64,000 bases of DNA from Acetobacter farinalis (lineage in GTDB: Bacteria > Pseudomonadota > Alphaproteobacteria > Acetobacterales > Acetobacteraceae), in contig NZ_WOTF01000003.1 of NCBI RefSeq assembly GCF_011516935.1, forward strand, positions 124,001-188,000, written 5' to 3'. Position 1 is the first letter of the stretch. Every line of letters begins with the position of its first letter. The notes under the pieces are model-generated. The model saw nothing but the letters and a program-made list of their open reading frames with translations, was not told where the DNA came from and did no database searches. A program made the translations under genes and the position numbers. Shown here piece after piece: positions 1 to 64,000 of this stretch.

Positions 1-501
1 CTGGCCCGCCACAATCGGCAGGGACGCCACATTGGCCTGCGTGGCAAGCTGGGCAAGCTGCAACTGCGCGGCCGGGCGCTGCGTATCGAGCGATGCCAGC
101 AGCACCTTCTTCCGCTCACGCGTGGAAAGGCGCAGGGCGATCTTGCCGGATGTGGTGGTTTTACCCGACCCCTGCAAACCCACCATCAGGATGGGCACAG
201 GCGGCACGGCGTTCAGAGTGATCGGAACAGCGCCTGCGCCGCCCAGGGCATCAATCAGGGCATCGTTAACAATTTTCGCAACGGCCTGACCGGGGGAAAT
301 GCTTTCCAGCACTTCCGCACCCACGGCGCGTTCCTTGACCTTGTTTACGAAGTCCTTGACCACAGGCAGCGCGACGTCTGCATCCAGCATTGCCAGACGG
401 ACTTCGCGCATTGCCTCCATCACGTCGGCTTCAGAGAGCGCGCCACGTTTGGCGAGCCCATCAAAAACCCCGGAAAGCCTGCCTGAGAGAGCCTCGAACA
501 C
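1..501 (-). CDS. ffh: Signal recognition particle protein Ffh (5' part, runs off the window)
   Basis: This is the GTPase of the signal recognition particle, which binds signal sequences of nascent membrane proteins together with 4.5S RNA and docks at FtsY. The first 167 codons are present. They give the N-terminal four-helix bundle (MREVRLAMLDADVALPVV region, residues about 34-51) and the start of the G domain with the P-loop GLQGSGKTTT and the DTQRPAA motif. The start is a GTG at 501, because Ffh proteins begin with a (M/V)F-x-x-L-(S/T) pattern and no in-frame ATG lies upstream. The rest of the G domain and the M domain lie beyond base 1. Confidence 0.96.
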   Translation of the reverse strand, partial: MFEALSGRLSGVFDGLAKRGALSEADVMEAMREVRLAMLDADVALPVVKDFVNKVKERAVGAEVLESISPGQAVAKIVNDALIDALGGAGAVPITLNAVPPVPILMVGLQGSGKTTTSGKIALRLSTRERKKVLLASLDTQRPAAQLQLAQLATQANVASLPIVAGQ

Positions 502-617
502 CTGCGTAATACCCCAAAAGGAGACGCGCCACTGCGCGAACACTCGCGGAGTGGCGGTCCTGATTTGTGAGAGGGAGTTACGACCCCACTCTCACCGAGT
601 CAAGAAACTTCTGTGTT
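502..617 (-). other. Intergenic region with two inverted repeats upstream of ffh
   Basis: The 116 bases between the stop of the LTXXQ protein gene and the ffh start hold two hairpin-capable inverted repeats: seven-base arms at 527-533/550-556, and GTGAGAG/CTCTCAC at 567-573/589-595. Neither is followed by a T-run on the minus strand, so they are not classical terminators. They could end or attenuate the upstream transcript. Confidence 0.3.
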
Positions 618-1169
618 TTACTTTTCGGGCGGCGGGGGCGGAGCCGGGTGTTCCGCTTCGCGCAGTTGCTCCCTCAGATCATGAATCTTGGTCTGGCGCG
701 CCTTGACCTGCGCAAGCTGGTCGGGTGTCAGAACATCATGAATGCGGGAGGCCACATCGATATGCCGCGCTTCCGCCTGCGCACGCAGTGTTGCCGCCTG
801 CTGCTGGAGAGTCGCGATCTTGTCTTTATCAACAGGGCCGGGAGACGTCAGGATATCCTGAATCTGCTGGTGAATTTTCTCGAAGTCTCCCCGCGTATCA
901 TCAGCCCGATCCTGCTCATGCGCCGTGCGCAGGATGGCATCAATATCCTTGCGCTGCTGCTTGGTCAGGTCCAGCCCTTCCAGCATGCTCATGCCACCAC
1001 CGTGGCCATGGCCGCCGTAAACGCCAAACCCACCCGCCATGCAGGCACCGGGGCCACCCGGAGGAGGCGGCGGCGGAGGGGGGAAGCCGGGATGTGCGTG
1101 GGCAGACAGCGCTGCTGTGGACAGACCAACCACCGCTGCTGCGGCAAGGAAACCATTCCTGTAGTTCAT
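618..1169 (-). CDS. Spy/CpxP-like periplasmic protein with LTXXQ motifs
   Basis: A 183-residue exported protein. The N-terminus (MNYRNG, then a hydrophobic stretch ending AHA) reads as a signal peptide of about 25 residues. It is followed by an eight-proline run and a Gly/His-rich stretch, then a helical domain with LDLTKQQ and VLTPDQ, the paired LTXXQ signatures of Spy/CpxP/CnrX-like proteins. Those relatives are periplasmic chaperones or metal/stress sensors, but the exact role here is not known. The start at 1169 is chosen because AGGAG lies about 11 bases upstream and the signal peptide begins there. Longer in-frame starts to 1220 would add a charged leader. The proline and Gly/His tracts are unusual for Spy and suggest metal contact. 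Confidence 0.75.
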   Translation of the reverse strand: MNYRNGFLAAAAVVGLSTAALSAHAHPGFPPPPPPPPGGPGACMAGGFGVYGGHGHGGGMSMLEGLDLTKQQRKDIDAILRTAHEQDRADDTRGDFEKIHQQIQDILTSPGPVDKDKIATLQQQAATLRAQAEARHIDVASRIHDVLTPDQLAQVKARQTKIHDLREQLREAEHPAPPPPPEK

Positions 1170-1266
1170 GGACTTTTTCAACTCCTGAAAAATTCTGTAG
1201 CGGACCCGCCTCTGGCGCACTTTCCAGGGCTCAGGCGGCGCGGCCCGTGCAGAGGAGACTGCTGCA

Positions 1267-1437
1267 TCAGCTCATCGAATAGATGATAGCAAAAACCGGG
1301 ATCAGTCCGAGTAGAAACCATGATCCCATAGCGCACGTCGCAACAGCATGGGCAACCCTGCCCTGAATGCGCGGCCGTGCGCCGGAGCCTGACAGGGTCT
1401 GATGCCGAGGTTCTACACCTGTGGATTTATAGCGCAT
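1267..1437 (-). CDS. Small hypothetical protein with a C-terminal membrane segment
   Basis: A possible 56-residue protein. It starts at an ATG at 1437 preceded by GAGGAG at good spacing, and an upstream in-frame ATG at 1452 is also possible. The basic, soluble-looking N-terminal part is followed by a single hydrophobic segment (WFLLGLIPVFAIIY) at the very C-terminus, as in tail-anchored small membrane proteins. No family is recognised. It lies about 100 bases upstream of the LTXXQ protein gene on the same strand. The good ribosome binding site and the membrane segment are the only support. Confidence 0.35.
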   Translation of the reverse strand: MRYKSTGVEPRHQTLSGSGARPRIQGRVAHAVATCAMGSWFLLGLIPVFAIIYSMS

Positions 1438-1629
1438 TCGCGTTCTCCTCATCCGGTGACATGACCTTCATTTCAGGCTGAGAGAACGCTCACGTTCATC
1501 AGTCTGCAAGATCCTGTGTGGAGGGAGACCCAGGCAAATTCATGGCATGGGCATGTCCATCACCACACAAAATTCGCGCCCCAAGGCTATGCGGATATTA
1601 GAGCGCGGGGCGGCAAGGCCCGCACAGGC

Positions 1630-2382
1630 TTACTGCGCGCGCAGAAGCTCCAGAAAACGGGCGGCATCCGTCACATCACGCAGCAGGGTGGCAATCCGGT
1701 CTGTCACGGCCGTATCTTCCCCCCAGATAGCCATCTGCTCGCACTCATCCACTGTCGCGCAGGCCACCAGAGCATCCGGGCTGGCGTTTCCTTTCAGCAG
1801 GGCAAGCCCCAGATACAGGCTGCCCAGAGCAGGCACAGCCACACCCAGCACCGCAAGTTCCGCATCAGAACAGGACTCCAGCACCGTCCGCAGCGTCTGC
1901 ATGGTGGCCTCCGGCTGGGTGATGGGCATCACCCCTTCCGTTGTCCGCAGCGCCATGCCGAACGTGGCTTCACACCAGTCCACCCACGGCCCCCACAGCT
2001 CACGCTGGCGGCGCGCCAGCCTGGACTGCCCTGCCTCGCGGTAACACAGCAGGTCGCTCCCCGCATACGCCAGCAGGCTTTCCACAACGCCCGCGCGAGC
2101 CGCGGGAACACGCTCCAGCATGGAACCGGCTATTCTGGTCAGCGGCAGATCTTCCGGGCTGAAATACCCGCCCACAGTCAGGCCAGCCGCCTGCCATTCC
2201 GCCGCCAGCGCATCCGCCAGCGCGCGGGAGGGCACACACAGCATGGTACGCTCAGGCAGCCTGACCGGCCTGCCATCAAGCTGGACGGCAAAGCCCCCCA
2301 GCTCAGGCACCACACTGGCCTGCTTCCAGAACCGCTTGCGGGCACCCGCCGTAGCAGGTGCTTTTTTCTCCGCATCACTCAT
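1630..2382 (-). CDS. ATP12 family chaperone, F1-ATPase assembly
   Basis: A 250-residue member of the ATP12 family, which in mitochondria binds the free alpha subunit of F1-ATPase until it assembles with beta. The family pattern is clear: an N-terminal FWKQASV...LDGRPVRLP segment, an ALAAEWQAAG motif, LPLTRIAGSMLERV, and a central DLLCYREAGQSRLARRQ...WGPWVDW block. The ATG overlaps the stop codon of the upstream AsmA gene by ATGA, so the two are translationally coupled. Bacterial ATP12 is largely restricted to Alphaproteobacteria and often sits near an RluA gene, as here. Its role in this bacterium is inferred from the family. Confidence 0.9.
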   Translation of the reverse strand: MSDAEKKAPATAGARKRFWKQASVVPELGGFAVQLDGRPVRLPERTMLCVPSRALADALAAEWQAAGLTVGGYFSPEDLPLTRIAGSMLERVPAARAGVVESLLAYAGSDLLCYREAGQSRLARRQRELWGPWVDWCEATFGMALRTTEGVMPITQPEATMQTLRTVLESCSDAELAVLGVAVPALGSLYLGLALLKGNASPDALVACATVDECEQMAIWGEDTAVTDRIATLLRDVTDAARFLELLRAQ

Positions 2383-4559
2383 TTGAACAGCCCAAGCCCC
2401 CGCAGCATGTTCATCACCTTACCTTCCTTCCCGGCCTTGGGGGCGGACGGCGCGGGGCCGCTCCCGCCTTCCCGCGCGGCGGAAAGCAGCGTGGGGCAGT
2501 TATCATTCCCGCCGTCATCCCCGCCGATATTAATGCCGTATCGGCCGCCGTAAGACGGCTCCATTTTCGGCACCGGGGCCGCGAATGTGCCTGTCACCCG
2601 CAGGTCGGACGCCGCAGAGGTTCCGCCCAGCAGGATGCGCGGGGAGAGATGCAGGTCCAGCGCCTGCGTCCCCAGTGTGACCGTGCCGTGCCCGTGCAGG
2701 GAAAGGAACGGGGTTTCCATGGCCAGCAGATCAATCCGCGCCATACCATCCCCAAGCTGCATATGGGTGCCGAAGCAGCGCACGGGCATGGAGCCCTTCA
2801 GCGGAATATCCGGCCCCAGCAAGGACCGCAGCGCCGGGCCGCCAATGCTGCCATCCACCACAGACGCGCCGACATGCCCGGCCAGCGCGCCCCGCCGGGC
2901 CGCCGCATCATCCCCCTGCGTGCTGACAGCGCCCACAAGCATCAGCGCCCCCTGCATGAGGGACGGCGCGCCCATCCAGCCCTGCACCGCCGCAACCGGC
3001 AGAACCACAGGATGCGCGGCAAGCTCGTAAGCCGGCACACTACCGGAGACATCATAAACAAAGCGGGCGGACTGGGTGACACCAGAGCCTTCCGCCTGCA
3101 CCGGGTCCGCCACCAGTCGGCCACCCTGCACGGCCACATGGCTGCTCACCTGTGACCATGAGAGGCCGTTCCACACCACATGCGGCGTCTGCACGCTGGC
3201 GGTCAGGGTCAGGCCGCGCACCACATCCGGGGCATCATGCTTTTTCAGCAGCGCCAGAGTCGTGCCTGTTTCCACATGCCCGTCCACCTTCAGGCTGTCC
3301 GCCGTGGGGAATGTCCCGCCCGGCGCAAGCTGGTCCAGCACACCATGCACGTCCACGGAGGAATGGCCGCCCCCCAGTGTTCCGGTCAGTTTCAGGCTGG
3401 ACGCGCCTTCCGCCAGAGTCAGATCAACCGGTGTTTCGGCTGTTTGCGGGTCCAGCGCCAGAGCCGTCATCTGCGCCAGCGTGCCAAGCGTGCCGTGCAC
3501 CCCGAGCGCCTGCGTGCCCAACTGCCCCTCAGCCTGCACGGTCAGGGCGTCTTCCGGTCTGCCCGCATCCAGCATGGCCCGACTCAGCGTGCTGCCAGCC
3601 ACAAAGCGCCCCAGGTCCACCGGCCCCGTATGCACATGCAGGCCCTGCACAACAGGCTGCGCGCCCGAGCCTGCAATCTGCGCATCCACCGAAATATTCT
3701 GCCCGTCCGGCAGGTCTGCCCGCGGGAAGAACGGCTCCAGATCCCGCAACTGGCCCAGAGACCCTCCGAGTTGCAGCGCGTAAAGCCGTGCGCCATCCGG
3801 GTCCGTCACCTTGCCATCCAGATGCGCAAGCCCGGCCGGATGCCCGGCAACGCTCAGGGCCAGCCTGACCTGCACCGGAAAGTCCTTGGCGCGGAGCGGC
3901 AGAAGGCGGCCTGTCTGGCCTGTCAGAACAAACTGGCCCTTCCCTTTCTCGCCCTGCACATCAAAGGACGGAGCCTCACCATCCAGATCCTTCGCGCGAA
4001 TAGACCCGAAGCCGACCTGCCCGGTTCTGTGCCGAAGCTGGTCATCCCACCGCACATCCGCCTTGGTGATGCTGACGTTGGAGACCCCGATATCCCAATG
4101 CATCCGGCCGGAAGACGGTGCGCTCCCTCCGGTATCCGGGCGGGCGGGCGGCGTGAAAAGCCAGTCGGCCCGTCCGTCAGGCAGACGCCGGACAAAGACA
4201 TGAGGCTGAATAAGACTGACATCACTGAACACAATGCGGTGCTGGAACAGCGGCAGCAGCCGAAGGCGGGCGCGCACTTCCGCTGCATCCAGCATGCTCG
4301 GCGCGGCCTGCCCGTCTTGCGTGGCATCCGCCGCCGCAACGCCGGAGAGATGCACACCACGCGCCCCCACCCACGGGAACGGCAGGAGCCACACATGCAG
4401 ATGGTCAATGGTCAGATGGCGGCCTGTCTGCGCTTCCACAGCATCCACCAGCCGCACCCGCAGCCAGTCTGCATCCTGCATGGCGGAGACAACACTGCCC
4501 CCGCCCACCAGCAGCACAGCCGCTCCGGCCACCAGACCGATTTTCCATTTCAACCGCAT
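2379..4559 (-). CDS. AsmA family protein
   Basis: A 726-residue AsmA-type protein. It has one N-terminal membrane anchor (residues about 7-27, hydrophobic AGAAVLLVGGG), then an AsmA domain starting with the RLVDAVEAQTGRHLTI pattern. A long beta-rich periplasmic body follows, and the C-terminal AsmA_2-like region contains the GSMPVRCFGTHMQLGDGMA and DLHLSPR motifs. AsmA/TamB/YhdP relatives are proposed to bridge the periplasm and move phospholipid to the outer membrane. The gene heads a short run with the ATP12 gene. The substrate is not determined by the sequence. Confidence 0.85.
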   Translation of the reverse strand: MRLKWKIGLVAGAAVLLVGGGSVVSAMQDADWLRVRLVDAVEAQTGRHLTIDHLHVWLLPFPWVGARGVHLSGVAAADATQDGQAAPSMLDAAEVRARLRLLPLFQHRIVFSDVSLIQPHVFVRRLPDGRADWLFTPPARPDTGGSAPSSGRMHWDIGVSNVSITKADVRWDDQLRHRTGQVGFGSIRAKDLDGEAPSFDVQGEKGKGQFVLTGQTGRLLPLRAKDFPVQVRLALSVAGHPAGLAHLDGKVTDPDGARLYALQLGGSLGQLRDLEPFFPRADLPDGQNISVDAQIAGSGAQPVVQGLHVHTGPVDLGRFVAGSTLSRAMLDAGRPEDALTVQAEGQLGTQALGVHGTLGTLAQMTALALDPQTAETPVDLTLAEGASSLKLTGTLGGGHSSVDVHGVLDQLAPGGTFPTADSLKVDGHVETGTTLALLKKHDAPDVVRGLTLTASVQTPHVVWNGLSWSQVSSHVAVQGGRLVADPVQAEGSGVTQSARFVYDVSGSVPAYELAAHPVVLPVAAVQGWMGAPSLMQGALMLVGAVSTQGDDAAARRGALAGHVGASVVDGSIGGPALRSLLGPDIPLKGSMPVRCFGTHMQLGDGMARIDLLAMETPFLSLHGHGTVTLGTQALDLHLSPRILLGGTSAASDLRVTGTFAAPVPKMEPSYGGRYGINIGGDDGGNDNCPTLLSAAREGGSGPAPSAPKAGKEGKVMNMLRGLGLFK

Positions 4560-4591
4560 TGGCTTTCCTTCCTGCGCTCCAGACGTCGCTC

Positions 4592-5575
4592 TTATCCGCC
4601 GCGACGAGACGGTTTGGGCGTAGCCCCCGGCGTGAAGCCCAAGGAGCGGAAGGTTTCACGCATGTGCGGCGGAAGTTCGGCGCTGACTGTCAGCCGCCCG
4701 CCTGCCGGATGCGGCATATCCAGTTCACGGGCATGCAGGTGCAGCATGTCCGTAAAGCCTTCGACGTGCGCCGTGGCCCCACCATATTTCGGATCCCCCA
4801 GAATGGGGGTGCCCAGAGATTCACAATGCACGCGCAACTGGTGCGTCCGCCCCGTGAGCGGGGAAAGCGCCAGCCAGGAGAATTTCCGGGCGGCGGAATC
4901 CACAACATCATAGGTTGTGCGGGCATATTGGCCGTCCGGGTCTTTCCGGTCCGCCGCCACCATAATGGCATTGGCCCCCACGCCAAGGCGCGCAAGGGGC
5001 TGATCAATCTCGCCGGACAGCGGGTCAGGCCGACCGACCACCACCGCCCAGTAGGTTTTCTTGACCTCCCGCCCCCGGAAGGCCTCCGCCAGCTTGGCGG
5101 CCACCCCCGGTGTCCGGGCCAGCAGCAGCAGGCCGGAGGTATCCCGGTCAATCCGGTGCACCAGACGCGGGCGCGGGTCATCCGCTTCGGCCCGCAGGCC
5201 ATCCAGCATCATGTCCACATGTTTGGTAATACCGGGGCCGCCCTGCACCGGCAGGCCAGCAGGCTTGTTCAGCACAATCAGGTGCTTGTCCTGATACAGC
5301 ACCATCCCCTGAATTTCACGCACCAGCCGCTCATCCAGCGGGCGCGGGGCGTCCTTTGCCGGACGGGCCGCCATGGGGATGGGGGGCACCCGCACGGACT
5401 GGCCCGGCTGAAGGCGCGTGGACGCTTCAACCCGCTTGCCATCCACCCGGATCTGGCCCGTACGGCACAGTTTCTGCAGCCCACCCTGCGTCAGATGCGG
5501 GTAATGGCGACGAAAATAGCGATCAAGGCGAATATCCGCCTCGTCCTCGCTGACAGTCAGAATCACAACACTCAT
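4592..5575 (-). CDS. RluA family ribosomal RNA pseudouridine synthase
   Basis: This enzyme isomerises uridine to pseudouridine in RNA. The likely 327-residue product begins with an S4-type RNA-binding domain (RLDRYFRRHYP...VDGKRV, residues about 17-60), then the catalytic domain with LNKPAGLPVQGG and HRIDRDTSG. The Asp of this HRID motif is the nucleophile, near residue 143. It ends with the GRTHQLRVH motif. The S4 plus RluA order fits RluC/RluD (23S rRNA) rather than RluA itself, but I cannot separate RluC from RluD. The start at 5575 (MSVVILTV) is preferred over 5650 because the longer form would overlap rarA by 65 bases. It lies ten bases downstream of rarA. Confidence 0.9.
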   Translation of the reverse strand: MSVVILTVSEDEADIRLDRYFRRHYPHLTQGGLQKLCRTGQIRVDGKRVEASTRLQPGQSVRVPPIPMAARPAKDAPRPLDERLVREIQGMVLYQDKHLIVLNKPAGLPVQGGPGITKHVDMMLDGLRAEADDPRPRLVHRIDRDTSGLLLLARTPGVAAKLAEAFRGREVKKTYWAVVVGRPDPLSGEIDQPLARLGVGANAIMVAADRKDPDGQYARTTYDVVDSAARKFSWLALSPLTGRTHQLRVHCESLGTPILGDPKYGGATAHVEGFTDMLHLHARELDMPHPAGGRLTVSAELPPHMRETFRSLGFTPGATPKPSRRGG

Positions 5576-5585
5576 GCGACGATAT

Positions 5586-6965
5586 TCACGACTGACGCCG
5601 ATCCCGCAAGCGGGCCCATGTTTCCAGACGGTGCCGGATCTCCCGTTCAAAGCCCCGTCCGCTCGGATTATAGAAGGTCTGGCGCGTCATCCCGTCCGGA
5701 AAATAATTCTGCCCGGAGAAGCCTTCCTCGGCATCATGATCATACTGATAGCCCTTTCCATACCCGATATCCCGCATCAGAGAGGTCGGGGCATTCAGAA
5801 TATGGGCAGGTGGCATCAGGCTGCCGGTGGCCTTCGCGGCCCTGCGCGCCGCGCCATAGGCTTTATAAACCCCGTTGGATTTCGGCGCTGTGGCCAGATG
5901 CACCACAAGCTGGGCCAGAGCCAGCTCCCCTTCGGGTGAGCCAAGGCGCTCGTACGTCTCCCACGCCGCTATCGCCAGCGGCAGGGCGTGTGGATCCGCC
6001 ATTCCGACATCTTCCGCCGCGAAACGGGTCATGCGCCGGGCCAGATAGCGCGGGTCTTCCCCGCCTTCCAGCATCCGGGCAAACCAGTACAGGGCCGCAT
6101 CCGGGTCTGACCCGCGCATAGATTTATGCAGGGCGGAAATCAGGTTGTAATGCTCTTCGCGGTCCCGGTCATACAGCACGGCGCGTTTGGCCAGCAGGCG
6201 GGCCAGTGCCTGGGCATCCAGCGGTGCATCCGTTTTCAGGCTGAGAAGCTGCTCCACCATGTTCAGCAGATAGCGGCCATCTCCATCCGCCATGGCGCGC
6301 AGGGTGGCGCGTGCGTCTTCTGTCAGCGGCAGGGTGCGTCCGGTTTCTTCCTCGGCCCGGGCCAGAAGGGCTTCTTCCGCCGGGTCATCCAGCCGGTTCA
6401 GCACCATCACCTGACAGCGCGAGAGCAGGGCCGAATTCAGCGCGAAGGAGGGGTTTTCCGTCGTCGCCCCGACCAGAACAATCGTGCCATCTTCCACCAC
6501 GGGCAGGAAACCATCCTGCTGCGCCCGGTTGAAGCGGTGGATTTCATCCACAAACAGCAGTGTTCCGCCACCTGCGTCTGCCTGCCTGCGGGCATTTTCA
6601 AAAGTTTTCTTCAGGTCCGCCACACCGGAAAAAACGGCGGAAAGCTGCACAAACCGCAGCCCGGCGGCCTGTGCCAGCAGCCGCGCGATGGTGGTTTTCC
6701 CCACACCGGGGCCACCCCAGAGAATCAGGCTGGCGAGAGACCCGCGCTCCAGCATGCGGGTCAGGGTGCCATCCGGCCCCAGCAGGTGGCCCTGCCCCAC
6801 AACATCCTCCAGCCGGTCCGGCCGCAGGCGGTCTGCCAGCGGCTGGTTCGGCGCGGGCCGCCCTGTAGGGCTTGCGGGCGCCTCTCTCTCCGGCTGCGGA
6901 GCCTGATTACCAAAAAGATCAGCCCCCGGAGCCATGCCCGAAGATGGTGTGCGCCGTACCGCCAT
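5586..6965 (-). CDS. rarA: Replication-associated recombination protein A (RarA/MgsA)
   Basis: A AAA+ ATPase of the clamp-loader type that acts at stalled replication forks; its relatives are E. coli RarA and eukaryotic Mgs1/WRNIP1. The product of 459 residues has RPDRLEDVVGQGHLLG, a Walker A GGPGVGKTT, a Walker B LLFVDEIHRF, sensor 1 GATTENPSF and the C-terminal tetramerisation region with HKSMRGSDPDAALYW. The start at 6965 is chosen for an upstream AGGA. A further ATG at 6935 is possible, and the longer ORF to 7073 would add a sequence without family resemblance. It is followed closely by the pseudouridine synthase. Confidence 0.93.
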   Translation of the reverse strand: MAVRRTPSSGMAPGADLFGNQAPQPEREAPASPTGRPAPNQPLADRLRPDRLEDVVGQGHLLGPDGTLTRMLERGSLASLILWGGPGVGKTTIARLLAQAAGLRFVQLSAVFSGVADLKKTFENARRQADAGGGTLLFVDEIHRFNRAQQDGFLPVVEDGTIVLVGATTENPSFALNSALLSRCQVMVLNRLDDPAEEALLARAEEETGRTLPLTEDARATLRAMADGDGRYLLNMVEQLLSLKTDAPLDAQALARLLAKRAVLYDRDREEHYNLISALHKSMRGSDPDAALYWFARMLEGGEDPRYLARRMTRFAAEDVGMADPHALPLAIAAWETYERLGSPEGELALAQLVVHLATAPKSNGVYKAYGAARRAAKATGSLMPPAHILNAPTSLMRDIGYGKGYQYDHDAEEGFSGQNYFPDGMTRQTFYNPSGRGFEREIRHRLETWARLRDRRQS

Positions 6966-7120
6966 TACTGCCTGTCCTGAAGAAAGACTCGCCCTGATAT
7001 CAGGCTGCCTTGCCTGCTGTTCCACCCCTGAAGCCGGAAAAACCCTGAAAGAAAGCCCTGCACCCTGCCCCACCCTGTGCCTGATTCCGGGTCCAATTCA
7101 GGGCCCGGCTCTGCGCCACG

Positions 7121-7900
7121 TTAGTCCGGCTGTGCGGGCAGCGTGAAGGTTCCGGGCGGAATGGCAACCCCGCTATGGATATCAAACAGCGTCACGCGGG
7201 TTTCGCGCCCCTGTGAATCCACTACGCTCCAGGAGCGCAGGGCCACCGGGTTATCATAAAACACCAGTGTCAGGCTGCCATCACCGGGGGAGGACGTGCG
7301 CACGAGCGTGACCTGCACCAGTCCGCCTTCATGCTGAAAGCCCGTAATGGTGACATCATTGGCCAGACTGACATGCTGCCGCAGCAGCAGCCCGAGCGGC
7401 GTGCGCTCCATGGGGATGACGGTTGTCTGGTCAAGCTGGTTATCACGAAACACCACCTTACCCTGACTGGCGACCAGCAGGAGCGGCGTTGGCGGATCAT
7501 ACGCCAGCCGCATCTGGCCGGGGCGCTGCATCCAGACCACGCCGGAGGCACGTTTTCCCTCCGCATCCAGCTGCTGCATATGTGCCTGAAATGTGCTGAC
7601 GCTGTTGAGCGCCTTTTCAATCTTCCCGAGCCAGACTTTATCGGCAGCGGAGAGTGTGATGCCCTGTGGCGCTTCCGCCGGAGCCGGAGCGGCGGCCTGC
7701 GGTGCGGCCTGCTCTGCCAGTGCCGGCGCTGCCAGAACGGATGCACCCCCCACCACGGCCAGAGAGGCAGCCCCAAGAGAAGCAAACCCCGGCGAGGCCG
7801 CCCGCAGGGCGTGCGCCAGACAGAGTGCGGAAAATTTGCCGGAACGTGATGTCATACGCGCTGTCATTCCCATTGGTGACCACAGGCCACCAGCAAACAT
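7121..7900 (-). CDS. lolA: Outer-membrane lipoprotein carrier protein LolA
   Basis: LolA receives lipoproteins from LolCDE and carries them through the periplasm. The protein has an N-terminal signal region ending near VLAAPALA-EQ, a short Ala/Pro linker, then the LolA fold: ALNSVSTFQAHMQQ, GVVWMQRPGQMRLAYDPP, VVFRDNQLDQTT and a C-terminal VTLFDIHSGVAIPPGTF. The start at 7900 has AAAGG about ten bases upstream. In-frame ATGs at 7873, 7867 and 7855 are alternatives that keep the signal peptide. Its length is usual for alphaproteobacterial LolA with a long leader. Confidence 0.88.
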   Translation of the reverse strand: MFAGGLWSPMGMTARMTSRSGKFSALCLAHALRAASPGFASLGAASLAVVGGASVLAAPALAEQAAPQAAAPAPAEAPQGITLSAADKVWLGKIEKALNSVSTFQAHMQQLDAEGKRASGVVWMQRPGQMRLAYDPPTPLLLVASQGKVVFRDNQLDQTTVIPMERTPLGLLLRQHVSLANDVTITGFQHEGGLVQVTLVRTSSPGDGSLTLVFYDNPVALRSWSVVDSQGRETRVTLFDIHSGVAIPPGTFTLPAQPD

Positions 7901-7970
7901 CTTGCCCGGGCCTTTAATTATGGCACGCTTATTATGGCACCTGCCGCAGCCGGATAACAGAGGCGTGCGC

Positions 7971-8927
7971 TCAGGAACTGCCGATCAGCACACCTGCCAG
8001 AAAAACAAGAGCGCCCCCGAACACAATCTGCACAATGGCGGACCCGAACGGCGTGTCCTGATAGCGCCAGCGGATCCATGAAATCAGGAACAGTTCCACC
8101 ACCACCACCGCAATGGCCACGGCCATGGCCGCACTGAAAGACTGGATGAGGAACGGCAACGTATGCCCGATCCCGCCCGCCATGGTCATGGCGCCACACA
8201 CCAGACCACGAATGAGCGGCTTGCCTCGGCCAGACAATGCGCCATCATCCGAAAGGGCTTCAGCAAAGCCCATGGAAATGCCTGCCCCCAGAGACGCCGC
8301 AAGCCCGACCAGAAAGGCGCTGTGCGGGTCATGCGTTGCTAGGGCTGCCGCAAAAACCGGAGCCAGTGTGGAAACCGAGCCATCCATCAGGCCAACCAGA
8401 CCCGGCTGGACAATCTGCAACACAAAGCGCCGCCGGGCGTTTTCATCCTCATCGCCGCGCTTGTCGTCCGTCAGATGGCGGGAGGCGATGTCACTGGCTG
8501 TCCGGCCATGCTCATCCTCAGCGGTGGCAAGGTCGCCAAGCAGCTTGCGCGTTTCCGCATCATGCGTGCGCAGGGCGGCCTGCCGGTAGAACCGGGCGGC
8601 ATCACGCTCCATATCTTCCGCATAGCGCCTGACGGCCTCAATCCCCTGCCCCTGAACCTGCCAGGCGGGCTTGCGCGACATGAACCCGGCAATGTCCTGC
8701 CGGCGGATAAGCGGAATATGCTCACCAAAACGCCGGACATACACATCAATCAGATGCCGCCGATGTTCATCTTCCTCCCGCACCATGTCCGCAAAAATTT
8801 TTGCGGTGTCGGGATAATTTTCCTGCAGGCTGTAGGAGAAATCAGCATAGATGCGTCCGTCCTCTTCCTCATTGGAAATGGCCAGAGCGAGAATTTCCTG
8901 TTCGGTCAGGGCGGTGAATTTACGCAT
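7971..8927 (-). CDS. mbfA: Membrane-bound ferritin-like / VIT1 iron transporter (MbfA type)
   Basis: A 318-residue fusion. The N-terminal ferritin-like (rubrerythrin/Erv) domain spans about residues 1-145 with the glutamate/histidine metal motifs [22 protein letters not shown] and TAEDEHGR. The C-terminal part is a VIT1/CCC1 membrane domain with about five hydrophobic segments and the [14 protein letters not shown] and [14 protein letters not shown] motifs. In Rhizobiales this family exports iron and protects from iron plus peroxide, under control of Irr. Here that role is inferred. It stands alone between ubiA and lolA on the minus strand, with an AT-rich promoter region upstream. Confidence 0.9.
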
Positions 8928-9002
8928 CCGCCCCTCATATACAAATTCAGGATAAATCTCAATTCGTTCTTAAATAATGCAAATATTTCGCATTTTCAGA
9001 GT
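8928..9002 (-). promoter_or_regulatory. Candidate promoter/operator region of mbfA
   Basis: This AT-rich 75-base stretch between the ubiA stop and the mbfA start contains a near-palindrome (TGC-AAATATTT-CGCA, 8978-8992). It also contains TTCTTAAATA next to CAATTCG, loosely like half of an iron control element. Regulation by an iron-responsive Fur-family protein is expected for this gene family, but the motif match is weak. Confidence 0.25.
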
Positions 9003-9920
9003 TCAGACCACCACCAGCCCCGCCAGCAGGGCCAGCGCCACCGCCAGACCGATTTCCCGGTTTGCGCGAAACTGCGTCAGGCACAGAGCCGGATCAGCCG
9101 GATTCACACCCACAACCTGCCACCACAACAGGGCCAGCGGCAGCAGCAGCACCGGCCAGAACAGAACACCCAGCCCCGCGAGCACGGCGGCACCCCCCAG
9201 CAGCAGCGCCATCAGTGCGTAACAGGTGCCAATAAAGGCCCGCGCCCGCCCGGCCATCAGGCGTGAGGTAGACTTCACACCAATGCGGGCATCATCTTCC
9301 ATATCCTGAAAGCCGTAGATCGTATCAAACCCGAGCTGCCAGACAATGGTGGCGGCATACAGCGCCATCTGTGCGAAGGAGAGATGCCCGGCCGCCGCCG
9401 CATACCCCAGCGGCGCGCCGAACCCGAAGGTAAACCCCATGACCAGCTGCGGCCACCAGGTAAACCGCTTGGCCAGCGGATACAGCGCCACCAGCACAAG
9501 GGAAGACGCCCCCAGAATTTGAGACAGGCCATTCAACTGGAGAAGGATAGCCAGACCAATCAGCAGCAGAATGGCGAGAAACAGCACCGCCTGCCGCATG
9601 CGCAACGCACCGGAGGCCAGCGGGCGGCCGGCGGTGCGGGCCACCTGCCGGTCAATATCCCGGTCCCACATGTCATTCACAACGCAGCCTGCGGCCCGCA
9701 TGACAAGACTGCCAATACCAAACAGAATAATCAGCCGCACACGTTCCGCCGCAGGCACACCCTGCGGCAGCAGAATGCCCCACACGCCCGGCAGGAACAG
9801 CAGCCAGGTGCCGATGGGCCGGTCCAGCCGCGCCAGCAGGGCATACGGACGCAGAGCAGGCGGCAGGCGGGCAATCCAGCCCGTTGAGCGGATATCAGTA
9901 TGACCGGAGGGCATTGGCAC
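9003..9920 (-). CDS. ubiA: 4-hydroxybenzoate polyprenyltransferase UbiA
   Basis: This enzyme attaches the polyprenyl tail to 4-hydroxybenzoate in ubiquinone synthesis at the inner membrane. The 305-residue polytopic protein has both Asp-rich prenyl-diphosphate motifs of the family: NDMWDRDIDRQVART (about residues 82-96) and DTIYGFQDMEDDARIGVKST (about 200-219). It begins with the typical RPYALLARLDRPIGTWLLFLPG segment. The start at 9920 could instead be the ATG two codons later. It is divergent from rsmE. Confidence 0.93.
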   Translation of the reverse strand: MPMPSGHTDIRSTGWIARLPPALRPYALLARLDRPIGTWLLFLPGVWGILLPQGVPAAERVRLIILFGIGSLVMRAAGCVVNDMWDRDIDRQVARTAGRPLASGALRMRQAVLFLAILLLIGLAILLQLNGLSQILGASSLVLVALYPLAKRFTWWPQLVMGFTFGFGAPLGYAAAAGHLSFAQMALYAATIVWQLGFDTIYGFQDMEDDARIGVKSTSRLMAGRARAFIGTCYALMALLLGGAAVLAGLGVLFWPVLLLPLALLWWQVVGVNPADPALCLTQFRANREIGLAVALALLAGLVVV

Positions 9921-10132
9921 GATACACGCGGATCCTTACGAACTCAGGGCAGCAAACTCAGGGCAGCAGAGAGCATAAAGCGCCCGAAAGCCGCCTGACC
10001 TGCCAGACACCCTTCAGGAGACCACCCTGCCGGCGGGGATATGCCACAGTTCGCCCGCGGCATGAACCTCTTTGCACACACCCCCATTCACGCCTAGACA
10101 CGGACATCGCCCCACCCGTCAGCGTGAATGTC

Positions 10133-10900
10133 ATGAGCGCCCCTGAACATCTCCCCCGCCTTTTTATCCCCCAGAGCAACACCGGCACCCCGGCCGCCGC
10201 GGGGAGCAGCCTGCCACTCAGCCCGCCACAGGCGCGCTATCTGGGCACCGTGCTGCGCAAGACTGCGGGAGACTCCGTGCGTGTGTTCAACGCGGAAATG
10301 GGGGAATGGCTGGCCACTCTGGGGGACATCCGCAAGGACAAAGGCAGCCTCACGCTCACGGAGCGCCTGCGCACCCCCTCCCCTCAGCCAGACCTTGTTC
10401 TGGCCTTTGCCCTTCTCAAGCGCGATGCAACGGATATGGTCCTGAGAATGGGCACGGAGCTGGGTGTCACGCGTTTCCTGCCTATCACGACCGAACGCAC
10501 CAACACCCACCGCATCAATCCGGAACGGCTGGAGGCCATCGCGACCGAAGCCGCAGAGCAGTGCGAACGGCTGGACATCCCGACCATTGAAGCCCCCCGC
10601 ACACTGGCCAGCCTTCTTGGGAGCTGGCCGGAGGAGGCCCGGCTGTTTACAGCCATGGAGCGCGCTGAAGACCGGGGCATCTCCCTGCGCAACACCCTGC
10701 GGGACGCCCGCGCGGGAGATGGATTGCTGATTGGCCCGGAAGGTGGATTTTCAGACGCCGAATGCCGGACCCTTCTTGCACGCCCGACCATCATCCCCAT
10801 TTCTCTGGGGCCGCTGGTTTTGCGGGCGGATACGGCAGTTGCCGCGGGGCTCGCGCTCATGGGTGATGGCTTGCGCTCCGCTCAGGATCAGTCAGAATAG
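10133..10900 (+). CDS. rsmE: 16S rRNA (uracil-1498-N3)-methyltransferase RsmE
   Basis: A SPOUT methyltransferase that modifies U1498 of 16S rRNA with S-adenosylmethionine. The 255-residue product has the PUA-like N-terminus (PRLFIP...ARYLGTVLRKTAGDSVRVFN) and the trefoil-knot C-terminus with LLIGPEGGFSDAE and SLGPLVLRADTAV. The start at 10133 (MSAPEHLPRLF) is chosen because the family begins with RLF(I/V). A long in-frame extension back to 9884 has no family resemblance and overlaps ubiA. gshA follows after 63 bases on the same strand. Confidence 0.94.
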   Translation: MSAPEHLPRLFIPQSNTGTPAAAGSSLPLSPPQARYLGTVLRKTAGDSVRVFNAEMGEWLATLGDIRKDKGSLTLTERLRTPSPQPDLVLAFALLKRDATDMVLRMGTELGVTRFLPITTERTNTHRINPERLEAIATEAAEQCERLDIPTIEAPRTLASLLGSWPEEARLFTAMERAEDRGISLRNTLRDARAGDGLLIGPEGGFSDAECRTLLARPTIIPISLGPLVLRADTAVAAGLALMGDGLRSAQDQSE

Positions 10901-10963
10901 TCTTACTTCCGTTCTGGCCCGGGTTCCGCCGCCGGGCTGTCTTTCAAGGACCAGTGATTTCTA

Positions 10964-12391
10964 ATGTCTCACGCCGACGCTCACGACGATACACCCGTTC
11001 GCTCAGTTTTCCAGCTGGCCGAAGTTTTTGCCAAAGGGTGCAAACCCCGTGACTCTTGGCGCATTGGCACAGAGCATGAAAAATTTGGCTGGGTTCGCCC
11101 GGAAGCCACAGCCAATGGCACCAACCCGCAGGCAGGCCGCGCCCCCTATTCCACCCCGCCCTACAGCCCGAACGGCATAGAAAACATGCTCAACGGCCTT
11201 CAGGAAGTGGAGCCGGATGACTGGCAGCCCATTCTGGATGAAGGCAAGATTATTGGCCTGAAAGGCATTGAGGAAGCCGCAGGAAGCGGAATTTCACTGG
11301 AGCCCGCCGGGCAGTTCGAGCTGTCTGGCGCTCCCCTGCGCACCCTGCATGAAACGGCGGAAGAACTGGCCGCGCATTTTGAGTCCGTGCGGCCGCTGGC
11401 GCGCAAACTGGGGCTGGGCTTCAGCCCGCTGGGCTTCCACCCCACAGCCACACGGGCGGACCTGCCATGGATGCCCAAATCCCGCTACGCCATCATGCGC
11501 GACTATATGCCCAAGGTTGGCAAGCTCGGGCTGGACATGATGCAGCGCACCTGCACCGTGCAGGTCAATCTGGATTTCGGGTCCGAGCAGGACATGGTGC
11601 GCAAGATGCAGGTCTCTCTGGCCCTGCAACCCGTTGCAACCGCCCTGTTCGCCAACTCCCCCTTCGTTGAGGGCAAACCGAACAACTACCTCTCCAACCG
11701 CGCCCGCGTCTGGACAGATACGGACAACGCCCGCTCCGGCATGCCCGCCTGCGTGTTTGAAGAAGGCTTCGGCTTTGAGCGCTATGCGGAATGGATGCTG
11801 GATGTGCCCATGTATTTCATCATCCGTGATGGCAAGATGCGTGATGTCTCCGGTCGCTCTTTCCGCGCCTGGATGAACGGAGACCGTCAGGACGGGCTGG
11901 AGGATGTCACCCCCACTCTGGCTGACTTTGAAAATCACATCTCCACCGCGTTCCCTGATGTACGGCTCAAGCAGTTTCTGGAAATGCGCGGTGCGGATGC
12001 GGGCTCGGCTGAGATGATGGTGGCCCAGTCCGCCCTGTGGGTTGGCCTGCTGTATGATGATGCCGCTCTGGAAGCCGCCTACGAACTGGTGCGTGAACGC
12101 CCGTGGGAAGACTACGCCAAGCTGCGCGCTCTGGTGCCCTCTCAGGCGCTGAACACGCCCTGGGGCGATGGCACGGTGCGGGATCTGGCGGCGCAGATGA
12201 TTGGCATCGCCATGGATGGTCTTCAGGCCCGTAATTTTGTGGATGAGAATGAGCGGGAAGAATGGGTCTACCTTGCCCCCCTTACCGCTCTGGCCGCTGG
12301 CGCTCCTACTCAGGCAGAACGCTGGCTTGATCGCTATTATGGCGCATGGATGGGCGACATCACCCGTATTTTTGGTGAAAGCGAAATCTGA
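10964..12391 (+). CDS. gshA: Glutamate-cysteine ligase (plant/alphaproteobacterial type)
   Basis: This enzyme makes gamma-glutamylcysteine from glutamate, cysteine and ATP, the first step of glutathione synthesis. The 475-residue sequence has the class-typical RIGTEHEKFGW, ISLEPAGQFELSGAPL, LGLGFSPLGFHP, PKSRYAIMRDYMPKVG, MMQRTCTVQVNLDF and LWVGLLYDD blocks. The length and motifs match the plant/Rhizobium class, not the E. coli class. A terminator-like hairpin follows at 12417. Confidence 0.95.
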   Translation: MSHADAHDDTPVRSVFQLAEVFAKGCKPRDSWRIGTEHEKFGWVRPEATANGTNPQAGRAPYSTPPYSPNGIENMLNGLQEVEPDDWQPILDEGKIIGLKGIEEAAGSGISLEPAGQFELSGAPLRTLHETAEELAAHFESVRPLARKLGLGFSPLGFHPTATRADLPWMPKSRYAIMRDYMPKVGKLGLDMMQRTCTVQVNLDFGSEQDMVRKMQVSLALQPVATALFANSPFVEGKPNNYLSNRARVWTDTDNARSGMPACVFEEGFGFERYAEWMLDVPMYFIIRDGKMRDVSGRSFRAWMNGDRQDGLEDVTPTLADFENHISTAFPDVRLKQFLEMRGADAGSAEMMVAQSALWVGLLYDDAALEAAYELVRERPWEDYAKLRALVPSQALNTPWGDGTVRDLAAQMIGIAMDGLQARNFVDENEREEWVYLAPLTALAAGAPTQAERWLDRYYGAWMGDITRIFGESEI

Positions 12392-12416
12392 CCGCCCAAT
12401 TCCGCTCCCGCCTGCC

Positions 12417-12448
12417 AGGCTGGCCGCTCTCCGCGTGCCAGCCTTTTC
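12417..12448 (+). terminator. Terminator after gshA
   Basis: The eight-base arms AGGCTGGC (12417-12424) and GCCAGCCT (12437-12444) are followed by TTTTCTTT on the plus strand, placed 25 bases after the gshA stop codon. It reads toward the convergent MFS gene. Confidence 0.65.
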
Positions 12449-12492
12449 TTTATCAGCCCTTTCTTGTCTGAAGCCCTTTCTCCGGCTCGGCC

Positions 12493-13902
12493 TTAATGCG
12501 CGGCCTGTTTCCGGAAGAACAGCAGGCGGCTGGAACTCAGCAAGGCCGCCCCGACCCCAATACAGGCTGCCATAAGCAGGCAGTCATGCGCCGCCCTGTG
12601 CGCAAAAATCGCAAAAAAAGCCGCAACCCCCATAGCGCCAAAGGTTTGTCCTGTCTGACGGGCAACCTGCACCATCCCGCTTGCGCCCCCTGCCCGCTTA
12701 CGAGGGGCCGAGACCATCATGGCGCGATTATTGGGCGGCTGAAACAGACCAAACCCGAACCCGGCCACCCCTGTCCGCCAGACAACATCAAAGGCGGACG
12801 GATGCGCTGGCATCATCCACAGCAGCAGAAAGCCCGTCGCCGTCAGCAGCAGGCCCACCGAGGAGAGAATACCGGCGGACACCGTATCCGCCAGCCGCCG
12901 CACCAGAGGAGCCGAACAGAGAATACCGATCGGCCACGGCGTGATCAGCAGCCCCGTGGCCGCTGGCCCCATATCCAGCACGTCATGCAGCATGAAGGGC
13001 ATGGAGATGATGTAGAAATTAGACGCCACAAAGCCGAACAGGCCGGTTGTGAAGGCTATGGCAAAATCCGGCTTGCGCAGTATATCCACCGGCAGAATGG
13101 GCTGCGGCAGCCCGCTTTCCCGCCGGACCAGCAACAGGCCGGACACCAGCCCCACCACAAGCAGGCTACAGGACAGCAGAATGCCGGACTGATGCGCCAG
13201 ACCATCTCCCCCCATCACCAGTGCACCAAAGGCCAGCATGCACAGCACGCTGCTCATAATATCAGGGCGGGCAGTGCTCCGGGGTGTTACCGGGAGTGCG
13301 ACAAACGCCATGATCAGGGCGGCAGCCCCAAGCGGGAGGTTAACCCAGAACAGCCAGGGCCAGGAGGCCACACTAAGGATGGCCGCCGCCGCCGTTGGAC
13401 CAAGGGCCACGCCCATGGCCACCACCATGCCATTCAGCGCAATACCGCGCCCGATTTCCGCATGCGGATAGATATAGCGGATAAGTGCGATATTCACGCT
13501 CAGAATGCACGAGCCGCCAATACCCTGCAGCACACGCGCCGCAGCCAGTGCTGGCAGGGTGGTAGACACCGCACACAGCACGGATGCCCCCATGAACAGC
13601 ATAATCCCGAACTGGCACAGCCGGGAAAACCCGACCTTGCTTCCCACTGCCGCCAGAGGAAGCAGGGAGACAAGCCCTGCAAGCTGATAGGCATTGACCA
13701 CCCAGATGGAGGCGGAAGAAGACGCATGCAGATCACGCGCGATATTGGGCAGCGCCACATTGGCTATGGCGTAATCCAGCAGAGCCATAAAAACGGAAAG
13801 AGAGACAGCCAGCATGGCCCAAGTACGGGCCGCCCCTGACAGACCATCCGTGATTTCCGATTGGGAGGAAGACCCTGCTCCTGCCTGCGCACGTTCATTC
13901 AT
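12493..13902 (-). CDS. MFS drug/proton antiporter, DHA2 (EmrB/QacA-like)
   Basis: A 469-residue multi-spanning membrane transporter. The first half has the DHA2 signature SVFMALLDYAIANVALPNIARDL, the WVVNAYQL motif, a motif-A-like segment after helix 2, RVLQGIGGSCI and motif C-like GVALGPTAAAAILSVASWPWLFWVNLPLG. The length and the long hydrophobic pattern fit 14 transmembrane segments. The family exports drugs, biocides or metabolites in exchange for protons, and the substrate here cannot be told. It faces gshA and is divergent from the gluconate permease across a 320-base gap. No regulator gene is adjacent. Confidence 0.85.
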   Translation of the reverse strand: MNERAQAGAGSSSQSEITDGLSGAARTWAMLAVSLSVFMALLDYAIANVALPNIARDLHASSSASIWVVNAYQLAGLVSLLPLAAVGSKVGFSRLCQFGIMLFMGASVLCAVSTTLPALAAARVLQGIGGSCILSVNIALIRYIYPHAEIGRGIALNGMVVAMGVALGPTAAAAILSVASWPWLFWVNLPLGAAALIMAFVALPVTPRSTARPDIMSSVLCMLAFGALVMGGDGLAHQSGILLSCSLLVVGLVSGLLLVRRESGLPQPILPVDILRKPDFAIAFTTGLFGFVASNFYIISMPFMLHDVLDMGPAATGLLITPWPIGILCSAPLVRRLADTVSAGILSSVGLLLTATGFLLLWMMPAHPSAFDVVWRTGVAGFGFGLFQPPNNRAMMVSAPRKRAGGASGMVQVARQTGQTFGAMGVAAFFAIFAHRAAHDCLLMAACIGVGAALLSSSRLLFFRKQAAH

Positions 13903-14222
13903 CAGCCTGACAGCTCCTTTTCTGGCTCATAACGTCCTGCGCCGAAGGGCTTCTGTGCCATTCAAAGCTTTAAAGGGAAAGGCCAGACTATGACCGCGCC
14001 AGTCTCTGCCCTATAACAACGGAGGGACGACACTTCTTTGCATGTCCACACGCGATTGTGTTCCTCCTGACGGCCTGACCTATTTACTTGATGAATAGAA
14101 GAAATTTCTTTTTCTTTCCTTACTCATCCGTTTACTTGCGATTTTCTTGGCAAAACGAACCGCTACGTCATTTTGAAGCAAATGGTTGACAGAAACTGTC
14201 AGGCTCGCTCCATCCTCTCAGG
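13903..14222. other. Divergent intergenic region, MFS gene / gntP
   Basis: These 320 bases lie between divergently transcribed transporter genes. The right half is AT-rich (14070-14160) and suits promoters in both directions. A perfect inverted repeat TGACAG-AAA-CTGTCA lies at 14187-14201, and its left edge is also the -35-like TTGACA. I see no RNA gene or ORF with support here. Confidence 0.5.
14187..14201. promoter_or_regulatory. Candidate operator upstream of gntP
   Basis: A perfect six-base inverted repeat (TGACAG/CTGTCA, three-base spacer) lies 21 bases before the GntP start and overlaps TTGACA. The arrangement would suit a repressor blocking transcription or initiation. No regulator gene is nearby to support it. 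Confidence 0.3.
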
Positions 14223-15566
14223 ATGACACCCTTGCTCGCCGCAGGTCTGACGACCCTCGCCATCGTGATGCTCATGCTCTTTATCGGCGTGGTGCGTCTC
14301 AACCCCTTCGTCACGCTGTTTATCGTGTCTGTCGGGTTAGCCCTTGCCACAGGCATGCCTACGCAACAGGCCATCTCCTCCTTTGAAAATGGCATGGGCC
14401 ATGTGTTGGGGCATGTGGCGGGTGTTGTCGCCCTTGGCACCATGCTGGGGAAAATTCTGGCGGAAACCGGAGGTGCGGATCAGATCGCCCTGACCATTTC
14501 CCGGATTTCGGGAAAAAAGCGGCTTAACTGGGCCATGATGGTTATCGGCCTGCTGGTAGGGCTCCCTGTTTTTTTTGAAGTCGGGTTTGTCCTGCTTATC
14601 CCGCTGGTTATCATCCTCTCACGGCGCAATGCGGTGCCCCTGCCGTTTCTGGCGTTCCCCATGGCGGCGGCCCTTTCCGTCACGCACGCCATGTTGCCCC
14701 CGCATCCGGCAACCTTGCTGGCCATTACCGCCTATCATGCCAACACGGCCCGCACCCTGTTCTGGGGGATCGTGATCGGGACACCCATCGCCGCTGTAGC
14801 TGGACCGGTTTACGCCTGGTACATCGCGCCGCGGATCGGCGATCTGGCCCCGACATCTCTGGAAGCCCAGTTCACCGGGCAGAGCGAGCATAAAAAGCTG
14901 CCCTCCTTTATGCTGTCCTGCGCAACCCTGCTGATGCCCGTGGTGCTGATGCTGGGCGGCGCACTGGCTGAACTTGTCTGGCCGCCCACGGCCCTGCCCT
15001 ACCGGGTTCTGCATTTTCTGGGCAATACGGATATTGCCCTGCTGGTGGCCACGCTGATGTCCTTCTGGCTGCTGGGCAGCCTGAGCGGCCTCTCGCGCGA
15101 GACCATCCTGCGCTTCAGCAATGAATGCCTAGCCCCCACAGCCACCATCATGCTGCTGATTGGCGCAGGCGGCGGCTTCGGGCGGGAACTGATTGACAGC
15201 GGCCTCTCCCACGCCATGACAGACCTTGCCCTTGGCGCCCACGTGCCCCTGCTGGTTCTGGCATGGCTGCTGGCCCTGCTGGTGCGCATTGCCACAGGCT
15301 CCGCAACGGTGGCCACCACAACGGCATCCGGCATCGTGGGGCCTATTCTGGCCACCTCGCATTCTGTCTCGCCTGAGCTTCTGGTGCTGGTGACAGGGGC
15401 TGGTTCGGTAGGACTGAGCCTGATGAACGATGCCGGATTCTGGCAGATGAAGGAATATCTGGGCATGAACCTCTCCCAGACCCTGCGGAGCTGGACCATG
15501 ATTGAAACAATCATCGCCGTGCTCGGTCTGCTGATCTGCCTGCCTCTCTCATGGATCATTCACTGA
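14223..15566 (+). CDS. GntP family gluconate:H+ symporter
   Basis: A 447-residue inner-membrane permease of the gluconate/sugar-acid:proton symporter family. Family blocks visible include FENGMGHVLGHVAGVVALGTMLGKILAETGGADQI (about residues 57-91), PVFFEVGFVLLIPL, AALSVTHAMLPPHPA, GGGFGRELIDSGL and RIATGSATVATTTASGI. Acetic acid bacteria oxidise glucose to gluconate outside the cell, so a gluconate importer is fitting, but D-serine or other sugar acids are also family substrates. The Shine-Dalgarno sequence is poor: CTCAGG directly abuts the ATG. There is no gluconate kinase next to it. Confidence 0.88.
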   Translation: MTPLLAAGLTTLAIVMLMLFIGVVRLNPFVTLFIVSVGLALATGMPTQQAISSFENGMGHVLGHVAGVVALGTMLGKILAETGGADQIALTISRISGKKRLNWAMMVIGLLVGLPVFFEVGFVLLIPLVIILSRRNAVPLPFLAFPMAAALSVTHAMLPPHPATLLAITAYHANTARTLFWGIVIGTPIAAVAGPVYAWYIAPRIGDLAPTSLEAQFTGQSEHKKLPSFMLSCATLLMPVVLMLGGALAELVWPPTALPYRVLHFLGNTDIALLVATLMSFWLLGSLSGLSRETILRFSNECLAPTATIMLLIGAGGGFGRELIDSGLSHAMTDLALGAHVPLLVLAWLLALLVRIATGSATVATTTASGIVGPILATSHSVSPELLVLVTGAGSVGLSLMNDAGFWQMKEYLGMNLSQTLRSWTMIETIIAVLGLLICLPLSWIIH

Positions 15567-15652
15567 CAAGACCGCTTGAAAAGCTTTTCAGGGCAGCCCG
15601 GCAAGGCTGCTCTTCCGGCCTTCAGGCGCGGCTGAATGAACGCTTTCCCCAT

Positions 15653-15699
15653 AAAAAAACTTCCAGACCAGCCTGATTGTCTCAGGCCGGAGCTGGAAG
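15653..15699 (-). terminator. Terminator of der
   Basis: A long hairpin has outer arms CTTCCAG (15660-15666) and CTGGAAG (15693-15699) and an inner GCCTGA/TCAGGC pair. On the minus strand it is followed by a T-run (the A-run at 15653-15659). It lies about 45 bases beyond the der stop codon. Confidence 0.8.
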
Positions 15700-15745
15700 C
15701 GTATTTTATAAACCCGGCCCCGTTCAGGGCGGTTAACCCGTATGC

Positions 15746-17197
15746 TCAGGAATTGGCGTACGGGTTTTTCGTGCCGCGTGTCTGAAGGCGGATTGGCACG
15801 CCCGGCAGGTTAAAGGTTTCACGCAGGCCATTCACCAGATAGCGCTTGTAATCTTCGGGCATCTGCTCGGCGCGGGTTCCGAAAATAACAAACGTCGGCG
15901 GGCGGGATTTAACCTGTGTCATATACCGCAGCTTCAGGCGGCGTCCGTCCACCAGCGGCGGGGCATGCCGTTCCAACGCGGCTTCAAACCAGCGGTTCAG
16001 CTCACCTGTTGGCACACGCGCATTCCACACAGCACAGGCTTCCCGCACGGCAGGCAGAAGCCGGTGCACAGAAGCCCCGGTGAGGGCGGAGAACGTCACC
16101 ACCGGCACACCACGCATCTGCGCCAGAGAAATGCTCAGCCGGTCCAGAATGGCCTTGCGGGTTGCAGTCCTGTCCTCAACCGCATCCCACTTGTTCAGTG
16201 CCAGAACACAGGCCCGGCCCTCACGCTCGATCAGGCGGGCAATCTGCAGATCCTGCTCATGCACACCCAGCGTGGCGTCCAGCACCAGCACAGCCACTTC
16301 CGCCATTTTCAGGGCTTCAATCGAGGCTGAAACAGACATTTTTTCCAGCGCTTCATCAATCCGCGCCTTGCGACGCAGCCCGGCCGTGTCCACCACCTCG
16401 AACACGTCGCCCTCATCATGCAGCGTGACAGCCACAGAATCGCGCGTCAGGCCGGGTTCGGGGCCGGTAATCATCCGCTCTTCACCCAGCAGGGCATTCA
16501 GAAGGGTTGATTTTCCCGCATTGGGCCGCCCGATAATGGCAATCCGCACAGGGCCAACCGGGCGTTCAGGAATACGCTCTTCCTCAGGGTCCCCCTCCAC
16601 GATTTCATCGTCAAAGGCATCATCCTCTTCCGGAAAATCTTCTTCCGGCTCAGGCGGCAGATGCTCGACAATTTCACCCATCAGATCAGACAGACCTTCC
16701 CCATGCTCCGCGGAAACCGCAACCGGTTCCCCCAGCCCCAGAGAATAGGCTTCCATGGCAGAGGCTGCCCCGGCACGGCCTTCGGCCTTGTTGGCCACCA
16801 GCAGAACCGGGCGGCCCTGCTTGCGCACCCATGCCGCAAAATGCTCGTCCGACGGGGTAATGCCCGCCCGCGCATCAATACAGAACAGGACAAGGGCCGC
16901 CTCATGCACAGCACTTTCGGAAGACGCGCGCATCCGGCCAAACAGGCTCTCGGGCGCGGCCTCTTCCAGCCCCGCCGTATCCACCAGACGGATGGAGCGG
17001 CCCCGCAGAAGAGCCACACCTTCCTTACGGTCACGCGTGACACCGGGCGTATCGGCCACAAGAGCCTGACGCCGCCCGACAAGGCGGTTGAACAGCGTGG
17101 ACTTCCCGACATTCGGACGGCCAACAATGGCGACCAGAGGAAGATCAGCAGAGGGAAGAGGCGCAACAGGCCGCATGGGCCGCCGGCGATCAGCCAT
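15746..17197 (-). CDS. der: Ribosome biogenesis GTPase Der (EngA)
   Basis: A double-GTPase protein needed for 50S subunit maturation. Two G domains are visible: VAIVGRPNVGKSTLFN with DTAGLEE, and after an acidic linker (EEDFPEEDDAFDDE) IAIIGRPNAGKSTLLN with DTAGLRRK and NKWD. A C-terminal KH-like domain ends with the LQTRGTKNPYA motif. The start at 17197 (MADRRRP) is preferred because its ATGGCTGA overlaps the bamB stop codon, the usual coupled arrangement. The ORF could extend ten codons further to 17227. The final product is 483 residues, normal for the family. Confidence 0.95.
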   Translation of the reverse strand: MADRRRPMRPVAPLPSADLPLVAIVGRPNVGKSTLFNRLVGRRQALVADTPGVTRDRKEGVALLRGRSIRLVDTAGLEEAAPESLFGRMRASSESAVHEAALVLFCIDARAGITPSDEHFAAWVRKQGRPVLLVANKAEGRAGAASAMEAYSLGLGEPVAVSAEHGEGLSDLMGEIVEHLPPEPEEDFPEEDDAFDDEIVEGDPEEERIPERPVGPVRIAIIGRPNAGKSTLLNALLGEERMITGPEPGLTRDSVAVTLHDEGDVFEVVDTAGLRRKARIDEALEKMSVSASIEALKMAEVAVLVLDATLGVHEQDLQIARLIEREGRACVLALNKWDAVEDRTATRKAILDRLSISLAQMRGVPVVTFSALTGASVHRLLPAVREACAVWNARVPTGELNRWFEAALERHAPPLVDGRRLKLRYMTQVKSRPPTFVIFGTRAEQMPEDYKRYLVNGLRETFNLPGVPIRLQTRGTKNPYANS

Positions 17198-18587
17198 AAG
17201 AGCGAAGCTTTCCGTCGTTGGTGACAATCAGCATCTGCTCATCGACAACAATAGGGGGGACAAAAGAAACTTGATCCGTCGAATCCACTGAAATGATACC
17301 ACCAGTTACCGGATTGACGCGTACAATGCCGTTGCGCGGCATGGTGCTGACACAGACCAGTTCCCCGCCAGCCATGACCGGGCCAATCCATGTCACAATA
17401 TTCTTGTTCACATCCACCCGTTCAAACCGGCGGAGCTGTGTGAGCCAGCGCACATGGCCGGAAAGACGATCAACACAGGCAAGCTGGTCATCAAGAGACA
17501 GGACATAGAGCCAGTCTCCCACACACAGAATGCTGTTCTGGCTGCCTACCGCGCGTTCCCACAGGCGCCGGCCTGTCCGGATATCCACGGCGGCCATCAC
17601 CTGCGCCATGCTGATCGCATAGACAGTGCTGTCCACCACCACGGGCATGCCGCGCACACAGGTAAGGTTCAGCGTGTTGGCCTGACTGCCCACGTTGCCC
17701 AGCATATCGCTCCAGACAACCTCGCCACTTTCCGCACGGAAGGCGACAAGATCCCCCCCGCCGAACCCGGCAATAACCACCCCGTTCACCACAGCCGGAG
17801 CCGGCTGGCCGAAAACAGTGGTATCCGCCGCTGTCGCGGCATAGGACCAGAGCTGGTTGCCCGTTGCGGCATCCAGCGCGAACAGGCGCTCATCAATAGT
17901 GGCGAAAAAGACGCGGCCATCCACAATGGTCGGTGCGGAACGGCCCGGCGTACCAAAATCGGAACGCCACTTTACCTTCCCGCTGGCTGCATCCACGGCC
18001 AGAATTTCTGAAATACCATCCACGATGTAAACGGTGTTTCCATCCACCCCGACACCGCCGCCCACATTGCTGGACTTGAGCTTTTTCGGCTTGGGGTTGA
18101 GGGTCCACAGGTGCGCCATATGGGGCCAGCTATAGGCTCGCACCACACACTGCGCATCCATGATGAACAGGCGGCCATCATGCACCACCGGCGGAGACTG
18201 GATCAGCCCGCGCCCGAACCCGCCCAGAGCAGCCCAGGCCAGAAGATCCGGCTCGGAAATTCCGGCCCCGATATCCTTCGTCCAGCGGGGGCGGAGGCCA
18301 CCCCAGCGGTAATTGCTGCCCACATGTGAGGTCACGCGCCCGACCAGCGGCCAGTCCGATACGGAAATGGCTTCCGGGAGGGTAATGGCCGTGTGGTCTT
18401 CCTTATCAACCACCAGCCCGGCCCCACCGGAGAGCACATCCGTACGGTGCCCTGCCAGAATGGGCTTTTCATCTTCATCAAACAGGCTGCAGCCCGCCAG
18501 AACGGGCATCATGGCTGCCCCGGCAAGCAGTTTTCTGCGGGCCACAGACGTGCGACCATAAAAACCGGAACGTGTTTTGCTGCTCAT
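17190..18587 (-). CDS. bamB: Outer membrane assembly lipoprotein BamB (PQQ-like beta-propeller)
   Basis: BamB is the beta-propeller lipoprotein of the BAM complex that inserts outer-membrane proteins. The 465-residue protein has a lipoprotein signal with lipobox LAGC (Cys33, followed by Ser, so outer-membrane sorting is expected). It then has repeated PQQ-like blades such as VDAASGKVKWRSDF, LDAATGNQLWSY, VDIRTGRRLWERAVGS and VDRLSGHVRWL. It lies between a YfgM-like gene and der, the conserved yfgM-bamB-der order known from E. coli. It overlaps der by eight bases. Confidence 0.9.
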   Translation of the reverse strand: MSSKTRSGFYGRTSVARRKLLAGAAMMPVLAGCSLFDEDEKPILAGHRTDVLSGGAGLVVDKEDHTAITLPEAISVSDWPLVGRVTSHVGSNYRWGGLRPRWTKDIGAGISEPDLLAWAALGGFGRGLIQSPPVVHDGRLFIMDAQCVVRAYSWPHMAHLWTLNPKPKKLKSSNVGGGVGVDGNTVYIVDGISEILAVDAASGKVKWRSDFGTPGRSAPTIVDGRVFFATIDERLFALDAATGNQLWSYAATAADTTVFGQPAPAVVNGVVIAGFGGGDLVAFRAESGEVVWSDMLGNVGSQANTLNLTCVRGMPVVVDSTVYAISMAQVMAAVDIRTGRRLWERAVGSQNSILCVGDWLYVLSLDDQLACVDRLSGHVRWLTQLRRFERVDVNKNIVTWIGPVMAGGELVCVSTMPRNGIVRVNPVTGGIISVDSTDQVSFVPPIVVDEQMLIVTNDGKLRSYG

Positions 18588-18593
18588 GGTGCC

Positions 18594-19286
18594 TTACCCT
18601 GCCGCCGGATCAAGAGCCTGGGAAAGGGCCTGCGCCCTGTTCCGCACGCCCGAAGGAACGTCCTGCGCTGTGGCCAGCGCTGCGAATTTCTTGCGGGCTT
18701 CGTCCAGATGCCCTTCACGCATGTCCAGCACGGCCAGAGCCTCTGTTGCCAGACCATTCCATGCCTTGCCGGTGCCCGTCAGCAGGGAAAGGCGGGAACG
18801 CAATGTTGCCGGGTCTCCCGCATCAAGCTGCTTCTGGCACCACAAAAGTGTTGCCAGATCGCGCAGCACGGGGTCCGCATTCTGGTCAGTCTGCACGGCA
18901 TTCCATGCCGCCAGCGCACCCTTCACATCACCATGGGCCGCCTGCACGGCACCTTCCTGCACTCTGGCCAGCGTTGCCACACCCGTGGGGGCCGTGGCCG
19001 CCAGCTTCTGGAGGGCGGCAAGCCCGGTCTGCGCGGTTTCACCCAGCGGGGTCAGCGTCATGGGGGCGGGCGGAAGGTGGTCTGTCTCGCGCAGGGCGGC
19101 AAGATAGGAGCCCGTTGCCGCGAGAGAGGCAGACTTCAGGCTGGACACATGCCAGGACCATGCACCAGCCCCGGCCAGAATGACGGCAAGACCCGCCACC
19201 CCCAGCCCGGCATAGCGGCGCGCGGCCTGACGCAGGCGCTCAGCCTTCAATTCGTCATCAACTTCCCTGAAAACATCGTCTGCCAC
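18594..19286 (-). CDS. YfgM-like tetratricopeptide membrane protein
   Basis: A 230-residue protein with a cytoplasmic N-terminus (MADDVFREVDDELKAERLRQ), one membrane segment (about residues 28-48, YAGLGVAGLAVILAGAGAW) and a periplasmic helical repeat domain rich in Ala/Leu. This is the layout of YfgM/TPR_21 proteins, which associate with SecYEG and periplasmic chaperones. The position six bases upstream of bamB, in a conserved yfgM-bamB-der run, supports the call. Sequence identity with E. coli YfgM appears low. Confidence 0.75.
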   Translation of the reverse strand: MADDVFREVDDELKAERLRQAARRYAGLGVAGLAVILAGAGAWSWHVSSLKSASLAATGSYLAALRETDHLPPAPMTLTPLGETAQTGLAALQKLAATAPTGVATLARVQEGAVQAAHGDVKGALAAWNAVQTDQNADPVLRDLATLLWCQKQLDAGDPATLRSRLSLLTGTGKAWNGLATEALAVLDMREGHLDEARKKFAALATAQDVPSGVRNRAQALSQALDPAAG

Positions 19287-19449
19287 GTCTGGCTGGTTCC
19301 CGTTCTGAACTATGGTGCGTGCGTAACCGGCACTTCTGCCCTACGCGCACGCATCATACAAGGCACCCGCAAGAAAGACACCCCTTAACGTACGAGGCAC
19401 ACAGAACGCGTGCGCAGTGTGTGCCCCGGTGCGTGCCTCCGGTGTGCGT

Positions 19450-19851
19450 TTAGTGCGCGCCGCCGCCAAATTTTGCGCTGGCCGCTTTCAGGGAGGCTGT
19501 CAGATGCACAAAATTCGCGGCAATCCGCTTCTGCACCGCAGCACTGCCTTCATGAATATGGGCAATTTTTTCCCGCGCCTCATTGCTGATGGCGGTTTCT
19601 TCCTTGTTTGCGGAGCGTGCAACACAGGTATTGTAGGCGCGGGCCGCCTTTTCATACGCCGTCACCTTATCCACGCTGGCATTGTAGTGCTCGACAGAAG
19701 AAACATCGACAGACGGCGCGGCAGGCTCAGCCCCGCAGGCCGCAGGTGCTGCCCATGCCCCAGCGGCACCAGCCGCCCGGGCGGCCCCGGAGTCTGCCAG
19801 AGTGGCCGCCACCATCAGACCACCCAAAACCAGAAAAAAACCTTTCCTCAT
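19450..19851 (-). CDS. Secreted hypothetical protein, about 133 residues
   Basis: I do not recognise a named family. The protein starts at 19851 (MRKGFFLVLGGLMVAATLA), a signal peptide with cleavage expected after SGAARA. This start has AGTGGGA just upstream, and the longer ORF to 19941 adds no coherent sequence. The mature part has an Ala/Pro stretch, one Cys pair (AACGAEP and NTCVARS) and a predominantly helical, charged region (YEKAARAYNTCV...EAREKIAHIHE) ending in GGGAH. It stands alone between the yfgM-like gene and the divergent glycosyltransferase run. It is probably periplasmic. Confidence 0.6.
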   Translation of the reverse strand: MRKGFFLVLGGLMVAATLADSGAARAAGAAGAWAAPAACGAEPAAPSVDVSSVEHYNASVDKVTAYEKAARAYNTCVARSANKEETAISNEAREKIAHIHEGSAAVQKRIAANFVHLTASLKAASAKFGGGAH

Positions 19852-20053
19852 TCCCACTTTTCCCTGTTTCGAACGATGTTCCCGGCCCGAACCTTCGGGC
19901 GGATATCGCACTGCCTGCGGTTCATGACACAGGCTGTTCAAATGTCCATCCCCTCCCCTTTACGTTCTCTTGTGGGCCAGAATACGGCACGGCGCAGCCA
20001 TCTCCATGCCCACACTTGGAAAAGCGGGAAGAGAGCAGTATAGAATTTCTCCA

Positions 20054-20962
20054 ATGCGCATTCTCTTCATCACGGCCACACGCCTTGGCGATGCCGTGCT
20101 CTCGACCGGTCTTCTGGCCGCCCTCCTTCACCGTTATCCTGATGCGCGCTTCACCATTGCCTGCGGGCCGGTTGCCGCCGGACTTTTCCAGAACCTGCCC
20201 GGACTCGAGCGCGTGCTTGTCATGACCAAGCGCACGCATGACCGCCACTGGCTGGATTTATGGAAATCCTGCGTTGGCCAGAAATGGGATATGACGGTGG
20301 ACCTCCGAGGCTCAGCCACCACAGTCTTCCTGCGCTCACGCAAACGCCTGATTATGCGCGGAGGAAGGCGGCCCGGCCTGCGGCTGAACCATCTGGGGCA
20401 GCTTCTCAGGCTCTCGCCGCCGCCCAGCCCCACCGTCTGGCTTTCAGAAGCCGACCGCGCCACGGCCAGCCGCATGCTCCCTGCAGGCTCCGGCCCGATT
20501 ATCGCACTCGGCCCCACCGCCAACTGGACCGGAAAAATCTGGCCAACAGACCGCTACCTTCCCCTCTGGGCAGAGCTGGCCCGCCAGAACCCGGACGCCC
20601 GCCCCGCAATTTTCTACGGGCCGGGAGAGCAGGAGCGCGCCCTTGCCCTGCCCGTGCTGAACGCGCTGCCGGACGCCATTGACGCCGGAGGCCACTTCTC
20701 CCTGACAGAAGTAGCCGCCATGCTGGCGCGATGCCGCCTGTATATCGGGAATGATTCCGGGCTGATGCATCTGGCCGCCGCGGCGGGCACCCCCACACTG
20801 GGCCTGTTCGGCCCCTCCCGTGTTTCAGAATATGCGCCCTCAGGGCCATACACCGCCTGGGTCTCGGCCCCCGGGCCGGAGGGGGAAGCACCCATTGCCG
20901 GGCTTTCAGTCCCCGTTGTTGCCCAGGCCGCCCTCACCCTCCTGGCGGAGACCAGACCATGA
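20054..20962 (+). CDS. Glycosyltransferase family 9 (heptosyltransferase-like)
   Basis: A 302-residue GT9 enzyme of the type that adds heptose or another sugar to the LPS core. It starts with RILFITATRLGDAVLSTGLL. The C-terminal half has LGPTANWTGKIWPTDRY and the sugar-nucleotide motif GNDSGLMHLAAAAGTPTLGLFGP. The start at 20054 is set by the family N-terminus, and an in-frame extension back to 19970 is discarded. It overlaps the next glycosyltransferase by ATGA. Whether the donor is ADP-heptose cannot be told. Confidence 0.88.
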   Translation: MRILFITATRLGDAVLSTGLLAALLHRYPDARFTIACGPVAAGLFQNLPGLERVLVMTKRTHDRHWLDLWKSCVGQKWDMTVDLRGSATTVFLRSRKRLIMRGGRRPGLRLNHLGQLLRLSPPPSPTVWLSEADRATASRMLPAGSGPIIALGPTANWTGKIWPTDRYLPLWAELARQNPDARPAIFYGPGEQERALALPVLNALPDAIDAGGHFSLTEVAAMLARCRLYIGNDSGLMHLAAAAGTPTLGLFGPSRVSEYAPSGPYTAWVSAPGPEGEAPIAGLSVPVVAQAALTLLAETRP

Positions 20963-22008
20963 CAACTGCCCCATCCCCCTCCCCGATACGGGTCGCGCAT
21001 GTCATGGCGGGAGCCGCCACGGGAGGAGCCGAACTGTTCTTCGAGCGCCTGTGCATCGCACAGGCCTCCTCCGGTCTTTCCGTCCTGCCTTTGATCAGGA
21101 AGGACGCCGCACGGGCAGAGCGCCTTGTGACAGGCGGCACGAGGCCGCGTGAACTCAAGTTTGGTGGTCTGACAGACTGGCGCACGCGCCCGCAACTCCG
21201 TGCGCATCTCAAACAGTTCGCTCCGCGCGTGACAGTGGCGTGGATGAACCGCGCCGCCCGTTTCACACCACAGGGAGACTGGATTCTGGCAGGGCGGCTC
21301 GGCGGGTTTTATGACCTGTCCTATTACCGGCGCTGCACGCATCTCATCGGCAATACACATGGGCTGGTGCGCTGGATGCGCGAGCAGGGCTGGCCGCATG
21401 AGCGCACCCATTACCTGCCGAATTTTGCCACGGAACTGGCCCACACCCCGCCCGTCCGCCCCGCGGGCCTGCCGCCCGATGTGCCGTTCCTTCTGGCGCT
21501 GGGCCGCCTGCACACCAACAAGGCGTTTGACGTACTCATCCGCGCCATGGCGCATCTGCCCGGCGTGTGGCTGGTCATCGCCGGAGAAGGCCCGGAGCGC
21601 GCAGCGCTGGAAGACCTTGCCCGGAAGGAAGGCGTTGCAGACCGCGTCCTGATGCCCGGATGGGCCACGCAGCCCGGCGGCCTGATCCGCGCCTGCACGG
21701 CCCTTGTCTGCCCCTCCCGGCATGAACCGCTGGGCAATGTGGTGATTGAAGGATTTTCGGCGGCAACGCCTGTTGTCGCGGCGGCCTCTCAGGGGCCAAC
21801 GGAGCTGATCCGCTCCGGGGAAAACGGCCTTCTCGCCCCGCTGGAGGATGACCGCGCCCTTGCCCACCAGCTTGCCGCCGTGCTGGAGGACCCCGCACTG
21901 GCCCGCACGCTGGCCGCCGCAGGTCGTGCCGATTTTGAAAAAACCTTTGCCAGCACTCCCGTGCTCACCGCATGGTCTAAATTCCTCTCCACTGTGGAGG
22001 CAGGCTGA
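20959..22008 (+). CDS. Glycosyltransferase family 4
   Basis: A 349-residue GT-B enzyme. The N-terminal Rossmann domain begins IRVAHVMAGAATGGAELFFERL. The C-terminal donor domain has FLLALGRLHTNKAFDVLIRAM, VIAGEGPERAALEDLA and the EPLGNVVIEGFSAATPVVA motif with the retaining-GT E-x7-E pair. It is coupled on both sides (ATGA with the GT9 gene, TGATG with the amidotransferase), so the three act in one pathway, most likely LPS core or a related surface glycan. Donor and acceptor are unknown. Confidence 0.88.
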   Translation: MTTAPSPSPIRVAHVMAGAATGGAELFFERLCIAQASSGLSVLPLIRKDAARAERLVTGGTRPRELKFGGLTDWRTRPQLRAHLKQFAPRVTVAWMNRAARFTPQGDWILAGRLGGFYDLSYYRRCTHLIGNTHGLVRWMREQGWPHERTHYLPNFATELAHTPPVRPAGLPPDVPFLLALGRLHTNKAFDVLIRAMAHLPGVWLVIAGEGPERAALEDLARKEGVADRVLMPGWATQPGGLIRACTALVCPSRHEPLGNVVIEGFSAATPVVAAASQGPTELIRSGENGLLAPLEDDRALAHQLAAVLEDPALARTLAAAGRADFEKTFASTPVLTAWSKFLSTVEAG

Positions 22009-23804
22009 TGTGTGGCATTGGCGGACTGGTCTATGCGCGCGGCACTCCCTCCTGCGCACCGGATGTGCTGGAACGGATGGCCACGGCACTCCTGCACCGC
22101 GGCCCGGATGGCGCGCATTTTGCCCGCCTGCCGCAGGCTGATCTGGTTCATACCCGCCTGTCCATTATTGATCTTGCGGGAGGGGACCAGCCGCTTTCCG
22201 CAGGAACGGGCACATTGATCGCCAATGGCGAAATCTATAACGACCCGCAGATCCGCGCACAGATTGGCGCCTGCCACTTCAAAACCGGCAGTGATTGTGA
22301 ATCCCCCCTGCTGTTATGGGAGAGAAACGGCGCGAACTTCCCGCGCCACCTCCGGGGCATGTACGCCATTGCCCTATATGATACGGCACAGGAAGAACTG
22401 CTCCTCTCGCGTGATCCGTTCGGAATAAAGCCTCTCTACATCACAGAGTTTGAGGGCGGGCTGGCCTTCGCCTCCGAACCCGGCGCTCTTCTGGACGCCG
22501 GTCTTGCCCCCCGCACACTCTCCACCACGGTGCGGGATGAACTGCTCCAGCTCCAGTTCACCACCGGGCGCGAGACCATTTTCAAGGGGATTTCACGCGT
22601 TCTCCCCGGAGAGACATTGCGCGTGGTGCAGGGCCGGATTCTGGACCGGCAGCATCTGTCCCCCCTCCCCGCCCTGCCGGACACTCAGCCCCCCCTGACG
22701 GAAGAAGCCGCTCTGGCCCGTCTGGACGATGCGCTGATGAACAGCGTGCAGGCGCATGAACGCTCGGATGTTCCCTTCGGGCTGTTCCTGTCCGGCGGCA
22801 TTGACAGCGCCAGCCTGCTGACAGCCATGGCACGCCTGCCTCGCCCGGAAAAACTGAAAACGTGGACTGCCGTTTTTGACGCCCGCAACGCAGCGGATGA
22901 AGCTGAAGCCGCAGAGGCTCTCGCGCGCGGCGCACAGGCAGAACACCGCACACTCCGCATTACCGCCAGCATGGTCTGGCAGGATCTGCCCGCTATCGTG
23001 GCCTGCATGGATGACCCCGCGGCAGATTACGCCATTATCCCCACATGGTTTCTGGCGCGGGAGGCCTCGAAGGATGTCCGCGTGATCCTCTCCGGGGAGG
23101 GCGGAGATGAACTGTTTGCCGGGTATGGCCGCTACCGCTCCGCCGTGCGCCCCTGGTGGCAAGGGGGCCGCCGCATGTGGCGGCGCGGCATGTTTGACGG
23201 GCTGAATGTGCTCCGCAGTTCCGGCAGCGGTGAAGCCCTCCGTGGCCATGCCCACTGGCGCGATGGTATCATGGCCGCCGAGATGGCCGCAGCCAGCGCC
23301 CCCACCCGCCTTTCCGCCGCACAATCTGTTGATCTGGCGGAATGGCTGCCCAATGATCTGCTGCTCAAGCTGGACCGCTGCCTGATGGCCCACGGGCTTG
23401 AAGGCCGCACGCCCCTGCTGGACCCGGTGATGGCGGATCTGGCCTGGCGGCTGCCCGATACCCTGCGCGTGCGTGGAGATAAGGGAAAATGGCTGTTGCG
23501 CCGCTGGCTGGAACAACACTGCCCCGCCGCCCGCCCCTTTGCCCCCAAGCAGGGCTTTACCGTACCCATCGGGACATGGATTGCAGAGGAAGGGTCACGC
23601 CTGGGTGCGCTGGTGGCACAGCAGGGCTGCATTCAGGAGATTGCCAGACCCGATCAGGTACGCGCACTCTTCCAGGCCGCCGCGGGCCGTAAAACCGGCC
23701 CCGCCGCATGGACATTACTGTTCTATGCCCTGTGGCACCGGACCCATATCCGCGGGCTGGCTCCAGCGGGCGATGTTTTTGAAACGCTCAGCCAGTCCTC
23801 TTGA
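22008..23804 (+). CDS. Asparagine synthase-type glutamine amidotransferase
   Basis: A 598-residue class-II glutamine amidotransferase fused to an ATP-dependent synthetase. It begins MCGIGGLVYARG (Cys2 is the glutaminase nucleophile after Met removal), has LLHRGPDG and NGEIYND, and then the PP-loop FLSGGIDSASLL, SGEGGDELFAGYGRYR and GLEGRTPLLD. AsnB makes asparagine. Homologues inside glycan clusters instead amidate a sugar carboxyl group. The overlap with two glycosyltransferase genes favours the glycan role, but asparagine synthesis cannot be excluded from sequence. Confidence 0.85.
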   Translation: MCGIGGLVYARGTPSCAPDVLERMATALLHRGPDGAHFARLPQADLVHTRLSIIDLAGGDQPLSAGTGTLIANGEIYNDPQIRAQIGACHFKTGSDCESPLLLWERNGANFPRHLRGMYAIALYDTAQEELLLSRDPFGIKPLYITEFEGGLAFASEPGALLDAGLAPRTLSTTVRDELLQLQFTTGRETIFKGISRVLPGETLRVVQGRILDRQHLSPLPALPDTQPPLTEEAALARLDDALMNSVQAHERSDVPFGLFLSGGIDSASLLTAMARLPRPEKLKTWTAVFDARNAADEAEAAEALARGAQAEHRTLRITASMVWQDLPAIVACMDDPAADYAIIPTWFLAREASKDVRVILSGEGGDELFAGYGRYRSAVRPWWQGGRRMWRRGMFDGLNVLRSSGSGEALRGHAHWRDGIMAAEMAAASAPTRLSAAQSVDLAEWLPNDLLLKLDRCLMAHGLEGRTPLLDPVMADLAWRLPDTLRVRGDKGKWLLRRWLEQHCPAARPFAPKQGFTVPIGTWIAEEGSRLGALVAQQGCIQEIARPDQVRALFQAAAGRKTGPAAWTLLFYALWHRTHIRGLAPAGDVFETLSQSS

Positions 23805-23834
23805 GTTTTTGCGCATTCACCGGGAGCCCCCGCC

Positions 23835-24722
23835 ATGACCACGCCTTCCCATTGTGCCCTGCTTGAAAACCGGACAGTCCTCAAGCTCTCCGGAGCAGAC
23901 CGCGTCCGGTTTCTGCAAGGGCTTGTCACGGCGGATGTTGCAGCCCTTGCCCCCGGAGAGGCCACATGGTCCGCCTGCCTCACGCCGCAGGGGCGCTGGC
24001 AGGCGGATTTCTTTCTGGTGGCAGACCCGGATGACACCTGCCTGCTGCTGGACTGCGCCAGCGAACAGGCAGAAGCCCTGCGCACCCAGCTTCTCCGCTT
24101 CCGCCTGAGGGCCGATGTGCAGATGGAAGCCACCGGCATGCGGGTTCTGGCCGCATGGGGGAACGCGCCGGATGCCGCCCTTCTGGAAAACAGCATCAGC
24201 TTTGCAGACCCCCGCCTGCCCGCTGCCGGAAGGCGGCTGCTGGACGCGCCGGAGAGCACGGAACTGACGGCCACGGCTCTGGACTATAACCTCCACAGGC
24301 TGGTTCTGGGCCTGCCGGACGGCGTGCAGGATTGCGAAGTGGGCCGCACTCTGGCGGCTGAAGCGAACATAGACCTGCTGGGCGGCATCTCATGGAGCAA
24401 AGGCTGCTATATGGGGCAGGAAATCACGGCGCGTATGCACTACCGCACGCTTGTCAAACGCCGGATGGTGCCGGTTGCCGGCACTGGCCCTCTGCCCGCC
24501 CCCGGCACACCCATTCTGGCTAAGGGGCAGGAGGTTGGCACACTGTGCTCCTCACAGGATCATGTCGGGCTTGCCCTGCTGAAAACCGGCGCCGTGACAC
24601 AAACGCTGGTCTGTGGTGGCCATCACCTCGTGCCGCGCCCCCCGGCCTGGCTGCTTCAGGCACTGGCCCCGGCACCGACTCCCTCTTCCACCTCCAACCC
24701 GGACTCCTCGGCATCCTCATGA
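23835..24722 (+). CDS. ygfZ: YgfZ/GcvT-domain folate-binding protein
   Basis: A 295-residue relative of YgfZ (IBA57), a folate-dependent factor for the repair or maturation of some iron-sulphur enzymes. It has the GcvT-like N-terminal fold (RVRFLQGLVTADV, WSACLTPQGRWQADFFL) and the diagnostic KGCYMGQEITAR motif around residue 195. The stop overlaps the hisI start by ATGA. It is separated from the amidotransferase gene by only 30 bases, so it may share its promoter although the functions are unrelated. Confidence 0.9.
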   Translation: MTTPSHCALLENRTVLKLSGADRVRFLQGLVTADVAALAPGEATWSACLTPQGRWQADFFLVADPDDTCLLLDCASEQAEALRTQLLRFRLRADVQMEATGMRVLAAWGNAPDAALLENSISFADPRLPAAGRRLLDAPESTELTATALDYNLHRLVLGLPDGVQDCEVGRTLAAEANIDLLGGISWSKGCYMGQEITARMHYRTLVKRRMVPVAGTGPLPAPGTPILAKGQEVGTLCSSQDHVGLALLKTGAVTQTLVCGGHHLVPRPPAWLLQALAPAPTPSSTSNPDSSASS

Positions 24723-25138
24723 CCTATCAGCCCCCAAACCCCTCCGCCCTGCGCAGCATGCTGGATGCTGTGAAATTTGACGCCTCCGGCCTGATTGCCG
24801 CCATCGCACAGCAGCATGACACGGGGGAAGTGCTCATGATTGCGTGGATGACGCGTGAAGCCTTGCAGGAAACGCTTGAGACAGGCCGCGTCTGCTATTT
24901 CTCCCGCAGCCGCCAGAAGCTATGGCGCAAGGGCGAAACTTCGGGGCAGATCCAGTATCTGACAGAAGTCCGGCTGGATTGTGATGCCGATGCCGTGCTC
25001 CTGCTGGTCAACCAGATTGGCGTGGCCTGCCACACAGGCCGGAGAAGCTGCTTCTACAGCGCCTTCGGTCCGGAGGGGCTGGTAGAACTGACCAAACCGG
25101 AAATCGACCCCAATGCCCTCTACGGCAAAAATCACTGA
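24719..25138 (+). CDS. hisI: Phosphoribosyl-AMP cyclohydrolase HisI
   Basis: This enzyme opens the purine ring of phosphoribosyl-AMP in histidine synthesis. The 139-residue protein has the family blocks LMIAWMTREALQETLETGRVCYFSRSRQKLWRKGETSG and the zinc and magnesium ligands LDCDADAVLLLV and CHTGRRSCF. It is the free-standing HisI without the HisE domain. The start at 24719 gives an ATGA overlap with ygfZ; a longer ORF upstream lies inside ygfZ. It is isolated from other his genes in this window. Confidence 0.95.
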   Translation: MTYQPPNPSALRSMLDAVKFDASGLIAAIAQQHDTGEVLMIAWMTREALQETLETGRVCYFSRSRQKLWRKGETSGQIQYLTEVRLDCDADAVLLLVNQIGVACHTGRRSCFYSAFGPEGLVELTKPEIDPNALYGKNH

Positions 25139-25146
25139 GAACCGCA

Positions 25147-25180
25147 ATCCTGAAAAATCATTTCTAATTCAGGATATTAT
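25147..25180 (+). terminator. Hairpin after hisI
   Basis: An eight-base inverted repeat ATCCTGAA/TTCAGGAT (25147-25154 and 25168-25175) is followed by ATTATTTAA just beyond the hisI stop. The AT-rich tail is only moderately T-rich, so termination is likely but not certain. Confidence 0.45.
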
Positions 25181-25241
25181 TTAACCACCCGTCAGACGGA
25201 CCGCTCGGGGCTTTTGAGACAAACCCCGGGCAACGGGCCTC

Positions 25242-26471
25242 TCACCCGGCCTTTTCTGCTCCGGCGGGCGCGCTCTGCGGCACCTGTGCAGCGGGAGCCG
25301 TATTCGCCAGAAGATGCAGCACAGCCTCGGCCGCTGCATCGGCGGGCAGCATTCCGCCCGGCCCCCGCAAGCCTTCCAGCACGGTTCTGAACGCTGCCTT
25401 CTGCCCTGCGGCCATCTCGGGATTTTCAAACAGGTCGCGCACAGCCCCGGCCAGCACGGCAGGCTGGCACTGCTCCTGCAACAGTTCCGGTACAATGGCG
25501 CGCCCGGCCAGCAGATTAACCATGGCGACATGGGGCACCCGGATCAGCCGGCGCGCCATAAACGCCGTAAGCGGATTCACCCGGTACGTAACGGCCATTG
25601 GTACACCGGCCAACGCCAGTTCCAGCGTGGAGGTGCCGGATTTTGTCAGGGCCGCTCCGGCCGCCGCAAACGCATCATGCTTATCCTGTATCTCTGTCAC
25701 AATCACGGGGCGAACGGGCCAGCGAGCTGTCTCACGCGCAACGGTAGCCGCCACAACGGGGGATACCGGAATAACCGGCACCACATCCGGCATATCCCGC
25801 TGCAACAGGGCCAGCATTTTTCCAAAAACCGGCAACAGGCGTGGCGCTTCCGAACGACGGCTGCCAGGCATCAGAATCAGCACCCGCGCGCCCTCTTTCA
25901 GGCCGTGGGTCTGGTAAAACCGCGCGGCGTTCCCATCCTGCGCACCGGACTGCAAAACCGGATGCCCGACAAATTTTGTCAGCAACCCGTGCCGACTGAA
26001 AAATTCTTCCTCAAACGGAAGCAGGCACAGCAGTTCCTCCCACAGGCCGGGGAATTCCTTCACCCGCTTCTGCCGCCATGCCCACACCTGCGGGGCCACG
26101 TAATGCACACGCGGGATACCCAGCCCCGCAATGCGCCGCAGCAGGCGCAGGGCAAAGCCGGGGCTGTCAATTGTCACCACAAGGTCCGGCCTGCGGGCCT
26201 CAATATCCTGCACGGCTTCATTCAGCCGGGCGGAGAGCGCACGCAGGCGCGGCAGAATTTCCACCAGCCCCATCACCGCCAGATCCCGCATGGGGAACAG
26301 GCTGTGCAGCCCCTGCTCCTGCATGCGCACGCCCCCCACACCGGCAAAACGGATGGCCGGGTTCCGGGCCAGCAAGGCCTGCATCAGACGTGCGCCCAGC
26401 ACATCACCACTGGCTTCACCAGCCAGAATCCAGATCAGAGGGGCGGAAGGGGAAGAAGCAGTCACAACCAT
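25242..26471 (-). CDS. lpxB: Lipid-A-disaccharide synthase LpxB
   Basis: This enzyme condenses UDP-2,3-diacylglucosamine with lipid X to form the lipid A disaccharide at the inner membrane. Family motifs are IWILAGEASGDVLGARLM, FAGVGG, VVTIDSPGFALRLL, HYVAPQVWAWRQKRVK, LLPFEEEFF, LMPGSRRSE and AGVPMAVTYRVNPLTA. The start at 26471 (MVVTASS) is a choice: a GTG at 26504 is also possible, and neither has a strong ribosome binding site. The C-terminus has an Ala/Pro-rich tail. It is alone here, not in the usual lpxD-fabZ-lpxA-lpxB run. Confidence 0.92.
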   Translation of the reverse strand: MVVTASSPSAPLIWILAGEASGDVLGARLMQALLARNPAIRFAGVGGVRMQEQGLHSLFPMRDLAVMGLVEILPRLRALSARLNEAVQDIEARRPDLVVTIDSPGFALRLLRRIAGLGIPRVHYVAPQVWAWRQKRVKEFPGLWEELLCLLPFEEEFFSRHGLLTKFVGHPVLQSGAQDGNAARFYQTHGLKEGARVLILMPGSRRSEAPRLLPVFGKMLALLQRDMPDVVPVIPVSPVVAATVARETARWPVRPVIVTEIQDKHDAFAAAGAALTKSGTSTLELALAGVPMAVTYRVNPLTAFMARRLIRVPHVAMVNLLAGRAIVPELLQEQCQPAVLAGAVRDLFENPEMAAGQKAAFRTVLEGLRGPGGMLPADAAAEAVLHLLANTAPAAQVPQSAPAGAEKAG

Positions 26472-26672
26472 ACAACACGCATACCGGGCCGCCGGAGGCA
26501 GCACAATCTCCCCGCTCTGCTCGTATGCATGCCTCCAACCTCCCCACGCCCCGGTCCGCCCATGCGGCCCATCCCTTTCCCCGGCGCATTCCCGGCCGCT
26601 TGCGGGCTGGTGTGACCCGGCCGAAATACCCTGCCCCCAGAAAAACCTTTCCGTGCCGGGGGCCTCCCCCTT

Positions 26673-28223
26673 ATGTCCTTCCTGTCAGGCAACATACCAA
26701 ACAGGGCAGAAAGGGGTCTCGTGACAATCAGCCACTATCTCAGGGAATGGACGGATCGTCCCGTCAAAAACGTTCTGGCCGGCATGGTCGGCACCTTTGC
26801 GCTCATTCCGGAAGTTATCGCTTTTTCCTACGCAGCAGGTGTCGCCCCTGCGGTGGGGCTGTTTGCCTCCTTTGTGCTCAGCATTGCCATTGCCCTCACG
26901 GGGGGCAGGCCGGGCATGATTTCAGGGGCAGCCGGGTCTGTCGCGCTGGTTGCGGCAGACCTCGTGCATGGGCACGGGTTTGAATATCTGCTGCTCGCCA
27001 CCCTGCTGGCGGGTGCCTTTCAAATTCTGTTCGGGCTGCTCAGGCTCCAGAGCATGATGCGCTTTGTTTCACGAGAAGTGGAAACAGGGTTTGTCAACGC
27101 GCTCGGTCTGCTGATCTTCTCCGCGCAGATCCCGCAGATGCTCCATGTCACCTGGCACACATACGCGCTGATTGCCCTCGGGCTGGCTGTGGTCTACCTG
27201 CTGCCGCGCCTGACAACCGCCATTCCCTCCCCCCTTGTCTGCATTCTGGTGCTTACCGGTCTGACCATGGCCATCCCCATGCCCGTGCATGTGGTGTCCG
27301 ACCTTGGCGCGCTGCCCACAGGCCTGCCCTCCTTCACCCTGCCGCACCTGCCCATGACAGTGGAGACGTTCAGGATCGTGCTCCCCTATGCGTTCGCCAT
27401 GGCTATGGTGGGCCTGCTGGAATCCCTCATGACTGCCGCCGTGGTGGATGAAATGACAGATACCCACAGCAACAAACGCATGGAATGCACCGGGCTGGGC
27501 CTTTCGAACATTCTTGTCGGCCTGTTTGGCGGCATGGCGGGCTGCGGGATGATCGGGCAGACCGTGGGCAACCTCCGCTATGGCGGGGGGAGCCGCCTCT
27601 CCACCTTCACCGCAGGGGCCTTCCTGCTTTTGCTGCTGGTTTCCCTGCATGGGTTCGTGGCCCGCGTGCCGGTGGCCGCGCTGGTGGCCATCATGATCAT
27701 GGTGTCTGTCAGTACGTTTTCCTGGTCTTCCCTGCGTGATCTGGTGCGGCATCCACGCCTCTCTTCCACCGTCATGCTGGCAACCGTTCTGGTGGTGGTG
27801 CTCACGCATGATCTGGCGGCCGGTGTTGCCTGTGGCGTGCTGCTCAGCGGTCTGTTCTTCTCTTTTCAGGTCATGACCCTTCTGAAAGTCAGCAGCACCC
27901 TCAGCCCTGATGCCGCCACCCGCACCTATCACGTTCAAGGGCAGCTCTTTTTTGCCTCAGCCAGCCTGCTGTCTGACGCGATCGATTTTCAGGACCCTGC
28001 GCACCACATCATTCTGGATCTGAAAGACGCCCGGCTGTGGGACATCAGCGCTGCGGATACGCTGGAAAAAACCGTCTCCCGCCTGCGCGGACGCGGCAAG
28101 ACCGTGCAGATCAGGAGCCCGGACGCACGCGCCGCCCAGCTTCTGAAGGCGCTGGGGCACGAAACCCTTCTTGTGGATACACAAGAGAGCGCCGCAACAG
28201 GAGCTTTGAAAACTCAAGCCTGA
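26673..28223 (+). CDS. SulP family anion transporter with STAS domain
   Basis: A 516-residue SLC26/SulP-type transporter. The membrane part has GTFALIPEVIAFSYAAGVAP, the TGGRPGMISGAAGSVALVAADL substrate-site region and VGLLESLMTAAVVDEMTDT, then NILVGLFGGMAGCGMIGQ. The C-terminal STAS domain spans about residues 415-500 (HVQGQLFFASAS, IILDLKDARLWDISAADTLEK). Family substrates are sulfate, bicarbonate or dicarboxylates, and the sequence does not decide among them. A GTG at 26721 preceded by AAGGGG is a credible alternative start that removes 16 residues. Confidence 0.88.
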   Translation: MSFLSGNIPNRAERGLVTISHYLREWTDRPVKNVLAGMVGTFALIPEVIAFSYAAGVAPAVGLFASFVLSIAIALTGGRPGMISGAAGSVALVAADLVHGHGFEYLLLATLLAGAFQILFGLLRLQSMMRFVSREVETGFVNALGLLIFSAQIPQMLHVTWHTYALIALGLAVVYLLPRLTTAIPSPLVCILVLTGLTMAIPMPVHVVSDLGALPTGLPSFTLPHLPMTVETFRIVLPYAFAMAMVGLLESLMTAAVVDEMTDTHSNKRMECTGLGLSNILVGLFGGMAGCGMIGQTVGNLRYGGGSRLSTFTAGAFLLLLLVSLHGFVARVPVAALVAIMIMVSVSTFSWSSLRDLVRHPRLSSTVMLATVLVVVLTHDLAAGVACGVLLSGLFFSFQVMTLLKVSSTLSPDAATRTYHVQGQLFFASASLLSDAIDFQDPAHHIILDLKDARLWDISAADTLEKTVSRLRGRGKTVQIRSPDARAAQLLKALGHETLLVDTQESAATGALKTQA

Positions 28224-28324
28224 AAGATGTTTTTTCAGGAAAGTCTCGAAAACCCTCACCAGATCGGCAATAGAGCCGGAATCTGGCGAGGGTAACAGAG
28301 CGGCTTCACACGCCGCCCATACAG

Positions 28325-28352
28325 GAAAAATCCTGATCTTTCAGGATATTTT
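28325..28352. terminator. Bidirectional terminator between sulP and msrQ
   Basis: The inverted repeat AATCCTGA/TCAGGATATT (around 28329-28349) has an A-run on its left and a T-run on its right. It can therefore serve the plus-strand SulP gene and the minus-strand msrPQ pair. Confidence 0.5.
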
Positions 28353-28360
28353 CCACAGAG

Positions 28361-29017
28361 TCAGGACGTTCTCACCTCCGCTCTGGGCACCAGCCGCAAA
28401 GCAAGCAGAGCAGCAGCCAGCGCAGCGTAAAGAAACGGCTCCACATGCCAGGTTTTGAACGCAAGGGCGAAGTGAATGCAGGCCAGACACATGGCCGGAT
28501 AAACCAACTTGTGCAACCGTGTCCAGCGTCGCCCCAGCATCATGATCGCCTTGCGGGTTGAGGTCAGCGACAGCACCAGAAGAATGAGAAATGTCAGCAT
28601 CCCGAAGATCAGGAATGGACGAGTTGTAAAGTCCCCCCTCAGAACACGCCCATCAAAATGCCTTGTCACGCCAACATAAAACACAACATGCAAAGCCGCA
28701 TAGGTAAAGGCCAGCAACCCCAGAGGGCGGCGATAGACCATGAAATCACGCCGCGCAAAGCGCCGGAGCGGGCTGACTGCCAGCGAGAGCAGCAGAAACC
28801 GGAATGCCCAGAGGCCGAAATCATGCAAGCAAAAAGAAACCGGGTTTGGCCCCAGCGCATTCATCTCGCCCCGCACGATATCGGAGACCGCCGGAATGAG
28901 ACCGAGCAGATAAAGAAACACCTGCCTGACAAAAGGAGAAAAACGCGCACGACGACGCCCGGAAGGGCGTTGGCCGGAAGACCGACCAGAAGACGCAGCA
29001 GAAGGTGACAGTGTCAT
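28361..29017 (-). CDS. msrQ: MsrQ haem-binding membrane subunit
   Basis: MsrQ is the inner-membrane b-haem protein that feeds electrons to periplasmic MsrP for repair of methionine sulfoxide. The product of 218 residues has a ferric-reductase-like membrane domain with LLLSLAVSPLRRFARRDFMVYRRPLGLLAFTYAALHVVFY and RWTRLHKLVYPAMCLACIHFAL, which include the haem-ligand histidines. The start at 29017 is chosen because it lies four bases after the msrP stop. The ORF could run to 29176, but only inside msrP. Confidence 0.92.
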   Translation of the reverse strand: MTLSPSAASSGRSSGQRPSGRRRARFSPFVRQVFLYLLGLIPAVSDIVRGEMNALGPNPVSFCLHDFGLWAFRFLLLSLAVSPLRRFARRDFMVYRRPLGLLAFTYAALHVVFYVGVTRHFDGRVLRGDFTTRPFLIFGMLTFLILLVLSLTSTRKAIMMLGRRWTRLHKLVYPAMCLACIHFALAFKTWHVEPFLYAALAAALLALRLVPRAEVRTS

Positions 29018-29021
29018 GCGC

Positions 29022-29975
29022 CTAAAACTCCTTCCGCAAATCCATACCTTTGTACAAGGACGCCACCTGTTCGGCATAGCCATTGAACATCCGGGTTGGC
29101 CGTCGGGCTGCTCTGAACAGGCTGCCTTCCCCGATAATCTGCTCGCTCGACTGGCTCCAGCGCGGATGATCGACATCCGGGTTCACGTTGGCATAAAACC
29201 CGTATTCTTCCGGGGCCATCTGGTTCCAGCTGGTAGGCGGCTGTTTGTCTGTCACTGTAATACGGGTGATGGATTTAATACCCTTGAAACCATATTTCCA
29301 GGGCACCACCAGCCGGATTGGTGCACCGTTCTGCGCGGGTAGCGGGTCTCCATACACGCCAGTTGCCAGTAGTGTCAGCGGGTGCAGCGCTTCATCCAGC
29401 CGCAGCCCTTCCACATAAGGCCAGTGGAGCGAAAACAGGCCGCTGCGTTGGCCCGGCATTTCAGAGGGTCGCACAACAGAGGTGAACGCCACATACCGTG
29501 CATCGGCCTTCACCCCGGCGGCACGAAGCAGAGCCCCTAGCTCAAACCCCTGCCACGGGATCACCATGGACCACGCCTCAACGCACCGCATGCGATACAG
29601 CCGGTCTTCATGCCCGAAGCGGGCTGTCAGGGCATCCAGATCCCATGTCTGCGGGTGTTCAACCAGCCCATCCACCTGCACCTGCCATGGCCGGGAGTGA
29701 AAAGACCCGGACAATTCGGCCGGATCACTCTTCTCCATCCCGAATTCATAAAAATTATTATAATGAGTGACGTCATTCTTCGGAGTGGGGGTTTCCGCCG
29801 CCGGCCAGCCACGCGCCGCGGCTGCGGCCTCGCCATCCGCCAGCGCTCCGGCAGGGTTCAGCCCGGCCGCCAGCACACCGCCCGCCGCCGCACCAAGCAA
29901 CGCCCGACGTGAAAAGAACAGATGGCGCGGTGTAATTTCTGAAGATAAGGGACAAGGGTAACGATACACAGCCAT
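29022..29975 (-). CDS. msrP: Protein-methionine-sulfoxide reductase catalytic subunit MsrP
   Basis: A periplasmic molybdenum enzyme that reduces oxidised methionine in envelope proteins. The 317-residue precursor has a Tat signal ([13 protein letters not shown], about residues 21-33), [15 protein letters not shown], the [12 protein letters not shown] segment whose Cys ligates molybdenum, and [14 protein letters not shown]. Start and length are normal. Together with msrQ it forms a two-gene operon on the minus strand. Confidence 0.95.
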
Positions 29976-30064
29976 GGGAAAGACCCTTCCCTTTCAGGAG
30001 CAGGAAAATATGCCCGGCCAGTGAAAACGAAAGCGCTGCCCATGTATACGAAAAAAAATGACAT

Positions 30065-30096
30065 AAAAAAACCGGCTCCCCTTTCAGGGAGCCGGT
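30065..30096 (-). terminator. Terminator of the Hint-domain gene
   Basis: The perfect ten-base arms ACCGGCTCCC (30071-30080) and GGGAGCCGGT (30087-30096) are followed on the minus strand by six to seven T residues (A-run 30065-30070). The hairpin lies 20 bases after the stop codon at 30116. Confidence 0.9.
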
Positions 30097-30115
30097 TCTT
30101 CAGAAGTGCTGGAGT

Positions 30116-31930
30116 TCAGGCCAACCGGGCCAGAACTTCCTGCGCCCGGGCATCAGCCAGATAGGGTCCGGCTGCCCGGACTTCCACCGTCAGCATAACC
30201 ACGCCATCCGAAGCCTGCGATGCAGGAGGCAGAGGCACCTGAGCCTGCCCGTCCGTCCAGCGCACCGCATCCCCTTCCAGCGCATGCCAGCCGGCAAGAT
30301 CCGCGCAGGTAACATGCTCACGCACATCCACAACTCCGGAGGCACACAGCACCGCAATGCGGCCAACAGCCACGCCAAGAGCGCGGCGATCATCCACAAA
30401 CGGCCCAACCACATCCGCCGGGCGGCTGGCGCGGGACATCAGCCGGACAGACTGGAGGCCTGCGGGCAGCATAAAGGAGAACACCCCGTCCTGCACCCGT
30501 ACCGGGCGCACTGTCCGGCCATTCTGCATCACCAGATGCAGGTCCGGGTCATGCGTCAGAGAGGCGGCAACAGCCTGCACGCCATCCGCCCCAAGCATGT
30601 AAGCCTGGCGGGCTGCAAACCGGTTGAACAGGGGTTCCACAAAAGCGCGGTCCACACACAGCGGCGCTGCGGCATCTTCCGCCCAGCTTTCGGTACGGCC
30701 ACCAAGGCTGACCACTTTCCCCTGCTGCTGGAACGCACCCCGGTTCCCTGTATCCAGATAGCTTTCCGTCAGGACGCCATCAGCAATAATCACGGAATGC
30801 CCGGTGGTCTGGATATGATAGTAATCATAAGAGATAATGGTACGGTCATAGAAAATCGTGCCGCCATTCACCAGCATACGGGCCGGCACAAAGCGCCCGT
30901 CCAGATACAGGCAATGCTCCGCAGTAATCAGCATGTCCTTGTAAGGCACGCCGTCTGCCAAGGCATTTTTCAGAATCCGCACCGGATATCCGGCTTCATC
31001 ATCCGGCAGGCCCGCCCGCGCCATGCTGCGTGCACGCCCGGCCCACACGACCTCACGCACAACCTCACGGCCATCTTCCCACGCCATGACGCTGTCACCC
31101 GTCTGAAGGGTTTCAACTGCTGTTTCGCCTTCGGGCGTGCGGATCATGGAACCGGCAAGGAAGCAGACAATCGCCAGAGAGCCATCAGGCTCCCTCTCAA
31201 GGCGCAAATCGGCAGAGGTCGTGAACCCGTAAAGGATTTTTTTGACATCTCCGTCCTTGATAATTACCATTCCACTTGAAAAATAAGTGATGGTCGCATC
31301 ATCACGATACATCAGATCGGTGAAAACAATTTTATCAGTCGAGGAAAAGCCGGAAAAACGCGGCATGGAAGACTGATCAGCCAGAGAATTTATGTTGATG
31401 ATGTTATGGCCACCGCTGAAGTTGAAGTGGTCCTGCTGCCCGCCATTCATCTGATCAATATTCACGGTAGACCCGTTCGAAATATTGAGTGTGGCAGGAC
31501 TTCTCAGATAGCCTACATCAAAGGTACTGCCATCAACATTGATCGCGCTTGTTGAGCCATATGCACTGGCTTTATCAACCTTGACGTAACTGTTGCCGGA
31601 AATATTCACAACGCCATTGTCAGCCGCCAGCGTTCCCGCTGTCAGGACAGATCCGTTTTTGATATTCATTTTGGCATTGAGATTGAACTGGATTTTGCCG
31701 CTGATATTCAGAGACCCGCCATCACAGTCCACAGTCCCGGCGTTAACATCCAGCCCTTGCGCTGTAAGACTGCTGCCCTGCTTGATAGCAAAGGTCCCAT
31801 CACCCTTATTATAGGTCAGTTCACCATTAACAGTCAGACTGGCACCGGCTTCAATAATAGTTGAAGCATCCGTGAAAGTCTGATCTCCATCGAGAACCGT
31901 ATCTCCAGAGAAATTTCTCTTAAGAATCAC
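30116..31930 (-). CDS. Hint (hedgehog/intein) domain surface protein with repeat N-terminus
   Basis: A 604-residue protein starting at GTG 31930, preceded by AGGGGGA. Residues 1 to about 250 are a repetitive, Asn/Gly/Ser-rich beta-structure of short units (ASLTVNGEL, GSLNISGKI, GSVLTAGTL, GVVNISGNS, STVNIDQ), as in parallel beta-helix adhesins. A Hint domain follows from Cys256 (VCFLAGSMIRTPEGE), with the block-B motif TAEH near 336-339 and GHSVIIADGVLTESYLDTGNR near 378-398. The remaining 200 residues are unassigned. Hint proteins of this type are frequent in Acetobacteraceae, and autoprocessing is possible but unproven. No signal peptide is visible. The first third of the gene is clearly AT-richer than the rest. 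Confidence 0.8.
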   Translation of the reverse strand: MILKRNFSGDTVLDGDQTFTDASTIIEAGASLTVNGELTYNKGDGTFAIKQGSSLTAQGLDVNAGTVDCDGGSLNISGKIQFNLNAKMNIKNGSVLTAGTLAADNGVVNISGNSYVKVDKASAYGSTSAINVDGSTFDVGYLRSPATLNISNGSTVNIDQMNGGQQDHFNFSGGHNIININSLADQSSMPRFSGFSSTDKIVFTDLMYRDDATITYFSSGMVIIKDGDVKKILYGFTTSADLRLEREPDGSLAIVCFLAGSMIRTPEGETAVETLQTGDSVMAWEDGREVVREVVWAGRARSMARAGLPDDEAGYPVRILKNALADGVPYKDMLITAEHCLYLDGRFVPARMLVNGGTIFYDRTIISYDYYHIQTTGHSVIIADGVLTESYLDTGNRGAFQQQGKVVSLGGRTESWAEDAAAPLCVDRAFVEPLFNRFAARQAYMLGADGVQAVAASLTHDPDLHLVMQNGRTVRPVRVQDGVFSFMLPAGLQSVRLMSRASRPADVVGPFVDDRRALGVAVGRIAVLCASGVVDVREHVTCADLAGWHALEGDAVRWTDGQAQVPLPPASQASDGVVMLTVEVRAAGPYLADARAQEVLARLA

Positions 31931-32266
31931 AATGAATTCCCCCTGTATTTTGGTAATATTTTATGAATTTTGTGTAATTAAGATAAACAATTCAATCAAA
32001 TATTATTTATCAATTACCCATTTTTTTGCGGTTTTTACTTATTCATTAATGATTTATTAATTATAATGACGAAATAACCGTGAATCCATGCCATGAATTC
32101 TTAATTTTCTTCATGATTATTTTCACAAACACCTTCGGACAGCGCTCCCTCTTCCCCCAGGCCTTTTACCTGCCCCAAGAGAGGACGCGTCATGCAGGAA
32201 ACCGCATGAGAACTTGCGCCGTTTCTGCCATAGTCCCCACAAAGCAAACACGCAGGGAGTTTCCAG
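31931..32266. other. AT-rich divergent intergenic region
   Basis: These 336 bases lie between the Hint gene (minus) and a dehydrogenase gene (plus). The segment 31960-32070 is strongly AT-rich, far below the surrounding GC level, and probably holds the Hint gene promoter. I see no convincing RNA gene, repeat or ORF. Confidence 0.5.
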
Positions 32267-33145
32267 ATGACACCGCAGCAGACCATTGGATTTATTGGCT
32301 TCGGAGCAATGGCCAGCAGGATGGGGGATAACCTTAAAAAGGCCGGATATGCGTTGATTGCCTACACGCCATCAGGCAAAGGCGGAGATGGCAGCACACC
32401 GTTCCTGCCCACCCCGGCAGAAGTGGCCCGTAAAGCCGATATCGTTCTGGTCTGCGTGCCGGATGATGAAGCACTCGCTGCCGCCATGTACGGAGAAAAC
32501 GGAGCGCTGGCTGGCATGGCCGCCAACGCGCTTCTGCTGAACACAAGTTCCATCTCTCCCACCGCGGCAGATACGCTGCAGAAGGCCGGGCAGGAAAAGG
32601 GTGTGTGCGTTCTGGACTGCCCTGTGTCCGGCAGCACGCCCGAGGCCGAAGCCGGAGCGCTGGTGATTCTGGCTGGTGGGGATGAGGCAGACATTGCCCG
32701 CGCTCAGCCCGTGCTTGACTGCATTGGCAAAACCACCATTCACGCTGGCCCTTCCGGCAGTGGCGCACGCCTGAAGCTGGTGATTAACGGGATTATGGGC
32801 GCAGGCCTTGCCGCCGTGGCGGAAGGGATTGCGTATGGGCTGGCGGCCGGGCTGGACCGCTCCATGCTGTTTGGGGCGCTGGGAGAAGTCGCGGTGATTT
32901 CACCTCACCACAAACGCAAGATCCGCGCAGCCAGCGAAGGGGATTTCACCCCGCAATTCCCCACCAGCCTGATGCAGAAGGATATGCGCCTGCTCATGGA
33001 TGCCGGAGCCCGGCTGGCTGTGCCCATGCCCACCATGGCCGCAACCACCCAGCAGCTTTCCATCACCCGCCGGGCCGCAGCACATGAAGATTACTCAGCC
33101 CTGATTGGCGTGATGGAACACATCGTCGCCAACGATAATACCTGA
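32267..33145 (+). CDS. NAD(P)-dependent beta-hydroxyacid dehydrogenase family protein
   Basis: A 292-residue member of the 3-hydroxyisobutyrate/tartronate semialdehyde/glyoxylate reductase family. It has the dinucleotide motif IGFIGFGAMASRM, the substrate motif DCPVSGSTPEAEAG, and LKLVINGIMGAGLAAVAEGIAYG. The catalytic Lys segment normally reads G-x-x-x-K-x-x-x-N, which matches SGARLKLVIN here. The C-terminus has LMQKDMRLLMDAG. The substrate is not identifiable, since these enzymes often reduce succinic semialdehyde, glyoxylate or 2-oxo acids. It stands alone. Confidence 0.85.
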   Translation: MTPQQTIGFIGFGAMASRMGDNLKKAGYALIAYTPSGKGGDGSTPFLPTPAEVARKADIVLVCVPDDEALAAAMYGENGALAGMAANALLLNTSSISPTAADTLQKAGQEKGVCVLDCPVSGSTPEAEAGALVILAGGDEADIARAQPVLDCIGKTTIHAGPSGSGARLKLVINGIMGAGLAAVAEGIAYGLAAGLDRSMLFGALGEVAVISPHHKRKIRAASEGDFTPQFPTSLMQKDMRLLMDAGARLAVPMPTMAATTQQLSITRRAAAHEDYSALIGVMEHIVANDNT

Positions 33146-33154
33146 CAGACGCGC

Positions 33155-33928
33155 TCAGGCGGAACGCTGAAAGGCGTGCGCGGCCTGCCAGCCGCGCCAC
33201 ATGACAGCCAGCCGGTCCCCCAGACCACGCGGGGCCCCGGCCTGAGCAGTGTTCCGGGCCAGATCCCGCTCTGCCAGAATGGCTGGCAGAGCGGCCACCT
33301 GCCAGCGTGCAGGGAGTGTCGCGGCATCACATGCTTTCAGAAAGTCCTGCCCTGCCTGCCGCAGGCCAGCCTCATCCCCCGGAAAGAGATAGCGCCCGCT
33401 CTGCTGCACCACAGGCCAGTGCCGAAGCATGGACCCCGCGCCATAAGCCGCCCCGCACGCTTCCAGCCGGACCAGAAGCGCCTCATCCTGCATCCCAAGC
33501 GCTTCGCCTATGGCACGTTGCACGCCGCCGGCCCCATCACGCATCATCTGCTGCCATACCGCGATTTCAGGCAGGGGGTGTAGTTCCCCCTCCCGCGCAT
33601 CGAGAATACGCAGCAGGGTGTTCCGGTTGAACACGCCCCGCGCAATGGCATCCAGCAGAGGGGCTGCCAGTTCATGCTCCGGTGCCCGCACGCCTTCCAG
33701 AACCTCCCGCCACCACTGAAGCCTGATCAGACCAGCCACTGGCCCCGCAACAGCGGCAGACCGGGCCGGGGCAAGCGCACGCGTCAGTTCCGTATGGAAG
33801 GCCAGCAGCACATCAACATCCGGCCGCACAGACTCCGGCAGAAATCGCGCACAGAGCGCACGGTCCGGGTCGGCCCGCCTTACCTGCTCTTCAAGGGGCC
33901 GTATCTCCGGTTTTTCTTTCTGCACCAT
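33155..33928 (-). CDS. Squalene/phytoene synthase superfamily protein, NDUFAF6-like
   Basis: A 257-residue protein of the squalene/phytoene synthase fold. The segment LLAFHTELTRAL...GLIRLQWWREVLEGV parallels the AFNVELAQ...GLMRMQFWKK region of human NDUFAF6 (from memory), a complex I assembly factor. The Asp-rich DxxxD motifs that bind prenyl diphosphate in true synthases are not visible, so catalysis is unlikely. I infer a complex I assembly role. This is supported only by family resemblance and by an NDUFS4-like gene elsewhere in the window. It converges with the dehydrogenase gene, leaving nine bases between them. Confidence 0.75.
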   Translation of the reverse strand: MVQKEKPEIRPLEEQVRRADPDRALCARFLPESVRPDVDVLLAFHTELTRALAPARSAAVAGPVAGLIRLQWWREVLEGVRAPEHELAAPLLDAIARGVFNRNTLLRILDAREGELHPLPEIAVWQQMMRDGAGGVQRAIGEALGMQDEALLVRLEACGAAYGAGSMLRHWPVVQQSGRYLFPGDEAGLRQAGQDFLKACDAATLPARWQVAALPAILAERDLARNTAQAGAPRGLGDRLAVMWRGWQAAHAFQRSA

Positions 33929-34251
33929 GCGCGTTCCTTCTCTCAGTACACCACCACATCAGGCAGCCGCCCCCTCAGAAGCGGACGCTGCCTCCGCGGG
34001 TTGCCGGTGCCAACGCCGCTGCTCTCAAAAGGCTCCCCCGGAACGGCGAGAAGCCCATTTGAAGAGGGTACACGGAACCATTTTCCAAACAGAAACGTTG
34101 GCCCTGCATAGCAGGTGTCAGGGACAAGAGTGTGTGACCTGCCAGCCTGAAAGCAACTTTGTCACGCGCCTGTCTCTTGACGCATGCGCGGCTGCCCCAT
34201 AGCTCTGGATCATGGTGCGTGTCCGCCCCGCTTTATTTTATGGAGTATGTC
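33929..34251. other. Divergent intergenic region upstream of sodB
   Basis: These 323 bases lie between the NDUFAF6-like gene (minus) and sodB (plus). The right end carries a heat-shock-like promoter at 34176-34200. No further gene or structured RNA is evident. Short reading frames here lack ribosome binding sites. Confidence 0.5.
34176..34200 (+). promoter_or_regulatory. Heat-shock (RpoH)-like promoter of sodB
   Basis: CTTGAC (34176-34181), 13 bases, then CCCCAT (34195-34200). This matches the known sigma-32 pattern CTTGAA-N13-17-CCCCAT with one mismatch. It places the start of transcription about 45 bases before the ATG. Confidence 0.5.
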
Positions 34252-34860
34252 ATGGCTTTTGAACTGCCAGCCCTTCCTTATTCCTACAACGCCCTTGCCG
34301 CAAACGGCATGTGCCAGGAAACGCTTGAACTGCATCATGACAAGCACCATCAGGCCTATGTGACGGCACTGAACACTCTTGTTGACGCCAATCCGGCTCT
34401 TCAGGGCAAATCCCTTGATGAAATCATTCTGTCCGTCAAAGGGGACAGCACGCTGGCTCCTGTTTTCAACAATGCAGGCCAGCATTGGAACCATATCCTG
34501 TTCTGGCAGAACCTCTCCCCGGCTGGCGGCGCTATTCCCGACACGCTGAGTGCCAAGATCACCAGTGACTTCGGCAGCGTTGATGCCTTCAAGGACCTGT
34601 TCAAAAAGGCCGCCATCTCCCAGTTCGGTTCTGGCTGGGCCTGGCTAGTTCTGGGGCAGGACGGCAAGCTGGCCGTAACCAAGACCGCAAACGGCTCCAA
34701 CCCGTTGGCTGAAGGCCAGGGCAAGGTCCTGCTGGGTCTGGATGTGTGGGAACACGCCTATTATCTGGACTTCCGCAACCGTCGCCCGGACTACATCACC
34801 AACTATCTGGACAAGCTGGCGAACTATGAATTCGCTGAAGCGCAGCTGAACGCAGCCTGA
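34252..34860 (+). CDS. sodB: Superoxide dismutase, Fe/Mn family
   Basis: This enzyme dismutates superoxide in the cytoplasm. The 202-residue protein has all four metal ligands in their usual settings: the first His in LELHHDKHH, the second in NAGQHWNHILFW, and Asp and His in LGLDVWEHAYYLD. The start at 34252 has GGAG seven bases upstream; the longer ORF to 34159 starts with TTG inside the promoter. The residue pattern resembles iron-type enzymes, but metal choice cannot be fixed by eye. It is monocistronic, with its own terminator. Confidence 0.95.
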   Translation: MAFELPALPYSYNALAANGMCQETLELHHDKHHQAYVTALNTLVDANPALQGKSLDEIILSVKGDSTLAPVFNNAGQHWNHILFWQNLSPAGGAIPDTLSAKITSDFGSVDAFKDLFKKAAISQFGSGWAWLVLGQDGKLAVTKTANGSNPLAEGQGKVLLGLDVWEHAYYLDFRNRRPDYITNYLDKLANYEFAEAQLNAA

Positions 34861-34883
34861 GCTTTTCCGGCCTGACCTGAAGA

Positions 34884-34914
34884 AACGCCTCCCTAACCGG
34901 AGGCGTTTTTTTTT
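34884..34914 (+). terminator. Terminator of sodB
   Basis: The nine-base arms AACGCCTCC (34884-34892) and GGAGGCGTT (34899-34907) are followed by a run of T to 34914. The hairpin lies 24 bases after the stop codon. Confidence 0.93.
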
Positions 34915-34984
34915 GGCTGCCCGCTTTTGCCTTCACCCCTGCAAAAATACCCCCGCAAAATTATCGGGAGCACACCCCTTCCCC

Positions 34985-35013
34985 CTTGATTGTCGTAACA
35001 GGTGCTCCAATCT
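34985..35013 (+). promoter_or_regulatory. Heat-shock (RpoH)-like promoter of clpB
   Basis: CCCCCTTGAT (-35 element CTTGAT at 34985-34990), 14 bases, then CTCCAATCT (35005-35013). This resembles the sigma-32 pattern with its C-rich flank. A heat-shock promoter is expected for clpB. It would give a leader of about 120 bases. Confidence 0.45.
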
Positions 35014-35079
35014 CTGGTGAAGAGAAATGAGTATTTCCCATTGCCATGCCGCCATTGCCATAACGGGATGATGACAAGG

Positions 35080-35119
35080 CCTTCAGTCGCCTGAGAAAAC
35101 CTTCAGTCGCCTGAGAATA
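35080..35119 (+). repeat. Tandem 20-base repeat in the clpB leader
   Basis: Two adjacent copies of a 20-base unit (CCTTCAGTCGCCTGAGAAAA and the same ending in ATA) lie at 35080-35099 and 35100-35119, just before the clpB ribosome binding site. Each copy contains TCAG-TCGC-CTGA, a small inverted repeat. They differ at one base. Confidence 0.85.
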
Positions 35120-35138
35120 AGGGACAAGAGGGATAGAT

Positions 35139-37745
<2,607 letters not shown>

Positions 37746-37770
37746 TCACCCTGCAAAAAGGCACAACGGA

Positions 37771-37801
37771 AACGGGAAGGCTCAGTCCTTCCCGTTTTTT
37801 A
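37771..37801 (+). terminator. Terminator of clpB
   Basis: The ten-base arms AACGGGAAGG (37771-37780) and CCTTCCCGTT (37787-37796) run into a T-run to 37800, 25 bases after the clpB stop codon. Confidence 0.92.
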
Positions 37802-37829
37802 TTGCGCGCATGGACAAGGAGGTTTCCTT

Positions 37830-38462
37830 ATGGCTGAACCCAACTGGCTGCTTTGGGCTCGTGACATTCAGGGCATTGCCCAGACAGGGCTGACCTACGC
37901 CAAAGACCCCTTTGACATAGAGCGCTATGCAATGCTCCGCACCCTTGCCGCACGGATGATGGCGGAAGGCAGCGGTCTTCCTGAAGGACGAATTGAAACG
38001 CTTTTTCAGGAACAGTCCGGCTATGCCACGCCGAAACTTGAAGTGCGTGTGGGCGCGTTTGACAAGGATGGTCGTATCCTGATGGTGCGGGAAGTGCTGG
38101 ACCACCATAAATGGACAGTGCCCGGCGGCTGGACTGATGTGAACCTCACAGCGGCGGACTGCGCGGCCAAGGAAGTCCTGGAAGAAACCGGGTACACGGT
38201 ACGCATTACCAAACTCGCCATGGCGCTCGACCGTTCCACACAGGGCCATCAGCCCCCGGAAGCCTTTAGTGTCACCAAGCTCTTTTTTCTGGGGGAACTC
38301 ACTGGCGGCAGCCCCACCACCAGTGTAGAAACGAGTGAAGTGCGCTTTTTTGCTGAAAATGAAATCCCGACTGATCTCTCAACCGGGCGCATTCTCCCCC
38401 ACCAGATTGAACGCCTCTTTGCGCACCACGCCACTCCTGCCCTGCCCACCGAATTTGACTGA
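37830..38462 (+). CDS. Nudix hydrolase with Nudix_N_2-type N-terminus
   Basis: A 210-residue hydrolase. Residues 1 to about 60 form the helical N-terminal domain found in one Nudix subfamily (WLLWARDIQGIAQTGLTY). The Nudix fold follows with the box GGWTDVNLTAADCAAKEVLEETG. The catalytic end KEVLEETG is intact. The first conserved Glu of the general box is Leu here, which I recall as normal for this subfamily. Substrates of relatives are ADP-ribose-like or nucleoside diphosphate-X compounds, and the true substrate is unknown. The start has AAGGAGG upstream. It follows the clpB terminator. Confidence 0.88.
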   Translation: MAEPNWLLWARDIQGIAQTGLTYAKDPFDIERYAMLRTLAARMMAEGSGLPEGRIETLFQEQSGYATPKLEVRVGAFDKDGRILMVREVLDHHKWTVPGGWTDVNLTAADCAAKEVLEETGYTVRITKLAMALDRSTQGHQPPEAFSVTKLFFLGELTGGSPTTSVETSEVRFFAENEIPTDLSTGRILPHQIERLFAHHATPALPTEFD

Positions 38463-38489
38463 CAGCGCCTGAACTACCCGGCCTCTCAC

Positions 38490-39578
38490 TCATGCCCCCT
38501 CTCTGGCGCTGCTATCTGGAGATTTGCCCGGCACCCGGCCTCCGCGATACGCCAGATGTCCGAGCAAAGTCACCAGCGTTTGAGCACAGCGCCCCGTTGG
38601 GTCCTTCTCAGGGTCATAAATCGAAACAGTCATGCCCAGACAGCGCCTGTCAGATACCAGTGGAGTCAGGAATGCATGCATATCCGCAGGTGAAAGCCCG
38701 GGAGAGCCGGGGCAATCCACTGCAGGCATGAAAGCCTGATCAAGCACGTCCACATCAAAATGAATCCAGAAGGCGGTCTCTGTTTGTGCATCAAGGAATG
38801 TCTTGATCCGTAAAGAAGTGCCCGCTCTGCCTATTCGCTGAAATTCAAAAATATCATTTTGTGTAATGGCTGTAGCCGTTATGTCAGGCCACGCAAAATC
38901 AGGATCGTGGCTTTCCCGCTCACCAATCTGAAAAACGCGCTCATCTGGAACCAGTGGTCCGGAAACACCGGGCCATTGCGTCAGAAAGGCTTCGCCTCGT
39001 CCGGTTGCAAGAGCCAGATCCATGCCCGCAACACCACTCTTGACGCGGCGGGCGTCATAATTCCCCGGATGCCTGAAATCACTGTGCCCATCAAAATGAA
39101 TGAGAAACACTGGCCCTTTCTGCCGCGCCCCCGCCAGCGCCCCCAGCAGGATGGAGCAGTCCCCACCCAGCACCAGAACAAAATGCCCCTGCTGCACACT
39201 GTGCGCCACGTGCCCGGCAAGCATCACGCTGAACTGCCGGATGGCGTACCCATTCCTGATACATGTCCCCTCTGGTGGCTCGGGGTGATAGGCCGGGCGA
39301 GGCAACCTTGTTATCGAGACATCCGGACCAAGAGCCTCTTCCAGCCCGGCAGACATCAGCACATCAGGCGCACGCCAGACTCCCGGTTCATGCCCCTGAT
39401 AAAGTGGGCTCAGGCCAAGGTTTGTCGGTGCCAGAATACTCTCCACGTCCGCCGCTCTCCCTGTCTCAACCTTAACCCCAGTCGCGTGCACGCCGCTGCC
39501 ACTCCCGTACGATTCTGGCGGACCAGCATCCGCCTGAAGGATGCATGGGTTAGCCCTACACTGCACCACACCTCTCAT
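38490..39578 (-). CDS. Arginase/agmatinase family ureohydrolase
   Basis: A 362-residue binuclear manganese hydrolase. Metal motifs are present in order: LVLGGDCSILLG, IHFDGHSDFRHP and IHFDVDVLD, followed by GLSPADMHAFL. The family cleaves guanidino groups of arginine, agmatine, guanidinobutyrate or formiminoglutamate, and I cannot choose among these. The first 40 residues look non-conserved. A GTG at 39491 with GGGAG upstream is a plausible alternative start. It converges with the Nudix gene and stands alone. Confidence 0.82.
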   Translation of the reverse strand: MRGVVQCRANPCILQADAGPPESYGSGSGVHATGVKVETGRAADVESILAPTNLGLSPLYQGHEPGVWRAPDVLMSAGLEEALGPDVSITRLPRPAYHPEPPEGTCIRNGYAIRQFSVMLAGHVAHSVQQGHFVLVLGGDCSILLGALAGARQKGPVFLIHFDGHSDFRHPGNYDARRVKSGVAGMDLALATGRGEAFLTQWPGVSGPLVPDERVFQIGERESHDPDFAWPDITATAITQNDIFEFQRIGRAGTSLRIKTFLDAQTETAFWIHFDVDVLDQAFMPAVDCPGSPGLSPADMHAFLTPLVSDRRCLGMTVSIYDPEKDPTGRCAQTLVTLLGHLAYRGGRVPGKSPDSSAREGA

Positions 39579-39607
39579 ACCCGGGCACTATTTTTCGGCA
39601 GGAGACA

Positions 39608-39643
39608 TAAAAAAACGGTCAGGCTCACATGACCCTGACCGTT
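39608..39643 (-). terminator. Terminator of the hfq-hflX transcript
   Basis: The ten-base arms AACGGTCAGG (39614-39623) and CCTGACCGTT (39634-39643) are followed on the minus strand by a T-run (A-run 39608-39615). The hairpin lies 27 bases beyond the hflX stop codon. Confidence 0.9.
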
Positions 39644-39669
39644 TTCAAAAATGCATCTTTCTTCAGATG

Positions 39670-40986
39670 TTATGCCAGAAGCGGTTCAACCTGCTTGAAC
39701 AGCATTTCAAACCGTGCCCGGTCTTCTGCCTGAAGGCGCACGGTGATATCCGAAGAAGTCTCATCATCCTTGCGCATCAGCACTTCTCCGTGCTGATACA
39801 GCCAGGCTGATGCCGCGCCATCAGAGAGTGGCACGCGATAGCGCGCCTGCTCCATGGAGGCTGTCATCTGGCTGTCAATCAGGGCCAGAAGTCCGGGCAG
39901 GCCATCTCCTGTCATGGCGGAAATCGCCACGGCATCCCCAAGGTGCGCCAGTTCTTCGGGGCCACCCAGCAGATCGACCTTGTTCAGCACTTCAATCACG
40001 CGGCCGGACCAGTCTTCCTCAATCATGTTATCACGTGCCATGCCGGTCAGAACGTGAAACACGTCCTTTTTCTGGGCAGCACTATCCGGGTGCGCAATAT
40101 CCCGCACGTGAAGAATGATGTCCGCCTCAGCCACTTCTTCAAGCGTTGCACGGAACGCCGCAATCAGTTCCGTTGGCAGATCACTGATAAATCCCACCGT
40201 GTCAGAGAGAATAACCCTGCGGCCCGATGGCAGCGTAATGGCCCGCATTGTCGGGTCAAGCGTGGCGAAGAGCTGATCTTTTGCGTAAACCGTTGCCCCG
40301 GTCAGGGCATTGAACAGGGTTGATTTACCTGCGTTGGTATACCCGACCAGCGCCACAACCGGGAACGGCACCCGCCTGCGCGCCTGCCGGTGCAGGCCGC
40401 GTGTGCGGCGCACCTGTTCCAGATCTTTTTTCAGGCGGACAATCCTGTCCCCAATCATCCGGCGGTCAGCCTCGATCTGGGTTTCACCCGGGCCGCCAAG
40501 AAAGCCGAAGCCCCCGCGCTGACGTTCCAGATGGGTCCATAACCGCACAAGCCGGGAGCGCTGATATTCCAGATGCGCCAGTTCGACCTGAAGCGTTCCT
40601 TCCTTCGTGGCCGCGCGTGCGCCGAAAATATCCAGAATCAGCCCGGTACGATCAATAACCTTGCAGCCGAATTCCTTTTCCAGATTACGCTGCTGGGCAG
40701 GGCTGAGCCGGGCATCCACCACCAGAACATCAATTTTGTCAGCCTGAACGGCAACTTTGAGCGAATCGACCTGGCCTTTCCCCAGCAGGGTGGCTGAGCG
40801 TCTGGTCCGCAACAGAAGAACGGCCTGCAACACAACCACCAGCCCGATGGAGGCTGCCAGACCTACCGCTTCTTCCAGCCGGGCTTCCGCTGCCCGTACA
40901 TCCTGATCCTGTGCGGATCGTTCCCAGGGGAGAATAACCGCGCCACGTGTGGCAACGGGTTTCGTATCAGTTAAAATCGTCGCCAA
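39670..40986 (-). CDS. hflX: Ribosome-splitting GTPase HflX
   Basis: HflX rescues stalled ribosomes by splitting them under stress. Recognisable parts are the N-terminal domain ([40 protein letters not shown]), the [13 protein letters not shown] motif, a coiled linker, and the G domain with [28 protein letters not shown] and NKVD. The start is unclear because the frame has no ATG between its first codons inside hfq (41073) and the conserved region. A TTG at 40986, with GAGAG upstream, is my choice and overlaps the end of hfq by 20 bases. The product would be 438 residues. Confidence 0.88.
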
Positions 40987-41251
40987 GTGTGGGCTCTCTG
41001 TTTGTCTGAGCACCCGCGGCAGGTGCTTCAAAAATATTGATCGGCACAGTCGGCATGACCGTGCTGATAGCATGCTTGTAGATCAACTGGGTGTGCTCAT
41101 CACGCTTCAGCAAAACAGCAGACTCATCAAACCACGTAATATTGCCCTGCAATTTCACGCCATTCACAAGAAAAACTGTCACTGATGAGCGTGAACGGCG
41201 AATCTGACTCAGAAACGCATCCTGCACATTATATCCGCTGTCCTTATCCAC
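40967..41251 (-). CDS. hfq: RNA chaperone Hfq
   Basis: A hexameric Sm-like protein that pairs small RNAs with mRNAs. The 94-residue sequence has the Sm1 region [27 protein letters not shown] and the Sm2 signature YKHAIST, then a short Pro/Ala/Asn-rich tail. It is placed between ntrX and hflX, the conserved alphaproteobacterial order, and overlaps the hflX start. Confidence 0.97.
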
Positions 41252-41317
41252 GATGGGAGGCCCTATTCTCGTTTTTCGTTATAGCCGGACGATGGCTTGC
41301 CAATAAGGGCAAACACG

Positions 41318-42709
41318 TCAGCCGACCCCTCGTTCCTCAGACGTTACACCAAGCTGCTTCAGTTTGCGATGCAGCGCGCTGCGTTCCATCCCGACAAATA
41401 TGGCTGTCCGGCTGATGTTGCCGCCAAAACGCAGCAGTTGCGCCTGAAGATATTGTGTCTCGAACATATCACGCGCCTCACGCAGGGGGAGGCTCATCAC
41501 ATCGGCCGAGGCATCGAATTTCAGCAGGGCTGGAGCGCCCTCCCCAATGGTGGAAGGCAGCATTTCCGCGCGGATTGGCTCCACACTGTTGCCCGGCATC
41601 ATGATCAGCACGCGTTCCATCAGGTTCCGCAACTCCCGCGCATTGCCCGGCCAGTCATAGGCCTGCAGGGCGGCAATGGCATCCACCGAGAGTTCACGCT
41701 GGGGCAGACCAGCCATCTCCGCAGCGCGACGCAGAAAGAGCTCCGCAAGCCCCGGAATATCATCCCGCCGCTCCCGCAGCCCCGGAAGGCGGAGAGGCAC
41801 TACGGCCAGCCGGTAGTACAGATCCTCCCGGAAGCGGCCCGCCATGATCTCGGCCTGAAGATCCCGGTTTGTGGTCGCGAGCACGCGAATATCCACTTTG
41901 ACGCGGGTTGAGCCTCCCAGCCGTTCGAAGGTCTGGTCCTGCAGGGCACGCACAATCTTGCCCTGTGTTTCCAGCGGCATATCCGCCACTTCATCCAGCA
42001 CCAGCGTGCCGCCATGCGCGCGCTCCAGCACCCCGGTGCGCCGCCCCGAGCCATCCGCCGCACCTTCCAGCCCGAAGAGTTCCTCCTCAAACCGGTTGGG
42101 TGCCAGAATGGCGCAGTTCAGGGCCACAAACGGGCCTTCTGTCCGGCGGGAGCGGGCATGAATCATGCGCGCCGCCACTTCCTTGCCGGAGCCGGGGCCG
42201 CCTGTAATCAGCACACGGGAGCCTGTAGGGGCCACACGCTCAATCTGCCCGCGCACCGCCGTAATCAGGGCGCTGTTACCAAACAGTTCCGTATCCTGCC
42301 CGGCGCGCAGGCGCAGTTCCTCGTTTTCTCTGGCCAGACGCGAGGCTTCCAGCGCACGCCGCACCACAACCAGCAGACGGTCAGCCTGAAACGGCTTTTC
42401 TATGAAGTCATACGCACCATGCTGAAGGGCCGCGACGGCGGTTTCAATCGTGCCATGGCCGGAAATCATGATGACCGGCACAGACGGCTCTTCCGCATGC
42501 AGGACATTCAGAATGCCCAGCCCATCCAGTTGAGAGTCCCGCAGCCAGACATCCAGAATCACCAGAGAAGGCCTGCGGGCACGAAACGCGGCTATTGCGA
42601 TGTCAGACGTCGCAGCAACCCGTGTTTCATAGCCCTCATCTTCAAGAATGCCTTCAATGAGCATCCGGATATCGGGCTCATCATCAACAATCAGGATTTC
42701 ATGAGCCAT
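41318..42709 (-). CDS. ntrX: Nitrogen assimilation response regulator NtrX
   Basis: The response regulator partner of NtrY. The 463-residue protein has a receiver domain with the phospho-acceptor Asp53 (SLVILDVWL), a AAA+ domain with a degenerate Walker A (GGPGSGKEVAARMI), Walker B GGTLVLDEVADMP and the arginine-containing [18 protein letters not shown] Fis-type helix-turn-helix follows (GGNISRTAIFVGMERSALHRKLKQLG). The loop that should read GAFTGA, after EEELFG, reads LEGAADGSGRR instead, so a sigma-54 contact is not evident. It overlaps ntrY by 11 bases. Confidence 0.93.
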   Translation of the reverse strand: MAHEILIVDDEPDIRMLIEGILEDEGYETRVAATSDIAIAAFRARRPSLVILDVWLRDSQLDGLGILNVLHAEEPSVPVIMISGHGTIETAVAALQHGAYDFIEKPFQADRLLVVVRRALEASRLARENEELRLRAGQDTELFGNSALITAVRGQIERVAPTGSRVLITGGPGSGKEVAARMIHARSRRTEGPFVALNCAILAPNRFEEELFGLEGAADGSGRRTGVLERAHGGTLVLDEVADMPLETQGKIVRALQDQTFERLGGSTRVKVDIRVLATTNRDLQAEIMAGRFREDLYYRLAVVPLRLPGLRERRDDIPGLAELFLRRAAEMAGLPQRELSVDAIAALQAYDWPGNARELRNLMERVLIMMPGNSVEPIRAEMLPSTIGEGAPALLKFDASADVMSLPLREARDMFETQYLQAQLLRFGGNISRTAIFVGMERSALHRKLKQLGVTSEERGVG

Positions 42710-44960
42710 GGTCGTCCTTCATCGGCAAAATCAGAATAGCCACAGTTCCTGTTCCCTCCGCCCTGTCTTCCAGACGCACCTCGCCTCCATGGTCTTCCAT
42801 AATCTTTTTGACAATGGCCAGACCCAACCCGGTACCTTTAGCCTTGTGCGTCACATAAGGCTCGGTCAACCGGTGCCGGTCGCCCGAAGGCAGGCCAACA
42901 CCGTTATCCGCCACGGAAAGTTCAACGGTACCGTCCTGCTCCTTCAGGCCAATCCATACCGCACCGGCCACGTTTGCGCCATTTTCCTCAACATCACCCT
43001 GTTTTGCCGTCATGGCAATGGCATCGGCTGCATTCTGCAGCAGGTTGATCAATCCCTGGCTGATCAACCGCCTGTCACACCGCACCACCGGCCCTCTGTC
43101 GGGCAGGCTGACATGATAGGTAATTTCAGGATGGGCATTCCGCTGTAGCACCAGAACTTCCCGCATGATGCGGGAGAGGTCCTCATGCGTCATCACCGGC
43201 TGAGGCATCCGGGCGAAGGCGGAGAATTCATCCACCATCCGGCCAATATCGCCCACCTGCCGCACAATGGTATCCGCGCATTGTGCAAAGGTTTCCGGGT
43301 CAGACGTGATCTCCCGTAGAAAGCGGCGCTTCAGCCGCTCGGCCGCAAGCTGGATAGGCGTGAGCGGGTTCTTGATTTCATGCGCGATACGCCGCGCCAC
43401 GTCCGCCCAGGCGGCTTTCCGCTGGGCCTGCTGCAGGGCCGTGATGTCATCAAAAGTCATCACGTAGCCTTCTGTCACCGTGCCACGCAGTTCCGCGCCA
43501 ACCCGCACCAGCAGGATACGGCGGCTGGCGGCGGGGCCTGTCTGCACCTCGCGCGTAACCACCTGATCCGGCACGGAACGGACTTCAGCCAGCAGCTCCG
43601 CAAATTCCGGCACGCGTGTTGCCAGCGGCTCCCCGATGGCATCCATCAGGTCTGTTTGCAGGAGCAGGCTGGCCGCACGGTTGGGCAGTTCAATCCGCTG
43701 CTCCACATCCAGCCCGATCACCCCGGCGGAAACACCGGACAGAACAGCTTCCGTAAACCGGCGGCGTTCATTGATCTGCCCGTACGCCGCCATCAGTTCT
43801 GAACGCTGGCTGGCAAGCTGCTCGGTCATGCGGTTGAAGGCGCGGGAAAGGCTTGTTACCTCATCATCCCGCTTGGCCTCGGGCACATGCACCCCGAGGT
43901 CCCCTTCACTGATGCGCCGGGCCGCCAGAATCAGCAGGCCCAGCGGCCTGGCAATCTGGTTTGCCAGCGCCAGGCCAATCAGCGCGGCGGAGGCCAGAAC
44001 AAGCAGGGCCACCAGCGCGAAAATCATCACAAATGTCAGCTGAATCTTGGCCCGGTTGCCATTCAGCCGCTGGTAGTCCGCAATCACCTTCTCGGTGCGA
44101 TGCATGTGCTCCAGAATGGAGGGGTCCACCAGCCGGGTGATCACCAGCATCAGCGCCGGGGTCTGGGAGAGTTCCACAACAGCCCGGACCGTCTGCTCAT
44201 CGGGGGAATCGAGAATGGCGACATCATTGGAGCGCGCCATCAATGTCGCGGCCGGAGGCGGCAGGGCCTGATCTCCAGCGCGGCTCATCAGGCCGCCCGC
44301 GGCAACAATCTTGTTGGTAATCGGGTCATACACCAGCGCTTCCGTCAGGCCGCGCATGGTGGCCTGACTGTCCAGCATTTCACTCAGCGCATCATGGTCC
44401 TGCAGCAGGTTCATGCCGCTGGCAGCCAGTTCGTTCTGCGCGCTCATGATGTAGTTGGACATGGAAAACGCATCGGTGCGGATATTGGCGTTATGTTCCG
44501 CCAGATAGCCGCGTGAGGCTTCACGCGCCTCGTTCAGCGCCGTGTTTACCCGGTCTGAAAACCAGATCTGTATGCCGTAATGGAAAAACAGGGTGGCGAA
44601 CACACCCACCACCAGTGTGGGGGCAACAGCCACAATGCCGAACAGCGTGACCAGCCGCACATGGAGTCTGGCTCCTGCCAGCCCCTTGCGATGCTCGACC
44701 AGCATTGGCCCCACCCGCATGGTCACCGCCAGCAGGAGCAGCCCCAGCACCACACTGTTCAGCACCACGATCAGCGGTTCAATAACGGCATAATGCCCGA
44801 ACGACATCCCGCCCGAGAGCACCACAAACGTTGCAAACCCAAGGACCAGCGCCAACGCAGCCAGCGTGAGCGCAACACTTTTCCGCTCCAGCGCACGCAG
44901 GAGCCAGTGGAGCCGGCTGCGCGCCAGAAACGTATTCAGGGAGGAAAGGAAACGCTGCAT
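42699..44960 (-). CDS. ntrY: Sensor histidine kinase NtrY
   Basis: A 753-residue membrane sensor. The N-terminal third has several hydrophobic segments (about residues 28-50, 58-80, 95-125) and, after an extracytoplasmic loop, another near 320-345. HAMP follows (IARPLGLLILAARRISEGDLG), then PAS (VLSGVSAGVIGLDVEQRIEL), and the DHp motif RRIAHEIKNPLTPIQLAAERLKR with the phospho-acceptor His. The ATPase domain has NLLQNAADAI, DNGVGLP and GTGLGLAIV. It is the cognate kinase of NtrX and follows ntrC by nine bases. Confidence 0.95.
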   Translation of the reverse strand: MQRFLSSLNTFLARSRLHWLLRALERKSVALTLAALALVLGFATFVVLSGGMSFGHYAVIEPLIVVLNSVVLGLLLLAVTMRVGPMLVEHRKGLAGARLHVRLVTLFGIVAVAPTLVVGVFATLFFHYGIQIWFSDRVNTALNEAREASRGYLAEHNANIRTDAFSMSNYIMSAQNELAASGMNLLQDHDALSEMLDSQATMRGLTEALVYDPITNKIVAAGGLMSRAGDQALPPPAATLMARSNDVAILDSPDEQTVRAVVELSQTPALMLVITRLVDPSILEHMHRTEKVIADYQRLNGNRAKIQLTFVMIFALVALLVLASAALIGLALANQIARPLGLLILAARRISEGDLGVHVPEAKRDDEVTSLSRAFNRMTEQLASQRSELMAAYGQINERRRFTEAVLSGVSAGVIGLDVEQRIELPNRAASLLLQTDLMDAIGEPLATRVPEFAELLAEVRSVPDQVVTREVQTGPAASRRILLVRVGAELRGTVTEGYVMTFDDITALQQAQRKAAWADVARRIAHEIKNPLTPIQLAAERLKRRFLREITSDPETFAQCADTIVRQVGDIGRMVDEFSAFARMPQPVMTHEDLSRIMREVLVLQRNAHPEITYHVSLPDRGPVVRCDRRLISQGLINLLQNAADAIAMTAKQGDVEENGANVAGAVWIGLKEQDGTVELSVADNGVGLPSGDRHRLTEPYVTHKAKGTGLGLAIVKKIMEDHGGEVRLEDRAEGTGTVAILILPMKDDHGS

Positions 44961-44969
44961 GCAGGCAGG

Positions 44970-46418
44970 TTAGACCACGCCGCGCACAACGGGAATTTCA
45001 AGTTCGCGGATTTTCTTGCGCAACGTATTGCGATTGAGCCCCAGCATGGCCGCGGCCTTGATCTGGTTGCCCCGTGTTTCGTGCAATGTCATCTGAATAA
45101 GGGGGCGTTCCACCTCTGCAATCACGCGCGTGTAGAGATCATGCAGCGGCATGCCCTCCCGCCCTGCGGTCAGATACCGCATGATATGGCGGGAAATGGC
45201 ATCGGACAAAGGCTCTTCAATAACGGGCTTTTCGGAAATAGCCTCATGCGCCAGCGGCTCGGCCAGTTCGGCGTCAATCAGGTCACTGCTGATGGTTTCC
45301 TGCGGATAAAGCGCCACAATACGCCGCATGAGATTTTCAAGCTCACGGACATTGCCCGGCCAGCGCCAGGATTGCAGGCGCGCCACGGCGGATTCATCCA
45401 GCACTCTGGCGCCTGCCCCGGCCTCCCGGCTTTGCGCCAGAAAATGGCGCGCCAGTTGCGGAATATCTTCCAGCCGCTCCCGCAGGGGCGGAAGCCGGAG
45501 CGGGACGACATTCAGCCGGTAATACAGATCTTCACGGAAGGTACCGGCCCGGATAGCCTGCCGCAGGTCCCGATGTGTGGCGGCAATAATGCGCACATCC
45601 GCCCGGATGGGCGCACGCCCACCCACCGTGGTGAACTCCCCTTCCTGCAACACACGCAAAAGCCGCGTCTGTGCTTCCGGGGGCATATCGCCAATCTCAT
45701 CCAGAAACAGCGTGCCACCTGTGGCCTGCTCGAAGCGACCGGGGCTCCGCCCGGATACCGCGCCGGGCACACGCTCCTGCCCGAACAACTCACTCTCAAT
45801 CTGATCACGCGGGATGGCGGCCATATTCACAGCCACAAACGGACCACCGCGCCTGCGCCCGTATTCATGCAGCGCGCGGGCAACCAGTTCTTTCCCCGTG
45901 CCGCTCTCCCCGCTGACCATGACTGTCAGATCAGATGTCGTGAGGCGGGCAATGCTGCGATAGATCCCCTGCATGACCGGAGATTGCCCGATGAGCGGCA
46001 GACGCTCTTCCGGTGCCGGGGGTGTTGCCGGCCTGTCTGCCTCATGGGCCGGAGCAACCAGCGCCCGCCCCACAACACTGAGCAGTTCCTTCAGGTCAAA
46101 CGGTTTGGCCAGATATTCAAACGCGCCGCGCTGCGTGGCCTTGACCGCCGTCACCAGATTGGACTGCGCGCTCATTACAATAATACGCAGGTCAGGCCGG
46201 GCCTGCCGAATACGCGGGATAAGATCCAGCCCGCTGCCATCGGGCATCACCACATCGGTGATCACCAGATCTCCCTCACCTTCCTCCACCCACTGCCAGA
46301 GGGTTGCCGCATTGGGGGTGGACTGAACCTGATACCCGGCCCTCCCCAGAGCCTGCCCAAGAACGGTACGAATGGAACGGTCATCATCAGCAACAAGAAT
46401 GGTCGGCAAAGGTGTCAT
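44970..46418 (-). CDS. ntrC: Nitrogen regulator NtrC (NRI)
   Basis: The response regulator of nitrogen limitation, phosphorylated by NtrB. The 482-residue protein has a receiver domain with Asp55 ([12 protein letters not shown]), a AAA+ domain with Walker [20 protein letters not shown] and Walker [14 protein letters not shown], and a C-terminal Fis-type helix ([23 protein letters not shown]). The sigma-54 contact loop is altered: after SELFGQE the sequence is [17 protein letters not shown], not GAFTGA. Rhodobacter capsulatus NtrC, which also lacks this loop, works with sigma-70, so a similar mode is possible. The gene lies 55 bases after ntrB. Confidence 0.94.
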
Positions 46419-46473
46419 AGGGTCAGATTACACTCAGAAGCAGAAAAATCATTACAAAAAAAGAACGAACAGA

Positions 46474-47586
46474 TCAGGCCGTCTCATGCCCCTCCGGCAC
46501 AACTGGCAGATACAGGCTGATTTCCGTGCGCCCCGGTCGGCTTTCCACTTCAATCACGCCACCATGGTCATCCATAATCTTGCCCACCAGCGCCAGCCCC
46601 AGCCCGGAGCCACTCATTTTGGTGCTGATGAACGGCTCAAACAGATGCGGGCGGATGGTCTCCGAAATCCCAGGCCCCGTATCCCGCACCGTGACCACCA
46701 GCGGCAGGTGCCGCCATTGGGTTGTGCCCGGAATAGCCAGCCGGATGCCGGGCCGGTAGCTGGTGCTCAGCGTGATCTCACCCGGCTTGTCAGATTCCCG
46801 GATCGCTTCCGCTGCGTTTTTGACCAGATTAAGCAGCATCTGCACAAGCTGGTCCCGGTTCCCCCAGACATGCGGCAGGGATGGATCATACCGCTCCACA
46901 ATCCGCAGGCCCGCGGCACAGCCCTTGCTCGCCAGCAGCCGCACATGTTCCAGAACGCGATGGATGTTCAGGGAGCGGTATTCAGTCGGGGCCTCCCCAA
47001 ACATCCCTATCCGCTCGACCAGCGCATCAATCCGGTCCACTTCATCGCAAATCAGGGTTGCGAGTTCCTTGTCCCCTTCCCCAACCGAATGCTCAAGAAT
47101 TTGCGCAGCGCCCTTGATGCCGGAGAGCGGGTTCCGCACCTCATGCGCCAGCATTTCGGCCATTCCCGAAACACTGCGGGCCGCGGAGCGGAACGCAAGC
47201 TGGCGGTCCAGCGCGCGGGCGGCGGAGGAATCATGAAACGTCAGGAGAACCGAACCGGGATAATCCAGCACATCTGCCCCCTGCACCGTCACCCCTTCAT
47301 GGTGAAAGCGCGGGCTGCTGAACACCAGCTCATGCTCGGTAATGGTGCATCCTTCCCCGCGCACATGCTGCACCAGCAGAAAAAGCGGGTGATCTTCAGG
47401 CACCAGATCCGTCAGAGTGCTCTGGCAAAGCTGATGCCGGGATGTGGCGAAAAATTCTTCCGCAGCCGCATTGGCAAACCGTAGCTCGTTGGCCGGACCA
47501 AGCTCCAGAACGGCCACAGGCAGACTATCCAGCAGGAGACCGGGGCCGGGGCCACTCCCCTCCTGAGACGGTTTGGATATTTTCAT
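46474..47586 (-). CDS. ntrB: Nitrogen regulation histidine kinase NtrB (NRII)
   Basis: A soluble kinase/phosphatase that reads the PII signal and sets NtrC phosphorylation. The 370-residue product has an N-terminal PAS domain (LLDSLPVAVLELGPANELRFANAAAEEFF), the DHp motif MLAHEVRNPLSGIKGAAQILE with the phospho-acceptor His, and an ATPase domain with QMLLNLVKNAAEAI, DTGPGIS and GSGLGLALVGKIMDDHGG. The start at 47586 (MKISKPSQ) lies ten bases after the dusB stop. A longer ORF would overlap dusB. Confidence 0.94.
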   Translation of the reverse strand: MKISKPSQEGSGPGPGLLLDSLPVAVLELGPANELRFANAAAEEFFATSRHQLCQSTLTDLVPEDHPLFLLVQHVRGEGCTITEHELVFSSPRFHHEGVTVQGADVLDYPGSVLLTFHDSSAARALDRQLAFRSAARSVSGMAEMLAHEVRNPLSGIKGAAQILEHSVGEGDKELATLICDEVDRIDALVERIGMFGEAPTEYRSLNIHRVLEHVRLLASKGCAAGLRIVERYDPSLPHVWGNRDQLVQMLLNLVKNAAEAIRESDKPGEITLSTSYRPGIRLAIPGTTQWRHLPLVVTVRDTGPGISETIRPHLFEPFISTKMSGSGLGLALVGKIMDDHGGVIEVESRPGRTEISLYLPVVPEGHETA

Positions 47587-47596
47587 ACAGCCCGGT

Positions 47597-48667
47597 TCAT
47601 GCCGCATGCGCCTGCGCATCAGCATGGCGGGAGGCTCGTGGCTCCCTTACCGCGCCCGCAGCAATCTGCTGGTCATAAAAATCGGAGATCATCGCAATCG
47701 CGTCCGGCGCGGTGTCCACACGGTTCACCGCGGCCCGGAAGCCCGCGGAACTGTGCAACCCGGCGGAGTACCAGGAGACATGCTTGCGCGCCAGCCGCAG
47801 CCCCGGGCGTTCCCCAAAGTGATCAAGCATCATGCGGTAATGCTCCAGCACAATGGCTTTTTCCGCCTCAAGGTCCGGGTCCGGCACCTCTTCGCCTGTA
47901 AGCAGAGCATGGGCAACCTGCGCGAGAAACCACGGACGACCATAGCACCCGCGCCCGATCATCACGCCATCCGCGCCGGACTGCGCCAGAGCCGTACGGG
48001 CATCGTCCACGGTCAGAATATCACCATTCACAATCACCGGCAGTGCGACAGCGTCCTTCACCGTCCGCACAAATGCCCAGTCCGCCGTGCCGTTATAAAA
48101 CTGCTGGCGGGTACGCCCGTGCACCGTAATCATGCGGATCCCGGCCTCCTGCGCAATCCGCGCCAGTGAGGGCGCATTGAGGTGGGCATGGTCCCACCCC
48201 ATACGCATTTTCAGCGTCACGGGCACCGGAACCGCCTTGACCACGGCATCCAGCAGCCGGGCCGCGGCCACTTCATCCCGCATCAGCGCGGAACCGGCCA
48301 TCTGGCCAACCGCAACCTTTTTCACCGGGCACCCGAAATTGATATCAATCAGATCCGCCCCGCGCCCCACGGCAATACGGGCGGCTTCCGCCATGGCATC
48401 CGGGTCGCACCCGGCCAGCTGCACGGCGTTGGGGCCACCGGCGTCCGCCACTTCGGCCATGCGCAGGGTGGTATCGTTTTCCCGGACCATGGCCCAGGAG
48501 GCAATCATTTCGGAAACAACAAGCCCCGCCCCCAGCTTCCGCGCCAGACGACGGAACGGCAGGTCTGTCACGCCGGACATGGGCGCGAGAATAACGGGAG
48601 TTTCCAGGCGCACACCGCCCAGATCAATCGGCCGCACGAGCGGTTGCGTTTGCACAGTCTTTTCCAT
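47597..48667 (-). CDS. dusB: tRNA-dihydrouridine synthase DusB (NifR3)
   Basis: A flavoenzyme that reduces uridines in the tRNA D-loop. The 356-residue protein has [17 protein letters not shown], the [20 protein letters not shown] active-site region with the catalytic Cys, [13 protein letters not shown] and a phosphate-binding [16 protein letters not shown]. It is the first gene of the nifR3-ntrB-ntrC-ntrY-ntrX run that is typical of Alphaproteobacteria. Confidence 0.95.
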
Positions 48668-48785
48668 ATTGCCTATGATTTAGGCAAATATACCAATTTC
48701 GGGAAGGGGAATCAATCTTATATATCCGTAACGTTCTGGATCTGCACATGCAAATGCCTCAAACGCTTCAAGCCGCACCCGACCT

Positions 48786-50150
48786 TCAGGCACGCTCCAG
48801 AAGCTGACGCGCCAGCGCATTATGCCGCTCCGCAAGGCGCGCAGGGTCATGCGTGACAAACTGCCCCTCACGGATCAGCCAACGCCCGTTCACCATCGAA
48901 TAAGCAACCCGCCGGGTGGCGCAGAACACCAGAGCCGCAACAGGGTCAGACTGCGCGCCAGCATACTCTATCCCGCGCAGATCAAACGCCACGATATCCG
49001 CAGCCATGCCAGGCGCCAGATGCCCGATATCATCCCGCCCCAGCACGGCAGCACCACCCCGGGTGGCAAGCTCCAGCACTTCCCGCGCCTGCATCATGGG
49101 GCGGCCATCTTCCGCCTCCAGCAGGCGGCCAAGCAGCATGGCCTGCCGGGCTTCCCCCAACATATGGCTGCCATCATTGGAGGCTGAGCCATCCACACCC
49201 AGCCCCACCCGCATGCCGGAAGCCACCATACGGCGCACCGGCGCAATGCCTGAACCCAGCCGCATATTGGAGCATGGGCAATGGGCCATGCCTGTACGGG
49301 TAGCCCCGAAACGGCTGATGCCCGCCTGATCCAGCTTCACGCAGTGAGCATGCCAGACATCCGGCCCCACCCATTCAACATCCTCGGCATACTCTGCGGG
49401 CGTCATGCCAAAACGCGCACGACTGTAGGCAATATCACTCTCGTTTTCCGCCAGATGCGTGTGCAGCATGGTGCCGGTGGCCCGTGCCAGCCGGGCCGCC
49501 TCGCGCATCAAATCAGGACTGACGGAAAACGGAGAACACGGCGCCACCACCACACGCTGCATGGCGAACGGTTCCGGGTCATGAAACGCCTCAATCACCC
49601 GTTGCGTGTCACGCAGAATAGCGGCTTCCTCTTCCACCACCCCATCCGGCGGCAGGCCTCCCTTACTCTCCCCCACACTCATGGACCCGCGCGCGGCATG
49701 AAAGCGCATGCCCATCTGCTCGGCAGCCTCCATCTGGTCATCCAGACGGCAGCCATTGGGGAAGAGATAGAGATGGTCACTGGTGGTCGTGCAGCCAGAC
49801 CACAGCAGTTCCGTCATGGCCGTGCAGGTCGAGACGCGGACCATCTCCGGCGTAAGACCTGCCCAAACCGGATAGAGCGCCTGCAACCACCCGAAAAGCG
49901 CGCTGTCCTGCGCGGCGGGCAGAGCACGCGTCAGTGTCTGATACATATGATGGTGCGTGTTCACCATGCCAGGCATCACAACATGCCCGGTCATGTCCTG
50001 CACCTCATCCGCCTGCGGCAGAGGGTCCGCCGCACCGCCAAGAGCCAGAATTTCCCGGCCCCGCACAAGCACCCATCCGCCCGCCAGCTCGTCACGGTGC
50101 GCATTCATGGTGACCAGACGCAGGGCATTTTTCAGCAGAAGGGTACGCAT
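48786..50150 (-). CDS. 8-oxoguanine deaminase-like amidohydrolase
   Basis: A metal-dependent deaminase of the amidohydrolase superfamily. The 454-residue product has the zinc motif MVNTHHHMYQTLTRALP, TSDHLYLFPNG, HTHLAENESD, WHAHCVKLD, MAHCPCSNMRL and the metal Asp in GLGVDGSASNDGSHM. The pattern after the first His motif (QTLTRALPAAQDSALFGWLQALYPVW) is typical of 8-oxoguanine deaminases; AtzB-like hydroxydechloroatrazine hydrolases are the main alternative. The start at 50150 has GGAAGAG upstream. Longer starts at 50165 and 50261 are possible. It stands between ispDF and dusB on the same strand. Confidence 0.85.
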   Translation of the reverse strand: MRTLLLKNALRLVTMNAHRDELAGGWVLVRGREILALGGAADPLPQADEVQDMTGHVVMPGMVNTHHHMYQTLTRALPAAQDSALFGWLQALYPVWAGLTPEMVRVSTCTAMTELLWSGCTTTSDHLYLFPNGCRLDDQMEAAEQMGMRFHAARGSMSVGESKGGLPPDGVVEEEAAILRDTQRVIEAFHDPEPFAMQRVVVAPCSPFSVSPDLMREAARLARATGTMLHTHLAENESDIAYSRARFGMTPAEYAEDVEWVGPDVWHAHCVKLDQAGISRFGATRTGMAHCPCSNMRLGSGIAPVRRMVASGMRVGLGVDGSASNDGSHMLGEARQAMLLGRLLEAEDGRPMMQAREVLELATRGGAAVLGRDDIGHLAPGMAADIVAFDLRGIEYAGAQSDPVAALVFCATRRVAYSMVNGRWLIREGQFVTHDPARLAERHNALARQLLERA

Positions 50151-50267
50151 CCGTTTCTCTTCCATCCGCCGGGAGACCCTCTCAGGCTTTCGCTCCCTTG
50201 AGCCAACCGGTTGTAAAGCGTCCCCTTGTGCACACTGTGAAGCGACAGACCGCCGCCCCAAAACAGA

Positions 50268-51422
50268 TCAGGGAAGCAGAACCGAGACAGCCGCCGTGCA
50301 GGCAATCCCTTCTTCACGTCCTGTAAAGCCCAGACGTTCAGACGTGGTGGCCTTGACCGAAATCCGGCCCACATCCACCTCCAGCAGGTCCGCCATACGC
50401 TGGCGCATGGCAAGAGCGTGCGGACCAATTTTCGGGCGTTCACAGATCAGCGTGACATCCGCATTGATCAACATGCCGCCCCGCTCACGAATACGCTGGC
50501 CCGCATGCACCAGAAAGCGAGCGCTGTCCGCATCTTTCCATTCGTTTTTGCTGGGCGGAAAATGCGTGCCGATATCCCCTTCCGCAAGAGCGCCGTAAAT
50601 CGCGTCACACAGGGCGTGAATCCCCACATCCGCGTCGGAATGCCCGGCAAGACCCTTTGTATGCGGCACAGTAATCCCGCACAGAATCAGGGGGCGACCT
50701 TCTTCAAAGGCATGCACATCATACCCCAGCCCCACACGCGGCAGGAGGGTCGGGCCGATCAGTCGTTCAAGGCGCACGAGGTCATCCTCATAAGTCAGCT
50801 TGATATTATCGTCATCCCCAGGCACCAGAGCAACGCTCAACCCGGCCTCTTCCAGCAGTGTCGCATCATCTGTTGCGGTCACTGAGGCCGCCCTGCGGTG
50901 CAGGTCCAGAAACAGATCAAAACGGAAGCCCTGCGGTGTCTGGGCACGGAACAGGTGCTCACGCGAGACTGTCCCGGCAATCACGCCTTCCTGCCCACGC
51001 TTCAGCGTGTCAGCCACCGGCACGGCGGGAATGGCCCCCGGATGCTCCGCCAGGGCAGAAACAACGCCCTGAACCAGCTTTGCCGTCACGTAAGGCCGCG
51101 CGCCATCATGCACCAGAACCAGATCCGGGCGCTCGCTCTCGGGCAAGGCATCCAGAGCTTCAAGCCCGGCCCGCACACTGGCCTGGCGGGTTGCGCCCCC
51201 GGCCACAGGCGGCAACACGGCAACACCGTCCAGTGCCTGCGCCAGCGCCTCGGGGTCTCCCACAGGCTGAAGGCAGCTTACATGCGGCAGAAGGGCCTCC
51301 GCTGCATGACGGATAACCGGCAGGCCCGCCAGCATCACATATTGCTTCGGGATTGCAGACCCGCTGGTCGCGGCGTAACGGCTGCCTGTTCCGGCAGCCA
51401 GAAGAATGGCGGCTATTCGCAT
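50268..51422 (-). CDS. ispDF: Bifunctional IspD/IspF, MEP isoprenoid pathway
   Basis: A fusion that performs the third and fifth steps of the methylerythritol phosphate pathway. IspD part (residues 1 to about 225): [32 protein letters not shown] and the [14 protein letters not shown] motif. IspF part (about 230-384): [50 protein letters not shown] and [17 protein letters not shown]. The start at 51422 is fixed by the conserved [11 protein letters not shown]. The fusion is common in Alphaproteobacteria. Confidence 0.95.
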
Positions 51423-51726
51423 GTTCGGAGCAATGCTGCGGGAAGCCTGACACGTCAAGGCCCAAAATTAAGCCCCGAAGCCGCCCACCGGGCATATTCT
51501 ACCATCACAAGTCAGATATTATACAAGAACCACGCCTCTACACTTCTCATCCAAAACGAATTCCAGAATACCTCACCAGAAAAAAGATCAATATTTATTT
51601 GTGCTTATAAAATCCAATTTTTTATTGAGATAGAATTTATACAACTCCCTGATGTCAAAAAAAAATGTTACAGCGCGGCCAATATCTTGCTAATTTCAAC
51701 AGATCTTAACGCTCCACAGACTGAAC

Positions 51727-53988
51727 ATGAGAACCATGAAAACATTAATGCTCACCTTTGAATGCCCTCCTGACGTTACGGGAGGTGGACTATGCACTTA
51801 TGTTCAGGAATATATTAACGCAAAAATAGAAAAAAAAGAGCCGACAGTGATCCTGACGGCTGATTTCAGTGTACATGATGAAGTCTGCACTTATTTTGAC
51901 TGCGTAAAAGTTATCCGTTTCAACCCGTCCACCGGTGAGTCCTTTAAGTATATGGGCCACTGGGCCGCCATAAGCTACGAGTTCTCCAATCAGGTCAAAA
52001 AAATCATCACGGATGGTTTCAAGCCCGACTGGCTGGAAGTGTGTGACGGCTTTGGCCTGGGATACTTCACGCTTCAAAGGAAAATGTGCCTCGAAGCCCC
52101 GTTCAAAGATCTGAAGGTACTCGTGACCGCCCATACGCCTGTCACGATGATTGACGAATGGGATAAGAAAAATATCTATGAACTTCCCACATATTTCACA
52201 AAATGCATGGAGCAGTTCTGCTTTCAGGCGGCCGATAAAGTTATCTCTCCCAGCCACTTCCTCAAGAAAAAGCTACTCACAGAGTTTCTCGAAAAAGAGA
52301 TTCAGATTGACGTCATCCCGAATCCTTACGAGAAAGCCAAACTCAACCGGCCTCTGGAGAACGCCCGCGCCCGCACAGCCCACCTCCATGACATTCCGGA
52401 TTACGCCATTGCCTCCAGACTCTGCTACTGGAAAGGCATCGAGCATGCTCTGGCGGGTTTTAACCTCTACTGGAGCAATGGCGGCCTTTCATCCCTCTAC
52501 ATCTACGGCTCTGACACGACATATTTCAGAAACAACAAATCCTTTCAGGAAACACTGAGCAATAAATACCGGAAATGGATTGAAAAAGGCCTCCTGAAAT
52601 TTGCAGGCCTTAAAGAACATTCCGAAATTCTCCTTATCAAGAAACATCTCAAGGCGCTCTTCCATCCGTCTCTGTTCGAGAATTACCCGTACACCGTTAT
52701 CGAACACATGGCTGAAGGTGGCATTATCGCCGCGTCCTCCAATGGTGGTCAGGCAGAGTTTATCAAGGACGGAGAAAACGGCTTCCTGTTTGACCCGCAC
52801 TCCCCAACCGCCATTCAGGACGTTATCCTGAAAATCGACAGTCTGGACGGCATTGAAAGCCGCTATATTGCCAACAACGCAATCAAAACCATCAAGGAAA
52901 CCTGTTCCTATAACACTGTCATGGCACAGAAAGAGCAGGTGCTTGCTGCGTCGAAACACACTGTAGCCAGCTCTTCCTTCCCCTTTGTGACCGGAAAAGA
53001 GCTTACGCACCCGGCCAGCAAAACCGGCTCCGCCCTGACAGTCGTCATTCCCCATTACAACCTTGGCGGATTGCTGATTGAAGCCATTGAAAGCATCAAA
53101 TTCAGCAGCTTGCCCGACATCAACATTATTGTTGTGGATGACGGCTCTACCGACAGTGAGTCCCGCATTATCCTGAAAACGCTGGAAGCCCGCTACACGC
53201 ATCTGGAAGTTCTCTACAAGAAAAATTCCGGCGTGGCGGACACCAGAAACGTTGGCGTGAAACATGCCAAAACAGATTACATCGCCCTGCTGGATGCTGA
53301 CGATATTATCTGCTCCAACTATTATGAAACAGCCGTCAATATTCTCGAACGTTACAATAATGTCGGGTTTGTTGGCTGCTGGAACGAAGATTTCAACCAG
53401 AACGGTCGTATCCGGCTATGGCCGACTTTCAATCCTGAAGTTCCCTTGCAGGTGATCATGAACACCACCAACTGCCAGGGGCTGGTTGTCCGGCGCGAGG
53501 CCTATCTCACCTACGGCCAGCATGACCCGGATCTCGGCATGTTTCTGGATGACTGGGAATCAACCATCTCCATGGTTCTCAATGGTGTGCGCGGCGTGAT
53601 GATTCCGCACCCGCTGTTTAAATACCGCATCCGGGAAGATTCCATTTTCCGTGACAAGTTCCGGATGTTTAACATCAACTACAATTACATTATCGATAAG
53701 CATAAGGCCCTGCTTGCAGACTCTTATGGTGAAATCATAAAATTCCTGAATGCCAATGGCCCGAATACACAATACCATAACCCGACCTTCGTCTCGGGCA
53801 ACAATACACACACAACCACCTATGTCCCCAGTCCACCTGAAAAACTCCCCTGTCACCCCGAAGGGCGACTGGTTCAGCTTGTTCATAAATACTATGACAC
53901 GGTAAATCAGCCAGGCACGATCCGCACGCTCCGTATCGGCCTGCGCAATATTGGCGTTGGCAAGCTTGCAGCACGGCTGCGCAAATAA
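51727..53988 (+). CDS. Two-domain glycosyltransferase, GT4 then GT2
   Basis: A 753-residue protein with two catalytic domains. Residues 1 to about 400 are GT-B/GT4-like: LTFECPPDVTGGGLCTYVQEY at the start, ASRLCYWKGIEHALAGF, and FHPSLFENYPYTVIEHMAEGGIIAASSNGGQAEFIKDGENGFLF with the donor-binding Glu pair. Residues about 430-650 are GT-A/GT2: LTVVIPHYNLGGLLIEAIESI, IIVVDDGSTDSES, ADTRNVGVKHA and LLDADDII (DxD). The gene is AT-richer than its neighbours and reads opposite to the rest of the glycan island. Donors and acceptor are unknown. No strong Shine-Dalgarno is present, and an ATG three codons later is possible. Confidence 0.88.
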   Translation: MRTMKTLMLTFECPPDVTGGGLCTYVQEYINAKIEKKEPTVILTADFSVHDEVCTYFDCVKVIRFNPSTGESFKYMGHWAAISYEFSNQVKKIITDGFKPDWLEVCDGFGLGYFTLQRKMCLEAPFKDLKVLVTAHTPVTMIDEWDKKNIYELPTYFTKCMEQFCFQAADKVISPSHFLKKKLLTEFLEKEIQIDVIPNPYEKAKLNRPLENARARTAHLHDIPDYAIASRLCYWKGIEHALAGFNLYWSNGGLSSLYIYGSDTTYFRNNKSFQETLSNKYRKWIEKGLLKFAGLKEHSEILLIKKHLKALFHPSLFENYPYTVIEHMAEGGIIAASSNGGQAEFIKDGENGFLFDPHSPTAIQDVILKIDSLDGIESRYIANNAIKTIKETCSYNTVMAQKEQVLAASKHTVASSSFPFVTGKELTHPASKTGSALTVVIPHYNLGGLLIEAIESIKFSSLPDINIIVVDDGSTDSESRIILKTLEARYTHLEVLYKKNSGVADTRNVGVKHAKTDYIALLDADDIICSNYYETAVNILERYNNVGFVGCWNEDFNQNGRIRLWPTFNPEVPLQVIMNTTNCQGLVVRREAYLTYGQHDPDLGMFLDDWESTISMVLNGVRGVMIPHPLFKYRIREDSIFRDKFRMFNINYNYIIDKHKALLADSYGEIIKFLNANGPNTQYHNPTFVSGNNTHTTTYVPSPPEKLPCHPEGRLVQLVHKYYDTVNQPGTIRTLRIGLRNIGVGKLAARLRK

Positions 53989-53998
53989 CACCGCCCCT

Positions 53999-54038
53999 TG
54001 ATGGCCGCATTCACCTCAGCCTGTGAGTCCGGCCATCA
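53999..54038 (+). terminator. Hairpin after the GT4-GT2 gene
   Basis: The nine-base arms TGATGGCCG (53999-54007) and CGGCCATCA (54030-54038) start about ten bases after the stop codon and are followed by an AT-rich tail (GAGAATTTATTTTC). It is terminator-like, though the T-run is broken. Confidence 0.5.
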
Positions 54039-54161
54039 GAGAATTTATTTTCATCAAACTGCCCGGGTGTTTCTCGTCTGGCTTCACCACTCATACCAGA
54101 CGAGCCTCAAACCCGTCTTCTTCCTGATCTCTCCTTACAGAAACAGAGAGATCAAGACATT

Positions 54162-55571
54162 TTACCGGACGAAAACTCTCCGCAATATCCGGAGAAAAAA
54201 TCCAAATACCGGCACGCGGAATATCCCGTAATACCATTCCCCCAAACGATGCAGACGTGACGAACGTATTTTTTCAAGGTCTGCCACAGCAAGCCTCAAG
54301 TCTGTCATCTCGTGCTTCAGACGAAACTGCTCATTCTCCATCTGCACCATGGCCTGCTTCAGACGAAGTTTTTCGTCCTCCAGACGCACGGCCTCATGCT
54401 TCAGGTTCAGAATGTCATTCTTCAGCCCCACCTCACCACGCTGCAAATGCAGGGCTTCATTTTTCAAGTCTGCCATCTCATGTTCCAGAGAACGGACATG
54501 TTCGGCAAACTCCTCCTTCTGCCTTCTTTCGCTTGCTTCCTGCTCTGAAAGGTTTTGCACCTGATCCTGCAGATTATCCTTATCGGCCAGAAGGGAATCA
54601 TTCTGCTGCAAAACCGCCGTAAGACGCTCCCATTCCTCTTGACGCTCCAGATTAAGTTTTTTGATCGTTTCCTGAAGCTGTTGCACTTCAGATGCTTCGC
54701 CATGCCCTGCGCTCCCGGCCTCTGGCAAGCGATCATGAAACGAAACCTTTGGGAAACGATGCAATGTATAATCAAAAATAGCTTTGATTTTAAAGTAGCT
54801 TGACGGCTCAAGCCGAACGGTACGCCCTATCAACGCCGCAAGAACAGCCATGTGGAGGCGATCTGTTTCAACACACTCAAACTGGTTGATCAGCCCGGCC
54901 ACAGCACGGAGAGGCCCCAGACACTGCGCTTCTTCCGCCCACTGAACATCGTTAAACAGAAGTGGCAGATCAACAGAATCACGAGGATGATTTTTCCGTA
55001 TCCCCTCTTCATCACGACGCAGAATTTGCAGAACCGGATATTGGCCTTCTTCCTCCAAACCAGAAAAATGCTCTTCCTTGGTATAAAAGGCCATATCCGG
55101 ACAGAGGAAAATCCGGCTCTCAGGCATACCCAGCCTGAGCAGTTCCTCATAACTCTGCCGCTCACGGCAGAAAATTGTCACCTGCTCGGCATAAGGAACA
55201 AGTTCGGCACCCAGCCCCGCGAAACTTGTCGGGAGAATGAGCAACTGCCCGCCACCTTGAAGAAAGGCCACAGCCTGCTCTGAATAATGGAACCAGAGTC
55301 CTTTGACCCAGCCCCCTCCCCCACCCAGCACAACATGGCTGTGGCCCAGAAACGCCTCTTTATGATGACCATAGATACAGGAGGGAGCCCACTCCATCTC
55401 CTTGAAAAAATCGAGCGTACCGAGCGCAATCAAACCATCACCAAGGTTTCCATAACCTGGGAAGAAAACCGCATTATTTTCTTTAAAATGCTGAACGCAT
55501 GCAACCAGAGCAGAATTTTCCCTGATTTCTGCACGAATGGCCTTTCTGACATTTTTATAGGTATCTGCCAT
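54162..55571 (-). CDS. Polysaccharide pyruvyltransferase family protein with coiled-coil tail
   Basis: A 469-residue protein. Residues about 30-285 are a polysaccharide pyruvyltransferase (CsaB/ExoV-like) domain: FFPGYGNLGDGLIALGTLDFF, HVVLGGGGGWVKGLW, LLILPTSFAGLG, IFCRERQSYEELLRLGM and VETDRLHMAVLAALIGR. Such enzymes transfer pyruvate from phosphoenolpyruvate to a sugar as a ketal. Residues about 295-440 are a long heptad-like coiled coil rich in Glu, Gln, Leu and Lys. The last 25 residues (WYYGIFRVPVFGFFLRILRRVFV) are hydrophobic and basic and could bind the membrane. The combination is unusual, and the tail function is unknown. Confidence 0.82.
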   Translation of the reverse strand: MADTYKNVRKAIRAEIRENSALVACVQHFKENNAVFFPGYGNLGDGLIALGTLDFFKEMEWAPSCIYGHHKEAFLGHSHVVLGGGGGWVKGLWFHYSEQAVAFLQGGGQLLILPTSFAGLGAELVPYAEQVTIFCRERQSYEELLRLGMPESRIFLCPDMAFYTKEEHFSGLEEEGQYPVLQILRRDEEGIRKNHPRDSVDLPLLFNDVQWAEEAQCLGPLRAVAGLINQFECVETDRLHMAVLAALIGRTVRLEPSSYFKIKAIFDYTLHRFPKVSFHDRLPEAGSAGHGEASEVQQLQETIKKLNLERQEEWERLTAVLQQNDSLLADKDNLQDQVQNLSEQEASERRQKEEFAEHVRSLEHEMADLKNEALHLQRGEVGLKNDILNLKHEAVRLEDEKLRLKQAMVQMENEQFRLKHEMTDLRLAVADLEKIRSSRLHRLGEWYYGIFRVPVFGFFLRILRRVFVR

Positions 55572-55585
55572 TTCAAAGCGCCCCC

Positions 55586-57673
55586 TTATTTAAGACGTTT
55601 TTCCAGAAGCTCATAAAATGCGGCAACCCTTCTGGCATATGTTGACTGCGCATGCTGTTGTTCAAAATGCTCATACAAACACTGAACTTTACTCTCAATT
55701 TCAAACTGTGGTGCGGCCAGAAATGCCTTGATCTGCTCAAGATACCTCGCAACAAGCACGTTATCATCCATGCTGTTCTGCACCAGAAAACCGGAATTTT
55801 CCTGTATCAATTCTGAAATACCACCCACATCAACCGTAATGATCGGGATCTTCATTTCAGCGGCTTCAAGAAGAACATTAGGAAGACCATCAAAGAGAGA
55901 GGTATATAAAAATGCATCCCCACTTGTAAACGGAAGGCTTTCCAAACCTCTAAAGTCGCCCTTGTAAACGATATTCGGGCAATCCCTGAAGTATTCCGGA
56001 TCAAACCGATCAAGAACAGAGCTCCCGTAGACATAAATTGGCGTCTCGATCCCCTGATCATGTAATTCAAGAGCAATTTTACGCAGCAGGTCAGGCCGCT
56101 TTTGGGCATCAAGACGCGAAGCCCATATCAGACGACGCTCCCCTTCCTGCTGAACAACGGGACGTTCAGCAGGCTGCGTGTAGGTATAAAGCGTTTCAGA
56201 AGCCTCCCTATAGGTCGGAATGCGATATTCAAGCTGAGCTAAAGCCGCATGATTGTCCGAAATAACGTAATCTATGTGATTTCTATACTCGGAAAGGAAA
56301 TTGTACTCACTTCCATCTTCATACAGAACATTATTCAGAACATAACAAGGAGGACAAAAATAAAAACAAACCAGCTGATAGGACAAAAAGAAATCAGCAT
56401 AGGCCTTCATAACAGAAACACAGAACGGACAAAATTTAAGAAAAATTCTCGCCTGATTGGCAAAATTCTCAATAATCCTGACAGATATTTCCGGTATTTT
56501 CTCTCTATCTGTCTCACCAAGAAGCTCATACAGATCAAGAACCGTCACACCCTCAGGAACCTGGCAGCGTTCCTTGGAAAGACAAAGCTCTTCTCCCAGA
56601 AGAATCAGACAGGAACGTTTCTCCTCTTTGATCACTTCCCTTATGAAATTCAGAATATATTTCTCACCGCCCCCTTTGGAAAGAAACGGCAGAAAGAAAA
56701 CATCCGTATAACTCTGGCCTTTCAGAATTTCACAAATTTTTGCATACGCACGGCCAAAGGTCTCAGGAATCCCAATATTGGTGAAAAACCGGGCGTCATG
56801 AAGCACATAAGGATGTATCTCCGGGTCAATGAGGTTCGCCCGATGAACAAGCTCCTGTATATAGAGAGAATCCATATAATGTTTTTTGAAATCGATATGT
56901 TTTTGGGCAATAACTGCCTCAGAGCGCTTCTGCTCCAGTATCCTTAAAAAACCCTCTCCACTGAAAAAATCAGAATTATACGCTATACGCTTCTGATCTC
57001 CTTGTAGAGCGGCCATGATACTTCCCCGCCTTTGCCGATAGAAAACAATTGTATCGGCAGCAATTTCAAACTCAAATCCCGCACTGACCAAACGCAGATT
57101 GATATCATAATCTTCATAGGCATAAATTGGATGAGATGCACAATCCCGATAGAGTATTTCAAGGATATCCTCCCGCCGCGCCATAAACCGCGAAACATAA
57201 GGATGCTCTCCAGCCATCCGGTAAATACCAACCTGAGCCAGCGGATAGAAACGGCAAACATAATTTTCATTCCCAAATGCGTGATAGTATTCCGGGAATA
57301 AAATCAGCTTGTCCTTTTCAGTCTGTTGAAAGTTTTTATGAAACTCATAAATGAAATTTCTGGAAACAAGATCATCAGCATCGGCTGTGATGATATACTC
57401 ACCACTCGCTGCTTGAACCCCGCAATTCCGCGCGAGCCCCAGAGAGTGCACCTGGGTTGTTTCGAGTTTGACGGCATCAAAGCCTGAATAATCGTATTGT
57501 CTCAGGAGAGTGAGTGTTTTTTCATCGGCATGATCCACCACAATAACCAGTTCAGACCGGATATTGTACAGGTGAGCATGTTCAACAGTCTCTAACAGAG
57601 AACGCAGGGTCGGGTACAGAAGATCCTGTTCATGATGAACATTCAAGATAATAGAGACATCTATACCCGACAC
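55586..57673 (-). CDS. Two-domain glycosyltransferase, GT2 then GT4
   Basis: A 695-residue protein with the domain order reversed relative to the gene at 51727. Residues about 5-230 are GT-A/GT2: VSIILNVHHEQDLLYPTLRSL, LARNCGVQAASGEYIITADADDLV (DxD) and AYEDYDINLRLVSAGF. Residues about 310-690 are GT-B/GT4: LPFLSKGGGEKYILNFI, RLIWASRLDAQKRPDLLRKI and LYTSLFDGLPNVLLEAAEMKIPIITVDVGGISELI. It lies 14 bases upstream of the pyruvyltransferase gene and so probably shares its transcript. Base composition is AT-rich for this genome. Confidence 0.87.
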   Translation of the reverse strand: MSGIDVSIILNVHHEQDLLYPTLRSLLETVEHAHLYNIRSELVIVVDHADEKTLTLLRQYDYSGFDAVKLETTQVHSLGLARNCGVQAASGEYIITADADDLVSRNFIYEFHKNFQQTEKDKLILFPEYYHAFGNENYVCRFYPLAQVGIYRMAGEHPYVSRFMARREDILEILYRDCASHPIYAYEDYDINLRLVSAGFEFEIAADTIVFYRQRRGSIMAALQGDQKRIAYNSDFFSGEGFLRILEQKRSEAVIAQKHIDFKKHYMDSLYIQELVHRANLIDPEIHPYVLHDARFFTNIGIPETFGRAYAKICEILKGQSYTDVFFLPFLSKGGGEKYILNFIREVIKEEKRSCLILLGEELCLSKERCQVPEGVTVLDLYELLGETDREKIPEISVRIIENFANQARIFLKFCPFCVSVMKAYADFFLSYQLVCFYFCPPCYVLNNVLYEDGSEYNFLSEYRNHIDYVISDNHAALAQLEYRIPTYREASETLYTYTQPAERPVVQQEGERRLIWASRLDAQKRPDLLRKIALELHDQGIETPIYVYGSSVLDRFDPEYFRDCPNIVYKGDFRGLESLPFTSGDAFLYTSLFDGLPNVLLEAAEMKIPIITVDVGGISELIQENSGFLVQNSMDDNVLVARYLEQIKAFLAAPQFEIESKVQCLYEHFEQQHAQSTYARRVAAFYELLEKRLK

Positions 57674-57765
57674 AGAAAAACCCTAAATGTTTCTTTTTAA
57701 GCTTACGCTCCCACGCTTTATAATACAAATCTCATTCACAAAGAACAAAAAAGGTGATTTATTTT

Positions 57766-58956
57766 TTATGCCGGATCTACAAAGAAAGATGGCAGAATAG
57801 TGTCATCTTCCTGAAGCACTATATCAATCTGATCACATGCGGCGAGTGCTTCTGTAATGGTGACATCCATGTCCAGATAGCGATAGGTGCCCAGACGACC
57901 AAGGAATGACACCTTTTTTTCAGCTTTTGCGAGCTCGATATAGCTATCAAGCATTTTCTTTTCATTAACCAGACGGATCGGATAGTACGGGATATCCGTC
58001 TCACCCGCGAGGCGGCTATATTCACGGAAACAGACGGTTTTAGAGAACTTTTCCTGCTCCCATGGCGCAAAGTGCTTATGCTCGGAAATGCGGGTAAAAG
58101 GCACAGCTTCATCACAATAATTGATGACAGCAGTCCCCTGATGGTCGCCTTCATCAACAAACCGCTCAAAATCAAGCGTCCTGTACCCAAGGCGGCCAAG
58201 ACGGAACTGGAAGTAGCGATCTATCGGTCCGGTATAGAACACATGATCATAAGGTTCTTCCAGGCTCTCAAAAGAGCAACCCAGACGGATATCAATCCCG
58301 TCTACAGCCAGAATATTCTCTATAATGGCTGTATAGCCATCTTCCGGCATACCCTGATACGGATGATTGAAATAGTTATCATCATAATTAAATCGTAAAG
58401 GCAGCCGCTTCAGAATAGACGCGGGCAGTTCCGTGGGCTCAAGCCCCCACTGTTTACGCGTATAGCCGTAGAAAAACGCCCGATAGAGTTCAGGGCCAAT
58501 CATGCTCAGCGCCTGCTCTTCAAAAGAGCGCGCCTCTTTAATGGAGCGGTCCGCCTTGCTTTCAATAAACGCCCGCGCCTCTTTCGGCCCCATGGTGGTG
58601 CCAAAGAACTGGTTAATGGTCAGGAGGTTCACAGGCAGCGTATAGACGCGGTCGCTGGAAATTGCTTTCACCCGATTCACATAGGGCCGAAACTTTCCAA
58701 AACGCTGAACATAGTCCCAGGCTCTCTGGTCCGCCGTATGGAAAATGTGCGGGCCATATTTATGGACCATCACGCCGGTTTCTGCATCCCGTTCTGTATG
58801 ACAGTTGCCACCCATATGAGGGCGCTCATCAACAACTGTCACCTTGTGACCGCGCTCAGCCAGATGCCGGGCAATAATTGCCCCGCTAAAGCCAGCCCCC
58901 ACGACGCAGAATGATTTCAAACTCTCAACTCCTGACAGATCAACATATTGACGCAC
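57766..58956 (-). CDS. glf: UDP-galactopyranose mutase
   Basis: A flavoenzyme that converts UDP-galactopyranose to UDP-galactofuranose. The 396-residue sequence has the FAD motif VVGAGFSGAIIARHLAERGHKVTVVDERPHMGGNCH, VHKYGPHIFHT, FFYGYTRKQWGLEPTELP and VFYTGPIDRYFQFRLGRLGYR. It shows that the island makes a galactofuranose-containing glycan. A TTG at 58920 with CAGGAG eight bases upstream is a good alternative start that gives the family-usual N-terminus. It is followed after 92 bases by the GT2-GT4 gene. Confidence 0.94.
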   Translation of the reverse strand: MRQYVDLSGVESLKSFCVVGAGFSGAIIARHLAERGHKVTVVDERPHMGGNCHTERDAETGVMVHKYGPHIFHTADQRAWDYVQRFGKFRPYVNRVKAISSDRVYTLPVNLLTINQFFGTTMGPKEARAFIESKADRSIKEARSFEEQALSMIGPELYRAFFYGYTRKQWGLEPTELPASILKRLPLRFNYDDNYFNHPYQGMPEDGYTAIIENILAVDGIDIRLGCSFESLEEPYDHVFYTGPIDRYFQFRLGRLGYRTLDFERFVDEGDHQGTAVINYCDEAVPFTRISEHKHFAPWEQEKFSKTVCFREYSRLAGETDIPYYPIRLVNEKKMLDSYIELAKAEKKVSFLGRLGTYRYLDMDVTITEALAACDQIDIVLQEDDTILPSFFVDPA

Positions 58957-59156
58957 TTAAATAACGGATAGCCCCGCAACTGTCTCGCGTGCGCTCCCGC
59001 CTTTCAGCCCTACCCTTCGGCCCATGACTCGGCAAGCCGAAGGAACGAAACACCATCGCAAAGACGTGCTTACTATAATTTTTTCTGGGAGAAATTGTGT
59101 TATTTTCAGGTAGCACCACGCCGCAGGCATAGCCTGACGGCACATCTTGGTGAAGA

Positions 59157-59233
59157 TGGTGCGCCCTGCTGGATTCGAACCAGCGACCCACAGCTTAGAA
59201 GGCTGTTGCTCTATCCAACTGAGCTAAGGGCGC
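59157..59233 (-). tRNA. tRNA-Arg (anticodon TCT)
   Basis: A 77-base cloverleaf read on the minus strand. The acceptor GCGCCCT pairs with AGGGCGC, the T-arm contains GGTTCGAATCC, and the anticodon loop is CTTCTAA. The CCA end is encoded (59157-59159). Confidence 0.95.
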
Positions 59234-59270
59234 GCACTGTGCACCCCGATAATCTGAAACATCGCGGAAA

Positions 59271-59576
59271 TCAATGGGTCCAGTTTTCGACCCGGTCAAA
59301 CCAGAAATTATCAGCATAGACTTTGGGGACTTGCCGGCGCTCTGCCGGGATCTCAACCGTATAGTCAAGATTCTCGCGCTGCGCATAGGCCGCAGCCTCT
59401 TCGCAGGACGCGAAGCGCAGGCGAATTTGAGACTTGGTATCCTGGCTTCCTGTCCAGCCCATCAGCGCATCCTGATGTTTAGGAGCAGTCTGACCGTATT
59501 CAAACACCCACTCACGCGTGCCAGCCAATCCTGACTGCCCCGCAGCTTTGGGCTGCCTGTAAATCCGTGCCGGCAT
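59271..59576 (-). CDS. Complex I accessory subunit, NDUFS4-like (ETC complex I conserved region)
   Basis: A 101-residue protein of the family that includes mitochondrial NDUFS4, an accessory subunit stabilising the NADH-binding module of complex I. The family pattern is ARIYRQPKAAGQSGLAGTREWVFEY, LMGWTGSQDTKSQIRLRF and YADNFWFDRVENWTH at the C-terminus. The start at 59576 has GGAGG eight bases upstream. A longer in-frame reading would run through tRNA-Pro. The gene lies between two tRNAs on the same strand, with gaps of 22 and 37 bases. Confidence 0.9.
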   Translation of the reverse strand: MPARIYRQPKAAGQSGLAGTREWVFEYGQTAPKHQDALMGWTGSQDTKSQIRLRFASCEEAAAYAQRENLDYTVEIPAERRQVPKVYADNFWFDRVENWTH

Positions 59577-59598
59577 GCCTATGCCTCCAGATAATATA

Positions 59599-59675
59599 TG
59601 GTCGGGGCGCCCGGACTCGAACCGGGGGCCTCGTGTACCCAAAACACGCGCGCTACCAGGCTGCGCCACGCCCCG
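59599..59675 (-). tRNA. tRNA-Pro (anticodon TGG)
   Basis: A 77-base cloverleaf on the minus strand. The acceptor CGGGGCG pairs with CGCCCCG, the T-arm has GGTTCGAGTCC, and the anticodon loop is TTTTGGG. CCA is encoded (59599-59601). Confidence 0.95.
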
Positions 59676-59732
59676 AATGCAGCGGAACCTAGGCGGCATT
59701 CATAAGGCTGGCAAGCCCACTATGGTAAAAAA

Positions 59733-60218
59733 TCAGTCAGCCCCCTCCATTTTTCGGCTGGCAAGCGGGGGAACGAACAGCGGAGCGGTATCCCACGGGA
59801 ACAAAACCCAAGTATCCTGCGGCACTTCCACAACAAAATGATTGGTCAGTGCCTTCCCTGCGGGTTTGGCATACAGGCAGGCAAAATAGGCTTTGGGCAG
59901 CCTCTCCCGCACGACGCGGGCGGTCACGCCGGAATCAACCAGATCATCCACCACCAGAAAGCCCTCGCCATCACCGGCCGCATCGGGGGCTTTGATAATG
60001 GTGGGCTTGCCGCGTTCTTCCTCATCATACGTGACAACGGAAATCGTCTCGACCAGACGGCAGTTCAGTTCGCGTGCGATAATGGCCGCCGGGATCATCC
60101 CGCCGCGTGTGACGGCCACCACACCTTTGAACGGCATTCTGGGCACAAGAGCCTCAGCAAGAATGCGGGCATCCCTGTGTAACTGATCCCACGTGACAGT
60201 CGCGTAGTTTACGGCCAT
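59733..60218 (-). CDS. gpt: Xanthine phosphoribosyltransferase
   Basis: This enzyme salvages xanthine, guanine and hypoxanthine with PRPP. The 161-residue protein has VVAVTRGGMIPAAIIARELN, the PRPP-binding motif FLVVDDLVDSGVTARVVRE and the C-terminal base-binding segment WVLFPWD. Length and motifs match E. coli Gpt. It lies 57 bases upstream of tRNA-Pro on the same strand. Confidence 0.93.
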   Translation of the reverse strand: MAVNYATVTWDQLHRDARILAEALVPRMPFKGVVAVTRGGMIPAAIIARELNCRLVETISVVTYDEEERGKPTIIKAPDAAGDGEGFLVVDDLVDSGVTARVVRERLPKAYFACLYAKPAGKALTNHFVVEVPQDTWVLFPWDTAPLFVPPLASRKMEGAD

Positions 60219-60536
60219 CTGGCGCTACTTCCTCTTCAAACAGATACAGGTCAGACAGACCAGCCCGGTTCAGACCAACCCGCGCCGGACCTTGCCATGT
60301 TCTTCTGCCACCAGTCAGGGGCAGCCTGCAAATTCAGGAACCATGGCATGACCTGCGCGATTGACCGGGGGCTGAATGAGCACGGCTGCATTCGCCTTGG
60401 CAGGGAGGCGCTGGGGATCGCCTTTTCGGCACGCGGCAAGGTAAAGCCCGAACGGACATTGCCCCTCCCTCTGCCCATGACGCCGGGCCGGCACCGGCCA
60501 CGCGCAACCAGGTCCGGACGTCTGCCCGGCCTTAAA
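60219..60536. other. Intergenic region between gpt and the sugar dehydrogenase
   Basis: These 318 bases presumably hold the gpt promoter. Short reading frames in both strands have no ribosome binding site or family resemblance, including a Trp-rich 32-codon frame at 60251-60349. I see no structured RNA or clear promoter elements. Confidence 0.4.
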
Positions 60537-61646
60537 TCAGCGCGCTTTTCCGTAAGTCAGACGATAAAGCGCGCCCGAAAGATCATCACTGATCAGCACA
60601 CTGCCATCCGCCATGGGCTGCACATCCACCGGTCGCCCCCATACCCTCTGCCCCTGCCGGAATCCGCTGACCAGCACCTCCGGAGTCTGCGGTTTTCCAT
60701 CCGCTCCAAAACGCACCGCCACAACCTGATACCCAACCAGAGCGCTGCTGTTCCATGAGCCATGCTCTGCAATCATCAAAGCTCCCTGCAGGGCTTTGGG
60801 AAACTGGGAGCCACCATAAAAACGTAACCCCAGCGCCGCGACATGCGCCCCCAGCAATAAAGCAGGTGGTGTAAACTCACGGCATGACCGCTGCATTCCG
60901 AACTCAGGATCGGGCAGAGTGCCCTGATGACAGTACGGATAGCCAAACGACTCCCCGGGGTGGCTCACCCTGTTCAGTTCATCAGAGGGAAGAGTATCTC
61001 CCAGATTATCGCGCCCGTTATCCGTAAACCATAATGCCCCGGTGCCCGGCTGCCATGTGAACCCGACCGTGTTGCGTATGCCAAACGCCACATCCTGCCG
61101 GTCTGTTCCGTCAGACCGCATACTCAGCAAGCGGCCAAAATCATGCCCAACGTCACAGATATTGCACGGTGCGCCAATAGGCACATACAGCCTGCCATCC
61201 GGGCCGAACGCAATGAATTTCCATGAATGATCGCCGCCCCGATACGGGAGGGAGTCCGCAACGGTCTGGGGCGCCGGGGGCGCGTCCAGATGGTGCTCAA
61301 TATCACGTAACACCACAATCCGGCGCGGCTCGGAGACATAGAGAGCCCCCTGATGGAACGCCACACCCACCGGCATATCCAGCCCCCGAGCAAGTGTGCG
61401 CACTTTTGTGGCCCGTCCGGCCTTATCTGTGGAAACGGCGTACACCACGCCCTGCCCCATCGTGCCGACAAAAACCGTGCCCTGCGCGCCAAGGGCGATT
61501 TCTCGCGCACCCGGAACCTGATCGGAAAAAACCGCGATATGAAACCCCGCAAGCACCCGAAGCTGATCAGGCTCCGGCGCCGCCAAAGCCGACCCGCCTC
61601 CCGATGCACCGGCAAGCAGGCTGAGTGCCACGGCACAAGAGCACAA
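60537..61646 (-). CDS. PQQ-dependent sugar dehydrogenase (sorbosone/soluble GDH type), start out of frame
   Basis: A periplasmic six-bladed beta-propeller of the soluble glucose/sorbosone dehydrogenase family. Family pieces are FHIAVFSDQVPGAREIALGAQGTVFVGT, GVAFHQGALYVSEPRRI, YRGGDHSWKFIAFGPDGRLYVPIG, FGIRNTVGFTWQPGTGALWFTDNGRDNLGDTLPSDELN and IAEHGSWNS. The open frame begins only at a TTG (61646) in mid signal peptide. A strong start lies upstream: GGGGG five bases before the ATG at 61668, coding MLKRDQCLVLL. It is out of frame because of two tandem octamers (61633-61648). Three copies would give one perfect signal peptide and the full protein. It may therefore be phase-variable, a pseudogene, or affected by a sequence error. 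Confidence 0.82.
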   Translation of the reverse strand: MCSCAVALSLLAGASGGGSALAAPEPDQLRVLAGFHIAVFSDQVPGAREIALGAQGTVFVGTMGQGVVYAVSTDKAGRATKVRTLARGLDMPVGVAFHQGALYVSEPRRIVVLRDIEHHLDAPPAPQTVADSLPYRGGDHSWKFIAFGPDGRLYVPIGAPCNICDVGHDFGRLLSMRSDGTDRQDVAFGIRNTVGFTWQPGTGALWFTDNGRDNLGDTLPSDELNRVSHPGESFGYPYCHQGTLPDPEFGMQRSCREFTPPALLLGAHVAALGLRFYGGSQFPKALQGALMIAEHGSWNSSALVGYQVVAVRFGADGKPQTPEVLVSGFRQGQRVWGRPVDVQPMADGSVLISDDLSGALYRLTYGKAR

Positions 61647-61648
61647 GA
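61633..61648 (-). repeat. Tandem octamer at the start of the sugar dehydrogenase gene
   Basis: Two perfect adjacent copies of TCTTGTGC (minus-strand reading; 61641-61648 then 61633-61640) fall within the signal-peptide codons. One copy changes the frame by eight bases. With two copies the upstream ATG is out of frame, and with three it would be in frame. Confidence 0.9.
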
Positions 61649-61668
61649 CACTGGTCCCTTTTCAGCAT

Positions 61669-61883
61669 GGCACCCCCTTTTTCCTTCAATAAAGACCGCC
61701 GCGTTATTCTGACACAAACATTACTCTTCGCACTTTACAAAATAAATACATCAGACTTTCCAGTGTAGAACGCGCATCTGCACACCCTCACATGGTCTGG
61801 ATGCCTGCACTTGAGAGTTGCCCACAGCATCAGAGTGGCCCATAAAGATAGAATAGGGAGGGTTTTACTGACACTCCTTCATA
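61669..61883. other. Divergent promoter region, sugar dehydrogenase / yfdX
   Basis: About 215 bases lie between the predicted ATG of the dehydrogenase and the YfdX gene, AT-rich around 61730-61770. No ORF or RNA gene is supported. Promoters for both directions are expected here. Confidence 0.4.
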
Positions 61884-62600
61884 ATGAACAAACGGACATT
61901 TACAATGCGCATGAAAACTTCTCTGGCCGTTCTGGCCTTTCTGACCGCAGCACCGGTTGTCGCTCACGCCGATTCCGTTCACACCAAGTGGGAAAAGTTC
62001 AAGGCAGGCCACGCCTTCCGCCAGCTGTCCGCCGATGGCGAACGCGCCATGGCAGATATCGCCAAAGCGCGTGAAACGCTTGCCTCCGGCAAGACCGATG
62101 CAGCCATTCCTGCCCTGTACGATGCCAAAAAACGCCTGACAGCCGCCGACAAGGCCGGGAAGAAATTTGATGCGGCGGAAAGCCAGCTTCAGCCCGCCCC
62201 GCAGCATCCGGCCTCTCCCTCCCATACGCCCGTAACCACGCCGACCACGTGGATTCCTGTGGGTGGTGAATTTATTGCCTCTGAAACTCTGGCTCCGGAA
62301 AAGAAGGCCGCCATTGCCACAGCAAACGGCCAGCTTAAAACCGGACAGCCCGATCAGGCCGCCCAGACCATGGAAGTTGTCGGTGAAGACGCTGATTTCA
62401 TTGTCGCCCTCGCCCCGCTGGCCCAGACACAGGGCGCGCTGAACCGCGCAACAGTCTTCGCGGAAGGCAAGCACGCGCCGGAAGCCGTCGCAGCGCTTGA
62501 CGAGATCCTCAATGGTCTTGTCTTCGTCTCAGAAGGGTTCATCGCTACAGCCATCCCCGACCACGGGCACGGCAAGACTCCCGCAAAATCCAAGAACTAA
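61884..62600 (+). CDS. YfdX family exported protein
   Basis: A 238-residue precursor. A signal peptide (MKTSLAVLAFLTAAPVVAHA) is preceded by up to eight extra residues, and starts at 61902 or 61908 are also possible. The mature protein matches the YfdX pattern: two helical halves with DIAKARETLASGKTDAAIPALYDAKKRLTAADKA and IATANGQLKTGQPDQAAQTMEVVGEDADFIVALAPLAQT, ending EILNGLVFVSEGF. E. coli YfdX is an acid-stress protein under EvgA control with periplasmic chaperone-like behaviour. A role in acid tolerance would suit an acetic acid bacterium but is inference. The C-terminus is His/Lys-rich. Confidence 0.85.
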   Translation: MNKRTFTMRMKTSLAVLAFLTAAPVVAHADSVHTKWEKFKAGHAFRQLSADGERAMADIAKARETLASGKTDAAIPALYDAKKRLTAADKAGKKFDAAESQLQPAPQHPASPSHTPVTTPTTWIPVGGEFIASETLAPEKKAAIATANGQLKTGQPDQAAQTMEVVGEDADFIVALAPLAQTQGALNRATVFAEGKHAPEAVAALDEILNGLVFVSEGFIATAIPDHGHGKTPAKSKN

Positions 62601-62616
62601 GCATTTTGGTGGTCCA

Positions 62617-62641
62617 GCGGCGGGGCATGTCCCCCCGCCGC
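62617..62641 (+). terminator. GC-rich hairpin after yfdX
   Basis: GCGGCGGGG (62617-62625) pairs with CCCCGCCGC (62633-62641), 17 bases after the YfdX stop codon. No T-run follows, so termination would be weak or assisted by Rho. Confidence 0.35.
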
Positions 62642-62694
62642 CGGGCCTGCCATGATGCTGGTCTGGAGTTCAGGCACTCCGCTCTTTTGCCTGA

Positions 62695-63666
62695 TCAATC
62701 AATTCTTTTCATTTCAGGCCCCGCAGGCCGCGCAAGAAGCTGCTCAACCAGATCCTGCAAAGGCACACGGCCTGTCACGATAGCCGCCACGGCATCCATC
62801 ACGGGCACACTCACCTGATGGCGGCAGGCCAGTCTGGCAAGCGCCTGCGCTGTTACAACCCCTTCCGCAACACCGCCCGCTATACGCTCGGCCTCCTGTG
62901 GGGAGAGCCCTTGCCCCAGCGCATGGCCCACGCGAAAATTGCGGGATGACGTGCCCGTACATGTCAGGAGCAGGTCTCCCATACCGGACAGGCCGGAAAT
63001 GGTGGCGGCATTGCCCCCCAGCACCTGCGCCAGACGGCTGATTTCTGCCAGCCCACGCGTTACAAGGGCGGCGCGTGCATTCTCGCCAAGCCCCGCCCCG
63101 ATCGTCACACCTGCCGCAATGGCGATAACATTTTTGGCCGCCCCGCCAAGCTGCACGCCGATGGTATCGGTGCTGTCATACAACCGGAAAGCGGGCGTTC
63201 CGAGACCATCCGCCAGAGCGCGTGCAAGCCCGCCTTCTCTGGCGGCAAGCACAGCCGCAGCAGGCAGACCCTCAGCAATTTCATGTGCAAAATTGGGGCC
63301 GGAGAGCACGGCTCCGGCATGGCCGGGCTTTACGCGCTCAAGACTATCAAGCGGAAAATGCAGGTTTTCCGGCTCAACGCCTTTGCAGCACAAAATAATC
63401 GGGGACTGTGTGTCCAGCTGTGCCAGTATGCCGGGCAGATGCTGCATGGGCACGGCCACAAGCGTCATATCCGCCTGCACAGTCAGCGCATCCGTCACGG
63501 TTATAGTCTCAGGAAGAGGATAGGCGCTCAGCCGCGGCATGGCCCCGCTGGCAAGGCGCGCGGCAGGAGTCCGCGCCCAGAGATGAACAGCCGCCCCGGT
63601 TCTGGCCGCATGGAGAGCCAGTGCCGTACCCCAGGCCCCGGCCCCGATCACCGCAATGCGTTTCAT
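62695..63666 (-). CDS. gpsA: Glycerol-3-phosphate dehydrogenase [NAD(P)+]
   Basis: This enzyme reduces dihydroxyacetone phosphate to sn-glycerol-3-phosphate for phospholipid synthesis. The 323-residue protein has the dinucleotide motif IAVIGAGAWGTALALHAA, LVAVPMQHLPGIL, ILCCKGVE, LSGPNFAHEIAEGLPAA, the catalytic-Lys region GGAAKNVIAIAAGVTIGAGLGENARAALVTRGLAEI and GLSGMGDLLLTCTG. Start and length are normal. Confidence 0.95.
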   Translation of the reverse strand: MKRIAVIGAGAWGTALALHAARTGAAVHLWARTPAARLASGAMPRLSAYPLPETITVTDALTVQADMTLVAVPMQHLPGILAQLDTQSPIILCCKGVEPENLHFPLDSLERVKPGHAGAVLSGPNFAHEIAEGLPAAAVLAAREGGLARALADGLGTPAFRLYDSTDTIGVQLGGAAKNVIAIAAGVTIGAGLGENARAALVTRGLAEISRLAQVLGGNAATISGLSGMGDLLLTCTGTSSRNFRVGHALGQGLSPQEAERIAGGVAEGVVTAQALARLACRHQVSVPVMDAVAAIVTGRVPLQDLVEQLLARPAGPEMKRID

Positions 63667-63837
63667 GTCAGGACCACCTCCAGCAGAACAAGCATCATGC
63701 CCATCTCACCAGACAGGTGATGAGCCTTCCTTGAAAGGCTTTAAAGAATTCTACGGAATTATGCCACGGAAGACCACGAGGCAGGGAAAGCCACTTTCCG
63801 GAGAATACTGAGAATTTCAGGGATTTTCTTTATCTGA

Positions 63838-63927
63838 TGGCGGAAGGGGTGGGATTCGAACCCACGGTACGGTTACCCGCACGCCAGTTTTCAAGACTGG
63901 AGCCTTCAACCACTCGGCCACCCTTCC
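63838..63927 (-). tRNA. tRNA-Ser (anticodon TGA)
   Basis: A 90-base class-II tRNA on the minus strand. The acceptor GGAAGGG pairs with CCCTTCC, the anticodon loop is TCTTGAAAA, the variable arm is long (GCGTGCGGGTAACCGTACC region), and the T-arm is GGTTCGAATCC. CCA is encoded (63838-63840). Confidence 0.96.
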
Positions 63928-64000
63928 TGCACCAGAATGAGTGCCTTATAAACACGGTCGTGCTGGCTGTCCAGCGGGTGAAAAAGCCTTTTGTCTTTCC

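Follow-up and report, generated by a model that had tools for sequence, protein, structure and literature searches.

CcPDH of Coprinopsis cinerea, an AA12 pyranose dehydrogenase with a six-bladed propeller (6jt5), is the nearest fold to the enzyme considered here, and the residues with which it contacts PQQ have been described (PMC6881789). Low-copy tandem repeats that convert between alleles and act as switches are represented by the 6-bp repeats of Salmonella mutL (PMC2955026), and hyper-mutable tandem repeats are reported for A. pasteurianus (cited through PMC4686929). We analyzed a 64,000-nucleotide stretch of an Acetobacter genome (the window), in which the start of a sugar dehydrogenase gene carries a short tandem repeat that an earlier note had proposed as an on–off switch. 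The unusual feature of this locus is not the repeat but a frame break at a start with such a strong Shine-Dalgarno sequence. Its most likely origin is a commonplace small deletion in a gene that is falling into disuse; a built-in switch is the less likely explanation.

Results

On the minus strand the start region reads AAAAAGGGGGTGCC ATG CTG AAA AGG GAC CAG TGT CTT GTG CTC TTG TGC, and together with the gene body it comprises the following features.

61671..61680, minus strand: AAAGGGGGTG, a strong Shine-Dalgarno serving the ATG (–14.5 kcal/mol as a duplex with CACCUCCUUU)
61666..61668, minus strand: ATG, the probable native start, out of frame with the enzyme (relatives begin at the equivalent ATG)
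61567..61668, minus strand: 33-codon out-of-frame open reading frame, MLKRDQCLVLLCRGTQPACRCIGRRVGFGGAGA (TGA stop at 61569-61567)
61633..61648, minus strand: two perfect tandem copies of TCTTGTGC (61648-61641 and 61640-61633)
61644..61646, minus strand: TTG, the sole start codon that the open enzyme frame offers ahead of the hydrophobic core (its upstream Shine-Dalgarno, AAAAGGGA, is weak)
60537..61646, minus strand: putative GSDH/AA12-like PQQ-type sugar dehydrogenase, 369 amino acids, uninterrupted (Pfam GSDH 4.4e-15; nearest fold CcPDH 6jt5)

The enzyme frame is +1 relative to the frame of ATG 61668 and is missed by one base; a stop codon closes it at 61664-61662, and from 61661 onward it stays open. 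The earlier note had described an out-of-frame ATG with a strong Shine-Dalgarno, and this is confirmed, the 33-codon frame missing the 369-amino acid enzyme frame; the strain as assembled is indeed out of frame here. Several details required correction: the GGGGG lies 4 nt from the ATG and not five bases, and the TTG sits in the first octamer copy in transcription order, not in the second. There are two perfect octamer copies as had been stated, but the array overlaps the CLVLL codons instead of following directly after them. The arithmetic of the proposal holds, in that ATG 61668 and TTG 61646 are 22 nt apart and one added octamer (22 + 8 = 30 nt) joins the ATG to the enzyme frame.

The two candidate starts differ in the strength of their ribosome sites. 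Only about 0.1% of random 20-mers form a duplex as strong as that upstream of ATG 61668 (–14.5 kcal/mol), while roughly 1 in 10 match the –6.9 kcal/mol of AAAAGGGA upstream of TTG 61646. Shine-Dalgarno strength, position, and comparison with relatives support ATG 61668 as the likely native start. Scans of the region for promoters and terminators returned hits at chance level.

One way to bridge the two frames would be a programmed +1 shift of the ribosome at the AAA-AGG that closely follows the ATG. The geometry is right for it: relative to the ATG the enzyme is read in the +1 frame, which is open from 61661 onward, pairing at AAA can move forward by one base, and the next codon, AGG, is probably rare. 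Against it, the site has neither a stop codon nor a stimulator, and the relatives are in frame, so that the arrangement is not conserved. To our knowledge nothing comparable exists in the GSDH family, which counts further against this reading, and we give it almost no weight.

The host genome is a 2.94 Mb draft in 74 contigs; among named species, A. malorum and A. cerevisiae are closest to it. Orthologues from these species (two from A. malorum and one from A. cerevisiae) are 78-80% identical to the window enzyme, and among the Acetobacter genomes compared none was closer than 80%. All three begin at an in-frame equivalent ATG with a Shine-Dalgarno and have a normal signal peptide with four basic residues in the n-region. 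In A. malorum and A. cerevisiae, 43 codons cover the span from the ATG to GFH; in the window this span is shorter by exactly 8 nt. Because the distance from the ATG to the enzyme is 8 nt longer in the sister species, the loss of one octamer-sized piece from the start region is plausible, although the same net 8-nt shift could have come from two separate events. The earlier note had asked how many octamers the relatives carry: their spacing is indeed longer by one unit, but the octamer repeat itself is absent there, and a three-copy ancestor is for that reason only conjectural.

These comparisons also bear on the possibility that the gene is functional from TTG 61646, its start having moved downstream; AAAAGGGA would then be where the ribosome binds, and MCSCAVALSLLAGASGGGSALA would be a short signal peptide. 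Consistent with this, an AAGGG stretch lies 9 nt upstream of the TTG, the hydrophobic core and a SALA-A-type site are still present in the TTG-started product, and the body is uninterrupted with a low dN/dS. However, the Shine-Dalgarno of ATG 61668 is far stronger and its open reading frame runs across the TTG, and the TTG-started product has zero basic n-region residues before the hydrophobic core, unlike the orthologues with resolved starts (L035 left out). We consider a working TTG start unlikely, though worth keeping in view.

The repeat itself is unexceptional. The window contains 2 perfect tandem 8-mers, compared with 1.33 in dinucleotide shuffles, and extrapolation from the density in 164 kb of Acetobacter sequence predicts about 4 tandem octamers per genome within 60 nt of a gene start; given the shuffle counts and this expectation, the TCTTGTGC repeat is not above chance. 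None of 5 related genomes has the tandem repeat, which is lacking in A. malorum, in A. cerevisiae, and in two other near genomes, and its own genome holds it at this single site and nowhere else. A search for the octamer context in viral contigs gave no match. The window also has perfect tandem duplications longer than the octamer, namely a 14-nt unit present twice (9941-9968) and a 20-nt unit in 1.9 copies (35080-35117).

Phase variation by slippage at the octamer array, with three copies on and two copies off, is the explanation that the earlier note had put forward. It draws on the 30-nt arithmetic, on a deficit of exactly one unit relative to the sister species, and on the precedents of Salmonella mutL (PMC2955026) and the hyper-mutable repeats reported for A. 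pasteurianus (PMC4686929). The array, however, consists of two copies only, which makes it a poor slippage substrate; its frequency is what chance would give, and relatives do not have it; and deleting one more copy still leaves the enzyme out of frame. A sugar dehydrogenase is moreover untypical for a switched surface trait. The proposal of a phase-variable enzyme is thus unsupported by a repeat that is two-copy, at chance level, and missing from both the relatives and the rest of the genome, and we judge slippage very unlikely. Still a little less probable, in our estimate, is the broader idea that the octamer is a genuine low-copy switch on the signal peptide that makes extracellular sugar oxidation heterogeneous within the population.

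We next consider the enzyme. It matches Pfam GSDH (PF07995) with 56.2 bits against a gathering score of 25 (E 4.4e-15), and its predicted structure is a beta-propeller (pLDDT 84.8, pTM 0.87) whose best fold matches are 6jt5 (E 1.9e-17), 6i1t, and 3a9g. With the TrAA12 profile (PF22807) it scores 24.5 bits, below the curated cut-off of 30.9, and for this reason we call it AA12-like only. By alignment, the window enzyme keeps His140, Arg191, Asn192, His268, His295, Trp298, Asn299, and Arg338, which correspond to PQQ contacts of CcPDH; a counterpart of CcPDH Arg273 was not located. Profile, propeller model, and PQQ-contact residues agree with the PQQ-type sugar dehydrogenase identity given in the earlier note, though its label "oxidase" does not fit a dehydrogenase, and the product is best described as a putative periplasmic GSDH/AA12-like PQQ-dependent sugar dehydrogenase. 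Plasmids searched for the dehydrogenase gene gave no match, and none of the phage families matches the enzyme. As a separate matter, pqqE is found in the same genome, and on this ground we reject gene loss through the absence of PQQ.

Although the dehydrogenase body contains no stop and no frameshift, it departs from its orthologues at two conserved positions.

60747..60749, minus strand: residue 300, Ser, after the HGSWN loop (Arg in 80/80 orthologues and 8/8 paralogues)
60993..60995, minus strand: residue 218, Thr (Asp in 76 orthologues, Glu in 4)

At otherwise invariant columns the window sequence shows 3 departures, tied for the most among 30 sequences. Replacement of the conserved Arg300 and Asp218 counts against an enzyme functional from the TTG, and the loss of conserved residues in the enzyme body counts likewise against phase variation. 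Measured against A. malorum, dN/dS is about 0.09, dS being near saturation. A relative-rate excess was mostly not significant, with xpt as the sole control gene; the outgroup orthologues of gpsA and YfdX lay outside the sequence stretches compared. The intact body, the low dN/dS, the kept PQQ contacts, and the presence of pqqE together mean that any inactivation must be recent or incomplete.

An error of sequencing or assembly near the start could produce the same frame break, and both the 74-contig draft state and the short runs of A and of G that follow the ATG ahead of the repeat would be in keeping with one. A scan of about 50 window genes against A. malorum revealed no other genuine frame break; it raised a few flags, nearly all from stop-to-stop readings overlapping neighbor genes, which we discounted as artefacts. 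On this evidence systematic indel errors are unlikely, and the lesion furthermore coincides with independent signs of wear in the body. The suggestion that an assembly lost one copy is accordingly not favored, and we rate an error at this site as improbable.

Next to the gene lies a decayed upp.

60297..60436, plus strand: upp remnant, coding for the C-terminal end of uracil phosphoribosyltransferase, cut short and frame-shifted (matched by related Upp proteins in tblastn, in frames +1 and +3)

A search of the whole genome found no intact upp. In five related genomes upp is kept, and it lies between the dehydrogenase position and xpt. In the two relatives that were read closely (G024 and G030) a DUF1275 gene accompanies upp; the DUF1275 gene, like intact upp, is gone from the window locus. 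These same genomes are the 2 of the 5 nearest that have no dehydrogenase at the syntenic place, from which we conclude that the gene is dispensable. There, a 170-amino acid open reading frame (MSISWGDFQAVVQLSAGLNVAILSF...) replaces the dehydrogenase between the DUF1275 and YfdX genes (L142 3376-3888 in G024; L143 1424-1936 in G030). The divergent neighbor of the dehydrogenase in the window is a YfdX-family protein (PF10938, 8.7e-36; 61884-62600, plus strand) whose position is conserved among relatives. Taken with the decayed neighbor, the changes at the arginine and at the site otherwise held by Asp or Glu fit loss of function better than they fit a maintained switch.

Discussion

We put the probability at roughly 0.55 that a small frame-breaking deletion has occurred in the start of a dispensable dehydrogenase, leaving a pseudogene at an early stage in a locus that is shrinking. 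In the sequence of events that we propose, the signal-peptide segment suffered a small deletion that left it a net 8 nt shorter than in the sister species; the piece lost was probably one octamer unit. The strong ATG would then attract ribosomes and yield a 33-amino acid dead-end peptide, and the enzyme would be made from TTG 61646 at a low level only, or perhaps not at all; whatever was made would have a signal peptide without a basic n-region. The changed conserved residues and the decay of upp would complete the picture of an early pseudogene that is probably losing its function in a locus that is contracting.

We favor this ordinary reading over switching. Should the gene simply be off, annotating the TTG-started enzyme would overstate the sugar-oxidizing repertoire of this Acetobacter. 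If the gene did switch, acetic acid bacteria would have in it a rare case of a metabolic trait under phase variation, with consequences for fermentation.

Comparison with described systems places the locus as follows. With CcPDH (6JT5) the window enzyme shares the six-bladed propeller type, the PQQ-contact residues, and the HGSWN loop typical of AA12, but the two are only about 20% identical and the window enzyme has neither a cytochrome nor a cellulose-binding domain. It differs from AA12 in having Ser in place of the Arg after HGSWN and in its TrAA12 profile score below the cut-off. Like phase-variable genes with tandem repeats in the coding start, the gene has a short repeat in its first codons whose unit is not a multiple of three; here, in contrast, the copies number only two, such an array is no more frequent than chance would give and is not conserved, and the gene body shows signs of wear. 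The 6-bp allele conversion of Salmonella mutL (PMC2955026) likewise depends on slippage in a short repeat of few copies, but that conversion was observed in culture and its 6-bp unit keeps the frame, whereas the present case is a frame break in an assembled sequence. The closest likeness is to incipient pseudogenes in reducing bacterial genomes, with which the locus has in common an intact-looking body, a start and frame broken relative to intact orthologues, dispensability among relatives, and a decayed neighbor (upp); a loss of expression and of function is probable for this gene.
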